A stretch of DNA of 51,703 bases from Nitrospirota bacterium (GCA_004321925.1 SCQH01000062.1:1-51703), one strand, 5' to 3'. Shown: positions 1 through 51,703, counted from the first letter of the stretch. Notes: a model not told the origin generated them from the letters alone. Translations and numbers: made by a program.

Positions 1-591
1 TTTAAGGTAAAGGGTGTTTACGGGCTGCAGGTTGGCGTTGACGACCGGGGGCCGATGGGGCCACGCGGCCCGAAAGGGGACACCGGGGCTGCGGGGGCTG
101 CAGGACCGATGGGTCCAGCAGGGTCTCAGGGGCCAATTGGCTTAGCCGGGGCCACAGGAGCTACTGGCCCGATGGGGCCGCAGGGCGTGGTAGGGCCAAT
201 GGGTCCTCAAGGTCCAGCGGGGGCTGCTGGTTCGCAGGGGCCGATAGGACTGACTGGGCCGGCAGGGGCAGCCGGACCACAGGGGCCAGCTGGCGTAATC
301 AATGACGCTGCCGTCGTAGAGTTGGAGTGTAATTGGTCGTGGTGCAAGTGTCCATCACCGATGAAGGTCTTGAACTATGGAGTTAAATGCCCGGACCCCG
401 CATATGCAGGGCTTGGCAATTGCTGGAGTGTGCATTATTTCTTATTTAAAGCTGAGGTTGGTACTCGTTTCACATCCCCGCCGTCAAATGATATGGTATT
501 TGGCTCGTGTCAATCGATAATTAAGGATTGTCTCGGAATCATATCTTTTGGATATGAGAAACCTGAATACATTAGGTTCCAATGTTACTGA
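1..591 (+). CDS. Collagen-like Gly-X-Y repeat protein, C-terminal part (5' end outside window)
   Basis: The reading frame is open from the first base of the window, so the N-terminus is missing. From about base 46 to 295 the frame reads almost unbroken Gly-X-Y triplets (GPMGPQG, GPAGAAG types), rich in Pro, Ala and Met at X/Y, the signature of a bacterial collagen-like triple helix. After this come about 95 residues without repeats, containing seven cysteines (a CNWSWCKC cluster first) and ending at a TGA. Bacterial collagen-like proteins are usually surface or spore-associated; location here cannot be told without the N-terminus. The Cys-rich tail may be a folding or trimerisation domain (inference). 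The DNA of the repeat is itself repetitive, so copy-number change or misassembly is possible. Confidence 0.85.
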
Positions 592-691
592 TAAGGGTGC
601 ATCGACATCTGCAAAAGCGTAGACCTCCTCGCAGTGGTCTCGCTCCCAAATATCATGACCCACGTAGCAACTGTCACATAGGAGCGATTGA

Positions 692-1432
692 ATGCCCATT
701 GCAGATAAAGCGCTGATCGAAAAGATAGTCTATGCCCATGGCGGCAAGGTCTTATGGAACAGTGTCGACTGGATCGAGGCCGACATCTCGGCCAACGGCT
801 TCCTCTTTAAGGCAAAGCATGTTCAGCCCCTGGTCCATGTCCGTATGCGTGCATCTGCCCGGGAGCCTCATTTCCTTTTTTACGACTACCCGGAGCCGGG
901 GCAGACAGCGGAACTCATCGGCAACCAGGAGGTGCGGGTCACGGGGAAAGACGGCAGTTTGCTGCACAGCCGGACCCTTCCCCGCACAGCCTTCCATGGG
1001 ATACGCAGGAACTTCTGGTGGGACGATCTTGATTTCATCTATTTTGCGGGCTATGCGACCTGGAACTATCTGACAACGCCCTTTCTCTTTATGAGGGAAG
1101 GCTTCACGTTTGAAAATTGCGGCCAGCGCCAGACGCCCGCGGGGACCTTTTTATGTTTGGATGCGACCTTCCCTGAAGACCTTCCGGCCCATAGCCGGAG
1201 GCAGACCTTCTATTTTGACGAAAACAGCCTTCTGCGCAGGTTTGATTATACCGCCGAGGTGGTCGGAGGCTGGGCGCATGCCGCCCACTTCTGCGATGAC
1301 TACCGTGACTTTGGCGGACTCAGGTTCCCGGCCCGCCGCCGTGTCAGGCCGATCTTCTTTAACCGGGTACTGAGCGGCCCGACGCTCGTCGCTATCGACA
1401 CACATGATATCAGGGTCATAAGAAAGGCCTGA
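692..1432 (+). CDS. Conserved hypothetical protein, 246 aa
   Basis: Complete ORF starting at ATG 692 with an AGGAG about 9 bases upstream. No signal peptide, membrane segment or familiar catalytic motif is visible. It opens with a helix and an AHGGKVLWN stretch and continues as alternating short strands with many aromatic residues (RRNFWWDDLDFIYFAGYATW), which suggests a soluble beta-rich fold. The AHGG-x-x-x-W opening reminds me of LolA/LolB-like lipid-binding proteins, but I do not recognise the family with certainty. It lies alone between the collagen-like gene and a convergent operon, and a GC-rich hairpin follows its stop codon. Confidence 0.7.
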   Translation: MPIADKALIEKIVYAHGGKVLWNSVDWIEADISANGFLFKAKHVQPLVHVRMRASAREPHFLFYDYPEPGQTAELIGNQEVRVTGKDGSLLHSRTLPRTAFHGIRRNFWWDDLDFIYFAGYATWNYLTTPFLFMREGFTFENCGQRQTPAGTFLCLDATFPEDLPAHSRRQTFYFDENSLLRRFDYTAEVVGGWAHAAHFCDDYRDFGGLRFPARRRVRPIFFNRVLSGPTLVAIDTHDIRVIRKA

Positions 1433-1456
1433 TCCTCCGCTGATAAATCGGCCCCT

Positions 1457-1478
1457 GGTCAGGGCCTCTGGCCTGACC
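1457..1478. terminator. Hairpin between convergent genes
   Basis: GGTCAGGGCC, a 3-base loop, then GGCCTGACC form a strong stem with one bulged base. It sits in the 54-base gap between the convergent ends of the 246-aa gene and the FAD oxidoreductase gene. There is no T-run on either side, so termination is plausible but not shown. Confidence 0.35.
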
Positions 1479-1486
1479 GGCCTGGC

Positions 1487-3169
1487 CTAAGCCGGCCTCG
1501 CCTTCTCCAGCACTGCCCGGGCCTCCCGAGCAGCCAGGATGCCATGGTACTGGGCCTCCTCAAAGAGAGAAATGCCGCTCATATCCGAATGGGCGAAGAA
1601 TATCCTGCCCAGCGGCCTGAGGGCCTCCTGCCTCGCCCTGCCCCATATGAATTTCGGGACAGGCCTCACCATGGCATGTCCCCAGAGCCAGACGTTCACC
1701 TCTTCAATGCCCTTTTCGATGCCGGGATGGAACCGGGAAAGGTCCCTAATGATCATGTCAGCCCATGCGTCAAAGGTCATCGTGACTGCCCTCTGCCTTT
1801 CGGCGGCAGGGTCTCCTGCAGTAAGCGGGTAATAGTAGGTCAGAACGGTCTTTGACTGGTGCAGTGCAACATCCTGATGGTTTGCCACAACATACCCGAG
1901 AGAATCGTTCCCATAAAATACATTGTCCCACGACAGGGGCGCCCCGTTACCTTCGGGGACTGCGTTCACCACCACATTTGCGACCATCCAGGGGGCATAC
2001 CCGAAACTGCCGGCATAGGCAGGCGGACTCTCCCTGAGGTCTTTGATGCTTCTGAGCGCCGTGAACCGGGGGGCCGCATAGATCACCGCCCGCGCCAGTA
2101 TGCGTTTTGCAACCCCGGACCGCGGATCAAGGTAGTCCACAGCAGTCTTATCGCCGATATTTTGGATATTCAGTACACAGGCATTGCAGCGGATATGCTC
2201 TGACATATTTTCGGCCATCTTCCTTACGATCCACCCGTTGCCCTCAGGCCAGGTGACGACGGCATGCGGCTCCGCATTGCCAGCGCTGCCTGAGCGGCCT
2301 GCAAAATAATGGATCCCGGCCCAGGCCGAGACATCCTCCATGACGCAGCCGTAATCGTCCCGGCAGCAGTAGTTGACATACCAGCGCAGATATTTGGAGT
2401 CAAGGCCGTTGTCGGTCAGAAATTGTGCCATGCTTATCTCGTCATATTTCAGAAACCGCCTGTCCCGGGAACTGAGCTCCATGGGGATGACAAAGGCCCG
2501 CCTGCCGTCCGTTCCCCGCGCCTTCCTGAGATCATCCATCATGCCGAAAAAAACCTGGTACTGCCGCTTGTCCTCAGGCGTTGCCCCGAACTGCGGCACG
2601 AGCCCCTCCTGCCAGCGGTCATGGATGAAGAGCCGCTCCTGCGGGTCTGCGCAGAGATAATACTCATTATAAAGAGGCAGGCCTTTGCTGTTATACCCCT
2701 CGATGATACCGAGTTCCTCGAACAGCTCCCTCACAAAGACCGCCTCAACTCCGGGGAGCGGCACATAATGCGCGCCCAGGGGATAGGGAGAGACCTTATG
2801 GACGGCGTATGCGGAGTTCCCCCCGGTCCTGTCTTCGAGCTCCAGCATCAGAAAGTCGCGTATGCCCTTCTTTGCGAGGTCCCGGGCTGCCGAGAGGCCG
2901 GCTATCCCGCTGCCCACAATTACGATGCCGGTCTCCTCGGTCTCCGTCGGGGTAATTCCCTCTCCCTGCAGCAGCATATGCCCGGCCTTGCGGTTGGAGC
3001 CGATGATCGAGCCGGCCACTCTTTTATTTCCGGCCGGCCGTGAATCTTTACATGAAATGCCCATGCCTGCTGCAGCGGCAGCGAGGCATGCGCCCTGTAT
3101 CAGGAACGACCGGCGGCTCAGCCCGGCCTTGGAAGGATCAGTGGGTGTACCGGGACCACTCTTCTTCAA
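1487..3169 (-). CDS. Tat-exported FAD-dependent amine-oxidase-like oxidoreductase
   Basis: 560 residues. A twin-arginine signal (SRRSFLIQ, Arg19-Arg20) is followed by an Ala-rich hydrophobic stretch and a lipobox-like GISC (Cys40), so the enzyme is probably exported folded and perhaps lipid-anchored. A Rossmann dinucleotide motif (GSGIAG, residues 86-91) followed by an acidic-ended strand and RTGGNS is typical of FAD flavoproteins of the monoamine/polyamine oxidase and phytoene desaturase superfamily. The start overlaps the end of the spermidine-synthase-like gene by 32 bases, so the two are translationally linked. That context suggests a polyamine or related amine as substrate (inference). 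It is the last gene of the SPFH/DUF4178 operon. Confidence 0.85.
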   Translation of the reverse strand: MKKSGPGTPTDPSKAGLSRRSFLIQGACLAAAAAGMGISCKDSRPAGNKRVAGSIIGSNRKAGHMLLQGEGITPTETEETGIVIVGSGIAGLSAARDLAKKGIRDFLMLELEDRTGGNSAYAVHKVSPYPLGAHYVPLPGVEAVFVRELFEELGIIEGYNSKGLPLYNEYYLCADPQERLFIHDRWQEGLVPQFGATPEDKRQYQVFFGMMDDLRKARGTDGRRAFVIPMELSSRDRRFLKYDEISMAQFLTDNGLDSKYLRWYVNYCCRDDYGCVMEDVSAWAGIHYFAGRSGSAGNAEPHAVVTWPEGNGWIVRKMAENMSEHIRCNACVLNIQNIGDKTAVDYLDPRSGVAKRILARAVIYAAPRFTALRSIKDLRESPPAYAGSFGYAPWMVANVVVNAVPEGNGAPLSWDNVFYGNDSLGYVVANHQDVALHQSKTVLTYYYPLTAGDPAAERQRAVTMTFDAWADMIIRDLSRFHPGIEKGIEEVNVWLWGHAMVRPVPKFIWGRARQEALRPLGRIFFAHSDMSGISLFEEAQYHGILAAREARAVLEKARPA

Positions 3170-4634
3170 AATATCTCACCAGCACCTGGTTATGGAGCCT
3201 GTTGACCTCTGTCTCGACCGGGCCCATGTCTGCCGGAAATTCGGTCATCGTCTGCGCCACAGCAGGTGTCACGAACCTGAGGTCGGGCTTGAACGTCTCG
3301 GGCATTTTGAACGGCGTTTTTTTGGCGATCACGTAACCCCACTCCCCGAACGACGGGAGATAGGTATGATAGGGCGTTGTCTTGAGCCCCAGAGACTGCA
3401 GGGTAGCCACGACACACCAGAACGACCTCCGTGCGACATAAGGAGACGTGCTCTGGATGACTATGACCCCGTCATCCTTTAAGACGCGCTGCACGAGCCG
3501 GTAGAAGGTCGTGGTATATAATTTCCCGACCGAATAGGTCGAGGGGTCAGGGAAGTCGATCACGATGAAGTCATATTTCCCTGTCTCTCCCTTGAGCCAG
3601 ATAAAGGCATCGGCATTGATGATATGCACCTTCGGCGACTTCAGCGCCCCACCATTAAGCCCCACCAGGGTCTCGTGGCTCCTGAAAAGCTTTGTCACCT
3701 CTGCATCGAGGTCCACCAGGGTCACCGATGAGACCGAAGCGTACTTCAGCACCTCCCTGACCGCCAGGCCGTCCCCGCCGCCCAGCACAAGAACGTCCTT
3801 CGGTTCCCTGAGCGACTGCAGTCCGGGGTGTATCAGGGCCTCGTGATAGCGGTATTCGTCCCTGGAGTTGAACTGCAGGTTGCCGTTGAGGAAGAGCTGC
3901 AGACTGTCCCCGTCCCTGGTCAGTACGATCCGCTGATACGGGCTCGTCTTTGCATAGATGATGTTCCCCTTATAGCCCAGGGTCTCGGCAAAATGCAGTA
4001 TCCAGCCGGAATAGACCATCCCTGCGGTAAGAAATACAAGCACCAGGCCACCCGCAGCCGCATGCAGCCGGGCATACAGCACCTCACGCCTGAACAGGTG
4101 CAGGGCCCAGAGGGCCACCAGCGCATTGATTATCCCGAAGAGGAAGGAGGCCCTGATCAGGCCGAGGTACGGGACGAGCACCAGAGGGAAAAGAAGGGAG
4201 GCAAAAAGGGCCCCGATATAGTCAAAGGTGAAGACCTTTGAGACCAGGTCCCTGAACTCGAAGCGGTTCTTCAGGACCCGCATGATGAGCGGTATCTCGA
4301 GCCCGACAAGGGTCCCGGTTATGCCGATGAGGGAGTAAAGGATCGACCGGAAATGGACAGCGACCTCGAACAGCATGAACAGGACCGCTGCGGCAGACCC
4401 TCCCACAAGCCCGATGAGCAGCTCGACCTGGATGAAGACGGTGATGACATTCCTGACGATATACCGCGAAAGGTACGAGCCGAGGCCCATGGCAGAAAGA
4501 TAGACGCCGATGATTATCGAGAACTGGGTGACCGAGTCTCCCAGAAGGTAACTTGCCAGCGCCCCTGCGGTCAGCTCATAGATAAGGCCGCAGGTGGAGA
4601 TTACAAAAACAGACAGCAGCAGGGCATAGGCCAT
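3138..4634 (-). CDS. Membrane-fused spermidine synthase-like aminopropyltransferase
   Basis: 498 residues. The first ~215 residues hold about seven hydrophobic helices; the rest is a spermidine/spermine synthase domain with the SAM-type nucleotide motif VLVLGGGDGLAVREVLKY, an acidic strand end (VTLVDLD) and the catalytic-Asp region VIDFPDPS. The soluble family transfers aminopropyl groups from decarboxylated SAM to putrescine; the membrane-fused branch is known from genomes but its substrate is poorly defined. ATG start at 4634 lies 17 bases after the DUF350 gene. No SAM decarboxylase gene is in the window. The gene is the fifth of six in a compact minus-strand operon, which argues for a role in membrane or envelope polyamine modification rather than bulk spermidine synthesis (inference). 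Confidence 0.88.
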   Translation of the reverse strand: MAYALLLSVFVISTCGLIYELTAGALASYLLGDSVTQFSIIIGVYLSAMGLGSYLSRYIVRNVITVFIQVELLIGLVGGSAAAVLFMLFEVAVHFRSILYSLIGITGTLVGLEIPLIMRVLKNRFEFRDLVSKVFTFDYIGALFASLLFPLVLVPYLGLIRASFLFGIINALVALWALHLFRREVLYARLHAAAGGLVLVFLTAGMVYSGWILHFAETLGYKGNIIYAKTSPYQRIVLTRDGDSLQLFLNGNLQFNSRDEYRYHEALIHPGLQSLREPKDVLVLGGGDGLAVREVLKYASVSSVTLVDLDAEVTKLFRSHETLVGLNGGALKSPKVHIINADAFIWLKGETGKYDFIVIDFPDPSTYSVGKLYTTTFYRLVQRVLKDDGVIVIQSTSPYVARRSFWCVVATLQSLGLKTTPYHTYLPSFGEWGYVIAKKTPFKMPETFKPDLRFVTPAVAQTMTEFPADMGPVETEVNRLHNQVLVRYFEEEWSRYTH

Positions 4635-4651
4635 AGAACTCCGCCCGGGAG

Positions 4652-4870
4652 TTACCCGTGGATGGACATCGCGATTATCAGGGAAAGGCCGATGATCATG
4701 GCGGCGATCACGATCGCAGCGGCAACGTTCTGTTTCTCGAGTATCTCGCAGGAGAGATCGCCGGGCGTGATCTTGTCAAATATATAAAATGCCAGGCCGA
4801 AGAGCGCAAGACCGAAAAAAGAAAAAATGATCGAAGAGACAACGTCCTTAAGATGAATGAGATTTTCCAT
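4652..4870 (-). CDS. DUF350 family small membrane protein
   Basis: 72 residues with two hydrophobic helices (about 10-32 and 48-68) separated by a short loop with ITPGDL. This matches the DUF350 family (YjfL-like), whose members usually contain two or four such helices. ATG 4870 is preceded by GGGAGG at good distance. DUF350 proteins are commonly found beside spermidine synthase-like, DUF4178 and PspA/SPFH genes; that neighbourhood is present here. Molecular role is unknown. Confidence 0.8.
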   Translation of the reverse strand: MENLIHLKDVVSSIIFSFFGLALFGLAFYIFDKITPGDLSCEILEKQNVAAAIVIAAMIIGLSLIIAMSIHG

Positions 4871-4894
4871 GATTCCTCCCTGTTTTTTTCTGTG

Positions 4895-5035
4895 CTACTT
4901 ATGATAGCTGCTATGTCCGAACATACCGCCGCCCAGGCGTCCGCCCTGCATGATGTTCCCGACCGAATACCCGTTCAACCCTGCTGAAACGAACAGGGCG
5001 CCGATGATAATACCGTATAAAAGGTAAAGCTTCAT
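4895..5035 (-). CDS. 46-residue Gly-rich membrane peptide inside the SPFH/DUF4178 operon
   Basis: A short ORF beginning ATG 5035, only two bases after the stop of the DUF4178 gene, with a GAGGAGG ribosome site inside the end of that gene. It encodes a Lys-started N-terminal hydrophobic helix (MKLYLLYGIIIGALFVSAG) and a soluble tail with GGRLGGGMFG and a His-rich end. It stops at 4895, 24 bases before the DUF350 start. Position, ribosome site and composition all support a real gene. It could be a small partner subunit of the DUF4178 or DUF350 membrane proteins (inference). Confidence 0.7.
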   Translation of the reverse strand: MKLYLLYGIIIGALFVSAGLNGYSVGNIMQGGRLGGGMFGHSSYHK

Positions 5036-5037
5036 TT

Positions 5038-6960
5038 CTATGCTTCCTCCTCATCGTCAGATTCGCTGTCCGTGTCCGAGGACAGGCTGCTCTCGGCCTT
5101 TCGCTGCGCCTCGAACTTACCGCTCTTCAGGCAGATGCAGAGCGGGTATATTAACAGCAGAATAAGCCCCACGATATAATTGGTCCAGGTGGCTATGCCC
5201 CGGCGCAGCGATATGGTGAAGCTTTTTTCACCCTGTTTTTTCGGGTCGGCCGAGGGCTGGATCACGAGGTGATACCGCCCGCCCTTGACGCCGGCGAGGA
5301 CGTAACTCGAATCCTGGCTCCCCTCGGTCCAGGACTCACCGCCGTCCGTGCCGGAATAGTGTTCGACGGTCTGCTGAAAGCCAAGGCTTTTGCCGCTCTT
5401 TTCGTCAACAAGATCGATGCCGGCCTCCATCCAGTCGTTCTGGAGATCTGTTTTTATGGTAGCAGAGAGGTTCCCTGTCCCCCCGGGTATATCGAATGAA
5501 GGGGTGACATAGGACGGCGCCTTCTCCGTGGTGTTGAAGACATAGTGTGAAGTAAAGACCTCCTTGTTCTTGGCCGTAAACGCAAAATAGAGCTGAAACA
5601 GGGTAAGCAGCGCGGCAAAGGCCCAGAAAGACCTACCAACACGGCGGAGCAAAAGGCTGCGAGGATTCGGCTGGTTTGGGGCAACCCCCACCTTCTGCGG
5701 CATCTCCTCCCGGATCAGGAATGCCTCGGCCACCTCTTCCGGCTCTATATATTTTCCGAGGGACCAGGTGATCTCGGACTTCTCACCCTCTGAAGAAAGC
5801 ATTTCGGGGGGGCATATGTAATCGGCCACGGATACGGTCTCCCCGATCCTGACCCTCCAGTAAAACTCGCCGATCACATAGAGTACCTTCGCCTTTCCTT
5901 CGAGGAAAAGCTGAAAATCTCTGCCTTCCCATTTCCGGTGGACTCTCAGGTAAACCTCAGGAGCGGTTCGTATCATCTCGACGAAGTTCCAATGGCCATT
6001 GTAGGTCGTCAGCCACCTGAAGCCTTTCGTGGGATGGAAGAGGAGGTATTCGTCCCACGGGTAGGTACCCTCCTCATCAGAACGGCGCATGAACCCGGTG
6101 ACCTCCCATTTTGTCCCGAAGAGCGTCCCCTTGCTCCCAATCGGTATCAAAGGCTTGATCTTCATCTTCTGTTCGGCCTTGTCGAGGATCGCAAGGGACT
6201 GGTTGGTCGTATCGATGATCGAACCGCAGTAACCGCAGGCGGCAGATGCCGTGTGGCCCGGAGTGAGCATCGAAAAAGGCCCCCCGCAGGAGGGGCATTT
6301 CAGGAGCCCGGAGGCCCGCACTTTCTTCAGCTCCGTTGGCAGGTCACGCAGGTTGGTAAATTTAAAGGAGTCGAAGTCCAGATATTTCCCGCTGAAGAGA
6401 CTCACCCCGTCCGTATCAGAGTATTCGATGCCTGCGAACTCTCCTGAGGTATTGCTCAGGTCAACGCTGGTCGTCTTTCTGCCCTTGGGGGCCCGGAAAG
6501 GCAGTTCGCCCTCGCTCCCGATACAGACAGCAGCCTTGATGTCGTCAACCGTGAATTTCTGCGGAAGTCCGAGGTCATATTCCGAGCCGACCTTGAGGGC
6601 CTTAAGGGCCGGGACCTTCTTTGTCTCAGCGACCTCAAAGCTGAGCATGAAAAAGCCCATGGCCTCGGCCAGCCAGCCCTGCGTGCCGTCATCGAAAGAA
6701 AGGAACCACTCGTTCCAGTATCCCTCGCTCCAGCCTATCTTCAGGCGGCCGACCACCCCGAAACTCTTTCCCTTGAACACTCCCCGGCTTCCGATCTTCA
6801 GAGGCGAGACATCGTCCGGGAGCTGGGCCATCTGGCCGAGGGCCTCGAGGTCCATATCGTGCCGGACGATCATTGACTGGCAGTGGTCGCAGACCGAAAA
6901 AACCGATACGCTCGACCTGAAAACTACCTCTGCTCCGCAGGATGGACAGTTCGCCTTCAT
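5038..6960 (-). CDS. DUF4178 protein with two zinc ribbons and C-terminal membrane segments
   Basis: 640 residues. A zinc ribbon (Cys5, Cys8, Cys24, Cys27) leads into a DUF4178 domain (about 54-200), then a second ribbon (Cys222, Cys225, Cys242, Cys245) and a second DUF4178 domain (about 272-410). A hydrophobic helix near residue 445, a predicted beta-rich non-cytoplasmic section, and a second helix near residue 605 follow; the C-terminus is acidic and Ser-rich. Thus zinc ribbons face the cytoplasm and a ~130-residue domain probably faces the periplasm. DUF4178 is known from polyamine/envelope-stress clusters, function unresolved. It begins 11 bases after the SPFH gene, consistent with co-expression. 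The internal duplication of ribbon plus DUF4178 is notable. Confidence 0.85.
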   Translation of the reverse strand: MKANCPSCGAEVVFRSSVSVFSVCDHCQSMIVRHDMDLEALGQMAQLPDDVSPLKIGSRGVFKGKSFGVVGRLKIGWSEGYWNEWFLSFDDGTQGWLAEAMGFFMLSFEVAETKKVPALKALKVGSEYDLGLPQKFTVDDIKAAVCIGSEGELPFRAPKGRKTTSVDLSNTSGEFAGIEYSDTDGVSLFSGKYLDFDSFKFTNLRDLPTELKKVRASGLLKCPSCGGPFSMLTPGHTASAACGYCGSIIDTTNQSLAILDKAEQKMKIKPLIPIGSKGTLFGTKWEVTGFMRRSDEEGTYPWDEYLLFHPTKGFRWLTTYNGHWNFVEMIRTAPEVYLRVHRKWEGRDFQLFLEGKAKVLYVIGEFYWRVRIGETVSVADYICPPEMLSSEGEKSEITWSLGKYIEPEEVAEAFLIREEMPQKVGVAPNQPNPRSLLLRRVGRSFWAFAALLTLFQLYFAFTAKNKEVFTSHYVFNTTEKAPSYVTPSFDIPGGTGNLSATIKTDLQNDWMEAGIDLVDEKSGKSLGFQQTVEHYSGTDGGESWTEGSQDSSYVLAGVKGGRYHLVIQPSADPKKQGEKSFTISLRRGIATWTNYIVGLILLLIYPLCICLKSGKFEAQRKAESSLSSDTDSESDDEEEA

Positions 6961-6971
6961 GAAATGCCTGC

Positions 6972-8063
6972 TCAGCTCCCCGGCAGCGGCGGCGGCACGC
7001 TGTCGAACAGGGCCGCAACGTCAGGCACCTGGCCCGCGGCAGTCCATTGCCCCATGCCGGCCTTCCAGACAAGCGTCTCTCTGCTGATCTCCCCTGCCAC
7101 TGCTTTCTTCCTGAGCGTGTCCATATCGTACGGCCCTTCCTGCTTGCCGCTGATCGCCACAAAATAGCCCGGAAGAGGCGGGGGCGTCTGGGAAGGCTCG
7201 CCAGGACGGCCGGACATGGCCTGTCCCATCTGGTTGGCCATGGCAAAGCCCATCCCCATGCCGACACCGGCAGCGGCCGTACCGCCAGGATTTTCTGCTG
7301 CAGCCGAGATGGATGCCGCGGTCTCGTATTGAGTAAAGGCATTGAGGTTGCCGACAGCCTTTATCGCGCCTGCCTTGTCGATTGCCCGCTCAACCTCCTC
7401 AGGCAGGCCTATGTCCTGCACCTGGACCTCGGTCAGTTCAAGCCCGAAGCCGCCGAAGCTGGGGGCGATACGGTCCTTCAGCATCTGGCCGAGGTCAACG
7501 ACCCTGCTCTCAAGCTCTATGACCGGGATGCCTGTCTCGGGCAGGACCTCTTTGATCCGCAGCCCGATCTTCCCCCTGAGGTTCTCGGTTATCGACTCGG
7601 TCGTAAAATTGCCGTCGGTGCCGACGATCTCCTTGATAAAGGTGGCAGGTTCCTTCACGCGTATGGAATAGATCCCGAAGGAGGTGACCCTGACCGGCCC
7701 GAACTCCTTGTCACGCATGGTCACCGGGCCGGGAGTGCCCCACTTGAGGTTGGTGAACTGCCGGGTGCTGCAGAAATAGACCTCGGCCTTGAACGGGCTG
7801 TGAAAGCCGTATTTCCAGCCCTGCAACGTGGTCAGGATAGGAAGGTTCTTGGTCTCCAGGGTGTAGGTCCCCGGCTTGAATACATCCGCGAGCTGGCCTT
7901 CGTTGACAAAGACCGCCTGCTGTCCCTCCCGGACGACCAGCTTGGCCTGATACTTTATTTCGTTCCCCATCCGGTCGAACCTGCGCACCAGTGTATTGTC
8001 GGTGTCATCGATCCATTCGACAATATCGATAAACTCGCCGCGAATCTTGTCAAAAAGTCCCAT
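6972..8063 (-). CDS. SPFH-domain protein with C-terminal GYF_2 domain (virion core protein/YdjI-like)
   Basis: 363 residues. I chose ATG 8063 because AAGGAGG stands 8 bases upstream and the protein then starts MGLFDKIRGEFIDIVEW, the usual start of this family; a longer in-frame extension would run across the promoter. Residues 1 to about 270 form the SPFH/band-7-like core found in the YdjI-type group; an Ala/Gly/Met-rich linker follows; residues about 305-355 (YFVAISGKQEGPYDMDTLR... ending in W-x-x-A) form a GYF_2/DUF4339 module. SPFH proteins scaffold membrane microdomains. First gene of the operon, with a good promoter upstream. Confidence 0.87.
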   Translation of the reverse strand: MGLFDKIRGEFIDIVEWIDDTDNTLVRRFDRMGNEIKYQAKLVVREGQQAVFVNEGQLADVFKPGTYTLETKNLPILTTLQGWKYGFHSPFKAEVYFCSTRQFTNLKWGTPGPVTMRDKEFGPVRVTSFGIYSIRVKEPATFIKEIVGTDGNFTTESITENLRGKIGLRIKEVLPETGIPVIELESRVVDLGQMLKDRIAPSFGGFGLELTEVQVQDIGLPEEVERAIDKAGAIKAVGNLNAFTQYETAASISAAAENPGGTAAAGVGMGMGFAMANQMGQAMSGRPGEPSQTPPPLPGYFVAISGKQEGPYDMDTLRKKAVAGEISRETLVWKAGMGQWTAAGQVPDVAALFDSVPPPLPGS

Positions 8064-8138
8064 AGCGTCAGCCTCCTTGGCCATAAAATAGGCGGTCACC
8101 ATGCACTGCCTGAACTTCGAAGCCCCGCCTTGAAGTTC

Positions 8139-8168
8139 AATATACCTAATAGGAGGACTGCAAGTCAA
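8139..8168 (-). promoter_or_regulatory. Sigma-70-type promoter of the SPFH/DUF4178 operon
   Basis: On the minus strand TTGACT (8168-8163), an 18-base spacer and TATATT (8144-8139). Expected start near 8132, giving a leader of about 70 bases before ATG 8063. The gap to dxs is 232 bases, so this and the dxs promoter are divergent. Confidence 0.55.
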
Positions 8169-8254
8169 TGGCCCGGGCTGCCATGGCCCTTCCGCGGCGA
8201 CAGGCAAAAACAGCATACCTCCCTTATTACGGCCCAGGAATAAATAAAATCGGG

Positions 8255-8260
8255 TATAAT
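8255..8260 (+). promoter_or_regulatory. -10 element upstream of dxs
   Basis: A perfect TATAAT lies 35 bases before the dxs ATG. No convincing -35 box is seen at 16-18 bases, so only the -10 element is called. Confidence 0.4.
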
Positions 8261-8295
8261 AGTCGCATGAATCACCGAGAAAGGTATGTTGCGCC

Positions 8296-10224
8296 ATGAT
8301 AGAAAAGATCGGTTCACCCCAGGACCTGAAGTCTCTGACGCCGGAGGAGATGAAGACCCTCGCAGAAGAATTGCGCCGGATGATCATAGAGCGGGTATCG
8401 ATCAACGGAGGCCATCTTTCCTCGAACCTGGGCGTGGTCGAACTCACGATCGCCCTGCATTATGTCTTTAATTCACCCTATGACAAGATCATCTGGGATG
8501 TCGGCCACCAGTCCTATCCGCATAAGCTGCTGACCGGCAGGCAGAAGGATTTCCCGTCCCTGCGCAAGCATGGCGGACTCTCGGGCTTCCCGAAGATCAG
8601 TGAGAGCCCCCACGACATCTTCGGCGTCGGCCACAGCTCCACCTCGATATCGGCGGCCCTCGGCATCGCTGCAGCACGGGACCTCATAAAGCAGCAGGGT
8701 GGTCCTGATGAGACCGGAAGCGTCATTGCGGTGATCGGCGACGGAGCCCTGACCTCAGGGCTCGCCCTGGAGGGGCTGAACCAGGCCGGACACCTGGGGA
8801 AGAACCTCATCGTGATCCTCAACGACAACGAGATGTCGATATCCGAGAACGTCGGGGCAATGTCGAATTACCTTACCCGGGTGCTGACCGGGGCCTTCTA
8901 CAACAAGTTCAAGAAAGAGACAAAGGCCCTGATCGGGGGCATCCCCAGGATCGGCGGCACGGTCACGAAACTGGCCGAAAAAGCGGAGGGCAGCCTGAAG
9001 GGCTTCTTCCTGCCCGGCGGTCTATTCGAGGACCTCGGGTTCAATTACATCGGGCCGGTCGACGGCCATGACACCGGCCTGCTGATCGAGACCCTCGTCA
9101 GCCTGAAAGATATGACCGAACCGACGCTTATGCATATCGTCACGCAGAAGGGCAAGGGGTATAAATATTCTGAGGAAGACCCCTGCATCTACCACGGGAC
9201 CGGCCCCTTCGACAGCGATGTCGGACTGAACAGCACGAACTGCCCCGTGCCCTCCGGCGTTGAGGCACCGGTATCATACAGCGACCTCTTCGGGGAGGCC
9301 CTTGCCGGGCTTGCCGCCGCGGACAACAGGATCGTTGCGATCACGGCCGCCATGAAGGAGGGCACAGGGCTGAGCGGTTTTGCAGAGAGATTCCCCGACC
9401 GTTTTTTCGATGTGGGCATTGCAGAACCCCATGCCGCCACCTTTGCAGCAGGCCTCGCCACGCAGGGGCTCAGGCCCGTTGTCGCGATCTACTCCACCTT
9501 CCTGCAGAGGGCCTATGATGAGATCCTCCACGACGTCTGCCTCCAGAACCTGCCGGTCCTTTTTGCCGTTGACCGGGGAGGTATCGTCGGCGAGGACGGC
9601 CCGACCCACCAGGGCCTCTTCGACCTGTCGTTCCTGAGGCATATCCCGGACCTTCTGCTGATGGCGCCGAAGGACGGCAACGAGCTGAAGGCGATGCTCC
9701 AGTTCGGCCTCACGCTCACGGGACCGGCCGCTATACGGTATCCGCGCGGGCGGGCCATCACCCTTGCCGAATGCCCGCCGGGCAGCCTCTCCCCCGGCAA
9801 GGCGGAGGTCCTGCGTGAAGGGGACGATCTCTGTATCCTTGCCGTCGGCAGTTCGGTCGCCCCTTCGTTAAAGGCGGCGGAGATGCTGGCTCAACAGGGC
9901 ATCAGGGCTGCGGTCATCAATGCCCGTTTTGTGAAGCCGATCGATGAAGAACTGATCCTCGAATTCGCCCGGAGGACAGGGAAGCTCCTCACCGTCGAAG
10001 AGAACATCCTTGCCGGCGGCTTTGGTTCGGCAGTCCTGGAATGCATCAGCAGAAGCGGCCTGTCCGGCGTCTCAATCAAAATGCTCGGCATCGGCGACCA
10101 GTTCGTCGAGCACGGGACACAGAAATTCCTGCGCAATAAGTATGGCCTCGATGAAGAAGGGATCTGCCGGGCTGCCACGGCTTTGACCTCGGCCATGCCC
10201 CTTCCTTTGCCTCTGCCCCGCTAA
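8296..10224 (+). CDS. dxs: 1-deoxy-D-xylulose-5-phosphate synthase
   Basis: 642 residues, normal for Dxs. It condenses pyruvate with glyceraldehyde 3-phosphate to DXP, the first step of the MEP isoprenoid pathway and a precursor of thiamine and pyridoxal. Visible marks: the N-terminal NGGHLSSNLGVVELTIALH segment, IIWDVGHQSYPHK, the thiamine diphosphate motif GDGALTSGLALEGLNQ ... NDNEMSIS, the pyrimidine domain with a RFFDVGIAEPHA region (catalytic Glu), DRGGIVGEDGPTHQG, and the C-terminal transketolase domain. Start ATG 8296 with GAGAAAGG about 11 bases upstream. Diverges from the SPFH operon and stands alone: no other MEP gene is adjacent. Confidence 0.97.
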   Translation: MIEKIGSPQDLKSLTPEEMKTLAEELRRMIIERVSINGGHLSSNLGVVELTIALHYVFNSPYDKIIWDVGHQSYPHKLLTGRQKDFPSLRKHGGLSGFPKISESPHDIFGVGHSSTSISAALGIAAARDLIKQQGGPDETGSVIAVIGDGALTSGLALEGLNQAGHLGKNLIVILNDNEMSISENVGAMSNYLTRVLTGAFYNKFKKETKALIGGIPRIGGTVTKLAEKAEGSLKGFFLPGGLFEDLGFNYIGPVDGHDTGLLIETLVSLKDMTEPTLMHIVTQKGKGYKYSEEDPCIYHGTGPFDSDVGLNSTNCPVPSGVEAPVSYSDLFGEALAGLAAADNRIVAITAAMKEGTGLSGFAERFPDRFFDVGIAEPHAATFAAGLATQGLRPVVAIYSTFLQRAYDEILHDVCLQNLPVLFAVDRGGIVGEDGPTHQGLFDLSFLRHIPDLLLMAPKDGNELKAMLQFGLTLTGPAAIRYPRGRAITLAECPPGSLSPGKAEVLREGDDLCILAVGSSVAPSLKAAEMLAQQGIRAAVINARFVKPIDEELILEFARRTGKLLTVEENILAGGFGSAVLECISRSGLSGVSIKMLGIGDQFVEHGTQKFLRNKYGLDEEGICRAATALTSAMPLPLPLPR

Positions 10225-10282
10225 CGTCGGTCCTGCTGCGGGGGCCTTCAAAATACCCCGTGACTTACGTGTCTGCTTCATG

Positions 10283-10310
10283 GTATGCTGATACACTTTT
10301 TACAGCATAC
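10283..10310. promoter_or_regulatory. Inverted repeat between dxs and the chemoreceptor gene
   Basis: GTATGCTG, 12 bases, CAGCATAC: a perfect 8-bp inverted repeat 44 bases before the chemoreceptor ATG. With no T-run it reads better as an operator or a leader hairpin than as a dxs terminator. Confidence 0.35.
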
Positions 10311-10353
10311 TGCAACAATCATCCGCATAACCGGAATGAACAGGAGATGAAGT

Positions 10354-12045
10354 ATGACGCTTAAAGACCTCACCTTGGGAAAGAAGTTCGGATTCGGATT
10401 CGGTGTTCTCATAGCCTTGACCATAGCCCTGGCAGTCTGGTCAGTGACCGGTATCGGCAGCATCATATCCAACGCCAGACAGGTCATCGGCAGCAACAAT
10501 CTTCGGGGCGAAATGCTTCAGAGGGAAGTGGACCATCTCAACTGGGTCGTCCAGCTCAACAAGGACATCGCAAAAAATGAAGTGACGGTCCAGACCGACC
10601 CCACCCAGTGCGCCTTCGGTAAATGGTATTACAGCGACGCCCGCAAGCATGCGGAAGATTTTCTGCCCAAACTGAAAGATGTCTTAAAGGCCATGGAGGA
10701 CCCCCATAAACATCTGCATGAATCAGCCGTAGAGATCAAGAAAGAGCTGACTGCAGGAAACCTGTCCGAGGCCCATGCCATATTCAACGCCAAGACTCAG
10801 ACCCACCTCAAAGAGGTGAAGGACCTTCTGGGGGCTGTCCGCAAGACCGTTACCGACAACATCATATCGGACGACCAGATGATCCATGCCGCGCTGAGCA
10901 CCCGGACCGGGGTGATATCCGCAACCGCTGCGGCCATCATTGCAGGGGTCCTGCTGGCATATGTCCTTGCGATGGGCATAATCCGGGCATTACGGAAAAG
11001 CGTCTTTTTTGCACAGACGATAGCGCAGGGGGACCTGACACAGCGCGTTGCGCTCGACCAGAAGGACGAAATAGGCCAGCTTGCAGACGCCCTGAACCTG
11101 ATGGCAACGAGGCTGAGCGATATCGTGGATGAGATCAAGCTGTCGTCGGACAGTGTGGCAGCCGGAAGCCATCAGCTGAGCTCCAGCTCCGGAGAGATGT
11201 CCCAGGGGGCCTCGGAACAGGCCAGCTCGATCGAAGAGGTCTCGTCCTCCATGGACTCCATGGTCTCCAATATCCGGCAGAATGTCGTTAATGCGCGGCA
11301 GACCGAGGAGATCGCCTTAAAGGCCGCCTACGATGCCAAGGAAAGCGGCACCGTGGTCTTCAAGACCATCTCAGCGATGAAAGACATTTCGGGCAAGACG
11401 ATGATCATCGAAGAGATAGCGCGCCAGACGAACCTCCTGGCCCTGAATGCCGCCATTGAAGCGGCCAGGGCGGGCGAACACGGCAGGGGCTTTGCCGTGG
11501 TTGCCAGCGAGGTGAGAAAGCTTGCCGAACGCAGCCAGGCAGCGGCCGGCGAGATAGGTCTGCTGTCATACTCCAGCGTTAAGGTGGCTGAGGAGGCCGG
11601 AGAGATGCTCTCGAAACTGGTGCCTGATATCCAGAGGACCGCCATGCTGGTGCAGGAGATAAACTCTGCGAGCGCAGAGCAGCACGACAGGGCAGACCAT
11701 ATAAACAGGGCTATCCGGCAGCTCGACGCCGTCGTGCAGCAGAATGCCGGTGTTGCCGAGGAACTCTCCTCGACCTCTGAGGAGTTCTCAGCCCAGGCAG
11801 AGCAGCTTCAGAAGACCGTGGACTTCTTCACCTTGGTCGAAAATAAAGGGCGCAGGCAAATAACCCCGGTCGGCTCATACGCCGGACACCGGAGGGTGCG
11901 GGTCGCCCACACAGCCACGAAGGGGATAAGACCCCTCGCCATTTCTTCCCGCAAGTCTCTGGAGGCCGGTCCTGCGGGGATCGCTCTGGATAGGGGAGCA
12001 GTGGCCCACCATGAACCTGCACCTCATGTTTACGAGAAATTTTAG
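10354..12045 (+). CDS. Methyl-accepting chemotaxis protein with N-terminal CZB (zinc-binding) domain
   Basis: 563 residues. An N-terminal membrane helix (about 14-32) precedes a CZB-type four-helix domain with the expected ligands His61, Cys86 (QCAFGKW), His118 and His122; a second membrane helix (about 188-212), HAMP, and a methyl-accepting signalling domain with the hairpin tip [20 protein letters not shown] follow. CZB domains bind zinc and can sense zinc or oxidants. The CZB lies between the two helices, so it should be periplasmic. The last ~60 residues after the coiled coil are basic and unstructured, without a clear CheR-tether pentapeptide. ATG 10354 has AGGAGA 7 bases upstream. No che genes are in the window, so signalling partners lie elsewhere. 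Confidence 0.9.
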
Positions 12046-12125
12046 AGCTTAGGGCCTGCTGGACAGAGGCCCCTGATCGCGGTATAGTGAGATCATAGAC
12101 TATAAACATAAGGAGGTCTGATCTC

Positions 12126-12563
12126 ATGAAACGTTCACGGCTCATTCTTCTGGTAATGGTCGCGGCATTGGCAGGCTGCATCCAGTCGATCGCTCTGAAT
12201 GATGCGGGAGACTTAGCCGCGATCCCGGCAATCGACTACACCGCCTATTGGTACAGCTCAGGTGAGGGGGAAAGCCTCAGGGCCGTCTTCCTAAAGATCC
12301 CCGAAAGCGGTGTTGAGGTAATCCCCTATTCTGTCCAGATAACGACCGGCAGGACCACCCCCGGGGAGGCGCGCAGTTTCATGGCACGGGGCAGCCATAA
12401 CAGGAACGTCAACTCCCAGAGCGTGTCCTATAAGGGCAAGCCGATCGGCTACCTCTTCACCAACGCCTATCATAGTTTTTCACGGGACACGGTCGAGGTA
12501 AGTCTCTTTGAACGCGACGGCAAGGTCTATCTTTCGGTCTGGGAAAAGAAGCACGACGATTAG
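12126..12563 (+). CDS. Small lipoprotein, 145 aa
   Basis: Basic start, hydrophobic core and lipobox LAGC (Cys18) mark a lipoprotein. The mature part is a small beta-rich domain of about 125 residues, unrecognised, with an AYWYSSGEGESLRAVFLK segment. AAGGAGG stands 9 bases before ATG 12126. It follows the chemoreceptor gene by 80 bases and ends 13 bases from a convergent gene. Its role cannot be told from sequence. Confidence 0.75.
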   Translation: MKRSRLILLVMVAALAGCIQSIALNDAGDLAAIPAIDYTAYWYSSGEGESLRAVFLKIPESGVEVIPYSVQITTGRTTPGEARSFMARGSHNRNVNSQSVSYKGKPIGYLFTNAYHSFSRDTVEVSLFERDGKVYLSVWEKKHDD

Positions 12564-12576
12564 CTGATCACCGGAT

Positions 12577-14190
12577 TCAGGCAGGACTCTCGTCGCTGAC
12601 CACCACCCTGTTCCTGCCCCCTTCCTTCGCCCGGTAGAGGGCCCGGTCGGCCGTGAGCTTGAGATCGCTGATGCTGCGGGCATTGTCAGGACAGGTCGCA
12701 ACCCCGATGCTTATGGTCGCCGAGATCCCGCCGCTGCCGGGATCGAACCGCGCAGACTCAATGCTTTGGCGGATCCTTTCTGCAACATGCCGGCCTGCTG
12801 CAGCGTCCGACGAGGGGAGCAGCAGTGTAAACTCCTCGCCGCCGTAACGGAAGGCCAGATCGTTGTCCCTGATGGCCTGCATGATATGATACGCGGTCTC
12901 TTTAAGGACCGCATCCCCTGCCATATGGCCGAAGGTGTCGTTGATCGCCTTGAATTTATCGAGGTCCAGCATGAGGAGCGTGAACTTTTCGCCGTACTTC
13001 TCGAAGTTCTCAAACTCCTTCTCAATGCACTGGCGGAAGTGTCTCTGGGTATAGAGCTTCGTCAGCTCATCGGTGATCGCAATATAGTGGAGAAAGGCGT
13101 TCTCAAAGGCAACGGTCAGATGACTGCTCACCGCCTTGGTGAGCGAGAGTCTTTCCGGATCAAAGGGCCCGTTGCGCCTGACCACGATGAGGGCAAGCCG
13201 CTTACCCTCTTTTGCAACAGGGATGATCACCTGTCTCCGGTCTTCCGAGATTTTTTCCTCAGTAAGGGAATCCTTCAGCCACTGGTCGATGATAGGGAGC
13301 AGCGGGTCGCCGGCGGCTATCTTTTTCCTGATCTTCTTGTTCTCCTGCCGGGTCCAGCCGATGCAGCGGTACTCCCGGCCCTCCTTGGTAAAGACGACGT
13401 CCACCTCGTCAGCGCCAAAGGTATCGCCCACGATCTCCACGACGATGCCTATCAGTTCGTCAAGGTCGATGGTCCTGCTGAGCCGTTCCATCATATGGTA
13501 GAGTACGGCAAGCTCAGAGCTCTGCCGGACGATCTTCTCGATATACTTATTGATATTGCGGGAAAGGAAGAGGGAGAAGAAAGGCACGAGAAAGACCAGG
13601 CATACAAGGCCCGAGGCCAGGATGATAAGCTCCACGGCCGTGATGAGGGAGTAGGTCTTTTCGAGAGAGCGGTCGATGATAAGTTTGCCGTTGATGCGGT
13701 CCGTTTCAGGATGACAGCCATAGCAGGACCTTTCATTATAAAAGACCTTCACGTTCCTCTGTATCCTCAACCCGTTGTTTTCAAGGACAAGGGTGTCTTC
13801 ATGCGGCGGGATACCCGGTCTCTGGTGGCAGCCCAGGCAGGTCGCCTCCTTTGTCCTGTCCAGGACCCTCCCTATCTCTGCCTTGTCCGAGGAATAGGCT
13901 ATCCTGCCGTTGCGGTCAATGATAAAGGCCTTTGTGACCGTATTGTTCGCACTTCCCACCTTTTCGATAACGTCCTGTATCAGGTCGGGGTTCCGCGCGA
14001 TCATAAGGCTGCTCAGGCTCGATTTTATTACCGTGCCGAGTGCCTGGGTCTTGATCCTGCTGTCGGTGAGGAGGCTGCTCCTGAGGTATATGGCGAGGAA
14101 GACCATGGTGGCTGCAAGGGTGACCGTCATGATCCCCAGGATCCCCAAAAGCATCCTTTTCTTAAGCTGATAGAGCCAGTCTAACTGCAT
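12577..14190 (-). CDS. Diguanylate cyclase with periplasmic c-type haem sensor domain
   Basis: 537 residues. A membrane helix (about 14-36), a ~150-residue periplasmic domain with two haem c motifs, CLGCH (118-122) and CYGCH (156-160), a second helix (about 183-208), a GAF-like linker (about 225-365) and a GGDEF domain with GGEEF at 450-454. An RxxD (RDND, 441-444) five residues before GGEEF is an inhibitory I-site, so c-di-GMP synthesis should be product-limited. The haem motifs suggest sensing of redox state or a gaseous ligand through covalently bound haem. ATG 14190 has only a weak ribosome site; an extended -10 promoter lies 38 bases upstream. It is monocistronic, convergent with the lipoprotein gene. 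Confidence 0.9.
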   Translation of the reverse strand: MQLDWLYQLKKRMLLGILGIMTVTLAATMVFLAIYLRSSLLTDSRIKTQALGTVIKSSLSSLMIARNPDLIQDVIEKVGSANNTVTKAFIIDRNGRIAYSSDKAEIGRVLDRTKEATCLGCHQRPGIPPHEDTLVLENNGLRIQRNVKVFYNERSCYGCHPETDRINGKLIIDRSLEKTYSLITAVELIILASGLVCLVFLVPFFSLFLSRNINKYIEKIVRQSSELAVLYHMMERLSRTIDLDELIGIVVEIVGDTFGADEVDVVFTKEGREYRCIGWTRQENKKIRKKIAAGDPLLPIIDQWLKDSLTEEKISEDRRQVIIPVAKEGKRLALIVVRRNGPFDPERLSLTKAVSSHLTVAFENAFLHYIAITDELTKLYTQRHFRQCIEKEFENFEKYGEKFTLLMLDLDKFKAINDTFGHMAGDAVLKETAYHIMQAIRDNDLAFRYGGEEFTLLLPSSDAAAGRHVAERIRQSIESARFDPGSGGISATISIGVATCPDNARSISDLKLTADRALYRAKEGGRNRVVVSDESPA

Positions 14191-14227
14191 GGGATCATGT
14201 CTGTCCTGGCCGCGTTAGCATCGCTTT

Positions 14228-14236
14228 ATTATAACA
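14228..14236 (-). promoter_or_regulatory. Extended -10 promoter of the haem diguanylate cyclase gene
   Basis: TG-T-TATAAT on the minus strand (14236-14228), about 38 bases before ATG 14190. No -35 consensus is seen at 17 bases, which extended -10 promoters do not need. Confidence 0.45.
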
Positions 14237-14293
14237 GATGGCGGGGAGTATATCTCAGAGAGACCCCGGACCTTGCTGCCATTAAGCCCCTTT

Positions 14294-15874
14294 TCAGTTC
14301 CCGGCAGCCGAGAGGCAGGCCTCCACAGCCCTGAGCGCATCGGCGGCAGAGCTTGTTATCCCTCCGGTATAGCCTGAGCCTTCGCCGATCGGGTAGAGAC
14401 CTCTTGCCGTGACCGACCCGAAGTCTTCGCGCCGGACGATCCGGACCGGGGAGGAGGTCCGGGTCTCAGGACCCAGCAGGATCGCATGGTCCGAGACGAA
14501 AAGGGGGTAGTCCTTTTTCCAGGAACCAAAGGCATTGACCAGTTCCCTGCCGACGAAGTCCGGGAAGATCTCTTTCATATCGGCTGCTGCCGCCCCCATC
14601 CGGTATGAATTCCTGTTGAGCTCCGAAGAGGTCCTCCCGGCCAGGAAATCAGGCAGGTTCTGCGCCGGGACCTTCCACCTACCCCCTCCTGCAGCAAAGG
14701 CCCTGCGTTCTATGCTCTGCTGGAACTCCAGTCCGGCCAGAGGACCGGCTGAGGCATAATCGGTTGTGTGGCAGGTCACCGCAAGGGCCGCATTTGAGAA
14801 GGCTGATGCGCGGGCCGCGTAGCTCATGCCGTTGACGACCAGCAGGCCCTCTTCTGAGGAGGCATTGATCACCTCTCCCCCCGGGCACATGCAGAAGGTA
14901 TACACCCCCCTTCCTGTTTTTCTGTTGGTGAAGGTAAAAGAATACGTGGCAGCCCCTATACCGGTGAAGTCCTTGTATTTATCGCCGTAGCGTATGAGGT
15001 TGATGATCCCGGCAGGATGTTCGACCCTCACCCCGACAGATATCGGTTTCTGCTGCAGCGCAATGCCCTTGCGGTGCAGCATCTCAAAGGTATCACGGCC
15101 GGAATGTCCCACGGCAAGAAAGACGACTGAGCTGCGGTATTCCTTTTCAGAGTTGATGACCACCCCGGAGACCCTGCCGTCCGAAAGAAGCAGGTCGGTC
15201 ATTTTTGAGCCATACTGTATCTCCCCGCCCCTTTCAAGGATATGGTCCCGCATATTGCGGACTATCCTGCAGAGCAGGTCAGTCCCCAGATGGGGCTTGC
15301 TGATATAGGCGATCTCCGGGGGCGCCCCGAATCTGATAAAGGTCTCCAGCACTCTGTTTGCATAGGGCGAATTCCTGGCCCGGGAAAAAAGTTTACCGTC
15401 GGAATATGAACCGGCCCCGCCTTCGCCGAACTGGATATTGGATTCGGGGTCCAGAACCCGGTCCCTGATGAACAGCTGAACATCGAGGGAACGTTCCTCT
15501 ATCTTTTTCCCCCGCTCAAAGATGAGCGGTCTGATCCCCCGGTCGACAAGTTCGAGGGCGGCGAATATGCCTGCAGGGCCGAACCCGATGATCACCGGCC
15601 TCTCCCTGAGCTTTCCGGCCTTCCCCGGCAGCGGGGTCGTTTCCGTGTATTGGGGAAGGTTGTCATGGTTAGTGAACCCGTCGGCAGTCCTCACCACGAG
15701 CGAGACCAGGTAAAAGAACTGCTGAGGATCGCTCATATCGAGGGACTTTGCCAGTATCTTCGTGACAGCTATGCTGCCTTCGGCCAGGCTCAGTCTTTCT
15801 GAAGCGGCATTGAGATAGGCATCCGGCCCGTCCTTTTCAACGGGTATCAGCAGATTTTCAAGTATGAGATCCAA
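14294..15874 (-). CDS. FAD-dependent dehydrogenase of the COG2509 type
   Basis: 526 residues. After an N-terminal ~90-residue domain comes a dinucleotide motif (VIIGFGPAGIFAALEL), followed by the family landmarks SNIQFGEGGAGSYSDGKL and a C-terminal EGSGYTGGITSSAADALRA, as in the uncharacterised FAD dehydrogenase group COG2509. Substrate unknown; soluble and cytoplasmic. Start is a TTG at 15874 with AGGAG 4 bases upstream; no in-frame ATG lies nearby. Monocistronic. Confidence 0.85.
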   Translation of the reverse strand: MDLILENLLIPVEKDGPDAYLNAASERLSLAEGSIAVTKILAKSLDMSDPQQFFYLVSLVVRTADGFTNHDNLPQYTETTPLPGKAGKLRERPVIIGFGPAGIFAALELVDRGIRPLIFERGKKIEERSLDVQLFIRDRVLDPESNIQFGEGGAGSYSDGKLFSRARNSPYANRVLETFIRFGAPPEIAYISKPHLGTDLLCRIVRNMRDHILERGGEIQYGSKMTDLLLSDGRVSGVVINSEKEYRSSVVFLAVGHSGRDTFEMLHRKGIALQQKPISVGVRVEHPAGIINLIRYGDKYKDFTGIGAATYSFTFTNRKTGRGVYTFCMCPGGEVINASSEEGLLVVNGMSYAARASAFSNAALAVTCHTTDYASAGPLAGLEFQQSIERRAFAAGGGRWKVPAQNLPDFLAGRTSSELNRNSYRMGAAAADMKEIFPDFVGRELVNAFGSWKKDYPLFVSDHAILLGPETRTSSPVRIVRREDFGSVTARGLYPIGEGSGYTGGITSSAADALRAVEACLSAAGN

Positions 15875-15985
15875 AGAACTCCTCTCGCCTTTGGTCAGCG
15901 ATCTGACAGTATACCACAGGTCATTGCCCCCAGGGGAAACGGGTGCCGGCCTGCCGGCAGTGAAATAAGGGGGGTGAATTATGTT

Positions 15986-16013
15986 TTTACATTTTTTGTG
16001 ATATCATTATAGT
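15986..16013 (+). promoter_or_regulatory. Candidate promoter upstream of the TonB receptor operon
   Basis: TTTACA, 16-base spacer, TATAGT on the plus strand. If used, it gives a leader of about 235 bases that includes the inverted-repeat element. Confidence 0.35.
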
Positions 16014-16100
16014 GCCTATACAGATCCAGAGGGTCTGTTTTATAAACGCACTGCGTACTTACTAATGAAATCGCATGTAAAGACAAACTTCCAGCTATGC

Positions 16101-16197
16101 TGTCATTCCGGCGTGTCCGGAATCTTTCTTTGTGTTCAGGAGGATTCCCGACACGCTCCGCTTGCCAACAGCAGGTACTGTAGGCACGGGAATGACA
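16101..16197. repeat. 97-bp REP/MITE-like inverted-repeat element
   Basis: Terminal inverted repeats TGTCATTCC (16101-16109) and GGAATGACA (16189-16197), with a second internal inverted repeat, CGTGTCCGGAATC against GATTCCCGACACG (one mismatch). This layout matches a widespread class of short intergenic repeats with GTCATTCC ends. No coding capacity. Only this copy is in the window. Confidence 0.65.
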
Positions 16198-16252
16198 AAT
16201 CATGAGGCTTTACGAGTGAACTCTATTAGTATGATCATTCTATGAGGTTACT

Positions 16253-18337
16253 ATGTTTTTTGATTCGCTCCATTCCCTGAAAAGAAATATACCTGCAGCA
16301 CTATGCTTTCTGTCAATAGTTCTGCCTGGCAGCGGGTGGGCGTCTTCACGAGCCGGTGATACTGTTGACATGTCGTCACTCCTGACAAAAGGACTTGCCG
16401 AACTGGTGGAGCTTGACGTTACCCTCACGACCGGCACGTTGAAACCGCTCAAGCTTGCGCCATCCGTGGCAACGGTAATAACAGCCGCGGATATCGAAGC
16501 CATGGGGGCAAATACCCTGGATGAAGTACTTGAGACCGTACCGGGCTTCCATGTGCAGCCGAGCGGCAACAACATTTTTTCGTCTTCATGGATCATCCGG
16601 GGCATATTCACACAGGCGAACCCCCAGGTGCTCCTGCTGATTGACGGGCTGCCGTTAAAGATAAATACAAATGGGATCAAGCCGTATAGACTCAGAATGC
16701 CCGTCTCGATGATCTCCCGGATAGAGATAATCCGGGGTCCGGGGTCTGCCGTGCTCGGTGCAGATGCTTTCGCAGGCGCTATCAATATAATCACGAAGGA
16801 CAGCACTGATATTCATGGCTCTGTCTTTGGTGCCGGCGGCGGTTCTTTTGGAGCCTACGATCTGTGGGCGCAGCATGGCGGGTCATACAATGGATGGGAT
16901 ATCGCGCTCGGGGCGGAGTATGCGAAGGGTGACGGCGACAGTAAACGGCTTATAGAAAAAGACGCCCTTGGCAGCGGACCTCCGGCCCTGGCCCCCGGGC
17001 CACTGGATACCCATTATGAGACGTTCAATTCCAGCATCACGGTTCGGAAGGAAAAATTCACCTTTAAACTTCACAACAGCTGGATGATGGATAACGGTAT
17101 CGGGGCAGGGATCAGTAATGTCCTGAATGGCGGAAAGAGCAATACAAATAATTACTTATTACTGGGCTCCCTCAGTTATCAGGAAAGGGATCTCCTGCAG
17201 GATTTTGATCTGACGGCAACTATCCACGGCACCTATGTCTGGCTCGAAAATACCTTTTATTTTTTCCCTGAGAATTATCGCAACATGATAGGAAAGCCCG
17301 GGGTCAGGGAATTAAACGGAGGTTTTGAGCTCGCAGGCGATGTCCGCCGGTTCAACGCACACAAAATCAGGCTATTGCTCGGGATGAGCAATTATAATAT
17401 CGTCCCCTTTCAGCACAAGAATTACGGGCCGGGGATAGTGGTCCAGTTCGGGCCCCTCGTGGATATCACCGACACGCCCTATGTCTACCTGAAGGACCGG
17501 CACCGGAGGCTTTTTTATACCGCGGTTCAGGATGAATGGGCGGTTGCCAGGAATTTGGAACTGACAGCCGGTGTGCGGTATGATGACTACTCAGACTTCG
17601 GAAGCACGGTCAGTCCGCGAATAGCCCTTGCCTGGAATACGACACCGGAACTGGTCACGAAACTGCTCTATGGCAGGGCGTTCAGGGCCCCTTCATTCGG
17701 CGAGATGTATACGCAAAACAATCCTTCGATACTCGGGAATGCCGGTCTCGCCGCAGAGATAATAGATACCTACGAGCTTGCCTTCGATTACCGGCTGGCG
17801 AGAAACTTTCGGATCGGACTGAACCTTTTCGAGTACCGTATAAACGGGCTGATCGATCATGTGGCTGACCCTTTACCGGCGACGACCAGAACGGCCCGGA
17901 ATGCCCGTGATCAGAAAGGGCGGGGGGTTGAGGTCGAAACCGAATGGCTGGCGACCGACACCCTTCGGCTGAATGCCAATGTCTCATATCAGCGCTCAAC
18001 CGATTCATTGACGGGGACTGTTGTGCCGGATGTTCCGACGGTAAAATTATATGCCAACGCCCACTGGACATTCCTGCCGGACTGGTCGCTCGACGGACAG
18101 TATTTCTGGGTGGGCGGCAGACACAGGGCTTTTGGAGATACGAGGCCGGACATCAAGGACTATGATCTTGTCAATATGACCCTCAGTAAGAAGAACATAA
18201 TAAAACATTGGGACTTTATTGCTGCGGTGCGCAATCTCTTTGACACGGACGCGCGTGAACCGGGTCCTGTTGTTATTCCGAATGACTACCCCCTGGAGCA
18301 CCGCAGCTTCCGGGCCGAACTGAGGTATAAATACTGA
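16253..18337 (+). CDS. TonB-dependent outer-membrane receptor
   Basis: 694 residues. A signal peptide (cleavage near GWASSRA) precedes a plug domain (about 60-170) with the usual landmarks IRGIF, LLLIDGLPL, RIEIIRGPGSAVLGADAFAGAINIITK, then a beta-barrel ending in an aromatic residue (ELRYKY). Such receptors import chelated metals, cobalamin or other large solutes using TonB energy; the ligand is not evident here. The stop codon overlaps the start of a YfiR-like gene, and a hybrid kinase follows, so this receptor may feed a signalling pathway instead of, or besides, transport (inference). No ABC permease or TonB/ExbBD gene is adjacent. Confidence 0.92.
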   Translation: MFFDSLHSLKRNIPAALCFLSIVLPGSGWASSRAGDTVDMSSLLTKGLAELVELDVTLTTGTLKPLKLAPSVATVITAADIEAMGANTLDEVLETVPGFHVQPSGNNIFSSSWIIRGIFTQANPQVLLLIDGLPLKINTNGIKPYRLRMPVSMISRIEIIRGPGSAVLGADAFAGAINIITKDSTDIHGSVFGAGGGSFGAYDLWAQHGGSYNGWDIALGAEYAKGDGDSKRLIEKDALGSGPPALAPGPLDTHYETFNSSITVRKEKFTFKLHNSWMMDNGIGAGISNVLNGGKSNTNNYLLLGSLSYQERDLLQDFDLTATIHGTYVWLENTFYFFPENYRNMIGKPGVRELNGGFELAGDVRRFNAHKIRLLLGMSNYNIVPFQHKNYGPGIVVQFGPLVDITDTPYVYLKDRHRRLFYTAVQDEWAVARNLELTAGVRYDDYSDFGSTVSPRIALAWNTTPELVTKLLYGRAFRAPSFGEMYTQNNPSILGNAGLAAEIIDTYELAFDYRLARNFRIGLNLFEYRINGLIDHVADPLPATTRTARNARDQKGRGVEVETEWLATDTLRLNANVSYQRSTDSLTGTVVPDVPTVKLYANAHWTFLPDWSLDGQYFWVGGRHRAFGDTRPDIKDYDLVNMTLSKKNIIKHWDFIAAVRNLFDTDAREPGPVVIPNDYPLEHRSFRAELRYKY

Positions 18338-18924
18338 AACGCTTCAGGACGTTCATACTCTGCGGCATTATTCTTTCCGGCATATTCTCTTTTGCGTGGA
18401 CCGCACCCCTGCAGCAGGTCAGCTATGCCCAGCAGCAGTCGGTCCGGGAATATGAGCTCAAGGCAGTCTACCTGTATAACTTCCTTCAGTTTGTCCAGTG
18501 GCCTGAAATAAAACGGCCCGTATCAAAAGACGGCGTCATGGTGATCGGCATTGTCGGAGAATCGCCCTTTGGTGAAGCCCTGAAGGCCCTGCAGGCAGAT
18601 GTGCAACGCAACGGGATGAAGCCGGTCAGGATCATTCAGTATGGCCCCTACCAGGAACATATGGATTTCCGGGAGTGTCACCTTCTCTTTGTGGGCCTGT
18701 CGGAAAAGGGCAATTTCAAAAGAATTATCGCCCGGCTGAAGGATTCCCCTGTACTCACCGTGGCCGACACCGAGAATTTCATTGCCTCAGGAGGCATGAT
18801 CAATCTGGTGCAGACCGGAGGGAAGATCCGCTGGATGATCAACCGGGCGGCTGCGGACAGGGCAGGCCTCCGTTTCAGTGCACAACTTCTGACGATCGCG
18901 GTCAAAGTGGTCGAGGAGCCCTGA
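18334..18924 (+). CDS. YfiR/DUF4154 periplasmic protein, apparent CTG start
   Basis: 196 residues if begun at CTG 18334. The frame from this codon reads KRFRTFILCGIILSGIFSF, a textbook signal peptide, then EYELKAVYLYNFLQFVQWP, the conserved N-terminus of YfiR/DUF4154. The first ATG in frame (near 18538) would remove both. CTG overlaps the receptor stop as CTGA, and a GAGG stands 8-9 bases upstream, the layout of a coupled ATGA start; a TAA two codons upstream excludes any earlier start except ATA. YfiR-family proteins are periplasmic regulators of membrane signalling enzymes such as YfiN, which has a similar periplasmic sensor to the kinase encoded next. Confidence 0.85.
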   Translation: MKRFRTFILCGIILSGIFSFAWTAPLQQVSYAQQQSVREYELKAVYLYNFLQFVQWPEIKRPVSKDGVMVIGIVGESPFGEALKALQADVQRNGMKPVRIIQYGPYQEHMDFRECHLLFVGLSEKGNFKRIIARLKDSPVLTVADTENFIASGGMINLVQTGGKIRWMINRAAADRAGLRFSAQLLTIAVKVVEEP

Positions 18925-18959
18925 TCCATGGCACTTGCAGACAGGAGAGAGCCCCCGCA

Positions 18960-21209
18960 ATGAAGTTCCGCGACATGACCATCCGGAAGAAACTGACCGT
19001 GCTCCTGCTGGGCGCGGGCGCCGCTGCCGTGATGATCGCCTGCATCATCTTTTATATCATGACAACAGCCCATTTACGGAGATCGTACGAAGAGGGGGTT
19101 GCCGGCCTTGCACAGGTAATGGCACGCAATTGTGAGGCCGCCCTGGCATTCCGGATACCGGAGGATGCGGAGCGTGTCCTTGGCTCCCTGTCGGCCAACC
19201 GCTCGGTAACGTATGCGGTAGTCAGGGACCAGCAAGGTAATATTTTTGCGTCCTACGGCAGGCATCCCCTCAGCCGGCATGAAGGGACGCCGGGGCCGAA
19301 TATTCTCCCGGATAAGGATGTTCCCGGGTTTTTGAAGATCAGTCAGAATATTACCGTGGGCGGCAGTGTTGTCGGATCCCTTACCTTGTTCGACGATATG
19401 AAGGCACTGCGCAAGGACCGCCTCTACGCCCTGTCGATAATGTTTTTTGTGGTATTGATCTCCGCCGGCCTTGCTTTTTTGCTGATCGCCTATATGCAAA
19501 GACTGATCGCCTTACCTATTCTGTCTCTCGCATCATCTGCCAGGCAGATCTCGCAACAGCAGGACTACTCCCTGCGGGCCGAAAAACAGGGTAACGACGA
19601 GGTGGGAGAGCTCGTCGACTCTTTCAATGCAATGATCGGGAAGATCGAAAAAAGAAATGCTGAACTATTTGAGAGCGAAAAGCGTTTTCACACACTTGTT
19701 GATCAGGCGGTCGATGCTTTTTTTCTTTTTGACCCTGAGGGTATCATCATTGATGTCAACCAGCAGGCCTGCGCCAGCCTGGGGTATACGCGCGAGGAAT
19801 TCCTCAGCGGCATGACCGTTCGTGATATCGAGGCAGGACCAGAATCAGGCATGCCGCATGAAAAACCCTGGGGAGACCTGCAACCGTATGCCCCGATAAC
19901 GGCTGAAAGACTGCACCGCAGAAAGGACGGTGAGCACTTCCCTGTTGAGATACGTATGGGACTCCTGCATATCGGCGGACATAGTTTTATCATGGGTCTG
20001 GCAAGAGATATTTCCGAGAGGCGGGAGGCGGAGCTTGAAAGACAGAAACTGGAAATTCAGCTGCAACAGTCGCAGAAGATGGAGGCGGTCGGACATCTTG
20101 CCGGGGGAATAGCCCATGATTTTAATAACATGCTTCAGGTGATCATCGGGTGCGGCAACCTCTTAGATGTGCAGTTAGACCCGGACAGTCCGCTCAGACC
20201 TTTAGTGACACAGCTGCTCAACTCTGCTGAGAAATCAGCAGAGTTGACCCGGCAACTTCTCGCCTTCAGCAGAAAACAGGTGATATGTCCGAAACAGGCG
20301 GACCTGAACCAGCTTATCCGGGGCATCGAGAAGCTCCTGATACGGCTGATCGGCGAGGACATTGAGTTTAAGACCATTCTTGCGGACACGGAGCTTATGG
20401 TGACGGTGGACTCCGGCCAGATAGGACAGGTACTGATGAATCTCTGTACAAACGCGCGTGATGCCATGCCCCGCGGCGGACACCTGTCCATCACCACCGA
20501 ACTGGCCCTGCTGGGCAAGGATTATATTGCAGCCAACATTATTGAGAAACCCGGTGTTTATGCCGTTGTTTCGGTGACCGATTCTGGGGTGGGCATGGAT
20601 GAAGCCACACGCCAAAAGATATTCGACCCTTTTTTCACGACCAAGGAGACCGGGAAAGGCACCGGGCTGGGCCTGTCCATTGCCTATGGAATAATCAAGC
20701 AGCATAATGGTCATATCAGCGTATACAGCGAACCTGGCAGAGGGACAACATTCAGGATCTATCTTCCGGTAATTGAGGCGAAGGCCGAAGGGACAAGGAC
20801 TGCAGCGGAGACGGTGTCGAAAGGCGGAACCGAAACGATCCTGGTTGCCGAGGACAACGACGACGTGCGGGAGCTTATGAAAATAGTGCTTGAGGGGGCC
20901 GGTTATACGGTTATTGAAGCGGCTGACGGGGATAGCGCGATAAGCAGGTTTCATGAGCATGAAGGCAGCATACAGCTTGTCATACTTGATGTGATCATGC
21001 CGAAAAGGAGCGGGAGGGAGGTCTATGACCGCATCAAGGCCACCAACCCTGCAGCTAATATCCTCTTCAGCAGCGGGTATACCGCTGACGTGATCAATAC
21101 AAAGGGGGTGCTGGACGAAAAAATGGATTTCATCTCAAAGCCGGTCACCCCTCATAATCTGTTGTCCAAAATAAGAGAGATCCTGGACAGAGTACAAGAA
21201 ACCTCATAG
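18960..21209 (+). CDS. Hybrid sensor histidine kinase (CHASE8-like, HAMP, PAS, HisKA, ATPase, receiver)
   Basis: 749 residues from ATG 18960 (GGAGAG ~10 bases upstream; a longer in-frame extension would run back over the YfiR gene). Membrane helices at about 12-34 and 157-178 enclose a ~120-residue periplasmic domain resembling CHASE8, the sensor type of YfiN. HAMP, PAS (about 243-352), an H-box (AHDFNN, His386), the ATPase with GTGLGLSIAYGI, and a C-terminal receiver with phospho-acceptor Asp677 (ILDVIMP) follow. Third gene of the operon, 35 bases after YfiR. Phosphoryl output must pass to a protein encoded elsewhere, as no HPt or response regulator gene is nearby. Confidence 0.92.
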   Translation: MKFRDMTIRKKLTVLLLGAGAAAVMIACIIFYIMTTAHLRRSYEEGVAGLAQVMARNCEAALAFRIPEDAERVLGSLSANRSVTYAVVRDQQGNIFASYGRHPLSRHEGTPGPNILPDKDVPGFLKISQNITVGGSVVGSLTLFDDMKALRKDRLYALSIMFFVVLISAGLAFLLIAYMQRLIALPILSLASSARQISQQQDYSLRAEKQGNDEVGELVDSFNAMIGKIEKRNAELFESEKRFHTLVDQAVDAFFLFDPEGIIIDVNQQACASLGYTREEFLSGMTVRDIEAGPESGMPHEKPWGDLQPYAPITAERLHRRKDGEHFPVEIRMGLLHIGGHSFIMGLARDISERREAELERQKLEIQLQQSQKMEAVGHLAGGIAHDFNNMLQVIIGCGNLLDVQLDPDSPLRPLVTQLLNSAEKSAELTRQLLAFSRKQVICPKQADLNQLIRGIEKLLIRLIGEDIEFKTILADTELMVTVDSGQIGQVLMNLCTNARDAMPRGGHLSITTELALLGKDYIAANIIEKPGVYAVVSVTDSGVGMDEATRQKIFDPFFTTKETGKGTGLGLSIAYGIIKQHNGHISVYSEPGRGTTFRIYLPVIEAKAEGTRTAAETVSKGGTETILVAEDNDDVRELMKIVLEGAGYTVIEAADGDSAISRFHEHEGSIQLVILDVIMPKRSGREVYDRIKATNPAANILFSSGYTADVINTKGVLDEKMDFISKPVTPHNLLSKIREILDRVQETS

Positions 21210-21250
21210 ATCCGGGTGGTGTCGGCAGAATGACGGGGGCCTCACGGTGG

Positions 21251-21279
21251 TTGACGGGCCAGGAATACTTCGCTATTAT
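21251..21279 (+). promoter_or_regulatory. Promoter of the protoglobin-PsiE gene
   Basis: TTGACG, 17-base spacer, TATTAT; expected start near 21286, about 23 bases before ATG 21309. This separates the gene from the preceding kinase operon. Confidence 0.55.
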
Positions 21280-21308
21280 AGGAGCTGAAGGAGGCTCAGG
21301 GACCATCC

Positions 21309-22205
21309 ATGCGCTCATTCAGGGAGATCAAGCACGATTACCGGCTGACCGAAGAGGACCAGAAGAGGCTTATTGCGCTTCAGCCGCTCATGCTTGAGCG
21401 CGCCGACGAGATCATGAGCACGCTTAACCTCTGGTTCATCGGCACCAAGGGTGCTGCCTCGTTCTTCACCCCCTCAACACTCAAGACCCATGTCTTCAAT
21501 ACCCAGAAGATGTGGTTTGCCGAGCTCTTTTCGGGCAACTATGACAACCGGTTCTATGAACAGCTCATCAAGATAGGCTCAGCCCACGTACGCCGCAGCG
21601 TCGACGTCCATTACCTGCAGCGCGCGGCCAACCTTATCAAGAATGCCTGTTTCGGTATCCTCTCTCAGGCAGAAGCGCCGGTGTCCGAGATAACGAGCAA
21701 CATCATCAGCGTCGGGAAGATCATCGATATCAGCATGAACGTGATCGTGAGCGCCTACCTCGAGGAAGAGATACGCCTCTATTCCCCCGTCTATAAAGTA
21801 AAAAGCGCCCTCATCACCTTTTCGGAGCGGTTCTCCCAGGTCACCAACTTCATCCTGGTCTTCGCGCTGATCGGCCTCACCGTCGGTGTGGTCTGGCTCT
21901 TTTTCAAGGACGTGGCCGGCATCTTTTCAGGAGACGTTGAGCGGGGCATCATCTCCGCCCTCGGGTCGATGCTCCTCATCTGGCTCATGATCGAGCTGAT
22001 GAGCACCGAGATCGCCCATCTCAAGGGGGGCAAGTTCCATATAAGCGTCTTCGTGGGTGTTGCCCTGGTGACGATGATCCGGGAGACGATGATCGCCACC
22101 CTCCGCCATGAGAAGGCAGAGTCCATTTACTACCTCATCGCGGCGATCCTCGTCATCGGCTTCGTCTACTGGATCGTCGTCAAGACCGAAGACCACCACA
22201 CCTGA
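21309..22205 (+). CDS. Protoglobin domain fused to PsiE-like membrane domain
   Basis: 298 residues. Residues 1 to about 165 resemble the globin domain of globin-coupled sensors (DEIMSTLNLWFI, then IGSAHVRRSVDVHYL); His93 is in the position of the proximal haem ligand. Residues about 178-292 contain four hydrophobic helices with the PsiE-family pattern (LGSMLLIWLMIEL, VALVTMIRETMIA). Protoglobins bind O2, CO or NO through haem; PsiE is a phosphate-starvation-inducible membrane protein of unknown role. The fusion suggests a gas-responsive membrane protein (inference). It has its own promoter and a GGAGG 14 bases before the ATG, a rather long spacing. Confidence 0.82.
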   Translation: MRSFREIKHDYRLTEEDQKRLIALQPLMLERADEIMSTLNLWFIGTKGAASFFTPSTLKTHVFNTQKMWFAELFSGNYDNRFYEQLIKIGSAHVRRSVDVHYLQRAANLIKNACFGILSQAEAPVSEITSNIISVGKIIDISMNVIVSAYLEEEIRLYSPVYKVKSALITFSERFSQVTNFILVFALIGLTVGVVWLFFKDVAGIFSGDVERGIISALGSMLLIWLMIELMSTEIAHLKGGKFHISVFVGVALVTMIRETMIATLRHEKAESIYYLIAAILVIGFVYWIVVKTEDHHT

Positions 22206-22220
22206 AGCAGAGGCCCCGTC

Positions 22221-23213
22221 TCAGGGCAGTGCCCCTTCCTCTCCTGTCCCCCTGAAGGCTTCAATCGCCTCCTTTTCTATCGCCTCAGGTCTCTCCAGGT
22301 ATCTCGGCGAGGCATGCATGACAACGAGGCTTCTCACTCCTGCCTTGCGGGCAAGGGAACCGGCAAGCCGCGCAGTGAGATGGTGACGCTCCCGTGATAA
22401 TTCCCGATCCTCATCAAGGAAGTAGGCCTCGCAGTACAGTGTGTCAGAACCTTTTACGAGTCCGATGACCTCTGCACTGTTCCTGTCGTCCGGAGAGATG
22501 TCCGTGATATAGGAGATCTTCTGCCCGTCCGTGATCCCGGCTATATGGATAAGATCGGCGAGCCTGAGCTCCCTGGCGCCGGCCTTCAGACGGGCATCGG
22601 GTCCGGCCTTCTGCCGGATCATCGTCTTGAGGTCGGCCAGCCAGGACCCGACCGGAAGGCCCAGGTCATTCAGGGCAGCCTTATCGATATTGATATGATA
22701 GTCCTCCTCAAGGCTGAAGCCCAGACAGGGGGTCCCGTGGTCAAGAAGGGCAACCCTTACCCGGTAGGGAGGCTCCTCCAGCACGACTCCGTGAAAGGGA
22801 CGCGGCTCCCGGTCGATCCTCCTGAAACGCGTCGCAGCATGGAAGCCCGCCTGCCGCAGTTCATCCCCGTCAACGGCGAAGACCTCGATCCTCAGGGGGT
22901 ATTGCTCGATCAGGTTCCAGGTATAGCCCCTGAGCTTCCCTTCAACGCAGTCGATGATATTCTGCGGGCCGTAGACCCTGAGGGGCGCTGCCCGCCGCAG
23001 CAATGCCCGGAGCACGGTGTCAAAACCGATGAAGTGGTCGATATGGGTATGGGTCACGAAGAGATCGGTTATCTTATTGAGGTCTCCTGCATCGAGGCGG
23101 CTGATGTCACCCGCGTCGAAGAGAAAGGCCCGCCGTTCACGGAGCATTCTCACAAAAACCCCGGGGTCGCCGAAGAGGCCGTTTACCGGCCGGTGATGGA
23201 ATGTCGGTTTCAT
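22221..23213 (-). CDS. RNase Z-like metallo-beta-lactamase-fold hydrolase
   Basis: 330 residues. The zinc-binding HTHIDH motif (His55, His57, Asp59, His60) and a later HASPRYLE, with an acidic ITDISPDD segment, place it in the RNase Z/arylsulfatase branch of the fold. RNase Z trims tRNA 3' ends; whether this member does so or acts on another phosphodiester is uncertain, because the N-terminus is atypical and the canonical opening of tRNase Z is not obvious. ATG 23213 lacks a clear ribosome site. Downstream of, and probably co-transcribed with, the 104-aa gene 32 bases away. Confidence 0.82.
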   Translation of the reverse strand: MKPTFHHRPVNGLFGDPGVFVRMLRERRAFLFDAGDISRLDAGDLNKITDLFVTHTHIDHFIGFDTVLRALLRRAAPLRVYGPQNIIDCVEGKLRGYTWNLIEQYPLRIEVFAVDGDELRQAGFHAATRFRRIDREPRPFHGVVLEEPPYRVRVALLDHGTPCLGFSLEEDYHINIDKAALNDLGLPVGSWLADLKTMIRQKAGPDARLKAGARELRLADLIHIAGITDGQKISYITDISPDDRNSAEVIGLVKGSDTLYCEAYFLDEDRELSRERHHLTARLAGSLARKAGVRSLVVMHASPRYLERPEAIEKEAIEAFRGTGEEGALP

Positions 23214-23245
23214 GCGGATAAAAGATATATGCTCTTCAGCCTGCC

Positions 23246-23560
23246 TTACTGCCCTGCGTATGGTTTCTTATTGATCGAAATGACCGCAACATTATCCGCC
23301 TGTTTTTCGGCAGAAACACCATACCGGCCGGCCTCCTGCTGCACCGCCTGTATGTTCAGCGTTGCCGCATTCGACCTGATGGTAATGACCGGCATGCCGT
23401 CCTTCCCCTCATCGCTTATGCTGATATCCAGGTCCAGCCTCGGGGGCTGCAGCACAACAGGCGTGGCGGGAGAAGAGGACCTGCCGAACAGGGCCGAAAT
23501 CAGGAGCCGGGCAGCATAGATCGCTGCAGCGATCACCAGGATCAACAGGATGAATCTCAT
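23246..23560 (-). CDS. Small membrane-anchored protein, 104 aa
   Basis: An N-terminal hydrophobic helix (about 2-24), a Ser/Pro-rich linker and a ~65-residue soluble part with DLDISISDEGKDGMPVITIR. Not recognised. ATG 23560 lies only six bases after a good -10 box (23567-23572), so the mRNA may be leaderless. It precedes the RNase Z-like gene by 32 bases. Confidence 0.65.
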   Translation of the reverse strand: MRFILLILVIAAAIYAARLLISALFGRSSSPATPVVLQPPRLDLDISISDEGKDGMPVITIRSNAATLNIQAVQQEAGRYGVSAEKQADNVAVISINKKPYAGQ

Positions 23561-23566
23561 CTTCTT

Positions 23567-23595
23567 ATCATAGTCCCCATCAGCAGGTTATTCAA
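23567..23595 (-). promoter_or_regulatory. Promoter giving a probably leaderless mRNA for the 104-aa gene
   Basis: TTGAAT (23595-23590), 17-base spacer, TATGAT (23572-23567) on the minus strand. The -10 box ends six bases before ATG 23560, so transcription should begin at or next to the start codon. Confidence 0.5.
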
Positions 23596-23631
23596 CCCCC
23601 TGGGGCAGAAAGATCAGGTGGCATGGGCGGT

Positions 23632-23661
23632 TTGACAGGGGGAAAAGCTATTTACTATAAT
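23632..23661 (+). promoter_or_regulatory. Promoter of the Cache chemoreceptor gene
   Basis: Perfect TTGACA and perfect TATAAT separated by 18 bases on the plus strand; expected start near 23668, leader about 120 bases. It diverges from the 104-aa gene promoter 37 bases away. Confidence 0.6.
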
Positions 23662-23790
23662 AATAGATATATTTATAACTTTAATAAGCCCTGCTGGTGT
23701 TTTTCTGCGACGCTGCCGTGTATCATCCCGCCCTGAGTGGAAGAAACAGACACACGTATCCTGCGGCTTATGAATCAGGCAAGGAGCATT

Positions 23791-25314
23791 ATGACATATC
23801 TGAAGACATTGACGATCAAACGTAAACTATGGATCATCGCAGGGATCGCGCTGGCCGGTTATGCCGCCTATATGCTGGGGTCGGCCTTCTCGCTCCGCAG
23901 CACCATGGACCGGGAAAAGCAGCTCAAGACGCGCCACGTCGTTGAGGTCGCCTACGGCGTCATCGATAACTACTACCAGCTCTCACAATCCGGTGCGATC
24001 TCCGAACAGGAGGCAAAAGAGGCGTCGATCAGGGCGGTCAAATCCCTGAGGTATGAAGAGAACGATTACTTCTGGATCAATGATATGAAGCCGGTGATGA
24101 TCATGCACCCCTTCAAGCCCGAGCTTGACGGCAAAGACCTTTCAGACATGAAGGACCCCGCAGGGAAAAAGCTCTTTATGGAAATGGTTGCCGTTGTCCA
24201 ATCCCGGAACGCCGGCCTGGTCAGCTACCTCTGGCCCAAGCCCGGGTTCAGCAACCCGGTAGAGAAGGTCTCATACGTAAAAGGGTTTAAGCCCTGGGGA
24301 TGGATAATCGGCAGCGGCATCTATCTGGATGACGTCGACGCCCTGTTCCGGAAAGAGATACAAAAAGATATTTTCATCATGCTGCTCATTATCTGCATCT
24401 TCAGCCTTGTCATATGGCTGGCGGCCCGGAGCATCATAATCCCCCTGGGGACCGAGCCAGCCGAGATCGCGCGGATCGCAAATCAGGTGGCGGTCGGAGA
24501 CGTCGGCATTGACATTCATGCCTCCGGCGCAGACCATGCCAGCGTCCTCGTCTCCATGAAGCGGATGGTCGAAAAGCTCAGGGGCATGGTTGCCGATGTC
24601 AAGACCTCAGCAGACAACGTGGCCTCGGGAAGCAGGCAGATGAGCTCGATCGCGCAGCATATGGCACAGGGAGCTGCCGAGCAGAACAGTTCCGTCGAGC
24701 ATGTCTCCGCAACCATTAAAGAGATGGTCTCGAACATCAGGCAGAACTCCGACAATGCCCGGCAGACAGAGAAGATCGCCATCAGGTCCGCCGATGACGC
24801 GCAGCAGAGCGGCGGGGCCGTGACCGAGACAATGACCGCAATGAAGAAGATCGCCTCCACGATCTCGGTCATTGAGGAGATCGCACGCCAGACGAACCTG
24901 CTGGCCCTGAATGCGGCGATCGAGGCGGCACGCGCCGGAGAGCAGGGCAGAGGGTTTGCGGTCGTCGCCAACGAGGTCAGGAAGCTGGCCTCACGGAGCC
25001 AGACTGCGGCAGAGGAGATAAGCCATCTGTCGTCGTCGAGCGTTCAGATAGCTGAAAAAGCAGGGGAAATGCTGACGAAGCTGGTGCCTGACATACAGAT
25101 GACCGCCGAGCTGGTGCAGGAGATCAGCGTTGCCAGCAAAGAGCAGACCACCGGCATCAAGCAGCTCAACACGGCTGTTTTGCAGCTGGAGCAGGTGATC
25201 CAGCAGAACGCCGGTTCCTCTGAAGAGCTGGCCTCGACCGCCGAGGAACTGGCCTCCCAGGCAGAACAGCTCCAAAGCATCATGGCTTTTTTCAGGACAG
25301 ACGGCACGCTTTAA
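23791..25314 (+). CDS. Methyl-accepting chemotaxis protein with single Cache (sCache_2) domain
   Basis: 507 residues from ATG 23791, chosen because AAGGAG lies 4 bases upstream and the protein then begins with a normal membrane-protein start ([18 protein letters not shown]); GTG 23737 and ATG 23770 are alternatives. Helices at about 11-32 and 190-210 enclose a ~155-residue sCache_2 domain with the family motif [17 protein letters not shown] and [18 protein letters not shown]-like linker and a signalling domain with the tip [20 protein letters not shown] follow. sCache_2 receptors usually bind small carboxylates. The next gene is an OFA-type carboxylate transporter, which fits a carboxylate theme (inference). 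Confidence 0.92.
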
Positions 25315-25362
25315 AGTCCCCGGTATAAACTTGTCTCTGTTAAACCCCGGAAATTCCGGCAG

Positions 25363-25391
25363 TGGACATTCACCTCTTGCTCTGCTATCTT
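25363..25391 (+). promoter_or_regulatory. Candidate promoter of the OFA transporter gene
   Basis: TGGACA (25363-25368), 17-base spacer, TATCTT (25386-25391). The expected start near 25398 lies inside the palindrome listed next. Confidence 0.4.
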
Positions 25392-25392
25392 T

Positions 25393-25407
25393 TGCATATG
25401 ATATGCA
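25393..25407. promoter_or_regulatory. Operator-like palindrome at the OFA transporter start site
   Basis: TGCATAT-G-ATATGCA, a perfect 7-bp inverted repeat around one base, 37 bases before the ATG and covering the predicted transcription start: a typical repressor position. Confidence 0.45.
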
Positions 25408-25443
25408 TACACAGACAGATCAGAAGCAACGATAAAGGTCCTC

Positions 25444-26889
25444 ATGCAGAATAAGGGCTGGAGTGTGACGCTTGCCGGCATCGGCATAAACCTCGCCCTC
25501 GGTGTGCTCTATACCTGGAGCGTCATCAAGAAGGCGATCCCGTCGGAATGGGGCTGGTCCGACGCTGACAAGGCCCTCCCCTACTCGATCGCCTGTATCG
25601 TTTTTGCACTCGTCATGGTGCCGGCAGGCAGGCTGCAGGACCGGATCGGGCCGCGGTGGGTTGCCACCGCAGGAGGCATCCTGACCGGGATAGGCTGCAT
25701 CATCGCCTCCTATGCGGTAACCGTCCTCTGGTTCGTCATCGGGTTCGGGGTCTTCGCCGGGGCTGGTATCGGCCTGGGGTACGCTTCTGCCACACCGCCT
25801 GCGGTCAAGTGGTTCCCTGCGCGAAAGACCGGCCTCATCGCCGGCCTGGTGGTCGCCGGCTTCGGTCTGGCCTCGGTCTATATCTCTCCGGTCGCCAACC
25901 ACCTGACGGGCTTCTCCCTTTCCGGCCAGCCGGTCCCCGCGGTCGTGGAACTCAGCCGGGCCAAGGCGCTGGCCGACGCAGAGTACGAAAAGGCCCGGGA
26001 GGTCATAACCGTTTCCGAGGCTGAATTCGGAAGCATTGACGTCACCTTCGTTGCCAGGGAACTCGAGGTCAAGGACTCGGCCCGCAAGGACGCGGCTGCC
26101 CAGCTGCTCGCCCTCAAGGAACGCAACATCCACCGGACACTGTTCTACTTCGGGGTCGGCTTTCTCATCATCGTCACGCTGCTGGCCCAGTTCCTGGTCG
26201 CCCCGCCGCCGGGATATCAGCCGCCTGATGCAGCTCCGGCCGGTGCAAAGGCTGCGACCGCGGCTGTGAACCTCGGACCGGGAGAGATCCTGCGGACACC
26301 TCTTTTCTACCTGCTCTGGACCATGTACGCCTTCGCAGCAGGAGCGGGTCTGATGATCATCGGGAACATCACCACCATCGCAAAAATCGGGAAGATCGAG
26401 GCAGGCTTTATCCTCGTGGCGCTGCTGGCCGTCGGAAATGCTGCGGGCCGGATCATCGCCGGGATGCTCTCCGACCGGATCGGCCGCCTCTGGACCATGT
26501 GCATCATCTTCCTCTTCCAGGCCGGCCTCATGATGGTGCTGCGGACCGGCCTTTCGGACATGACCACCTTCGTCGTCATCTCGATGCTCCTGGGCTTTAA
26601 TTACGGGGCCTGCCTCTCGGTCTTCCCCTCGGCAGTGAAGGACAACTTCGGCCTGAAGAACTTCGGCATCAACTACGGGCTCGTCTTCACCGCCTGGGGC
26701 GTCGGCGGATTTGTCTTCCCGCTCTTTGCCGGTAAGCTCTTCGAGGCGGCAAAAAAGAGCACGGGGACAGGCAGCTATAATGATGCATACCTGACAGCAG
26801 CCGCTGTGTTGGTGCTCGCGGCCGCGCTCACCTTTATCACGCGCAGCATCGAAAAGAAGCATAAGGCAGACTGCGCTCAATGCCCCTGA
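25444..26889 (+). CDS. OFA-family major facilitator transporter (oxalate/formate antiporter-like)
   Basis: 481 residues with about twelve membrane helices. The start GWSVTLAGIGINLALGVLYTWSVI and the loop-2 motif GRLQDRIGPR are typical of the OFA group, which exchanges monocarboxylates or dicarboxylates such as oxalate/formate. The second-half motif GMLSDRIGRLW is also present. Between helices 6 and 7 (about residues 160-232) lies a long charged helical insert (RAKALADAEYEKAREV and onward), larger than the usual central loop. Substrate not predictable; co-location with a Cache chemoreceptor suggests a small organic acid. Monocistronic, with its own promoter and operator-like palindrome. Confidence 0.9.
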   Translation: MQNKGWSVTLAGIGINLALGVLYTWSVIKKAIPSEWGWSDADKALPYSIACIVFALVMVPAGRLQDRIGPRWVATAGGILTGIGCIIASYAVTVLWFVIGFGVFAGAGIGLGYASATPPAVKWFPARKTGLIAGLVVAGFGLASVYISPVANHLTGFSLSGQPVPAVVELSRAKALADAEYEKAREVITVSEAEFGSIDVTFVARELEVKDSARKDAAAQLLALKERNIHRTLFYFGVGFLIIVTLLAQFLVAPPPGYQPPDAAPAGAKAATAAVNLGPGEILRTPLFYLLWTMYAFAAGAGLMIIGNITTIAKIGKIEAGFILVALLAVGNAAGRIIAGMLSDRIGRLWTMCIIFLFQAGLMMVLRTGLSDMTTFVVISMLLGFNYGACLSVFPSAVKDNFGLKNFGINYGLVFTAWGVGGFVFPLFAGKLFEAAKKSTGTGSYNDAYLTAAAVLVLAAALTFITRSIEKKHKADCAQCP

Positions 26890-26952
26890 GAACAGACCCC
26901 GCCGTTCATTCCCATAAAAGGTCGGGATCAGGTCTGCCGGCGGGACAGTAAC

Positions 26953-26977
26953 CGGGAGGTATACGGTCCCCCTCCCG
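26953..26977. terminator. Hairpin between convergent genes
   Basis: CGGGAGG, 11 bases, CCTCCCG: a 7-bp GC-rich stem in the 103-base gap between the convergent OFA transporter and hybrid kinase genes. No T-run, so only a weak call. Confidence 0.3.
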
Positions 26978-26992
26978 CGGTGAGGGGCAGGT

Positions 26993-29635
26993 CTAACTGC
27001 CGAGCAGGCTGCGTATCTTCTTAAGGAGAGCGGTTATGGTCAGCGGCTTCGGCAGGAAGTTCAGACCTTCTTCAAGTCCGCCCTTCTGCGAAATAATATC
27101 TGCGGTGTAACCGCTCATCAGTATCGTCTTCATCCCGGGCCTAAGCCTGCGGATCTCCTCACAGGCCTCCCTGCCGTTCTTCTTCGGCATCACCAGATCG
27201 CTCAGCACGAGATCTATCTTCTCCCTGTTTCTCAGGAAAACGGCAACCGCATGTTCCCCGTCAACCGCTTCGATCACCGAATACCCGAATTCCTCAAGGA
27301 GCATCCTCGTGCTCCGCCGGGTATCCTCGTTGTCCTCAACCAGCAGAATCGTCTCCGTACCCCGGTAATCAGCGGCAGCCTCTGCTCTGGCATCCTCGCT
27401 CACCGCACCGGGTATCAGCGGCAGGTAGATCCTGAAGGTCGTGCCCTGGCCCGGCTCGCTGTATACATGGATGGTGCCATTATGCTTGCTCACGATCCCG
27501 TAAGCGATTGAAAGCCCCAGCCCGGTCCCCTTGCCGACCTCCTTCGTCGTAAAGAACGGCTCGAACACGCGGGCCACCGTCTCTTTATCCATACCAATCC
27601 CGGTGTCGGAGACCATAATGAGCGCATAGGAACCCGGGGCAAGGTCGCCGAACTCTTGCTGGACAAGGAGCCTCTCGGTGTCTATGCTGAGCCTTCCTCC
27701 CTGGGGCATGGCGTCGCGGGCATTCGTGGTCAGGTTCATCAGCACCTGCTCTATCTGTCCCCTGTCGACCTCAACGGTCAGATCTTCAGATGAGCAGTTG
27801 ACGACGATCTCGATATCCTCACCGATGAGCCTCTGCAGGATGCCCCTGAAATCCCCGACCAGTTTGTTGAGGTCCAGCCGTTTCATCTCTACGGGCTGTT
27901 TTCTGCTGAAGGCCAGAAGGCTTTTGGTAAGACCGGACGCCCTCTCTGCCGAGGCCAGGATATCCGTGGCATACGCCCTCAGTTTCTCATCCTGTTCCAA
28001 TCTCATCTGGAGGATGGAGGCATAACCAATAATAGCGGTCAGGATATTATTGAAGTCATGGGCCACGCCGCCGGCCAACTGCCCTATGCCGTCCATCTTC
28101 TGCGATTGCCTGAGCAGTTCCTCATTATGGATCTGCTTCGTCACATCCCGGACGACCTCTATGCCTGCGTTGATAGCCCCGGCCGCATCCCGCAGCGGAG
28201 ACGTCGTGATCTCAAAGCACCTGGTCCCTCCCGGCAGATCGACCGTCCTGCGCAACGTATGCACCTTGCCGTCACTGAATGTCAGGGCCACCGGGCAGCC
28301 TTCGCAGACAGTCTCCCTCGATTCATACGCCTTGAAACAGTGCTCGCCCACATGTGAGCCTATCAGACCTTTATGCACCTCATTCTGATAGAGTATCCGG
28401 TAATCCCGGTCCTGGATGCTTATACCGTCGCCCATGGCGGCAATGATCGCCTCTGACTTGTTCTTTTCGGCCCGCAGGACCTTTTCAGCCTGTTTTCTTT
28501 CGGTGATATCGAAGAACGTAACAATGGCCCCGATGCAGACACCTTCCCTGATCACCGGATAGGACCAGTACTCAACAGGCAGGTTCGACCCGTCGGCCCT
28601 CCAGAAGATCTCGTCCTCAACATGCATCTTACGGCCTTCCCTGAACCCCTGGTAGGCCCTGCATTCCTCTTCAGGGTAGGGACGTCCATCAGCATGAGAA
28701 TGATGAATGAAGCCATGTATCTTCGTCCCGAGAAGGTCCCTTTCATGCTGATAGCCGAGTATCCTCAGACAGGAGGCATTGCAGAAAGTGCAGACCCCTT
28801 CAACATTGACGCCATAGATGCCCTCGGCCGCAGATTCCAGCAGCAGGCGTATGCGTTCCTCTTTTTCCCGCACGGACAGCTCGGCCTTCCTGCGTTCTTC
28901 AAGCTCATGGGCCAGTTCACGGTTGCGCTGCTCTATATGCGTTAACGCATCGTTGATAGCAGAACCGATGAGATCGAACTCGCTCACGTCCACCGGCTGC
29001 ACCTCCCGCCCCTGGCGCACGGCATCCACCATCGCAGCCAGAGGGGTCTGCAGGTTCCTGCGCAGGATAATAAATAGAATTATGAGAAGAAGCCCCGAGC
29101 CGAAGACCATCAGGGGTATCAGATAAAAGACCTCTTTGCGGACCATCTGGTGGGACATAGACTCTGTTGCAACGATTATGCGCCATCCCCAGGCCGGGTA
29201 CTGGTGCACCTGCAGGTGCAGCCCGCTGTCGGTATGGACCTTATCGGGACTGTCCCTTTCGTGCTTCAGGAGGAGTCGCGGCACATCCTCCTGGGGAAAG
29301 GTAGAGAGAAGGACACTCCCGTCCTGAGCCGCGATCACCCCCTTCACCTCTTTGCGCTGCCAGTTCAAAGAGATCGCCTCCACCACCAATCTCTTCTTTG
29401 CCTCCACCACCGGAGGATTATCAAGCAGACGTGCCGTGGTCAGATCGGTCTGTGCTATTTCGATGATCCGCATGGTTTCGTTGATATGACCGGACAGGCG
29501 ATGACCGACGGATTCCTCGATAATGCGGTTTGCGATCTGGTTGAAGGAGACGATGAGGGCTGCAAAAATTAGAACGACCGCTAAAAAGACCGGGATGATC
29601 AGCCGACCGATGATACTGTTTCGCTTAATGATCAC
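26993..29635 (-). CDS. Hybrid sensor histidine kinase (periplasmic domain, two PAS, HisKA, ATPase, receiver)
   Basis: 880 residues. Helices at about 9-31 and 173-192 enclose a ~140-residue periplasmic domain with the GWRIIVATE-type end of a Cache-like fold. A HAMP-like linker, a first PAS (about 265-380; CTFCNASCLRILGY), a second PAS containing the Cys-rich VCEGCPVALTF, an H-box (AHDFNN, His526), ATPase and a receiver with Asp813 (VLSDLVMP) follow. The gene start overlaps the end of the second PhnD-like gene by 11 bases, so translation is coupled; the binding proteins are likely its ligand-presenting partners (inference). No cognate regulator is nearby. Confidence 0.92.
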   Translation of the reverse strand: MIIKRNSIIGRLIIPVFLAVVLIFAALIVSFNQIANRIIEESVGHRLSGHINETMRIIEIAQTDLTTARLLDNPPVVEAKKRLVVEAISLNWQRKEVKGVIAAQDGSVLLSTFPQEDVPRLLLKHERDSPDKVHTDSGLHLQVHQYPAWGWRIIVATESMSHQMVRKEVFYLIPLMVFGSGLLLIILFIILRRNLQTPLAAMVDAVRQGREVQPVDVSEFDLIGSAINDALTHIEQRNRELAHELEERRKAELSVREKEERIRLLLESAAEGIYGVNVEGVCTFCNASCLRILGYQHERDLLGTKIHGFIHHSHADGRPYPEEECRAYQGFREGRKMHVEDEIFWRADGSNLPVEYWSYPVIREGVCIGAIVTFFDITERKQAEKVLRAEKNKSEAIIAAMGDGISIQDRDYRILYQNEVHKGLIGSHVGEHCFKAYESRETVCEGCPVALTFSDGKVHTLRRTVDLPGGTRCFEITTSPLRDAAGAINAGIEVVRDVTKQIHNEELLRQSQKMDGIGQLAGGVAHDFNNILTAIIGYASILQMRLEQDEKLRAYATDILASAERASGLTKSLLAFSRKQPVEMKRLDLNKLVGDFRGILQRLIGEDIEIVVNCSSEDLTVEVDRGQIEQVLMNLTTNARDAMPQGGRLSIDTERLLVQQEFGDLAPGSYALIMVSDTGIGMDKETVARVFEPFFTTKEVGKGTGLGLSIAYGIVSKHNGTIHVYSEPGQGTTFRIYLPLIPGAVSEDARAEAAADYRGTETILLVEDNEDTRRSTRMLLEEFGYSVIEAVDGEHAVAVFLRNREKIDLVLSDLVMPKKNGREACEEIRRLRPGMKTILMSGYTADIISQKGGLEEGLNFLPKPLTITALLKKIRSLLGS

Positions 29636-30506
29636 TCATTACTTCCCGGTAAGTGGACAGCAGGTCCATCACCGAAGCGCGGTAGGTTGCTGACGGAGAG
29701 ACAAAGCCGTTCCTGATCTCATCATCCCAGTCGTGCAGCAACTTTCTGTCCGCCATATTCTTCTCCGGTTTAAGTTTAAGCAGCGCCTTCGAAAAAAGTG
29801 CTCTCGTCCTGCTATTGAGTCCGGGGGTCGCAACGAAGGCGAAATTAGGGAGCGGTTCAGACGTTTTCAGCACGCGCAGGCGGCTGTCACTGAACTTTCT
29901 GTAGAGGACATCCTTCATGCCGGCTGCATCCACCTCTCCGCTAAGGAGCGCATTCATGATGCGGTCCTGCCCCTCGAAAAAAACAGGCTCGAAATCGCCC
30001 TTGCCGATCCCTGACGTGCGGAGCATCCTGACCGGCAGGACATGGGCAGCGGTCGAGCCCTTGAACAGTCCTATCTGTTTACCCCTCAGCCGGGTGACGG
30101 ACTGGATGGAAGGGTCGATCGTCACGATGACCGAGTGATAAAAAAGCTTGCCGTCCTCGCTGATGGCCACGACCAGGGTCTCCACACCGCATTTTTCGAT
30201 GCTCCTGGCCAGGGGCACAGGGCCGAGCAGCGCAATGGACACATCTCCTGAGCAAATCGCCTCGATCGTGGAGTCATGGTTGGGATAGAGCTTCAGTTCC
30301 CAGGGCTTTCCCGTCGTCTTCCTGAGATACTCCACCAGCGGCATGAACCGGGCCCAGAGCTTGTCAGGACTGTAATAGGGGATGATCGTGATCGTATATT
30401 CCGTCCCCGACCCCTTTTTCGGGGCCTCCTGCTGCTGAGCGGCAGAGGCCGCGGCCATGAACACCGAAACCATAATAAGGAGCAGGATGCATGCAGTCCG
30501 TCTCAT
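29625..30506 (-). CDS. PhnD-like periplasmic binding protein, second of pair
   Basis: 293 residues with a signal peptide (about 1-22). The domain matches PhnD/phosphate-phosphonate binding proteins: TITIIPYYSPDKLWARFMPLVEYL, ELKLYPNHDSTIEAICSGDVSIALLGPVPLA, and LRGKQIGLFKGSTAAH. In this family such proteins feed ABC importers, but a subgroup is linked to sensor kinases. Here no permease or ATPase gene exists and the gene overlaps a hybrid kinase start by 11 bases. True ligand may be phosphonate-like or another anion; the family label does not prove it. Confidence 0.85.
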   Translation of the reverse strand: MRRTACILLLIMVSVFMAAASAAQQQEAPKKGSGTEYTITIIPYYSPDKLWARFMPLVEYLRKTTGKPWELKLYPNHDSTIEAICSGDVSIALLGPVPLARSIEKCGVETLVVAISEDGKLFYHSVIVTIDPSIQSVTRLRGKQIGLFKGSTAAHVLPVRMLRTSGIGKGDFEPVFFEGQDRIMNALLSGEVDAAGMKDVLYRKFSDSRLRVLKTSEPLPNFAFVATPGLNSRTRALFSKALLKLKPEKNMADRKLLHDWDDEIRNGFVSPSATYRASVMDLLSTYREVMSDH

Positions 30507-30579
30507 GCCTATGATCTATCGCTGCAGAAGAAGATAGTCAACATCACTCCCCTGTATTACTGCCCCTGCGGAAACCGGT

Positions 30580-31440
30580 CTAGAACTTGAACTTGAAGTC
30601 TTTCGTGACACCGGCCTCTTTGAGGAGATTGAGGGTATGCTTAAAGTCCTCATTCTTCGTCGGAATATATCCTTGAATGCCAAGGGAGTTCCTGACCACG
30701 GCCGCCTCCGGCGCCGGGTCATTCTTCAGCCCGGTAAGGACGGCGGCGATCTTGTTGCGGGTCTCCTGTTTCATTTTTTTCGAAACAATGAGTGTGCCGT
30801 CAGGGTTTTCGCTTTTGTCCTGACCCACCTGTTCGAGGCCCGGATATTTCCCTTTCTCGGCATCCCAGACACGGTTCTTCACAATGGCGATATCAGCCAC
30901 TCCGGTATTGAGGGCATCCAGTGCAGCCGCATGCGTAGCCGCCTTTTTAATTTCAGCTGCCGCCTTGGCAGCTCCCGGCAAATGGTGAAGGTATATCTCT
31001 CCTGAGGAGGCCATAGAGGTCAGGATGACCTTCTTCCCCTTAAAATAGTCTGCGGAACCGGTGAACTTGGGGGACCCTTTTTTTGCGATCACTACAGCCC
31101 AATAGGTCGATGTGCCGTCCTTGGCAACAGGCCTGACCAGGGGTTCTGCAAGCCCCTTCATGATCATGATCCCGGCGATCCCTGAGCCGCTGAACATGGC
31201 GTCCACGCCCCCTTTTGAGAACAGCTCCGCGGCCGACACATAGTCGCGGGCTGCCTCAAAGTTCATATCAATGCCCTTCTTATCCAGGTACTCGACCAGT
31301 TCCCGGTATTTCTTTCCCTCGCCGCTCTTATCCTGCGTCGTCACCACCCTCAGCTCCTCGGCGCCGGCAGGAGCCAGGCAGATACCAAGCAGGAGCATTG
31401 CCGCCATCATCATTCCCAACCCAATTCTGAACGCTTTCAT
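30580..31440 (-). CDS. PhnD-like periplasmic binding protein, first of pair
   Basis: 286 residues. A signal peptide ends near AGAEE. The mature domain follows PhnD-type layout (YRELVEYLDKKGIDMNFEAARDY, ELFSKGGVDAMFSGSGIAGIMI, FKGKKVILTSMASSGEIYLHHLPGA) but diverges from the neighbouring paralogue, with an extra-acidic ligand region. GGAGG precedes ATG 31440. It is 73 bases upstream of the second PhnD-like gene, so the order is binding protein, binding protein, kinase, probably one transcript. The two paralogues may bind different ligands or dimerise. Confidence 0.83.
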   Translation of the reverse strand: MKAFRIGLGMMMAAMLLLGICLAPAGAEELRVVTTQDKSGEGKKYRELVEYLDKKGIDMNFEAARDYVSAAELFSKGGVDAMFSGSGIAGIMIMKGLAEPLVRPVAKDGTSTYWAVVIAKKGSPKFTGSADYFKGKKVILTSMASSGEIYLHHLPGAAKAAAEIKKAATHAAALDALNTGVADIAIVKNRVWDAEKGKYPGLEQVGQDKSENPDGTLIVSKKMKQETRNKIAAVLTGLKNDPAPEAAVVRNSLGIQGYIPTKNEDFKHTLNLLKEAGVTKDFKFKF

Positions 31441-31693
31441 GGAAAACCTCCTTCATTTATACGGTGTTTTACAAAAACTGCAGGACGGAACGGCCGTTCA
31501 TGACCATTCCCGCCTCCTGAAGCCTGCCTGCAGATTGGTTTCTGCATGATATCAGATTTGCACAAACCCTGTCATCACCTTTCTGCTATCCTATCGCCAT
31601 TTTCACTCTCCTCTTTCAGCTTTCAAGACCTGCCATCCTTCGGCCTCCTGTCGTTCGGCCGAGCCCTGATCGCAAAATGAAACAAACTTAACT

Positions 31694-31722
31694 GGACAAT
31701 GAAAACAGGAGAGGTTAGGATA
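31694..31722 (+). promoter_or_regulatory. Candidate promoter of the mono-haem repeat protein gene
   Basis: TGGACA, 17-base spacer, TAGGAT; leader about 100 bases to ATG 31832. Confidence 0.35.
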
Positions 31723-31787
31723 AATATATAAAATGCTATATTAATTAACTTTAATAATAGCCCCGACCACATCCCACTGTACCGGAA

Positions 31788-31804
31788 GGTCTGCATAGCA
31801 GACC
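31788..31804 (+). promoter_or_regulatory. Leader hairpin before the mono-haem repeat protein gene
   Basis: GGTCTGC, ATA, GCAGACC: a perfect 7-bp stem with a three-base loop, ending about 17 bases before AGGAGG. It may stabilise the mRNA 5' region or be a protein-binding site. Confidence 0.35.
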
Positions 31805-31831
31805 ATGTCAATAATTTTGGCAGGAGGAAGT

Positions 31832-33097
31832 ATGCGTAGAAAATATTTAATAGTCTTGCTGGCTGCGGTTCTCGTGATGGGGGCTTTCGGCAGCTCTTTT
31901 GCTGTTTCATCGTATGTGAATAGCTTCAGCAGCGCCTATCCAGGGTCAGCATCCTCGTCATTCAGCTGTTCCCTCTGTCACACCAGTCCACCAACGCGTA
32001 ATGCCTACGGCGCAGCCTGGGCCGCTGCCGGACACAATTTCAGGTCGATCGAATCCCAGGACTCGGACACTGATACCTTCACCAACCTGGCCGAGATCAA
32101 CGCAGGGACAAACCCCGGAAACTCAACAAGCAAACCAGCAACACCACCGCCTCCCGCAGCCTGTACCTCCTTTATGTACTCAGCATGGTCTGCATGTCAG
32201 TCCAACAACACCCAGTCCAGGACGGTCACCTCATCCCTTCCTGCCGGCTGCACCGGGGGCACGCCGGTCCTGACACAGGCCTGCACCTTTGTACCACCCG
32301 TAACAGCCTGCACCTCCTTTACGTTCTCGGCATGGGGAGCATGCCAACCCAATAACACCCAATCCAGGACTGTCGCCTCGAGCTCACCCGCAGGCTGCAC
32401 AGGTTCACCCGCAGCATCTCAGTTGACGCAGGCCTGCACCTTTATACCGCCGGTAAACGCCTGTACGTCATTCACGTTCTCGTCATGGTCGGCCTGTCAG
32501 TCCAACAACACCCAGAGCAGGACGGTCGTCTCATCTCTTCCTGCCGGCTGCTCAGGCAGCCCCTCAGCGGCTCAGCTAACGCAGATATGCAACTATGTAC
32601 CGCCTGCACCGCCGCCCTCGGCACAGATCATGCCTGTCCCCGCTTCAGAGGAGAGCTTCTCGTATGATTCGGTTGCAGAGCCTGTGGTGAGTGCTGTTCC
32701 GGCTCAGGCAAGACCGATCGGTCTCGGTTCCGCGGCTTCAGGCGGAGGAGATCTCGATGTGAAGGTGAAGATCGGTCCCTTTGCAGGCCGGGTTGATGTT
32801 TCTTTGATCATCTATGCACCGTCAATCGATCCCGAGGACCTCTACTTCATGAGGGGCAATGAACTGAGGCTGCTCTCGGATGCGGTGAACGAAGATTCTG
32901 ACAGAGAGGGTGACCGGTCGAGGAGATTCCGCAGGCTCACCCTCTGGAAGTCTGATGTCACCTCAGTAAACGAGCACATTTATTCCGGGGCTGTCTCAGA
33001 GCTCCCATCGGGAATATACACCCTCGTCCTCGTCGTCAAAGCAGATGACGAAGAGGATGGTTCCTACCGCTGGGTAACGCAACTCAGAATTCCCTAA
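31832..33097 (+). CDS. Exported mono-haem c protein with three thrombospondin-1-like repeats
   Basis: 421 residues from ATG 31832, chosen for the AGGAGG just upstream. A signal peptide ends near SSFAV. CSLCH (46-50) is a single haem c attachment motif; a DSDTDTFTNLAEINAGTNP stretch is a calcium-binding type-3-like motif common in bacterial surface proteins. Three Cys-rich repeats follow (about residues 110-256; period 49 and 51 residues), each with ACTSF, W-x-x-C-Q, N-T-Q-S-R-T and T-Q-x-C, like TSP1 modules. A C-terminal beta domain of ~140 residues is unrecognised. Extracellular or periplasmic electron transfer or adhesion is plausible (inference). A strong terminator follows. Confidence 0.82.
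   Translation: MRRKYLIVLLAAVLVMGAFGSSFAVSSYVNSFSSAYPGSASSSFSCSLCHTSPPTRNAYGAAWAAAGHNFRSIESQDSDTDTFTNLAEINAGTNPGNSTSKPATPPPPAACTSFMYSAWSACQSNNTQSRTVTSSLPAGCTGGTPVLTQACTFVPPVTACTSFTFSAWGACQPNNTQSRTVASSSPAGCTGSPAASQLTQACTFIPPVNACTSFTFSSWSACQSNNTQSRTVVSSLPAGCSGSPSAAQLTQICNYVPPAPPPSAQIMPVPASEESFSYDSVAEPVVSAVPAQARPIGLGSAASGGGDLDVKVKIGPFAGRVDVSLIIYAPSIDPEDLYFMRGNELRLLSDAVNEDSDREGDRSRRFRRLTLWKSDVTSVNEHIYSGAVSELPSGIYTLVLVVKADDEEDGSYRWVTQLRIP
32161..32600 (+). repeat. Three tandem coding repeats (TSP1-like modules)
   Basis: DNA repeats of about 147 and 153 bases, starting near 32161, 32308 and 32461, with long identical stretches such as TCCAACAACACCCAG. Their high DNA similarity points to recent duplication or homogenisation. 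Confidence 0.7.
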
Positions 33098-33125
33098 GCT
33101 TCGCTGAAGGAATAGGTCTCAAAGC

Positions 33126-33168
33126 GGTCCCTGCTACCCGTCTCACCAGGCAGCAGGGACCTTTTTTT
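33126..33168 (+). terminator. Rho-independent terminator after the mono-haem repeat protein
   Basis: GGTCCCTGCT (33126-33135), a 16-base loop, AGCAGGGACC (33152-33161) and then seven T. A perfect 10-bp stem with T-run, the strongest terminator in the window. Confidence 0.85.
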
Positions 33169-33229
33169 GCTGCTGTACAAATGCCCGGAATCGGGGTAAG
33201 GTATAGACAAACCCCTGGGGAGGAAAAAG

Positions 33230-33799
33230 ATGAACAGTGTTATCGATGCCATTAAAAAGAGAAGGTCTGTCAGGGCCTATGAACCGGCTCCGGTATCCAG
33301 GGAGTCGCTCGACCTGATCATCGAGGCCGGGAACGAGGCCCCCTCCGCGATGAACAGCCAGCCCTGGCGCTTTGTCGTGGTGCAGGACCCTGCGGCGAAG
33401 AAGAAGCTCCTCCGCGCCGCCCTTCCGAACGCGAAAAAGATCCTCGATCTGGTGAAGGACTCAGACCCCGAAAGACATGCGGCGATCATGAAGAGGCTCG
33501 AGGAGCAGGAAGACCCGGTCTATTATTCAGCCCCGGCGGTCATCTTTGTGATCGGCTCCGGCAGGTACGCGGAGCATTCATGTCCGCTGGGCTGCGAGAA
33601 TATGATGCTCGCAGCCCATTCGCTCGGGCTGGGCAGCTGCTGGGTCGGGTTCGGCTCAATGGTGGCTGATGAACCCGAGATCGCCTCGCTCCTGGACCTG
33701 CAGCCGCAGGAGAAGATCTACGGTCCGATCCTGATCGGCCGACCGAAGGGCTATCCTGACCGGCCCCCCAAAAAGACCCCGGTCACGAAGTGGGTATAA
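33230..33799 (+). CDS. Nitroreductase-family FMN oxidoreductase
   Basis: 189 residues, normal for the family. The FMN-phosphate-binding start IKKRRSVRAYEPAPVS, then NEAPSAMNSQPWRFVVV, GCENMMLAAHSLGLGSCWVGF and a C-terminal GPILIGRPKGYP are typical. These enzymes reduce nitro compounds, quinones or other acceptors with NAD(P)H; the exact substrate is not evident. GGGGAGG lies 8-9 bases before ATG 33230. Monocistronic or followed by the 109-aa gene 37 bases downstream. Confidence 0.9.
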   Translation: MNSVIDAIKKRRSVRAYEPAPVSRESLDLIIEAGNEAPSAMNSQPWRFVVVQDPAAKKKLLRAALPNAKKILDLVKDSDPERHAAIMKRLEEQEDPVYYSAPAVIFVIGSGRYAEHSCPLGCENMMLAAHSLGLGSCWVGFGSMVADEPEIASLLDLQPQEKIYGPILIGRPKGYPDRPPKKTPVTKWV

Positions 33800-33836
33800 A
33801 TGGTCGTTATCCTATTAATTCGGAGCGTTGGCCGGA

Positions 33837-34166
33837 ATGTCGATCTGGAAGCTTACGGATAAAGATCCCGTGAAGATCACCGGGGAAATTTTGACTGAGG
33901 GGACTTCTACCCCTCTGCCCGAAAACACGGCCGGACTCTCTCACAGGGCCGAGCTGCTGATTGCTGCAGGGGAATACTTCACCGCAATGGAGCTCTATCT
34001 CATGCACGTACGAAAAGAACCCTCGAATATGCAGGTGAGGCAACAGGCTGAAGAGCTCAGGTCCCTTATCCTGTTTTCTGGATTGCAGAAGGATTTCATA
34101 ATATTCAGACTGGAAAGGTTTCGGGATCTGATCAGGAAGGGAGCAGCTGATTTCTGGAAAACCTGA
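33837..34166 (+). CDS. Hypothetical protein, 109 aa
   Basis: No family recognised. From ATG 33837 (a GGAG lies 11 bases upstream; TTG 33828 is an alternative) it encodes a mostly helical soluble protein; the middle part, HRAELLIAAGEYFTAMELYLMHVRKEPSNMQVRQQ, looks like a single TPR-like helical pair. It follows the nitroreductase by 37 bases. Confidence 0.55.
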   Translation: MSIWKLTDKDPVKITGEILTEGTSTPLPENTAGLSHRAELLIAAGEYFTAMELYLMHVRKEPSNMQVRQQAEELRSLILFSGLQKDFIIFRLERFRDLIRKGAADFWKT

Positions 34167-34283
34167 AGGAAAGCGGAAAGCTGACGTATGGGTATGGACC
34201 GGACAGCTTCCGGCGAAACAGAAAGAATACCGCTCCCGGGATATTAAGCTATATGGCTCGCGGTGCGGGACAGGGGTTACGGC

Positions 34284-34685
34284 TTACCTGCACTGAGAAT
34301 ATTCGACCCCGTCTCCGACGATCACCGGATAACCGTTGCTGTTGTTCTTAACAAAGGTCTGTACTAGTTCAAGCTGACCATACCCCTCGGACATGTATAG
34401 CTCGCCGGCGACCACCTTCCAGCGGCCGTCCCCTCCGGAATCACCCTGGCTGGCAATACTGCCGCTGGGGCCGCTTGAGTACCCCTCGCTGCGGCTGCCC
34501 GAACTGTACGTCCCGTCGGCGCTGAAGCGCAGCCGTGAGGAGTTTGAATAGCCGGTGATCTTATTGTAGGAATAGGTACACCAGGCGCTCGACAGGAGCA
34601 GCTTCGACGACAGCCCTCCGGCCTGCACCGGGATGGCTGTGGCAATGGATGCGGCAATAACCAGAAGGGCGACGGCTTTTGTCAT
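34284..34685 (-). CDS. Small exported protein, 133 aa
   Basis: A signal peptide (cleavage after VQAGG or near it) precedes a ~110-residue domain rich in Ser, Gly and Tyr (SSGSRSEGYSSGPSGS), with strands around it (SRLRFSADGTYSS, GRWKVVAGELYMS) and only two mature cysteines, one near each end. The pattern of a short strand-rich domain with RWKV and ELY resembles small lipocalin-like proteins of secreted type, but I do not recognise it. GGAGG stands 6 bases before ATG 34685. Confidence 0.65.
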   Translation of the reverse strand: MTKAVALLVIAASIATAIPVQAGGLSSKLLLSSAWCTYSYNKITGYSNSSRLRFSADGTYSSGSRSEGYSSGPSGSIASQGDSGGDGRWKVVAGELYMSEGYGQLELVQTFVKNNSNGYPVIVGDGVEYSQCR

Positions 34686-34860
34686 GGCAACCTCCGTGTC
34701 ACGATATAGTGAGAACGCATGGTCCTCTTCGTTTCATAGAATGTCCCGACGGCTGTTTTTCAATAATAACACAGACAGGGAACGCAGCTGAGCGCAAATT
34801 CGACCGGGGGGGCACTGTGGGCAGGAGCCCTATGCCCTTCGCAGAGCTCTATCGGTCATT

Positions 34861-36768
34861 TCAAGCCCCGGACCCGGATGGTTCTTCTGGTGCAGCATAG
34901 TATTTCACCCTGTTCCTGCCGCTGTTTTTGGCAGCATAGAGGGCCGCGTCCGCCCTTCTCACGAACTCATCCGTAGTAAGGCCGTCGACATATGCGGACA
35001 CGCCGATGCTGACGGTAATTTTGCCTGCAGGCGCCTGCTCCGACGCTTCCACCGCAGACCTGATCTTTTCGGCAAGGGCCAGAGCGCTTTCAACCGTTGT
35101 TTCGGCCGCCAGCACACCAAATTCCTCCCCGCCGACACGCCCCAGGATGTCCGACCTCCGTATATGCTCTGTCACAACGGCTGTGATCGTCTTCAGCACC
35201 TTATCGCCGACGGCATGACCATAGGTATCGTTGACGGCCTTGAAATGGTCTATGTCGAACATGAGCAGTGAGAGCGATCTGGCGTATCTCACTGCCCTCT
35301 CTTTCTCCTGCTGGAGGACCTCATAAAATTTTCTTCTGTTTAAAGTTCCTGTAAGCGAGTCCTTCTCCGCGAATTCCCTCAGTTTCTGCTCGGCCTCTTT
35401 TCGTTCCGTGATGTCCCTGATTATCCCGACTGCGTGCCATTGCTCTTTGATCCTGATGCCGGATATGGAGAGGTCCACCGGGAACTCTGTCCCGTCCTTC
35501 TTCTGGGCGGTCATCTCCAGTGCCCTGCCCAAAATTGCGCCCTCCCCTGTTTGCGCAAACCCCGCAAACCCCTTCCGGAAGTCATCGTAATGCCGCCGCG
35601 GAACTATGATCTTATGCAGGTCCATCCCCATGGCCTCTGCCGCCGTATACCCAAAGAGCTCTTCAGCCGCAGGGTTCCAGAAGGAGACCAGACCTGCAGC
35701 ATCGATCATCACGATGGCGCTGGCCGCCATCCCGGTAATGGTACGCAGGCGCTCTTCGCTCTCCCGCAGGGCGTTCTCGGCCAGTATCCGGTCGGTGATC
35801 ACCTTTGCCGTGGCGATAAAATGGGTGATCGTGTCCTGCTCGTTGCGCATCGGGGTGATGGTGCATTCGTCGTAGTAGAGCTCCCCGTTCTTCTTGCGAT
35901 TGACAAAGACATTGCGGTATATGTTCCCTGCGAGGATCGTCTCCCATAGTTCCCGGTAAAACTCAGCTCCGTGAATTCCGGACTTGAGTATGCGGGGGGT
36001 CCTGCCTGCAACCTCCTCCCTGGCATACCCGGTCACTGCCTCGAAGGCCGGATTGACGTACTCGATAATGCCCCTGCTGTCGGTTATGACGATCATATCC
36101 GCGGCCTTTTCGACCGCAGTCGAAAGCTTCCTCATCTCCGTTTCAGCGGCTATGCGCGCGGTGATATTTCGGGATACATGGATCACCCTGACGACCCGGC
36201 CGCTTTCATCTTTTATCGGATTGGTGGAAACCTCTGCATGTATCTTTCTGCCGTCGGCACTGTAATGGACATGTTCGTATGTTGCGTATTCGCCCAGACT
36301 GGCCGTATCGCACAGCGGACAGGGATGGCCGGGCGCCGAGCAGGGGACAGAAGACCGGTGCGTCACCGCATGACAGGTCTTCCCTATCACCTCATCCCTG
36401 GTCAGTCCCATGTCAGAGAGAAATGCCGCATTGGCATCGATTATCCTGAAGTCGGCCGCATCGATCACGGATATGGCATCATGCATCCCGTTGAGGATGG
36501 TCTCGCTGAATTCCCGGTCATGCCGAGACCTCTCTTCGGCCTTCTCGGCACGCGATATGATGATGCCCGCGTAACAACCGAAACCGACAAAGGAGACCAG
36601 CACAAAGAACCTCATCCAAAGCTCTCCCGCATCAGGGGCAAAGACCTGCTGCAGAAAGGGAGCCCCCTTGAGCAGGAACGTGTCAACGGCCGAATCCAGC
36701 AGCCAAAACATAATACCCAGTATGGCGCCGAGCAGCTGCATCGTTCCTATGGTCCGGTATTTTTTCAT
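34861..36768 (-). CDS. Membrane diguanylate cyclase with three PAS domains
   Basis: 635 residues. Two N-terminal membrane helices (about 9-32 and 52-70) with a short periplasmic loop, three PAS domains (about 85-210, 215-340, 340-465), then GGDEF with GGEEF at 546-550. An RxxD inhibitory site (RRSD, 537-540) is five residues upstream. The first PAS has a Cys cluster (CHAVTHRSSVPC, CPLC) often seen in redox or metal-linked PAS domains. There is no EAL domain, so it should only make c-di-GMP. Start ATG 36768 has a weak ribosome site. Monocistronic. Confidence 0.92.
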   Translation of the reverse strand: MKKYRTIGTMQLLGAILGIMFWLLDSAVDTFLLKGAPFLQQVFAPDAGELWMRFFVLVSFVGFGCYAGIIISRAEKAEERSRHDREFSETILNGMHDAISVIDAADFRIIDANAAFLSDMGLTRDEVIGKTCHAVTHRSSVPCSAPGHPCPLCDTASLGEYATYEHVHYSADGRKIHAEVSTNPIKDESGRVVRVIHVSRNITARIAAETEMRKLSTAVEKAADMIVITDSRGIIEYVNPAFEAVTGYAREEVAGRTPRILKSGIHGAEFYRELWETILAGNIYRNVFVNRKKNGELYYDECTITPMRNEQDTITHFIATAKVITDRILAENALRESEERLRTITGMAASAIVMIDAAGLVSFWNPAAEELFGYTAAEAMGMDLHKIIVPRRHYDDFRKGFAGFAQTGEGAILGRALEMTAQKKDGTEFPVDLSISGIRIKEQWHAVGIIRDITERKEAEQKLREFAEKDSLTGTLNRRKFYEVLQQEKERAVRYARSLSLLMFDIDHFKAVNDTYGHAVGDKVLKTITAVVTEHIRRSDILGRVGGEEFGVLAAETTVESALALAEKIRSAVEASEQAPAGKITVSIGVSAYVDGLTTDEFVRRADAALYAAKNSGRNRVKYYAAPEEPSGSGA

Positions 36769-36870
36769 AGGTCTGACGCTTTATACACCCGTATACGGTT
36801 ATGAGGGGAAACAATCACCATACAGAATTATAAGCAGATTGAAGAAGCATTACCATACCGTTATCAGTTA

Positions 36871-36993
36871 TCAGTGCAGGCCCATGCTACCGTCAACGGC
36901 GACCTGTTTCATCATGACCTCATTTGGATCTATCACCTGATTCTTACATTTATCACAAATAAGACCGGGAATCAAGTCGTTAAACGCCAACAC
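36871..36993 (-). CDS. Possible 40-residue protein with one CxxC
   Basis: A GTG at 36993 stands six bases after a near-perfect AAGGAGGTG ribosome site. The encoded peptide includes LICDKCKNQVIDPNEVMM, a single CxxC knuckle, and has codon use like its neighbours. An upstream in-frame ATG (37053) would add 20 residues but lacks a ribosome site. Function unknown; it may bind metal as a dimer or as part of a larger complex. Confidence 0.4.
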   Translation of the reverse strand: MLAFNDLIPGLICDKCKNQVIDPNEVMMKQVAVDGSMGLH

Positions 36994-37070
36994 GACGAAC
37001 ACCTCCTTCCCGAGCGTCCCGCTCCTGCCGGGCAGAGCCCGGTATATCCCCATACCGTAAAATGTGATGC

Positions 37071-37076
37071 TATAAT
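37071..37076 (+). promoter_or_regulatory. -10 element upstream of the SCO gene
   Basis: Perfect TATAAT, 39 bases before ATG 37115; no convincing -35 box. Confidence 0.35.
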
Positions 37077-37114
37077 GTTCAGAAGAGCTTAACTAATAAC
37101 CTGAGGAGCTGAGA

Positions 37115-37699
37115 ATGGACCCCGGAAGATATTCCCTGCGTGCAGGCCTCTGCCTTATCGTCCTGACCGCCTTTTTATGCAGCGCCGCACCTGCTGCGGC
37201 ACGGCAGGATTACACGAGAACCACCCCTGCATATGCCGCACCTGAAGTGACGCTCGTTAACCAGCATGGGGCAAAAGTTCCCCTCCGGTCGCTTCTGCAG
37301 TCGGGCAAACCGGTCATGTTCGATTTCATCTTCACTACCTGCACGACGATCTGCCCGTTCCTCTCTGCCAGCTATACGAACTTTCAGCGCACGATGGGCC
37401 CTGAAGCAAATAAAGTCCACCTGGTGTCGATCTCTATCGACCCGGAAAATGATACCCCGAAAAAGATGAAGGAATATCTCGGGAAGTTCGACGCGCGGGA
37501 GGGCTGGGACTTTCTCACCGGCAGCAGATCTGATATCGACAAGGTGATCAGGGCCTTCGATACCGGTGCCTCGAATAAGATGTCCCATCTGCCGATCATT
37601 ATCATCTGGTCTCCTGCAGGCAGAAGCTGGACAAGGATCAGTGGCCTGATCAGCACGTCAGAACTGATCAAAGAGTATCGGAAAGCGGTCGCGAAATGA
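37115..37699 (+). CDS. SCO1/SenC-family copper chaperone
   Basis: 194 residues. A signal peptide (about 1-29) precedes a thioredoxin-like domain with the copper-binding CTTIC (Cys76, Cys80) and a distal His158 (KMSHLP), the three ligands of SCO proteins. SISIDPENDTP is another family landmark. SCO proteins deliver copper or redox-prime the Cu(A) site of cytochrome oxidases, or similar cuproproteins. No oxidase gene is in the window. GAGGAG lies 7 bases before ATG 37115. The stop overlaps the start of the next gene (ATGA), so the two products probably act together. Confidence 0.93.
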   Translation: MDPGRYSLRAGLCLIVLTAFLCSAAPAAARQDYTRTTPAYAAPEVTLVNQHGAKVPLRSLLQSGKPVMFDFIFTTCTTICPFLSASYTNFQRTMGPEANKVHLVSISIDPENDTPKKMKEYLGKFDAREGWDFLTGSRSDIDKVIRAFDTGASNKMSHLPIIIIWSPAGRSWTRISGLISTSELIKEYRKAVAK

Positions 37700-39429
37700 T
37701 ACCGGGCAGGGGCACAATGGCCGGACTGCTCTGTGTTGTCATCTGCATGATCCTGCTCTCCCTGATGAGCTGCGGTCAGGCCTCTGCCGCATCTGACAGC
37801 AGGCCCCTGAATACCATTGCCGGCTTCAGCCCTGAAAAAGCGCTCCGTCTGGGTGAAGACATATACCGCAGGGGCATCCTTCCGACAGGCGAACCGGTCA
37901 AGGCGATACTCCAGGACGACATCCCGGTTACCGGGACGATGTTCACCTGCGTGAGCTGCCACATGCGGAGCGGCCTGGGTTCGATCGAAGGGACCGTGAT
38001 CACGCTGCCGACAAGCGGGCCGAGGCTTTTCAAACCCCTGACAGCCGCCGAACTGAATGAAGGTTTTCTCCGGGCAGTTTTCAAGGACCAGGCGTCCCTC
38101 TCCCTCCGGCGTCCTCCATACACTGATGAGACCCTTGCGATCGCCCTGAGGCATGGGGCAGATCCTTCCGGAAGGCAGCTGCATGCTGTCATGCCGCGGT
38201 ATCTCCTTGAAGACCGCGACATGGAAATCCTGATCTTCTACCTGAAGAGCCTCTCCGCCTCACCGTCACCCGGAGTGACTGAAACGACGATGCAGTTTGC
38301 CACGATCATCACCGAAGAGGTGAGCAGCCGGGACAGACAAAGTCTGCTGGGGCCCCTGGAGTGGTTCGTCCGTGCCAGAAATTCCCGGGCAGACTATATG
38401 AGGAAAAAGACCTCAGGAAGGCATCTCCCGGAACAGATGGACAGGGCATTTCGCCGCTGGAGCCTTTCTGTATGGGAACTCAAGGGCCCCCCGGCAACGT
38501 GGCGGGGACAGCTCGAGCAATACTACCGGCAGGAACCGGTCTTTGCTGTTCTCAGCGGCATATCGACACGTGACTGGGCCCCGATCCATGCCTTTACCGA
38601 AGAGCACGGCATCCCGTCCATTTTCCCGGTCACGGACCTCCCGGTCATATCAGAAACCGACTGGTATACCCTCTATTTTTCGAAGGGGCTGGTCCAGGAA
38701 GCGGTTGCCGCAATGCAATTCATCGAAGGCTTGCCGGAGGCATCACCCGATGCTCCGGTCCTGCAGGTGATCGGAAATGACCCCGAATCAGCAGTCCTGG
38801 CCGGGGCCGTCAGGGATTACCTGCTGAAGCAGGGGAGAGGAGGACCAATTGACCTGGTCATCGACGCAGACAGACCGCTGAGCCGGAAGGAGGCCGATGC
38901 CCTGCTGGCGAAATACAGAAGTCCCCTTGTCCTGTTCTGGGCCGGCAGGAATGCCCCGGCGGCGGCGGCAATGATGCTGCAGAGCCCTCATAAGCCGAAT
39001 ATGATATTCATGTCATCGACGCTGCTTGGCGATGCAATCTATACGGTTCCGGAGAGCATCAGAAAAGATGTTTACATCACCTGGCCCTACCAGCTGCCTG
39101 CCGATATTAAGAAAGACGCGTTTTCCTTCATGAACATATGGGGGAAGACGCCGGGAAAGGTCCCGGTGAACCGGACAATAGCGACCAAGGCCTATTTTGC
39201 GGGCTCGATACTGATAGAGGCCCTCATGCATCTGAAGACCAATTTCTACCGGGACTACTTTCTGGACGTGATCAGCATGATCAGCGACCATAAAATCAAG
39301 ATCCCGGTCTACCCGCGGCTGAGCTTCGGTCCGGGCCAGCGCTACGCATCAAAAGGCTGTTACATCGTCCAGCTTTCCGCGGGACCCGACCCCGAGGTCG
39401 TCAGAAGAAGTGAATGGGTCATGCACTGA
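37696..39429 (+). CDS. Cytochrome c fused to a periplasmic binding-protein domain
   Basis: 577 residues. A hydrophobic start with a lipobox-like LMSC (Cys26) leads to a class I cytochrome c domain (about 45-190) with CVSCH (85-89) and a likely axial Met in HAVMPRYL. The remaining ~370 residues follow a periplasmic-binding/Leu-Ile-Val receptor-type fold (VFAVLSGISTRDWAPIHAFT, PVLQVIGNDPESAVLAGAVRDYLL, IFMSSTLLGDA). ATG 37696 overlaps the SCO stop by four bases. Fusion of a haem and a ligand-binding domain beside SCO suggests ligand-gated electron transfer or a sensory role (inference). No oxidase or permease gene is nearby. Confidence 0.86.
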   Translation: MIPGRGTMAGLLCVVICMILLSLMSCGQASAASDSRPLNTIAGFSPEKALRLGEDIYRRGILPTGEPVKAILQDDIPVTGTMFTCVSCHMRSGLGSIEGTVITLPTSGPRLFKPLTAAELNEGFLRAVFKDQASLSLRRPPYTDETLAIALRHGADPSGRQLHAVMPRYLLEDRDMEILIFYLKSLSASPSPGVTETTMQFATIITEEVSSRDRQSLLGPLEWFVRARNSRADYMRKKTSGRHLPEQMDRAFRRWSLSVWELKGPPATWRGQLEQYYRQEPVFAVLSGISTRDWAPIHAFTEEHGIPSIFPVTDLPVISETDWYTLYFSKGLVQEAVAAMQFIEGLPEASPDAPVLQVIGNDPESAVLAGAVRDYLLKQGRGGPIDLVIDADRPLSRKEADALLAKYRSPLVLFWAGRNAPAAAAMMLQSPHKPNMIFMSSTLLGDAIYTVPESIRKDVYITWPYQLPADIKKDAFSFMNIWGKTPGKVPVNRTIATKAYFAGSILIEALMHLKTNFYRDYFLDVISMISDHKIKIPVYPRLSFGPGQRYASKGCYIVQLSAGPDPEVVRRSEWVMH

Positions 39430-39506
39430 GACGGACCGCTTTAACGTTGGTTTATAACAGATCATCTTCGTCTTCCCCAGCTCTGTCAAAAGCTCCTGCT
39501 CTTTGT

Positions 39507-39701
39507 TTATCCGCCCCAGCCGATGCTGATGATTATGGCATCTGCCGGGCAGACCTCTTTGCAGGTGCCGCAGTCGATGCAGTAAGACGACCGGTAAGGC
39601 AGACTCTTGCCGTCCGACATCTCAAAACAGTTGACCGGGCAGGCCCTTATGCAATCCCCGCAGCCCGTGCATTTGTCCCAATCCACAATAGCTATGAACA
39701 C
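39507..39701 (-). CDS. 2[4Fe-4S] ferredoxin
   Basis: 64 residues from GTG 39701, which lies nine bases after GGAGG; GTG 39710 would add three residues but directly abuts that site. Two cluster motifs are visible: CTGCGDCIRACP and YCIDCGTCKEVCP. Low-potential electron carrier of the bacterial ferredoxin type. Upstream on the same strand are a CRP/FNR-like site and a -10 box, so oxygen- or nutrient-dependent control is likely. Confidence 0.9.
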   Translation of the reverse strand: MFIAIVDWDKCTGCGDCIRACPVNCFEMSDGKSLPYRSSYCIDCGTCKEVCPADAIIISIGWGG

Positions 39702-39767
39702 CTTTTTCACCCTCCAGGAAGACTCCCTGCCCTTTCATAAGGAACTGTTGAAGTTTTATATCTCCTG

Positions 39768-39773
39768 ATTCTA
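39768..39773 (-). promoter_or_regulatory. -10 element of the ferredoxin gene
   Basis: TAGAAT on the minus strand; the expected start near 39761 puts the CRP/FNR-like site at about -41.5, the class II activator position. Confidence 0.4.
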
Positions 39774-39794
39774 CCGCAGTCCGGCGGGCGGCAC

Positions 39795-39810
39795 TATGAT
39801 ATATATCACA
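39795..39810. promoter_or_regulatory. CRP/FNR-family binding site
   Basis: On the minus strand TGTGATATATATCATA; the core TGATATATATCA is a perfect palindrome and fits both TGTGA-N6-TCACA (CRP) and TTGAT-N4-ATCAA (FNR) with small changes. Centre at 39802.5, between the ferredoxin gene and the divergent 328-aa gene. Confidence 0.55.
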
Positions 39811-39877
39811 TTTCATACATTTAGGCTGCAGGGAGTTGAACTGCTCACTGAGGAGACCCCGTCACGAGCCATTTCCC

Positions 39878-39906
39878 TTGACGCCGCCGCAAATTGGCCC
39901 TATAAT
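39878..39906 (+). promoter_or_regulatory. Promoter of the GspE_N-domain protein gene
   Basis: TTGACG (39878-39883), 17-base spacer, perfect TATAAT (39901-39906); leader about 85 bases to ATG 39999. Confidence 0.6.
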
Positions 39907-39998
39907 CAAAAAACAGATGCTCTACAAGGAATATGATAAGAGCTTGGAGGCCGAGGAGGCCGATTTTGCATGATTAAATTCAGGAGGACCATTGCCCT

Positions 39999-40985
39999 AT
40001 GAAACTTGGCGAAGCCCTTGTCAGCGTCGATCTCATCACCCCGGAGCAGTTGAAGGAGGCGCTTTCCCGGCAGGTGATGTTCGGCGGAAGGATCGGCACA
40101 AACCTTGTTGAACTCGGGTTCATTACCGAAGACGACATCGTACAGTTCTTCAGCAAATATTTTAAGACGCCGGCGGTCAAGCCGTCCGCGCTTGAGGATA
40201 TAGCCCCTGAGGTCATCGCCAGCCTCGACGCCAAGTTTGCGGAAAAATACTACATGGTCCCTTTTCGAAAGGAAAGGAGCAGGCTCCATGTTGCGATGCT
40301 TGAGCCTCAGACCTTTGACCGTCTTGAAGAATTTCGTTTTATGATCGGGCTCGACATTGTCCCGTATGTCATGTCCGAACTGAGGCTCCTGTATTGTCTC
40401 GAAAAGTATTACGGGATAAAGCGGGACCTCCGCTTTATCAGTGTCTACGATAAGATCTCAGGCGCCGGGGCCGAAATAGAGAAAAGGGCATGGCAGAAAG
40501 AGGCGGTGAATGTCGCCGAACATTTTGCCGTTGTCCGGGACAGGGACCAGGTGATCGATATCCTGCTGAACGAGGCCACCCGGGTAGCTGCCCGCGCAGC
40601 CGTCTTTGAGCTGCATGGCAGCATGGTGAGCGGCTGGAAGGGGCGGGGGATCACGGTAGAAGGGTTCGAGGATACCCTGAGGGACTCCTCTATCTGCGAA
40701 GAAGTGCACAGGAACAAGACCCTTTTCCGCGGCAAGATCCCTGAGACGCCTGCCAATGCAAAGCTGATAGATATCCTGCATGGCGTTCCCCAGGAGTCCT
40801 GCATGCTGCCGATCAGGTTCCGTGACAGGGACATAGGCCTGCTCTATGTCGACAACGGCAATGAGAAGGTCCTTGATGCTGGTCTGGCCTACATCAGCAC
40901 TCTTGTTGCCATGGCAGAGGTAAGCTTCGAATTCATCCTGATGCGGAAAAAGCTCTACAGCGTCATTTCCCTGCCCCAGGAGTAA
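39999..40985 (+). CDS. Protein with N-terminal type II secretion/pilus ATPase (GspE_N/MshEN-like) domain
   Basis: 328 residues. The start KLGEALVSVDLITPEQLKEAL and then GTNLVELGFITEDDIVQFF, with YMVPFRKERSRLHVAM, match the N-terminal domain of GspE/PilB/MshE ATPases, a domain that in MshE binds c-di-GMP. There is no ATPase domain: Walker motifs are absent and the C-terminal ~170 residues resemble a GAF-like fold (DRDQVIDILLNEATRVAARAAVFELHG, LPIRFRDRDIGLLYVDNG). A stand-alone regulator that may respond to c-di-GMP is plausible given two GGDEF enzymes in the window (inference). AGGAGG precedes ATG 39999 by 11 bases. Confidence 0.8.
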   Translation: MKLGEALVSVDLITPEQLKEALSRQVMFGGRIGTNLVELGFITEDDIVQFFSKYFKTPAVKPSALEDIAPEVIASLDAKFAEKYYMVPFRKERSRLHVAMLEPQTFDRLEEFRFMIGLDIVPYVMSELRLLYCLEKYYGIKRDLRFISVYDKISGAGAEIEKRAWQKEAVNVAEHFAVVRDRDQVIDILLNEATRVAARAAVFELHGSMVSGWKGRGITVEGFEDTLRDSSICEEVHRNKTLFRGKIPETPANAKLIDILHGVPQESCMLPIRFRDRDIGLLYVDNGNEKVLDAGLAYISTLVAMAEVSFEFILMRKKLYSVISLPQE

Positions 40986-41015
40986 GATAAAGGAGGGAAG
41001 GGCCTCTGCCTCTTC

Positions 41016-41387
41016 TCACCCGGTCCCGCGCGGGGTTGCAGGTACAGCCTTGCCCGTCGTTCGGGCCTTATCGCGGGAGCGGGTCGCTTTCCCCTCGATA
41101 TCCATCATTATGGCGTAATAGTATCCCAATTTCTTTGCCAGCGGGTTTCTTTTCTTGTTATCTACCGCATTTCCGTAGGAATTGATCATCTGCTGCAGAT
41201 CTTTTTTGAGGGAAGCCGTATCAAAGGAATGGACCATGCCTTCCTTCTTGGCCCTGAGGTAGCTGTCGATCCTTCTCTGCAGCGTATATTCTTTTGGCGA
41301 CAGGCTGTCAACTCTATGCACTGCAGGGGCCTTGACTGCTGCTGCTTTCTTCTGGACCTTTATCGGTCTGGCATAATTCTTTTTCAT
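41016..41387 (-). CDS. Hypothetical protein, 123 aa, basic
   Basis: From ATG 41387 (AGAGGAG is 14 bases upstream) the product is Lys/Arg-rich and probably helical, with DSLSPKEYTLQRRIDSYLRAKK and a disordered C-terminus. No membrane segment or known domain. The short stretch upstream in the same frame looks like non-coding sequence. It lies divergent from the 80-aa gene. Confidence 0.5.
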   Translation of the reverse strand: MKKNYARPIKVQKKAAAVKAPAVHRVDSLSPKEYTLQRRIDSYLRAKKEGMVHSFDTASLKKDLQQMINSYGNAVDNKKRNPLAKKLGYYYAIMMDIEGKATRSRDKARTTGKAVPATPRGTG

Positions 41388-41485
41388 ATAGGTATATTCT
41401 ACTCCTCTGAAGCACTTAAAACCATGGGGCCTGCCCTCACAATAGTCAACCGTCCCGATTATTGGAGGGCCCGGCCGCTCCTGCG

Positions 41486-41494
41486 TGGTATAAT
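41486..41494 (+). promoter_or_regulatory. Extended -10 promoter for a probably leaderless mRNA
   Basis: TGG then perfect TATAAT, ending six bases before ATG 41501. There is no -35 and no ribosome site between promoter and ATG. Confidence 0.5.
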
Positions 41495-41500
41495 AGAGAT

Positions 41501-41743
41501 ATGAAAGACAACAGAATAACAATGTTCAGCCTGGATAACCTCAGCGTAGCCCTGACCAGCAAGGCGCAGGCAGCGAACCACGATATCACCCAGGAAATGG
41601 TAGAAGATTGGGTCGGCAATGCCGGGTCTGTCGACAGGCAGATCGCCTTCATGTCTGCTGCCCTCAGTGCCCTCAACACCGGGCAGTATACGGCCGACAA
41701 GATGGTAGAGGATATGCTTCAGACGGGGCGTCTGGACAACTGA
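41501..41743 (+). CDS. Hypothetical protein, 80 aa
   Basis: Not recognised. It begins ATG 41501 immediately after an extended -10 promoter, so its mRNA is probably leaderless. The product is soluble and mostly helical (DITQEMVEDWVGNAG, QYTADKMVEDMLQTG). Its stop overlaps the ATG of the next gene (TGATG), so the pair is a two-gene unit. Confidence 0.6.
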   Translation: MKDNRITMFSLDNLSVALTSKAQAANHDITQEMVEDWVGNAGSVDRQIAFMSAALSALNTGQYTADKMVEDMLQTGRLDN

Positions 41744-42030
41744 TGAAAAAGAGGCCGCATTTCTCTGTCGAAGACATAATCAGGCACGAGTTCAGGAAAC
41801 CGCTCAGCAGGGGAACTATCGGCAAAGATGCCCGGGGGCTGCTCTGGGCCTATGGTGTTGTCATGAAGGATTCACGCTACTGTGTTGAGGTCATCACAGT
41901 GGATATGGAGACGCACCAGGTGCAACGCCAAAAAGACAAGGAAAACACCTATGAGCAGAGGGCGGATGCGACAGCCTACATCACAGAACTGATCAAGGGG
42001 ATATTGCCGGCACAAGTCCCGGTTGCCTGA
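41743..42030 (+). CDS. Hypothetical protein, 95 aa
   Basis: ATG 41743 overlaps the stop of the 80-aa gene. The product has a basic N-terminus (MKKRPHFSVEDIIRHEFRKPL) and a mixed alpha/beta core with a GLLWAYGVVMKDSRYCVEVIT segment. No family recognised. Small, overlapping two-gene units often encode toxin-antitoxin or accessory pairs; nothing in the sequences proves that here. Confidence 0.6.
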   Translation: MKKRPHFSVEDIIRHEFRKPLSRGTIGKDARGLLWAYGVVMKDSRYCVEVITVDMETHQVQRQKDKENTYEQRADATAYITELIKGILPAQVPVA

Positions 42031-42073
42031 GCCGGACCAGACCCACCTTAGCGGCTCCGTCTCTGCTGGTTCT

Positions 42074-42415
42074 TCAAAACTTCAGGAAAAATTTAAACAG
42101 ATAATACCAGCCGAAGGCAGACAGTATAATGAGGACCGCGACCCCAAAGAAAAGAAGCGGTTTCCCTGCGGCGTGTTTTTTGTCTGGATGAGGACTGCGT
42201 TCTTCTGCTTCCGGTCCTTCATGAGCTGACTGTGCATTCCGCTGGCCTGCAGGAGAGGACATCTTTATATCCAGCATCTCCGAACCCTTGAAATCCTTAT
42301 ACTGGACCTCCAGCCCCTGCTGGGCCCTGATGTCCCTGCCGCAGTGGCGGCATACATCCCCTGCGGCCGTCTCTTTCCCGCAATGCGGGCAGGTGATCAT
42401 GTCAGGTTCTTTCAT
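42074..42415 (-). CDS. Zinc-ribbon membrane protein, 113 aa
   Basis: Chosen start ATG 42415 (a purine-rich AAAGAAG is upstream; TTG 42433 is an alternative). A zinc ribbon (Cys9, Cys12, Cys22, Cys25) opens the protein; a Pro/His/Lys-rich linker follows, and one membrane helix (about 92-110) closes it. The ribbon should be cytoplasmic. Function unknown; small zinc-ribbon anchors of this kind are common beside envelope genes. Confidence 0.7.
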   Translation of the reverse strand: MKEPDMITCPHCGKETAAGDVCRHCGRDIRAQQGLEVQYKDFKGSEMLDIKMSSPAGQRNAQSAHEGPEAEERSPHPDKKHAAGKPLLFFGVAVLIILSAFGWYYLFKFFLKF

Positions 42416-42534
42416 TCTTCTTTCCCTTGTCAATTTCAGTGATCAGCTCTGTTCTGATTTTAACGCTTTTTGATAATAAATGAAAACTCCGTAAAGACAG
42501 ATCGTCATCCCCTGTTGCGCCCCTTCCGCGCCAT

Positions 42535-42563
42535 AAAAAAGGGCGAGGTTATCAGCCTCGCCC
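42535..42563 (-). terminator. Rho-independent terminator of the P-domain/IPTL-CTERM-like gene
   Basis: On the minus strand GGGCGAGGC, a short loop, CCTCGCCC, then six T. It lies 29 bases after the stop of the gene at 42592-44097. Confidence 0.85.
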
Positions 42564-42591
42564 CCGATGATCGTATGAAAGTCTATGGACC

Positions 42592-44097
42592 TTATGCTCT
42601 TCTTTGTCTCCTCAGGTAATAGACAGAAGCCAGTCCTGCCAGCAGCATAAAGATTATCATCCCCCATTCATTCATGGTGGGCACCGTCTTCACCTCGCCG
42701 GGACTGAGGCCCTGGACAGCGAAGACATAGGGGTTTTCGTCACCATCGTCATTTGCTATGCTGATGGTGGCTGTCCTTAACCCAATGGCGGACGGGGTGA
42801 ACTGCACCGTAAAGGTCGTTGTTCCGCCTCCGGCCACGCTGGCCGCAGGACTGACGGTTATCAGGAAGTCCCCGGGATTTGCCCCCCCAATGGTTATTGC
42901 CCCGACGTTAAGAGTTCCGGTCCCGGTGTTTGCGATAGTATAGGTCTGTGTGCTGCTGCTTCCCAGGGCCACGTTTCCGAAGTCCGTGCCATCGGTGACA
43001 GAAGGCGTGGCATCCCCGGCAGTAATTGACACAGGTCCGGCGCCGCCCTGAATGTCTATTTCGGAGGGTGCAGCGCAGGTGATTATGTCGAGGGTCCAGG
43101 ATGTGAGCGAGCCGGTGTCGCCGGCCAGATCGTCGGTTATGGTAAGGGTCCAGATGCCGTTAGGGTCCTGACCGATGAATGCGGCCAATGCGCCTTCCGG
43201 GGCAAGAGGGGTGGCAAGTGTGAGATTCACAAATATATTATCGGTGACGGGGGTCGTGGCGGAATCGTCCCAGAGGGTGCCGTTGAATACGTTGTCGTTC
43301 CCTGCGCCGTTGTCGGTCGTGATCGTGACGACCGTGCCGGAAGGCGAGGTCAGTCTTATGTCCAGGTCCGCGGCAAAGGTATGCGTGATAAATGTCCTTA
43401 AATTCACATCACAGACATACGTACCGGCTCCGGCGACAGCAATGGTAGCGTTCACGGTGGCCACGTCGGCTATCGCCGTGACCGTATTGTCCGTGAATGA
43501 ACTTGCTGTGACGGCAGGGGCTGAGGCAAGGGTGGTGACGACGAGTGACCATTGGTCGAGCGAGCCGCCGTCACCGGCAAGGTCGTCATTTATCGTGATG
43601 GTCCATAGACCGTTGGGGTTTTCGCCTACGAAGGCTCCGAGCGCTCCTTCTACCACAAGGGGGCTGGCGAGTGTGAGGTTCACGAATACATTATCGGTAA
43701 CCGGGGTCGTGGCGGAATCATCCCAGAGGGTGCCGTTGAAGACGTTGTCGTTTCCTGCGCCGTTATCGGTCGTCATCGTGACGACCGTGCCGGAGGGCGA
43801 GGTAATGGTTATATCAAGGTCCGCGGCAAAGGTATGCGTGATGAACGTGTTTATATCAAGGTCGAGCAGATAGGTGTCTGCCGTCGTCACGAGGATGGTC
43901 GAGGTCACAGTTGCTGGCCCTGTAGGTATGGCGACCGGCACTATATTGGAGAACGTAGCGGTCGTGGCAGTATTGCCCGGGGGCGCCAGCGGAGCCACCG
44001 CATACGCCGGTCCAAAACCGGCCAACATGATGAGTATGGCCATTAAACATAGGGCTGAAACCCCTCGTGCACCAGGAACAGAAACAGACTGTGACAT
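42592..44097 (-). CDS. Surface protein with two P-domain-like repeats, choice-of-anchor D domain and IPTL-CTERM-like tail
   Basis: 501 residues from ATG 44097 (GGAGGT 6 bases upstream). A signal peptide ends near PAYAV. Two proprotein-convertase P-domain-like modules follow (about residues 55-195 and 205-346, period 151 residues), each with [10 protein letters not shown] or similar, [20 protein letters not shown] and NPNGxWTxTIxDDLAGDxGSL. A choice-of-anchor D domain (about 350-465) and a C-terminal [17 protein letters not shown], hydrophobic helix and RRQRR tail follow, resembling IPTL-CTERM sorting signals. Probably exported, cleaved and surface-anchored. Own promoter with a palindrome and own terminator: monocistronic. 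Confidence 0.85.
43117..43848 (-). repeat. Two tandem 453-bp coding repeats (P-domain-like modules)
   Basis: The segment at 43117-43395 recurs 453 bases upstream on the gene, at 43570-43848, with runs such as TGGCGGAATC and CCCAGAGGGTGCCGTTGAA identical in both copies. The similarity is highest in the central [11 protein letters not shown] coding part. Confidence 0.75.
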
Positions 44098-44192
44098 GAT
44101 TACCTCCAGTTTTTTATGTAAAAAAATAGTTGTCGACAGGTGCAGAGCATTCGATCTGCTTAAGAATCCGAACAGAGATCTTCCCGATGCGA

Positions 44193-44222
44193 ATAATATA
44201 TCGAAGGCGATATATATGTCAA
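44193..44222 (-). promoter_or_regulatory. Promoter of the P-domain/IPTL-CTERM-like gene with a palindrome in the spacer
   Basis: TTGACA (44222-44217), 18-base spacer, TATTAT (44198-44193); leader about 88 bases. ATATATCG-AAGG-CGATATAT (44196-44215), an 8-bp inverted repeat, fills the spacer and would block polymerase if bound. Confidence 0.6.
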
Positions 44223-44359
44223 TCAAATTATAGAGTCAGGCCGCAAGACCCGCCGTCTCTCTGCTTTACTTGTCTGTTTTCTATAAGAAATAAGGATCAA
44301 TGCCCTGTCAGGGCCTCCGGACGGACCTTAAGGGAGATATCCGGCATTTAGGGCAACCG

Positions 44360-45223
44360 CTATCTGTATTCCATGGACCATTTGTCCTGAAGCACTTTCC
44401 AGGAGCCGTCTTCCATCTTCATCCTGATCGTTCCTGTGGCTTCGGCCTTTCCCTCTTTGCCCCTGGCCGTGAAGGTGGCCTCGTCGCCGGTGATGGCCGG
44501 TTTTTCTATATTTATGGCCTCGGGCCTCATCTGCATCAGACCCATCACCATCGCCTGGTCCTTGGGGTCTGCCATCTCCTCGAACTCCTTCAGGGACCTG
44601 GCGCAGAGGGTCTTCTTCATGGCTTCGGCGTCCCCCGCCATGACGGCCCGGTAATAGTCCTTGTATGCCTTCACCGGGGCGCTGTCGTCACCCGTAAAGG
44701 AGGCCTTCTTCGGGGTATTGGCCTTTTCGAGGGCTGCCTTGGTCGACAGCTTGAAACGTGCGGAGAAGCTGTAGGTCAGGTCCGAGAGTTTCCCGGGCTT
44801 CGTGGTCTTGATCGTCCCTTCCACCATGGATCCATCGGCCTGCTTGACCTTGAGGGAGATGATATCGGCAGGATAGCCCACGGTGGGACTGGAATGATCT
44901 CCTCCGGTATAGAGCAGCTTCAATTCATCGCTGAGCTTCTTTTCGCTGGCGATGATGGCGAAGATGATGGCATGGACCTTGTTCTTCTCAGCATAATCTG
45001 CGCTGAGAAAGGGCACCTCCTCGGCCGGCAGAGGCTTGTCGGAAAGGACAATGAGCGGCTCGGCAGGCTTCATCATATCCACGTAGCCGTAAGAGAGCTT
45101 GACCTTCTTCTTGTTGATCTCCATCGTCCCTGAAACATCAGCGGCGCCGGCCGCAAGCGGCAGCAGGCAGAGCATCAGGACGACCGGCAACACGTGAATA
45201 CAGGAGTGAATAGATCTGTGCAT
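44360..45223 (-). CDS. Exported protein of unknown function, 287 aa
   Basis: ATG 45223 with AAGGAG six bases before. A signal peptide ends near AAGAAD. The mature protein has an N-terminal strand-rich part (GTMEINKKKVKLSYGYVDM) and a C-terminal ~110-residue domain around VKAYKDYYRAVMAGDAEAMKKTL and IRMKMEDGSWKVLQDKW, the form of an NTF2-like or DUF4878-type domain. Soluble periplasmic or lipid-free. A copy of the 59-bp repeat ends 20 bases upstream. Function unknown. Confidence 0.7.
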   Translation of the reverse strand: MHRSIHSCIHVLPVVLMLCLLPLAAGAADVSGTMEINKKKVKLSYGYVDMMKPAEPLIVLSDKPLPAEEVPFLSADYAEKNKVHAIIFAIIASEKKLSDELKLLYTGGDHSSPTVGYPADIISLKVKQADGSMVEGTIKTTKPGKLSDLTYSFSARFKLSTKAALEKANTPKKASFTGDDSAPVKAYKDYYRAVMAGDAEAMKKTLCARSLKEFEEMADPKDQAMVMGLMQMRPEAINIEKPAITGDEATFTARGKEGKAEATGTIRMKMEDGSWKVLQDKWSMEYR

Positions 45224-45242
45224 CACATTCTCCTTCATATGT

Positions 45243-45301
45243 TTGGGTTCATATAAGAGTCCCGGCAAAGCACGCCGGGGATCACTACTTCAGCTTGATT
45301 G
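45243..45301. repeat. 59-bp intergenic repeat, copy A
   Basis: 53 of 59 bases match copy B at 50740-50798, including an unbroken CGCCGGGGATCACTACTTCA core. In copy A, CCCGGC and GCCGGG can form a hairpin. It lies just upstream of the ribosome site of the 287-aa gene. Confidence 0.8.
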
Positions 45302-45371
45302 CCCGATCAGTCGTGCGTCTCGACAGGCCGGCGGACGGATAGCAGCCCTGGGGTCTCCTGGTAATGCCGTA

Positions 45372-46718
45372 TCACTGCCTGACCAGTGAAGCGGTCCCGT
45401 TCTGGGATACGGTGGCGGCATCAGTAAAGAAAATGCCGGCAACAGCATTACCTGACAGGCTACCCGAGACCTGTATCCGATGGTATGGACTGGTCAGGGG
45501 CTCACCTGTTCTGAAGTAGCCTGCCACATTGCCTGCCTCGCACAACAGCCTGCCGGTGACAGGTTGGGCAAATCCGCTGAATGAGGCGACCATGCCGCCG
45601 GAGTCGATCGTGAAGGCTATAGTGAAGGTGTTAGCTCCGGCTGAATCCGAGAGCGTGCCGGTCCAGTTGCCCTGGCATGAGGACAGATCGGCGACCTTTA
45701 TGAAACTGCCTGTCCCTTCCCCGGGAGCTGCCAGTATCCCCTCACCCGCAGTCGTGAGGATACCGGTGAGGACCGCGCCAGGACTGTTCAGAAGATCAAG
45801 AGAGACGCTGAAAGATCCGTCCTGCAGCACCTGATAGCCGGCGTTAGGTAAAAGCTGGTTGAACACGCCGACATCCAGTATCCCTCCTGTCCCGTCGAAG
45901 ACCAGGATGATGTTCCCCGCCGGGGAGAGCCACATCCACGGCCCTGAGAGATTGGCGTTCGAGAATGCTCCGGGCGGCGGCGCAGGCACGCTCTGGCTGC
46001 CCCTGACCACCTTCCAGATGCCGGCCTCAGGTGCGGTGAGGCAGCCGCCGCTTGCCTCGTAGGTCCCGCTTGCCGACTTGCCGTCGGAGGCTATCACCCC
46101 GGTTACCGTCACATTCTCTCCGCAAAGGTTCGATATGAACTCAAGGCGGACGAGGTCCCCGATTATCGAGCCGCTGCCTTTAAGGTCCCCGCCCACGACC
46201 AGGAGATTCCCTGTCTGTGAAAAGGATATACGATCAGGGGGCTGCAGGGTCCCTCCCTGCGGCCTGTGGAATGCCGTCCATTCACCCGATATGTCAACGC
46301 CCATCAATATTTCGACCAGCTTGGGCTTTCCGACAAGGTCTTCGAACCGGTGCCCCTGATACAGGACCGTGCCGTCCGCCGCAAGGGCCTGGGCAAGAAA
46401 ATGCCGGTTAATGCCTGACCTTACCTTGAAATCCTCAATGACTTCGGACCTCCCTGCAACATCGATGACCCTTTGCATCGTATCCATATGCTCGCCGGAA
46501 ATAATTATCCTGATCTGCGTGACATCCGCCGGAACGGGCAGGGAGTCCAGCAGGAACAGTCTGCCGGCGGCTGAAGGGGTCTGCGCCATTTTCAGTGCTA
46601 TGGTAACCGTGGTAGCCCCTGATCCGGAAGAAGGCGCGCCGCTTCCGCCGCAGGCGGCAACAGCCGCAAGCAGAGCCCAGATCCCCATCAGTTTTATGGT
46701 ATGCGCTATCCTATTCAT
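45372..46718 (-). CDS. Lipoprotein of unknown function, 448 aa
   Basis: Signal with lipobox AVAAC (Cys23) and a Ser/Gly-rich stretch after it. The rest is all beta and low in Lys, with an ISGEWTAFHRPQGGTLQPPDR segment and repeated G-x-W/S strands (SGPWMWLSP, CQGNWTGTL), which suggests several similar beta-sandwich or lipocalin-like units. No family recognised. ATG 46718 begins 11 bases after the FecR gene ends, so it is the third gene of the TPR-barrel/FecR operon. Confidence 0.75.
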   Translation of the reverse strand: MNRIAHTIKLMGIWALLAAVAACGGSGAPSSGSGATTVTIALKMAQTPSAAGRLFLLDSLPVPADVTQIRIIISGEHMDTMQRVIDVAGRSEVIEDFKVRSGINRHFLAQALAADGTVLYQGHRFEDLVGKPKLVEILMGVDISGEWTAFHRPQGGTLQPPDRISFSQTGNLLVVGGDLKGSGSIIGDLVRLEFISNLCGENVTVTGVIASDGKSASGTYEASGGCLTAPEAGIWKVVRGSQSVPAPPPGAFSNANLSGPWMWLSPAGNIILVFDGTGGILDVGVFNQLLPNAGYQVLQDGSFSVSLDLLNSPGAVLTGILTTAGEGILAAPGEGTGSFIKVADLSSCQGNWTGTLSDSAGANTFTIAFTIDSGGMVASFSGFAQPVTGRLLCEAGNVAGYFRTGEPLTSPYHRIQVSGSLSGNAVAGIFFTDAATVSQNGTASLVRQ

Positions 46719-46729
46719 CTTCGACCTCC

Positions 46730-47476
46730 CTACCGTGGAAAAACAATGCCGACAGCAACCGGGCTGATTATGCGGGGCTGCTGGTCGATCTGCGGGGCCA
46801 GGGTCAGCGCCCTCACCTTCTCGGCTATGGCCGCCCGCGGAAAGGCCCTCAACAGAGGCCGTTCCTTTGAAAGCGAGCTTGCCCGCAAGATCTCCCGCGA
46901 AGCGCGGACAGGCGGGGGAAGGGCCTGCCGTTCCTTTACCGTCACCATCATGCCCGGCTTCAGCACAACGGTGCCTCCCACGGCAGGTTCTATGCTCCTG
47001 ACGCTCACCTCGCCCTCGATGGCAAGGACGGTGGTAAACTTCATCCCGTCCATCTCCCCGGCCTCATAATAAATGACCGTGCCTCGGGCCGCGGTAACGG
47101 CAGTCGGGGTATGCACCTCGAACTGGCTCTTTCCGACAACAGCCCGCAGTTTTCCGTCAAGCAGGTTGAATATCGCCCGACCCCGGTCGTCCTTGCCCTG
47201 TACAAATTCCTTTATCACGACATTTGTCTTCTCTCCGATGGTCAGCATGCTGTCGTCGACAAAGAGCATCTTCGTCCTGGAAGCCTCTCTGGTCCTGACA
47301 GCATCGATGAGAAGGATACCGTCCTTTAATTTCGTCTCAAACTCCTGTTTGTCCCTTTCGATAAAGGCCCGGCCCTTCAGCGCAACGATCCTGCCGATCT
47401 CCCCGGCAGCCTCTGCGCACACGGAAGAGAGACTGAGGACAAAGGTTACGGCTATGAGCAGAAATGATCTTTTCAT
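46730..47476 (-). CDS. FecR-domain periplasmic protein
   Basis: 248 residues. A signal peptide (about 1-24) precedes a FecR domain (about 25-175) with GRIVALKGRAFIERDKQ, DDSMLTIGEKTNVVIKEF, FNLLDGKLRAVVG and VHTPTAVTAARGTVIYY. There is no anti-sigma or membrane segment, so this is the stand-alone periplasmic kind, not the iron-dicitrate sensor. The C-terminal ~70 residues are Arg/Pro-rich. ATG 47476 is two bases after the stop of the TPR-barrel gene, a coupled pair. Confidence 0.85.
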   Translation of the reverse strand: MKRSFLLIAVTFVLSLSSVCAEAAGEIGRIVALKGRAFIERDKQEFETKLKDGILLIDAVRTREASRTKMLFVDDSMLTIGEKTNVVIKEFVQGKDDRGRAIFNLLDGKLRAVVGKSQFEVHTPTAVTAARGTVIYYEAGEMDGMKFTTVLAIEGEVSVRSIEPAVGGTVVLKPGMMVTVKERQALPPPVRASREILRASSLSKERPLLRAFPRAAIAEKVRALTLAPQIDQQPRIISPVAVGIVFPR

Positions 47477-47478
47477 GG

Positions 47479-48777
47479 TCAGAACCTCACGTGCAGAAGG
47501 ATGGTCGTTAGAGACCTGTCATAGCGGTAGGTGTCGATATTCGAACCGTTATGGATATACGTCTCTGCGAGCGTTACCCCCGCTGTTTCACTGATAAACC
47601 TGGTTGCAGAGGCCGAATAGGTCCAGGCCTCATCCCTGCGCGGCAGATCGGACGCAGGATTTATGCCGTCGTACCTCTTATGGTAATATTCGCCGTACAG
47701 GTTGACGAATATTCTGTAGGGGAGGTCGATGTTCAGGGATGCAAACCCCTTATTACCGTAATATCTCCAGGAATCGTCCTTTGCAAGGTCCCGGTCAAAG
47801 GCATACCCGACCTCTCCCTTTATCTTTTCGCCTATCGGGATGGTCTGCGTCACTCCGGCCAGATGGTTCTGTCCGCTCCTGTCCGAGTTGCCCTCAAAAA
47901 GTTCGCTGTCTTTAAAGCCCGTATATTTGAAGCCGTAAAATAATTCTGTCTGGAATCCTCTGCCATAGGAAAGGGCCAAGGAAGGCCTTATGGTATGGCT
48001 GCTGTCGTAATCCTGTCCGCCGACCAGGACATACTCGAATTTATATGCACCCGTAAAGGTGAGCGAGGGCAGTATCTTATGATCTGCAGAAAGGTCGGCG
48101 ACGTGCTGCATTATGTCGTAATCATGAAGCCTGGAGTTCAGGGTGCCATAAAAACTGTAACCTGCCGATACCGTGCTGTTCTCTCTCTTGATGAGATCGA
48201 ACCTGCCATTAACAGAGAGCAGGGCCTTCCAGTCGGACTTTCCAGTTATGCCCTCAGGAAGCGGACTTCCGGCGGGATTGACGATGACATTGCTGTCATA
48301 CTGCCCGCCAGCCGATATCCCGAGTGACCAGCGCTTGTCACCTGCCTTTGCGTCAAGCCTTCTCAGATATTCCTCGGCAGCGGCAGCAGAGGAAGTGCCG
48401 CGGGCCATTTCAAGCGCATTCTCAAAATAGTCCCGGGCCTCTGCAAATACCTGCCTGTTGAAATAATATACGCCGAGTTCAAGATTGGTCTTCTGGTCGG
48501 AGGGGTCCAGTATAAGGGCCTTCATCAGGTGGGTCTCCGCTTCCCTGTTGCCTGACCGGCCCAAAGAGATCCCGAGATGAAGGTGCGCGGCAGGGTCTTC
48601 GGGTCTCTCCCTGACCGCTTTTCTGAACTCCGCGGCCGAAAGATCAAACTTATTCTCTTCCAGGAGCACCCTGCCCCTCGCCATGAAAGCATCATAACCT
48701 CCATCAGCAGCATAGGACTCCGGAGAGAGAATAATGACCAGCATCAAAAGTAGACTGAGGTATATCGTCTTATGCAT
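47479..48777 (-). CDS. TPR-containing outer-membrane beta-barrel protein
   Basis: 432 residues from ATG 48777 (GGGGGT 4-5 bases upstream; an upstream in-frame extension has no signal peptide). A signal peptide ends near SYAADG; three TPR units occupy about 25-135 (AEFRKAVRERPEDPAAHLHL, LMKALILDPSDQKTNLELGV); from about 155 alternating strands (SLGISAGGQYDSNVIVNP) form a barrel ending in LLHVRF with a C-terminal Phe. This TPR-plus-barrel type is often encoded next to FecR proteins. Possibly a secretion or anchoring platform for the FecR protein and lipoprotein (inference). First gene of the operon. Confidence 0.85.
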   Translation of the reverse strand: MHKTIYLSLLLMLVIILSPESYAADGGYDAFMARGRVLLEENKFDLSAAEFRKAVRERPEDPAAHLHLGISLGRSGNREAETHLMKALILDPSDQKTNLELGVYYFNRQVFAEARDYFENALEMARGTSSAAAAEEYLRRLDAKAGDKRWSLGISAGGQYDSNVIVNPAGSPLPEGITGKSDWKALLSVNGRFDLIKRENSTVSAGYSFYGTLNSRLHDYDIMQHVADLSADHKILPSLTFTGAYKFEYVLVGGQDYDSSHTIRPSLALSYGRGFQTELFYGFKYTGFKDSELFEGNSDRSGQNHLAGVTQTIPIGEKIKGEVGYAFDRDLAKDDSWRYYGNKGFASLNIDLPYRIFVNLYGEYYHKRYDGINPASDLPRRDEAWTYSASATRFISETAGVTLAETYIHNGSNIDTYRYDRSLTTILLHVRF

Positions 48778-48951
48778 TGGAACCCCCGTTATTGCCTCGG
48801 ATATCTCAAGAACGCTGCCATACCGGCAGTACCTGCAGATGCCCCTGAAAGTCGCCTTCGGTCCTGCTGAAGAAAGGTGTTGATCATGCGGAGAAGAACT
48901 CAACGGGACATGGCCGGGGGTTACCTGTCGCGGCCATGCCTCATTGAGCGA

Positions 48952-49578
48952 TCACTTATCCTTTTTATCATCGGGAGTATTGCTGTCAGAAGGCGTGCTG
49001 CCGCCGAAACCTTTTACCGGATTGGGAAGGACGTTCACTGTCGGTGGCGGGGTTGCCGCCGACGCCAGGGGGGCACTTCCAGCCCCTGCATGCGATCTCG
49101 CGATCTCAACGATCGCGGTAAGGGACTTAAGGTATATATCCCGCTCCGCCTGGGGGTCGGCGTTCGTGTTACGCGCCAGCTCGCAGGCACGGTACATAAG
49201 TTCGCGTGCGATAAGGACAGCCGGATCACGTCCACCCAGATCGAGAGAGCCTTTAGCCTCGTTGGCTCCGATACCGATCGCTCCACCACCGCTCGTCGGG
49301 ATCCCGCCGGAGATCCCTCTCTCGGCTGACCGTGAAAAATCAGGCTCCGGCCCGCGGCAGAACCGCTCGGCGGTGTCTTTATTCTTAAAGTACGTAAAAT
49401 GCCGTCCTGCATCGCCGGCAACAACATCAATACCTTCTCTGTCGATGAGAACATCAGGCCTGTTATCCGAAACCGCGATGGAACCGCAGCCAGCGAGCAG
49501 TGCGGCGCATCCGGCTATGAGGATGGCAGCCCGGATACGGTGGTTAGAAAATATGCGTTTGGCAATACACCTCTTCAC
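48952..49578 (-). CDS. Lipoprotein of unknown function, 208 aa
   Basis: GTG 49578 start, five bases after GGAGGT; a longer version would run back into the promoter region. Lipobox LLAGC (Cys31). The mature part has a DAGRHFTYFKNKDTAERFCRG segment, a Gly-rich stretch (GISGGIPTSGGGAIGIGANE), a helix with ARELMYRACELARNTN and a disordered Pro/Lys tail. Not recognised. TTGACA-type promoter upstream; likely monocistronic, 174 bases before the TPR-barrel gene. Confidence 0.72.
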   Translation of the reverse strand: MKRCIAKRIFSNHRIRAAILIAGCAALLAGCGSIAVSDNRPDVLIDREGIDVVAGDAGRHFTYFKNKDTAERFCRGPEPDFSRSAERGISGGIPTSGGGAIGIGANEAKGSLDLGGRDPAVLIARELMYRACELARNTNADPQAERDIYLKSLTAIVEIARSHAGAGSAPLASAATPPPTVNVLPNPVKGFGGSTPSDSNTPDDKKDK

Positions 49579-49616
49579 GAAGCACCTCCTGTGCAGTTCA
49601 TATATAGTACGCACTA

Positions 49617-49645
49617 TTCTTATCACAGAAGAAATATGTTGTCAA
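49617..49645 (-). promoter_or_regulatory. Promoter of the 208-aa lipoprotein gene
   Basis: Perfect TTGACA (49645-49640), 17-base spacer, TAAGAA (49622-49617). ATAGT-N4-ACTAT just downstream may be an operator. Confidence 0.45.
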
Positions 49646-49845
49646 TTATTATTTCGCCCCGAAAAACCAAAGAGCAGGGACGTTCGCGGCAGAGTTGCCG
49701 CATCCCAATTGTCAGTAAAGTTAACTGCTCCCTGTTTTTGGCTAAATGCTTAAGAAGTGGCTGGCAGTTCCGTTACGCTGCCTAGATCCCTTTCACTTAC
49801 TGCCCTGAATTAACGGGATAGTGCGGAAAAAAGGTGGGACAGTGC

Positions 49846-49890
49846 GGACAGGGGCGTTGCCATTGTCAGGTTATGATAACGCCCCTGTCC
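49846..49890 (-). terminator. Long inverted repeat after the Cys-rich EF-hand gene
   Basis: GGACAGGGGCGTT, 19 bases, AACGCCCCTGTCC: a perfect 13-bp stem 12 bases after the gene stop. T-run is not adjacent (six T about 13 bases later), so this may be a terminator or a REP-like element. Confidence 0.5.
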
Positions 49891-49902
49891 CGCGCCATTT
49901 GA

Positions 49903-50550
49903 TTATTTCTTCTTCCTGGAATTAATCTTTTCCTTGATTGCAGCAGGCATCTGGATACCGGCCTCCTCATGGCTTATCCGGCCGTCCTTATTCTTGTCCA
50001 TTTCATCGAATTCGCTCTTTTCATTGATGGTCAGATTGTTCTTCTTGACCATATCGCTGAATTCGCCTTTTGAGAGATGACCGTCGAAATTCTTGTCGTG
50101 GGCGTTGAACGCGTTAAAGCAATCCTGCTCCTCTGCCGCCTCTGACGGATATTTGCTTTCGCAGCCCTTTTTGCATGTGCCACGTTCAGAACTGCATTTG
50201 TTGTCGCACAGTATATCGCAGGTGTCGCTCGGAGCCCCGGTGCAGGCGATGGTGCATCCCGAAGAGCAGGTGCTATGGGCGGAATCACACTTGTCGTCGC
50301 AGGTTTTCCTTGATTCGTCTCCGCCATCTGAAGCCTTCCGGCAGCCTTTGCTGCAGTCGCAACAGAAGATGTTGCATTTGCCGACGCCACAGCATTCCCC
50401 GATTTTAGTCTTATACCCGTCATGGCATTTTCCCCCTGCGCCGGGATTCGGGCAGCATTTGGCTTCCGCAGTCGCAAAACTCATGGCGACAAGAAACAAG
50501 AGACCCATGAAAACAGACAACCCTTTAATTACAAAACTCCTACTCTTCAT
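49903..50550 (-). CDS. Exported Cys-rich protein with EF-hand pair
   Basis: 215 residues from ATG 50550 (AAGGAG at good distance; GTG 50553 is one codon longer). A signal peptide ends near AEAK. Residues 32-144 contain 21 cysteines: an N-terminal knot-like cluster with CGVGKCNIFCCDCSKGC, then a run of CX3C pairs (84/88, 95/99/103, 111/115/119, 126/130) expected to form disulfide-linked helices. Two calcium loops follow: D152-E163 (DKNFDGHLSKGE) and D185-E196 (DKNKDGRISHEE). Probably an extracytoplasmic calcium-binding protein of unknown role; the CNIFCC cluster reminds me of small Cys-rich proteins from animals (memory-based, unverified). Confidence 0.82.
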   Translation of the reverse strand: MKSRSFVIKGLSVFMGLLFLVAMSFATAEAKCCPNPGAGGKCHDGYKTKIGECCGVGKCNIFCCDCSKGCRKASDGGDESRKTCDDKCDSAHSTCSSGCTIACTGAPSDTCDILCDNKCSSERGTCKKGCESKYPSEAAEEQDCFNAFNAHDKNFDGHLSKGEFSDMVKKNNLTINEKSEFDEMDKNKDGRISHEEAGIQMPAAIKEKINSRKKK

Positions 50551-50651
50551 CACATTCTCCTTCTTTGCGGTGATCCCGCTATGGATACAGAGAGCCAGGC
50601 TCGCTGTTTTTGTTTCTGCCTTTTGGGGTTTGAGAGACTTTTTATGAAAAT

Positions 50652-50680
50652 ACGTTACCTGTTCGGATCTTGCAAGTCAA
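50652..50680 (-). promoter_or_regulatory. Candidate promoter of the EF-hand gene
   Basis: TTGACT (50680-50675), 17-base spacer, TAACGT (50657-50652); leader about 95 bases. The -10 box is poor. Confidence 0.35.
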
Positions 50681-50683
50681 CGA

Positions 50684-50715
50684 AAAAAAGCGGGCGAGGT
50701 GCTTAGGCAGGCCCG
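50684..50715 (-). terminator. Weak terminator of the ankyrin gene
   Basis: On the minus strand CGGGC, 15 bases, GCCCG, then CTTTTTTT. The 5-bp stem is short but the T-run is good. Confidence 0.4.
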
Positions 50716-50739
50716 TGAGACGGCAGGGCTGACATATTA

Positions 50740-50798
50740 TTGGGTTCATGTAAGATTCCCTGTAAAGCGCGCCGGGGATCACTACTTCAGCTTCATTG
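50740..50798. repeat. 59-bp intergenic repeat, copy B
   Basis: 53 of 59 bases identical to copy A at 45243-45301. The minus strand of both copies can be read as EAEVVIPG-x-L-x-R-x-SYMNP, though frames differ outside. Confidence 0.8.
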
Positions 50799-50915
50799 AA
50801 TAAACCGCTTTTTGCACGATATCCCTCTTCGTACGCACCTGCATCCCTGAGAAGTTTCATGACCGCCTTTTGCTGCATCGAAAAGTTTCTCCTCAAACTC
50901 TCCGGCAACTGCGGG

Positions 50916-51671
50916 TTATCTCTTTTCCATCGCCTCCCTGAGAAACGCGGCAGTTTCCTCATGCCCATTTTTCAGGGCAAAGTCCATGGCCGTCTTGCCG
51001 TCCTTTGTCCTGATGTTCACATCCGCCCCGCGTTCGATGAGAAGCTGCACACATTCATCATTGCCGTTGCCGGCTGTCAGGTGAAGGGGCGTCACACCCT
51101 CGGTGGTCGCAGCATTGATCTGTGCGCCCTTGTCCAGAAGGATCCGGAGCAGGCCCATATTGCCGTTCAATGCCAATCCGTGCAACGCCGTTTCACCCTT
51201 CTTATCTTTTTCGTTTACATTGGCGCCTTTGGAGATCAGAAACAGGACTATATCGCCAGCGTCCTCCCTGGAAAAATAATCCATGGCGGCATATCGAAAT
51301 GGAGTAAACCCGATTTTGTTCTTCTCGTTGACCCTTGCGCCTTTTTCAACAAGGAGCCGCACGATATCAAGATACTGCCTGTAGGCTGCCTCGTGAAGTG
51401 CCGTGGACCCCAGATAATCCTCCCTGGCCCCGATTTTGGCCCCCTTTTCTATAAGGAGACGGGCAATATCAGGATGCTCAAGCTGCAGGGCCAAAATAAG
51501 CGCTGGGGAATCACCTTCCCTGGAATTTACGTTAGCGCCCTTTTTGAGGGCACTGCGCACGGCATCAATATCGCCCTTGCCTATTGCATCGGTTAAGGGA
51601 TTGGCAAAAACCGCGCTGCTGAAAATAAGACAGCTGACAGCAAGCATAATTATGGTGCGTGTTGCCTTCAT
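50916..51671 (-). CDS. Exported ankyrin-repeat protein
   Basis: 251 residues, complete. A signal peptide ends near VFANP. About six ankyrin repeats follow (for example GSTALHEAAYRQYLDIVRLL, GETALHGLALNGNMGLLRIL, GVTPLHLTAGNGNDECVQLL). Ankyrin arrays bind other proteins; a periplasmic one may have an envelope partner or inhibit an enzyme (inference). A purine-rich AGGGGG precedes ATG 51671; the promoter lies beyond the window. Confidence 0.88.
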   Translation of the reverse strand: MKATRTIIMLAVSCLIFSSAVFANPLTDAIGKGDIDAVRSALKKGANVNSREGDSPALILALQLEHPDIARLLIEKGAKIGAREDYLGSTALHEAAYRQYLDIVRLLVEKGARVNEKNKIGFTPFRYAAMDYFSREDAGDIVLFLISKGANVNEKDKKGETALHGLALNGNMGLLRILLDKGAQINAATTEGVTPLHLTAGNGNDECVQLLIERGADVNIRTKDGKTAMDFALKNGHEETAAFLREAMEKR

Positions 51672-51703
51672 CGTTGTTCCCCCTGATCTTGAGTATCTTT
51701 CCC

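Follow-up and report, generated by a model that had tools for sequence, protein, structure and literature searches.

A conserved Nitrospirota operon that joins a membrane-fused SpeE-like protein, a lysine-ended peptide and a Tat-type flavoprotein: a possible system for modifying a protein C-terminus

Results

Organization of the operon

The window, a 51,703-nucleotide stretch of DNA from a Nitrospirota bacterium, holds a complete set of six open reading frames, all on the minus strand, between positions 1487 and 8063. In the order of transcription, these encode an SPFH protein of 363 residues (6972–8063; Pfam Band_7_1, 339 bits) with a C-terminal GYF_2 domain (67 bits) and no membrane helix noted, a Pfam-assigned DUF4178 protein of 640 residues (5038–6960), a 46-residue bitopic peptide ending in -YHK with a predicted N-in/C-out orientation (4895–5035), a DUF350 protein of 72 residues (4652–4870), a SpeE-like protein (3138–4634) and a 560-residue FAD oxidoreductase with a TTG start and a Tat signal (1487–3169). 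The genes are separated by gaps of 11, 2, 24 and 17 bases, and the last two, SpeE-like and FAD, overlap by 32 bases; the layout given in a first-pass annotation of this DNA agrees exactly with the coordinates of the reading frames. The same annotation placed the operon behind a TTGACT-N18-TATATT promoter. Such a site is indeed present at 8168–8139 on the minus strand, but with four promoter-like sites in the region against 3.1 ± 1.7 in shuffled sequence its assignment as a promoter has no statistical support.

Outside the operon lie dxs, on the plus strand from position 8296, and a plus-strand frame of 246 residues at 692–1432 that is convergent with the operon and matches no Pfam or NCBIfam family. 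At the window edge, a 178-residue reading frame (55–591) carries collagen-like Gly-X-Y repeats (GPMGPQG...). A profile search of the whole host genome with PF04012 gave no match, which bears out the earlier remark that PspA is missing.

Several of the proteins vary in their domain composition. The C-terminal tail of the SPFH protein is swapped between clades and may be GYF_2, SHOCT or zinc ribbons (L037, L084, L083, L048), with SHOCT found in Novosphingobium, Burkholderia and the relatives of L032. The DUF4178 protein consists of two zinc ribbons and two DUF4178 copies followed by a C-terminal beta-rich stretch, which lies between two predicted C-terminal membrane segments; in most other phyla DUF4178 is encoded by two separate genes, in contrast to the single fused gene of the window. 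The DUF350 protein, with its two membrane helices, corresponds to half of the Pfam model (PF03994, 51 bits, profile positions 4–66 of 133).

Conservation of the gene order

Strong homologues of the FAD protein are present in 12 of the 396 genomes of the window's phylum, its own included, and others are carried by one proteobacterial and one Chlorobiales metagenome-assembled genome (MAG); in Gemmatirosa, Novosphingobium and Burkholderia the homologous gene lies on a plasmid or second replicon. The order SPFH-DUF4178-peptide-DUF350-SpeE-FAD is kept in the window's phylum, Novosphingobium, Gemmatirosa and both MAGs, although several of the neighbourhood contigs end within the operon and no SPFH gene was found alongside the Chlorobiales genes. 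In Burkholderia the set is kept in a rearranged form, with a divergent SPFH/DUF4178/peptide arm. Two genomes of the order, both from one genus, have a split operon, in which either the FAD gene (G144) or the peptide gene (G317, away from DUF350-SpeE-FAD) is located apart from the rest. The gene order, that of the FAD gene included, is thus conserved well outside the host genome and in several phyla, and its recurrence in unrelated phyla excludes an operon by chance.

The proposed link to polyamines is strengthened by the position of speD, the gene of AdoMet decarboxylase, which adjoins the operon in relatives: it lies directly downstream of the FAD gene in Novosphingobium and the Chlorobiales MAG, 0.9 kb beyond it in the proteobacterial MAG and next to the divergent arm in Burkholderia. 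In the host genome speD is on another contig. Its mere co-occurrence with the operon is uninformative, as speD is found in 131 of 149 genomes.

The SpeE homologues that lack a FAD partner come from operons of another class, with a DUF350 protein of eight transmembrane helices and, where checked, with PspA and CesT/Tir. In the SpeE tree the two classes separate with 99% support. The FAD class is a single group (59%), with Tritonibacter, where both SPFH and FAD are missing, placed beside it. The existence of FAD-less operons means that not every such system includes an oxidation step.

A lysine-ended membrane peptide in every readable operon

The peptide profile matches all eight operon-bearing genomes among 149 of the order, plus one weak extra match, and alignment A3 ends in HK in 11 of 11 sequences. 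For the more distant operons, the slot between DUF4178 and DUF350 was examined and small reading frames were read by eye where sequence search missed them; by this means the peptide was found in Chlorobiales, Gemmatirosa and Burkholderia, where a phmmer miss had wrongly suggested its absence. In 27 of 27 SpeE-membrane operons with a readable slot, the slot product is a small membrane-anchored protein with a C-terminal lysine; at one locus (L046) the peptide is located on another contig. The C-terminal lysine holds for both the SPFH/FAD and the PspA class and irrespective of the presence of PspA. Some of these lineages are kin, and the count is therefore given as conservation of the lysine and not as a probability.

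The conservation is confined to the very end of the chain. All 13 representative tails, when anchored at the right, end in lysine, preceded in 12 by glycine or histidine, and the positions upstream are variable. The lysine-ended partner in the FAD-less and PspA-class operons is either a longer bitopic protein (...GGGPGAGK) or a 240-residue lipoprotein (...GGGMGFGK), and none of the lysine-ended proteins matches a Pfam family above the cut-off. As the partners have either a positive N-terminal flank or a lipoprotein signature, their tails are predicted to lie outside. In the SpeE, DUF350, FAD, SPFH and DUF4178 proteins the last residue varies. The invariant lysine, encoded in the window at 4898–4900 (minus strand; K46) and left without interpretation in the first-pass annotation, points to the peptide as an acceptor rather than a free small molecule, although it could also be a binding signal.

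Three loci (L120, L121 and L093) encode lipoproteins of 240–247 residues that end in GFGK and lie upstream of an eight-helix DUF350 protein and SpeE. The one from L120 has no Pfam match, and the three may correspond to the 'Ctha_1186' lipoprotein of PMC11237479.

The SpeE-like protein and its predicted topology

The SpeE-like protein scores 659 bits against PRK03612, above the cut-off of 472, matches Pfam Spermine_synth, and is recognized by PDB profiles of thermospermine and spermidine synthases. Its aminopropyltransferase domain (residues 222–498, 3138–3971) retains the GGGDG and DxPDP motifs: Gly285, Gly287, Asp288, Gly289, Asp360, Asp363 and Pro364 are invariant in alignment A2, with Gly286 nearly so, and all the GGGDG/DxxDP positions (285–289, 360, 363 and 364) are kept in alignment A5. 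The domain is accordingly predicted from its motifs to transfer an aminopropyl group to an amine. The score places the protein with the MFS-SpdSyn fusions (NF002956/PRK03612, NF037959), which as a family are named polyamine aminopropyltransferases, a name that does not prove the acceptor of the window protein.

Two observations bear on that acceptor. First, the host genome has a separate stand-alone aminopropyltransferase, a spermidine synthase of 283 residues (PF01564, 216 bits), which corrects an earlier search (P0005) that had found no second enzyme of this kind. Together with speD, it would allow ordinary spermidine synthesis without need of the operon and would leave the operon enzyme spare for another acceptor. 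Second, MFS-SpdSyn fusions reportedly fail to complement a speE mutant and are said to make no spermidine and probably to use another acceptor (Li et al. 2019). Membrane-fused SpeE proteins are widespread.

In the AlphaFold model, the membrane domain (residues 1–221, 3972–4634) comprises seven transmembrane helices (2–31, 34–56, 63–89, 95–121, 127–157, 159–180 and 188–207), followed by a short helix and then the catalytic domain. Lysine and arginine residues average 9.3 in the loops after helices 2, 4 and 6 against 0.95 in the others, a bias seen in 19 of 19 homologues. From hydropathy, the model and the positive-inside rule, seven helices with this charge pattern place the catalytic domain outside, predicted to be on the same side of the membrane as the oxidase. 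The first-pass annotation, which had the synthase inside and the oxidase outside, appears mistaken in this respect. If, on the other hand, the short seventh helix did not cross the membrane, the SpeE domain would be inside.

Such a cytoplasmic domain could still use the peptide lysine as its acceptor, with the modification made before export of the tail and only the FAD step taking place outside. This arrangement would solve the problem of the donor, as both SpeD and decarboxylated AdoMet are in the cytoplasm, and the sister ATP-grasp ligases discussed below use ATP and are presumably cytoplasmic as well. It is nonetheless distinctly improbable, as it conflicts with the helix count and the charge bias of all 19 homologues and with the export-like N-terminus of a split homologue from the same genome. 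In the latter (L095, contig C95, 1966–5877), a SpdH-like Tat flavoprotein lies beside a split MFS/SpdSyn pair of a 306-residue SpeE-like protein and a separate membrane part of 258 residues, and the SpeE-like protein begins with a signal-like helix, the equivalent of helix 7.

The L095 locus is a second pairing of a Tat-FAD and a SpeE-like protein in the host genome. A possible fusion of the SpeE and FAD genes, suggested by open frames of 802–1049 residues in two relatives, was dismissed as merely open sequence overlapping SpeE.

The Tat-exported flavoprotein

The TTG start of the FAD gene is the only ATG, GTG or TTG codon ahead of the Tat motif. The twin arginine (Arg19 and Arg20, codons at 3110–3115, minus strand) is invariant in 17 of 17 homologues, and the host genome encodes TatC (238 bits). 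The protein matches PF01593 (Amino_oxidase) with 48 bits across 443 positions and keeps the GxGxxG FAD site. Among the NCBIfam profiles it scores 74 bits with PigB, compared to 22 with CrtD and 21 with CrtI, the latter matches being N-terminal only. The nearest folds to its AlphaFold model (pLDDT 75.7, pTM 0.80) are those of putrescine oxidase (best, Z 29.0), monoamine oxidases and SpdH; phytoene desaturase (Z 26.5) and protoporphyrinogen oxidase follow just 2.5–3 Z units below the best folds, a modest margin that makes the fold alone weak evidence for the class. The profiles thus lead to rejection of a carotenoid desaturase, with the fold mildly concurring, and the protein groups with the amine oxidases. 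Both outcomes that the first-pass annotation had named as counting against its proposal, a desaturase grouping and a lack of conservation elsewhere, are therefore absent.

The search for the catalytic residues of the amine oxidases gave a different result. The lysine that lies near the flavin N5 in amine oxidases, retained in SpdH (7d9j), is replaced by Asn398 (codon at 1976–1978, minus strand), with VATKV in SpdH aligned to VANV in the window protein. The asparagine is found in 17 of 17 homologues and in both Tat-type paralogues of the same genome. By fold and lineage the FAD protein thus resembles the amine oxidases, and its active site is altered. Given the substitution, the enzyme may or may not oxidise amines.

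Among known proteins, SpdH (7d9f–7d9j) and PigB have the same flavin fold, and SpdH further resembles the window protein in its Tat-like N-terminus and a W-[GS]-H C-terminal motif. Apart from retaining the lysine, SpdH is distant in sequence: the profile match has an E-value of about 1e-7, and a phmmer search with the window protein alone does not match it. The same genome encodes a PigB-like Tat flavoprotein of 586 residues (L094, contig C101, 2950–4710; 104 bits to NF053556), which shares the replacement of the amine-oxidase Lys by Asn, and the flavoprotein of L095 is a SpdH-like, Tat-type protein of 623 residues (E-value 1e-49 to 7d9j).

The resemblance to putrescine oxidase, monoamine oxidases and spermidine dehydrogenase, along with the intact aminopropyltransferase motifs, would fit a small-molecule cycle close to that of the first-pass annotation. 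In it, SpeE would produce a free polyamine of an unusual kind, which the FAD enzyme would oxidise in the periplasm; the two would thereby adjust the polyamine level locally, with the SPFH/DUF4178 complex as its sensor and the peptide as a structural subunit. Such a cycle seems unlikely in view of the separate spermidine synthase, the reported failure of MFS-SpdSyn fusions to complement a speE mutant and the loss of the amine-oxidase lysine from the FAD protein, and it leaves the invariant C-terminal lysine of the peptide without explanation.

Comparison with peptide-spermidine ligase operons

In E. coli, YjfC and YgiC carry the annotation of peptide-spermidine ligase, an activity reported in PMID 36745518 as cited in PMC12568646. 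The DUF1190 lipoproteins encoded beside such ligases, in E. coli and as homologues in Rhizobium, Loktanella and P. syringae, end in -GG in five of five cases (L123, 10388–11026; L124, 3745–4416; L126, 2406–2999; L127, 4247–4834; L129, 2199–2966), and this ending is a possible acceptor tail. The E. coli YjfIJKLMC operon, like that of the window, combines DUF350 with polyamine chemistry, and it includes a PspA-like protein and an exported DUF1190 lipoprotein with a Gly/Ser-rich tail. YjfIJKLMC and YgiBC differ from the window in having an ATP-grasp ligase instead of an aminopropyltransferase and a lipoprotein ending in -GG instead of lysine; the ATP-grasp family matches none of the six window proteins. 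A carboxyl tail for the ligase and an amine tail for the aminopropyltransferase would be the chemistry expected of the two enzymes. Aminopropylation at the peptide level has a precedent in the maturation of microcin C.

The contrast between the two tails also bears on the possibility that a lipid or some other component of the envelope is the acceptor and that the peptide lysine is a docking tail to SpeE or to the beta domain of the DUF4178 protein. A seven-helix domain fused to the aminopropyltransferase would suit a membrane acceptor, and constant C-termini are frequently docking signals. However, this explanation gives no reason for lysine specifically, nor for the -GG in the ligase operons, and appears rather improbable.

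Discussion

Related operons have already been published: Ravi et al. 2024 (PMC11237479) described PspA-class operons with spermine synthase, DUF350 and DUF4178, in which, as in the window, SpeE is fused to a seven-helix domain. The window differs from these in its two-helix DUF350 protein, fused DUF4178 gene, GYF_2 instead of SHOCT, speD outside the operon and a genome devoid of PspA. The operon is hence not a PSP operon, PspA being absent from both operon and genome, and neither does it fit the Band-7/SHOCT polyamine variant of the same authors, given its GYF_2 tail and lack of an in-operon AdoMet decarboxylase. A word search of the main text of PMC11237479 finds no mention of lysine or of a lysine-ended partner. 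New, as far as could be found, are the invariably lysine-ended partner shared by both classes, the contrast of this ending to -GG, the placing of the SpeE domain outside by prediction, and the exchange of the amine-oxidase lysine for Asn398.

The explanation tentatively preferred here, at somewhat short of an even chance, is that the operon encodes a machine in which SpeE, on the outer face of the membrane, aminopropylates the C-terminal lysine of the peptide and the FAD enzyme then oxidises the product. It builds on features read directly from the sequence, namely the gene order, the protein families, the Tat and aminopropyltransferase motifs and the constancy of the lysine, and on the predicted location of both SpeE domain and lysine outside. 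In such a machine, SpeD, encoded elsewhere in the host genome and within the operon in relatives, would make the donor, decarboxylated AdoMet, and the SPFH and DUF4178 proteins would serve as the platform or scaffold of an inner-membrane complex. DUF350 and/or the seven-helix domain may carry the donor across the membrane, after which the SpeE-membrane fusion would attach one or more aminopropyl groups to the bitopic peptide, at its C-terminal lysine outside. Finally, in the SPFH class, the Tat-exported SpdH/PigB-like flavoenzyme would act on the modified amine and oxidise it. The supply of the donor outside the cytoplasm is the main weakness of this scheme, since decarboxylated AdoMet is cytosolic and an outside aminopropyltransferase would depend on an exporter for it.

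In a broader sense, and with somewhat more doubt, the two kinds of operon may represent a general bacterial system in which a small membrane-anchored protein is polyaminated at its exposed C-terminus by either of two chemistries legible from the tail: a -GG ending would go with an ATP-grasp ligase that attaches a polyamine, and a -(G/H)K ending with an outside membrane SpeE that adds aminopropyl groups, one branch of which would include a Tat-exported flavin oxidation step. If true, this would supply the acceptor that is missing for the MFS-SpdSyn fusions, as well as a candidate for that of YgiC/YjfC, and the contrast of the C-terminal lysine with -GG would reduce both acceptor questions to one mass-spectrometry experiment. 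It would also imply that protein at the surface of bacterial cells is modified with polyamine groups, in connection with the SPFH and PspA membrane-stress platforms.
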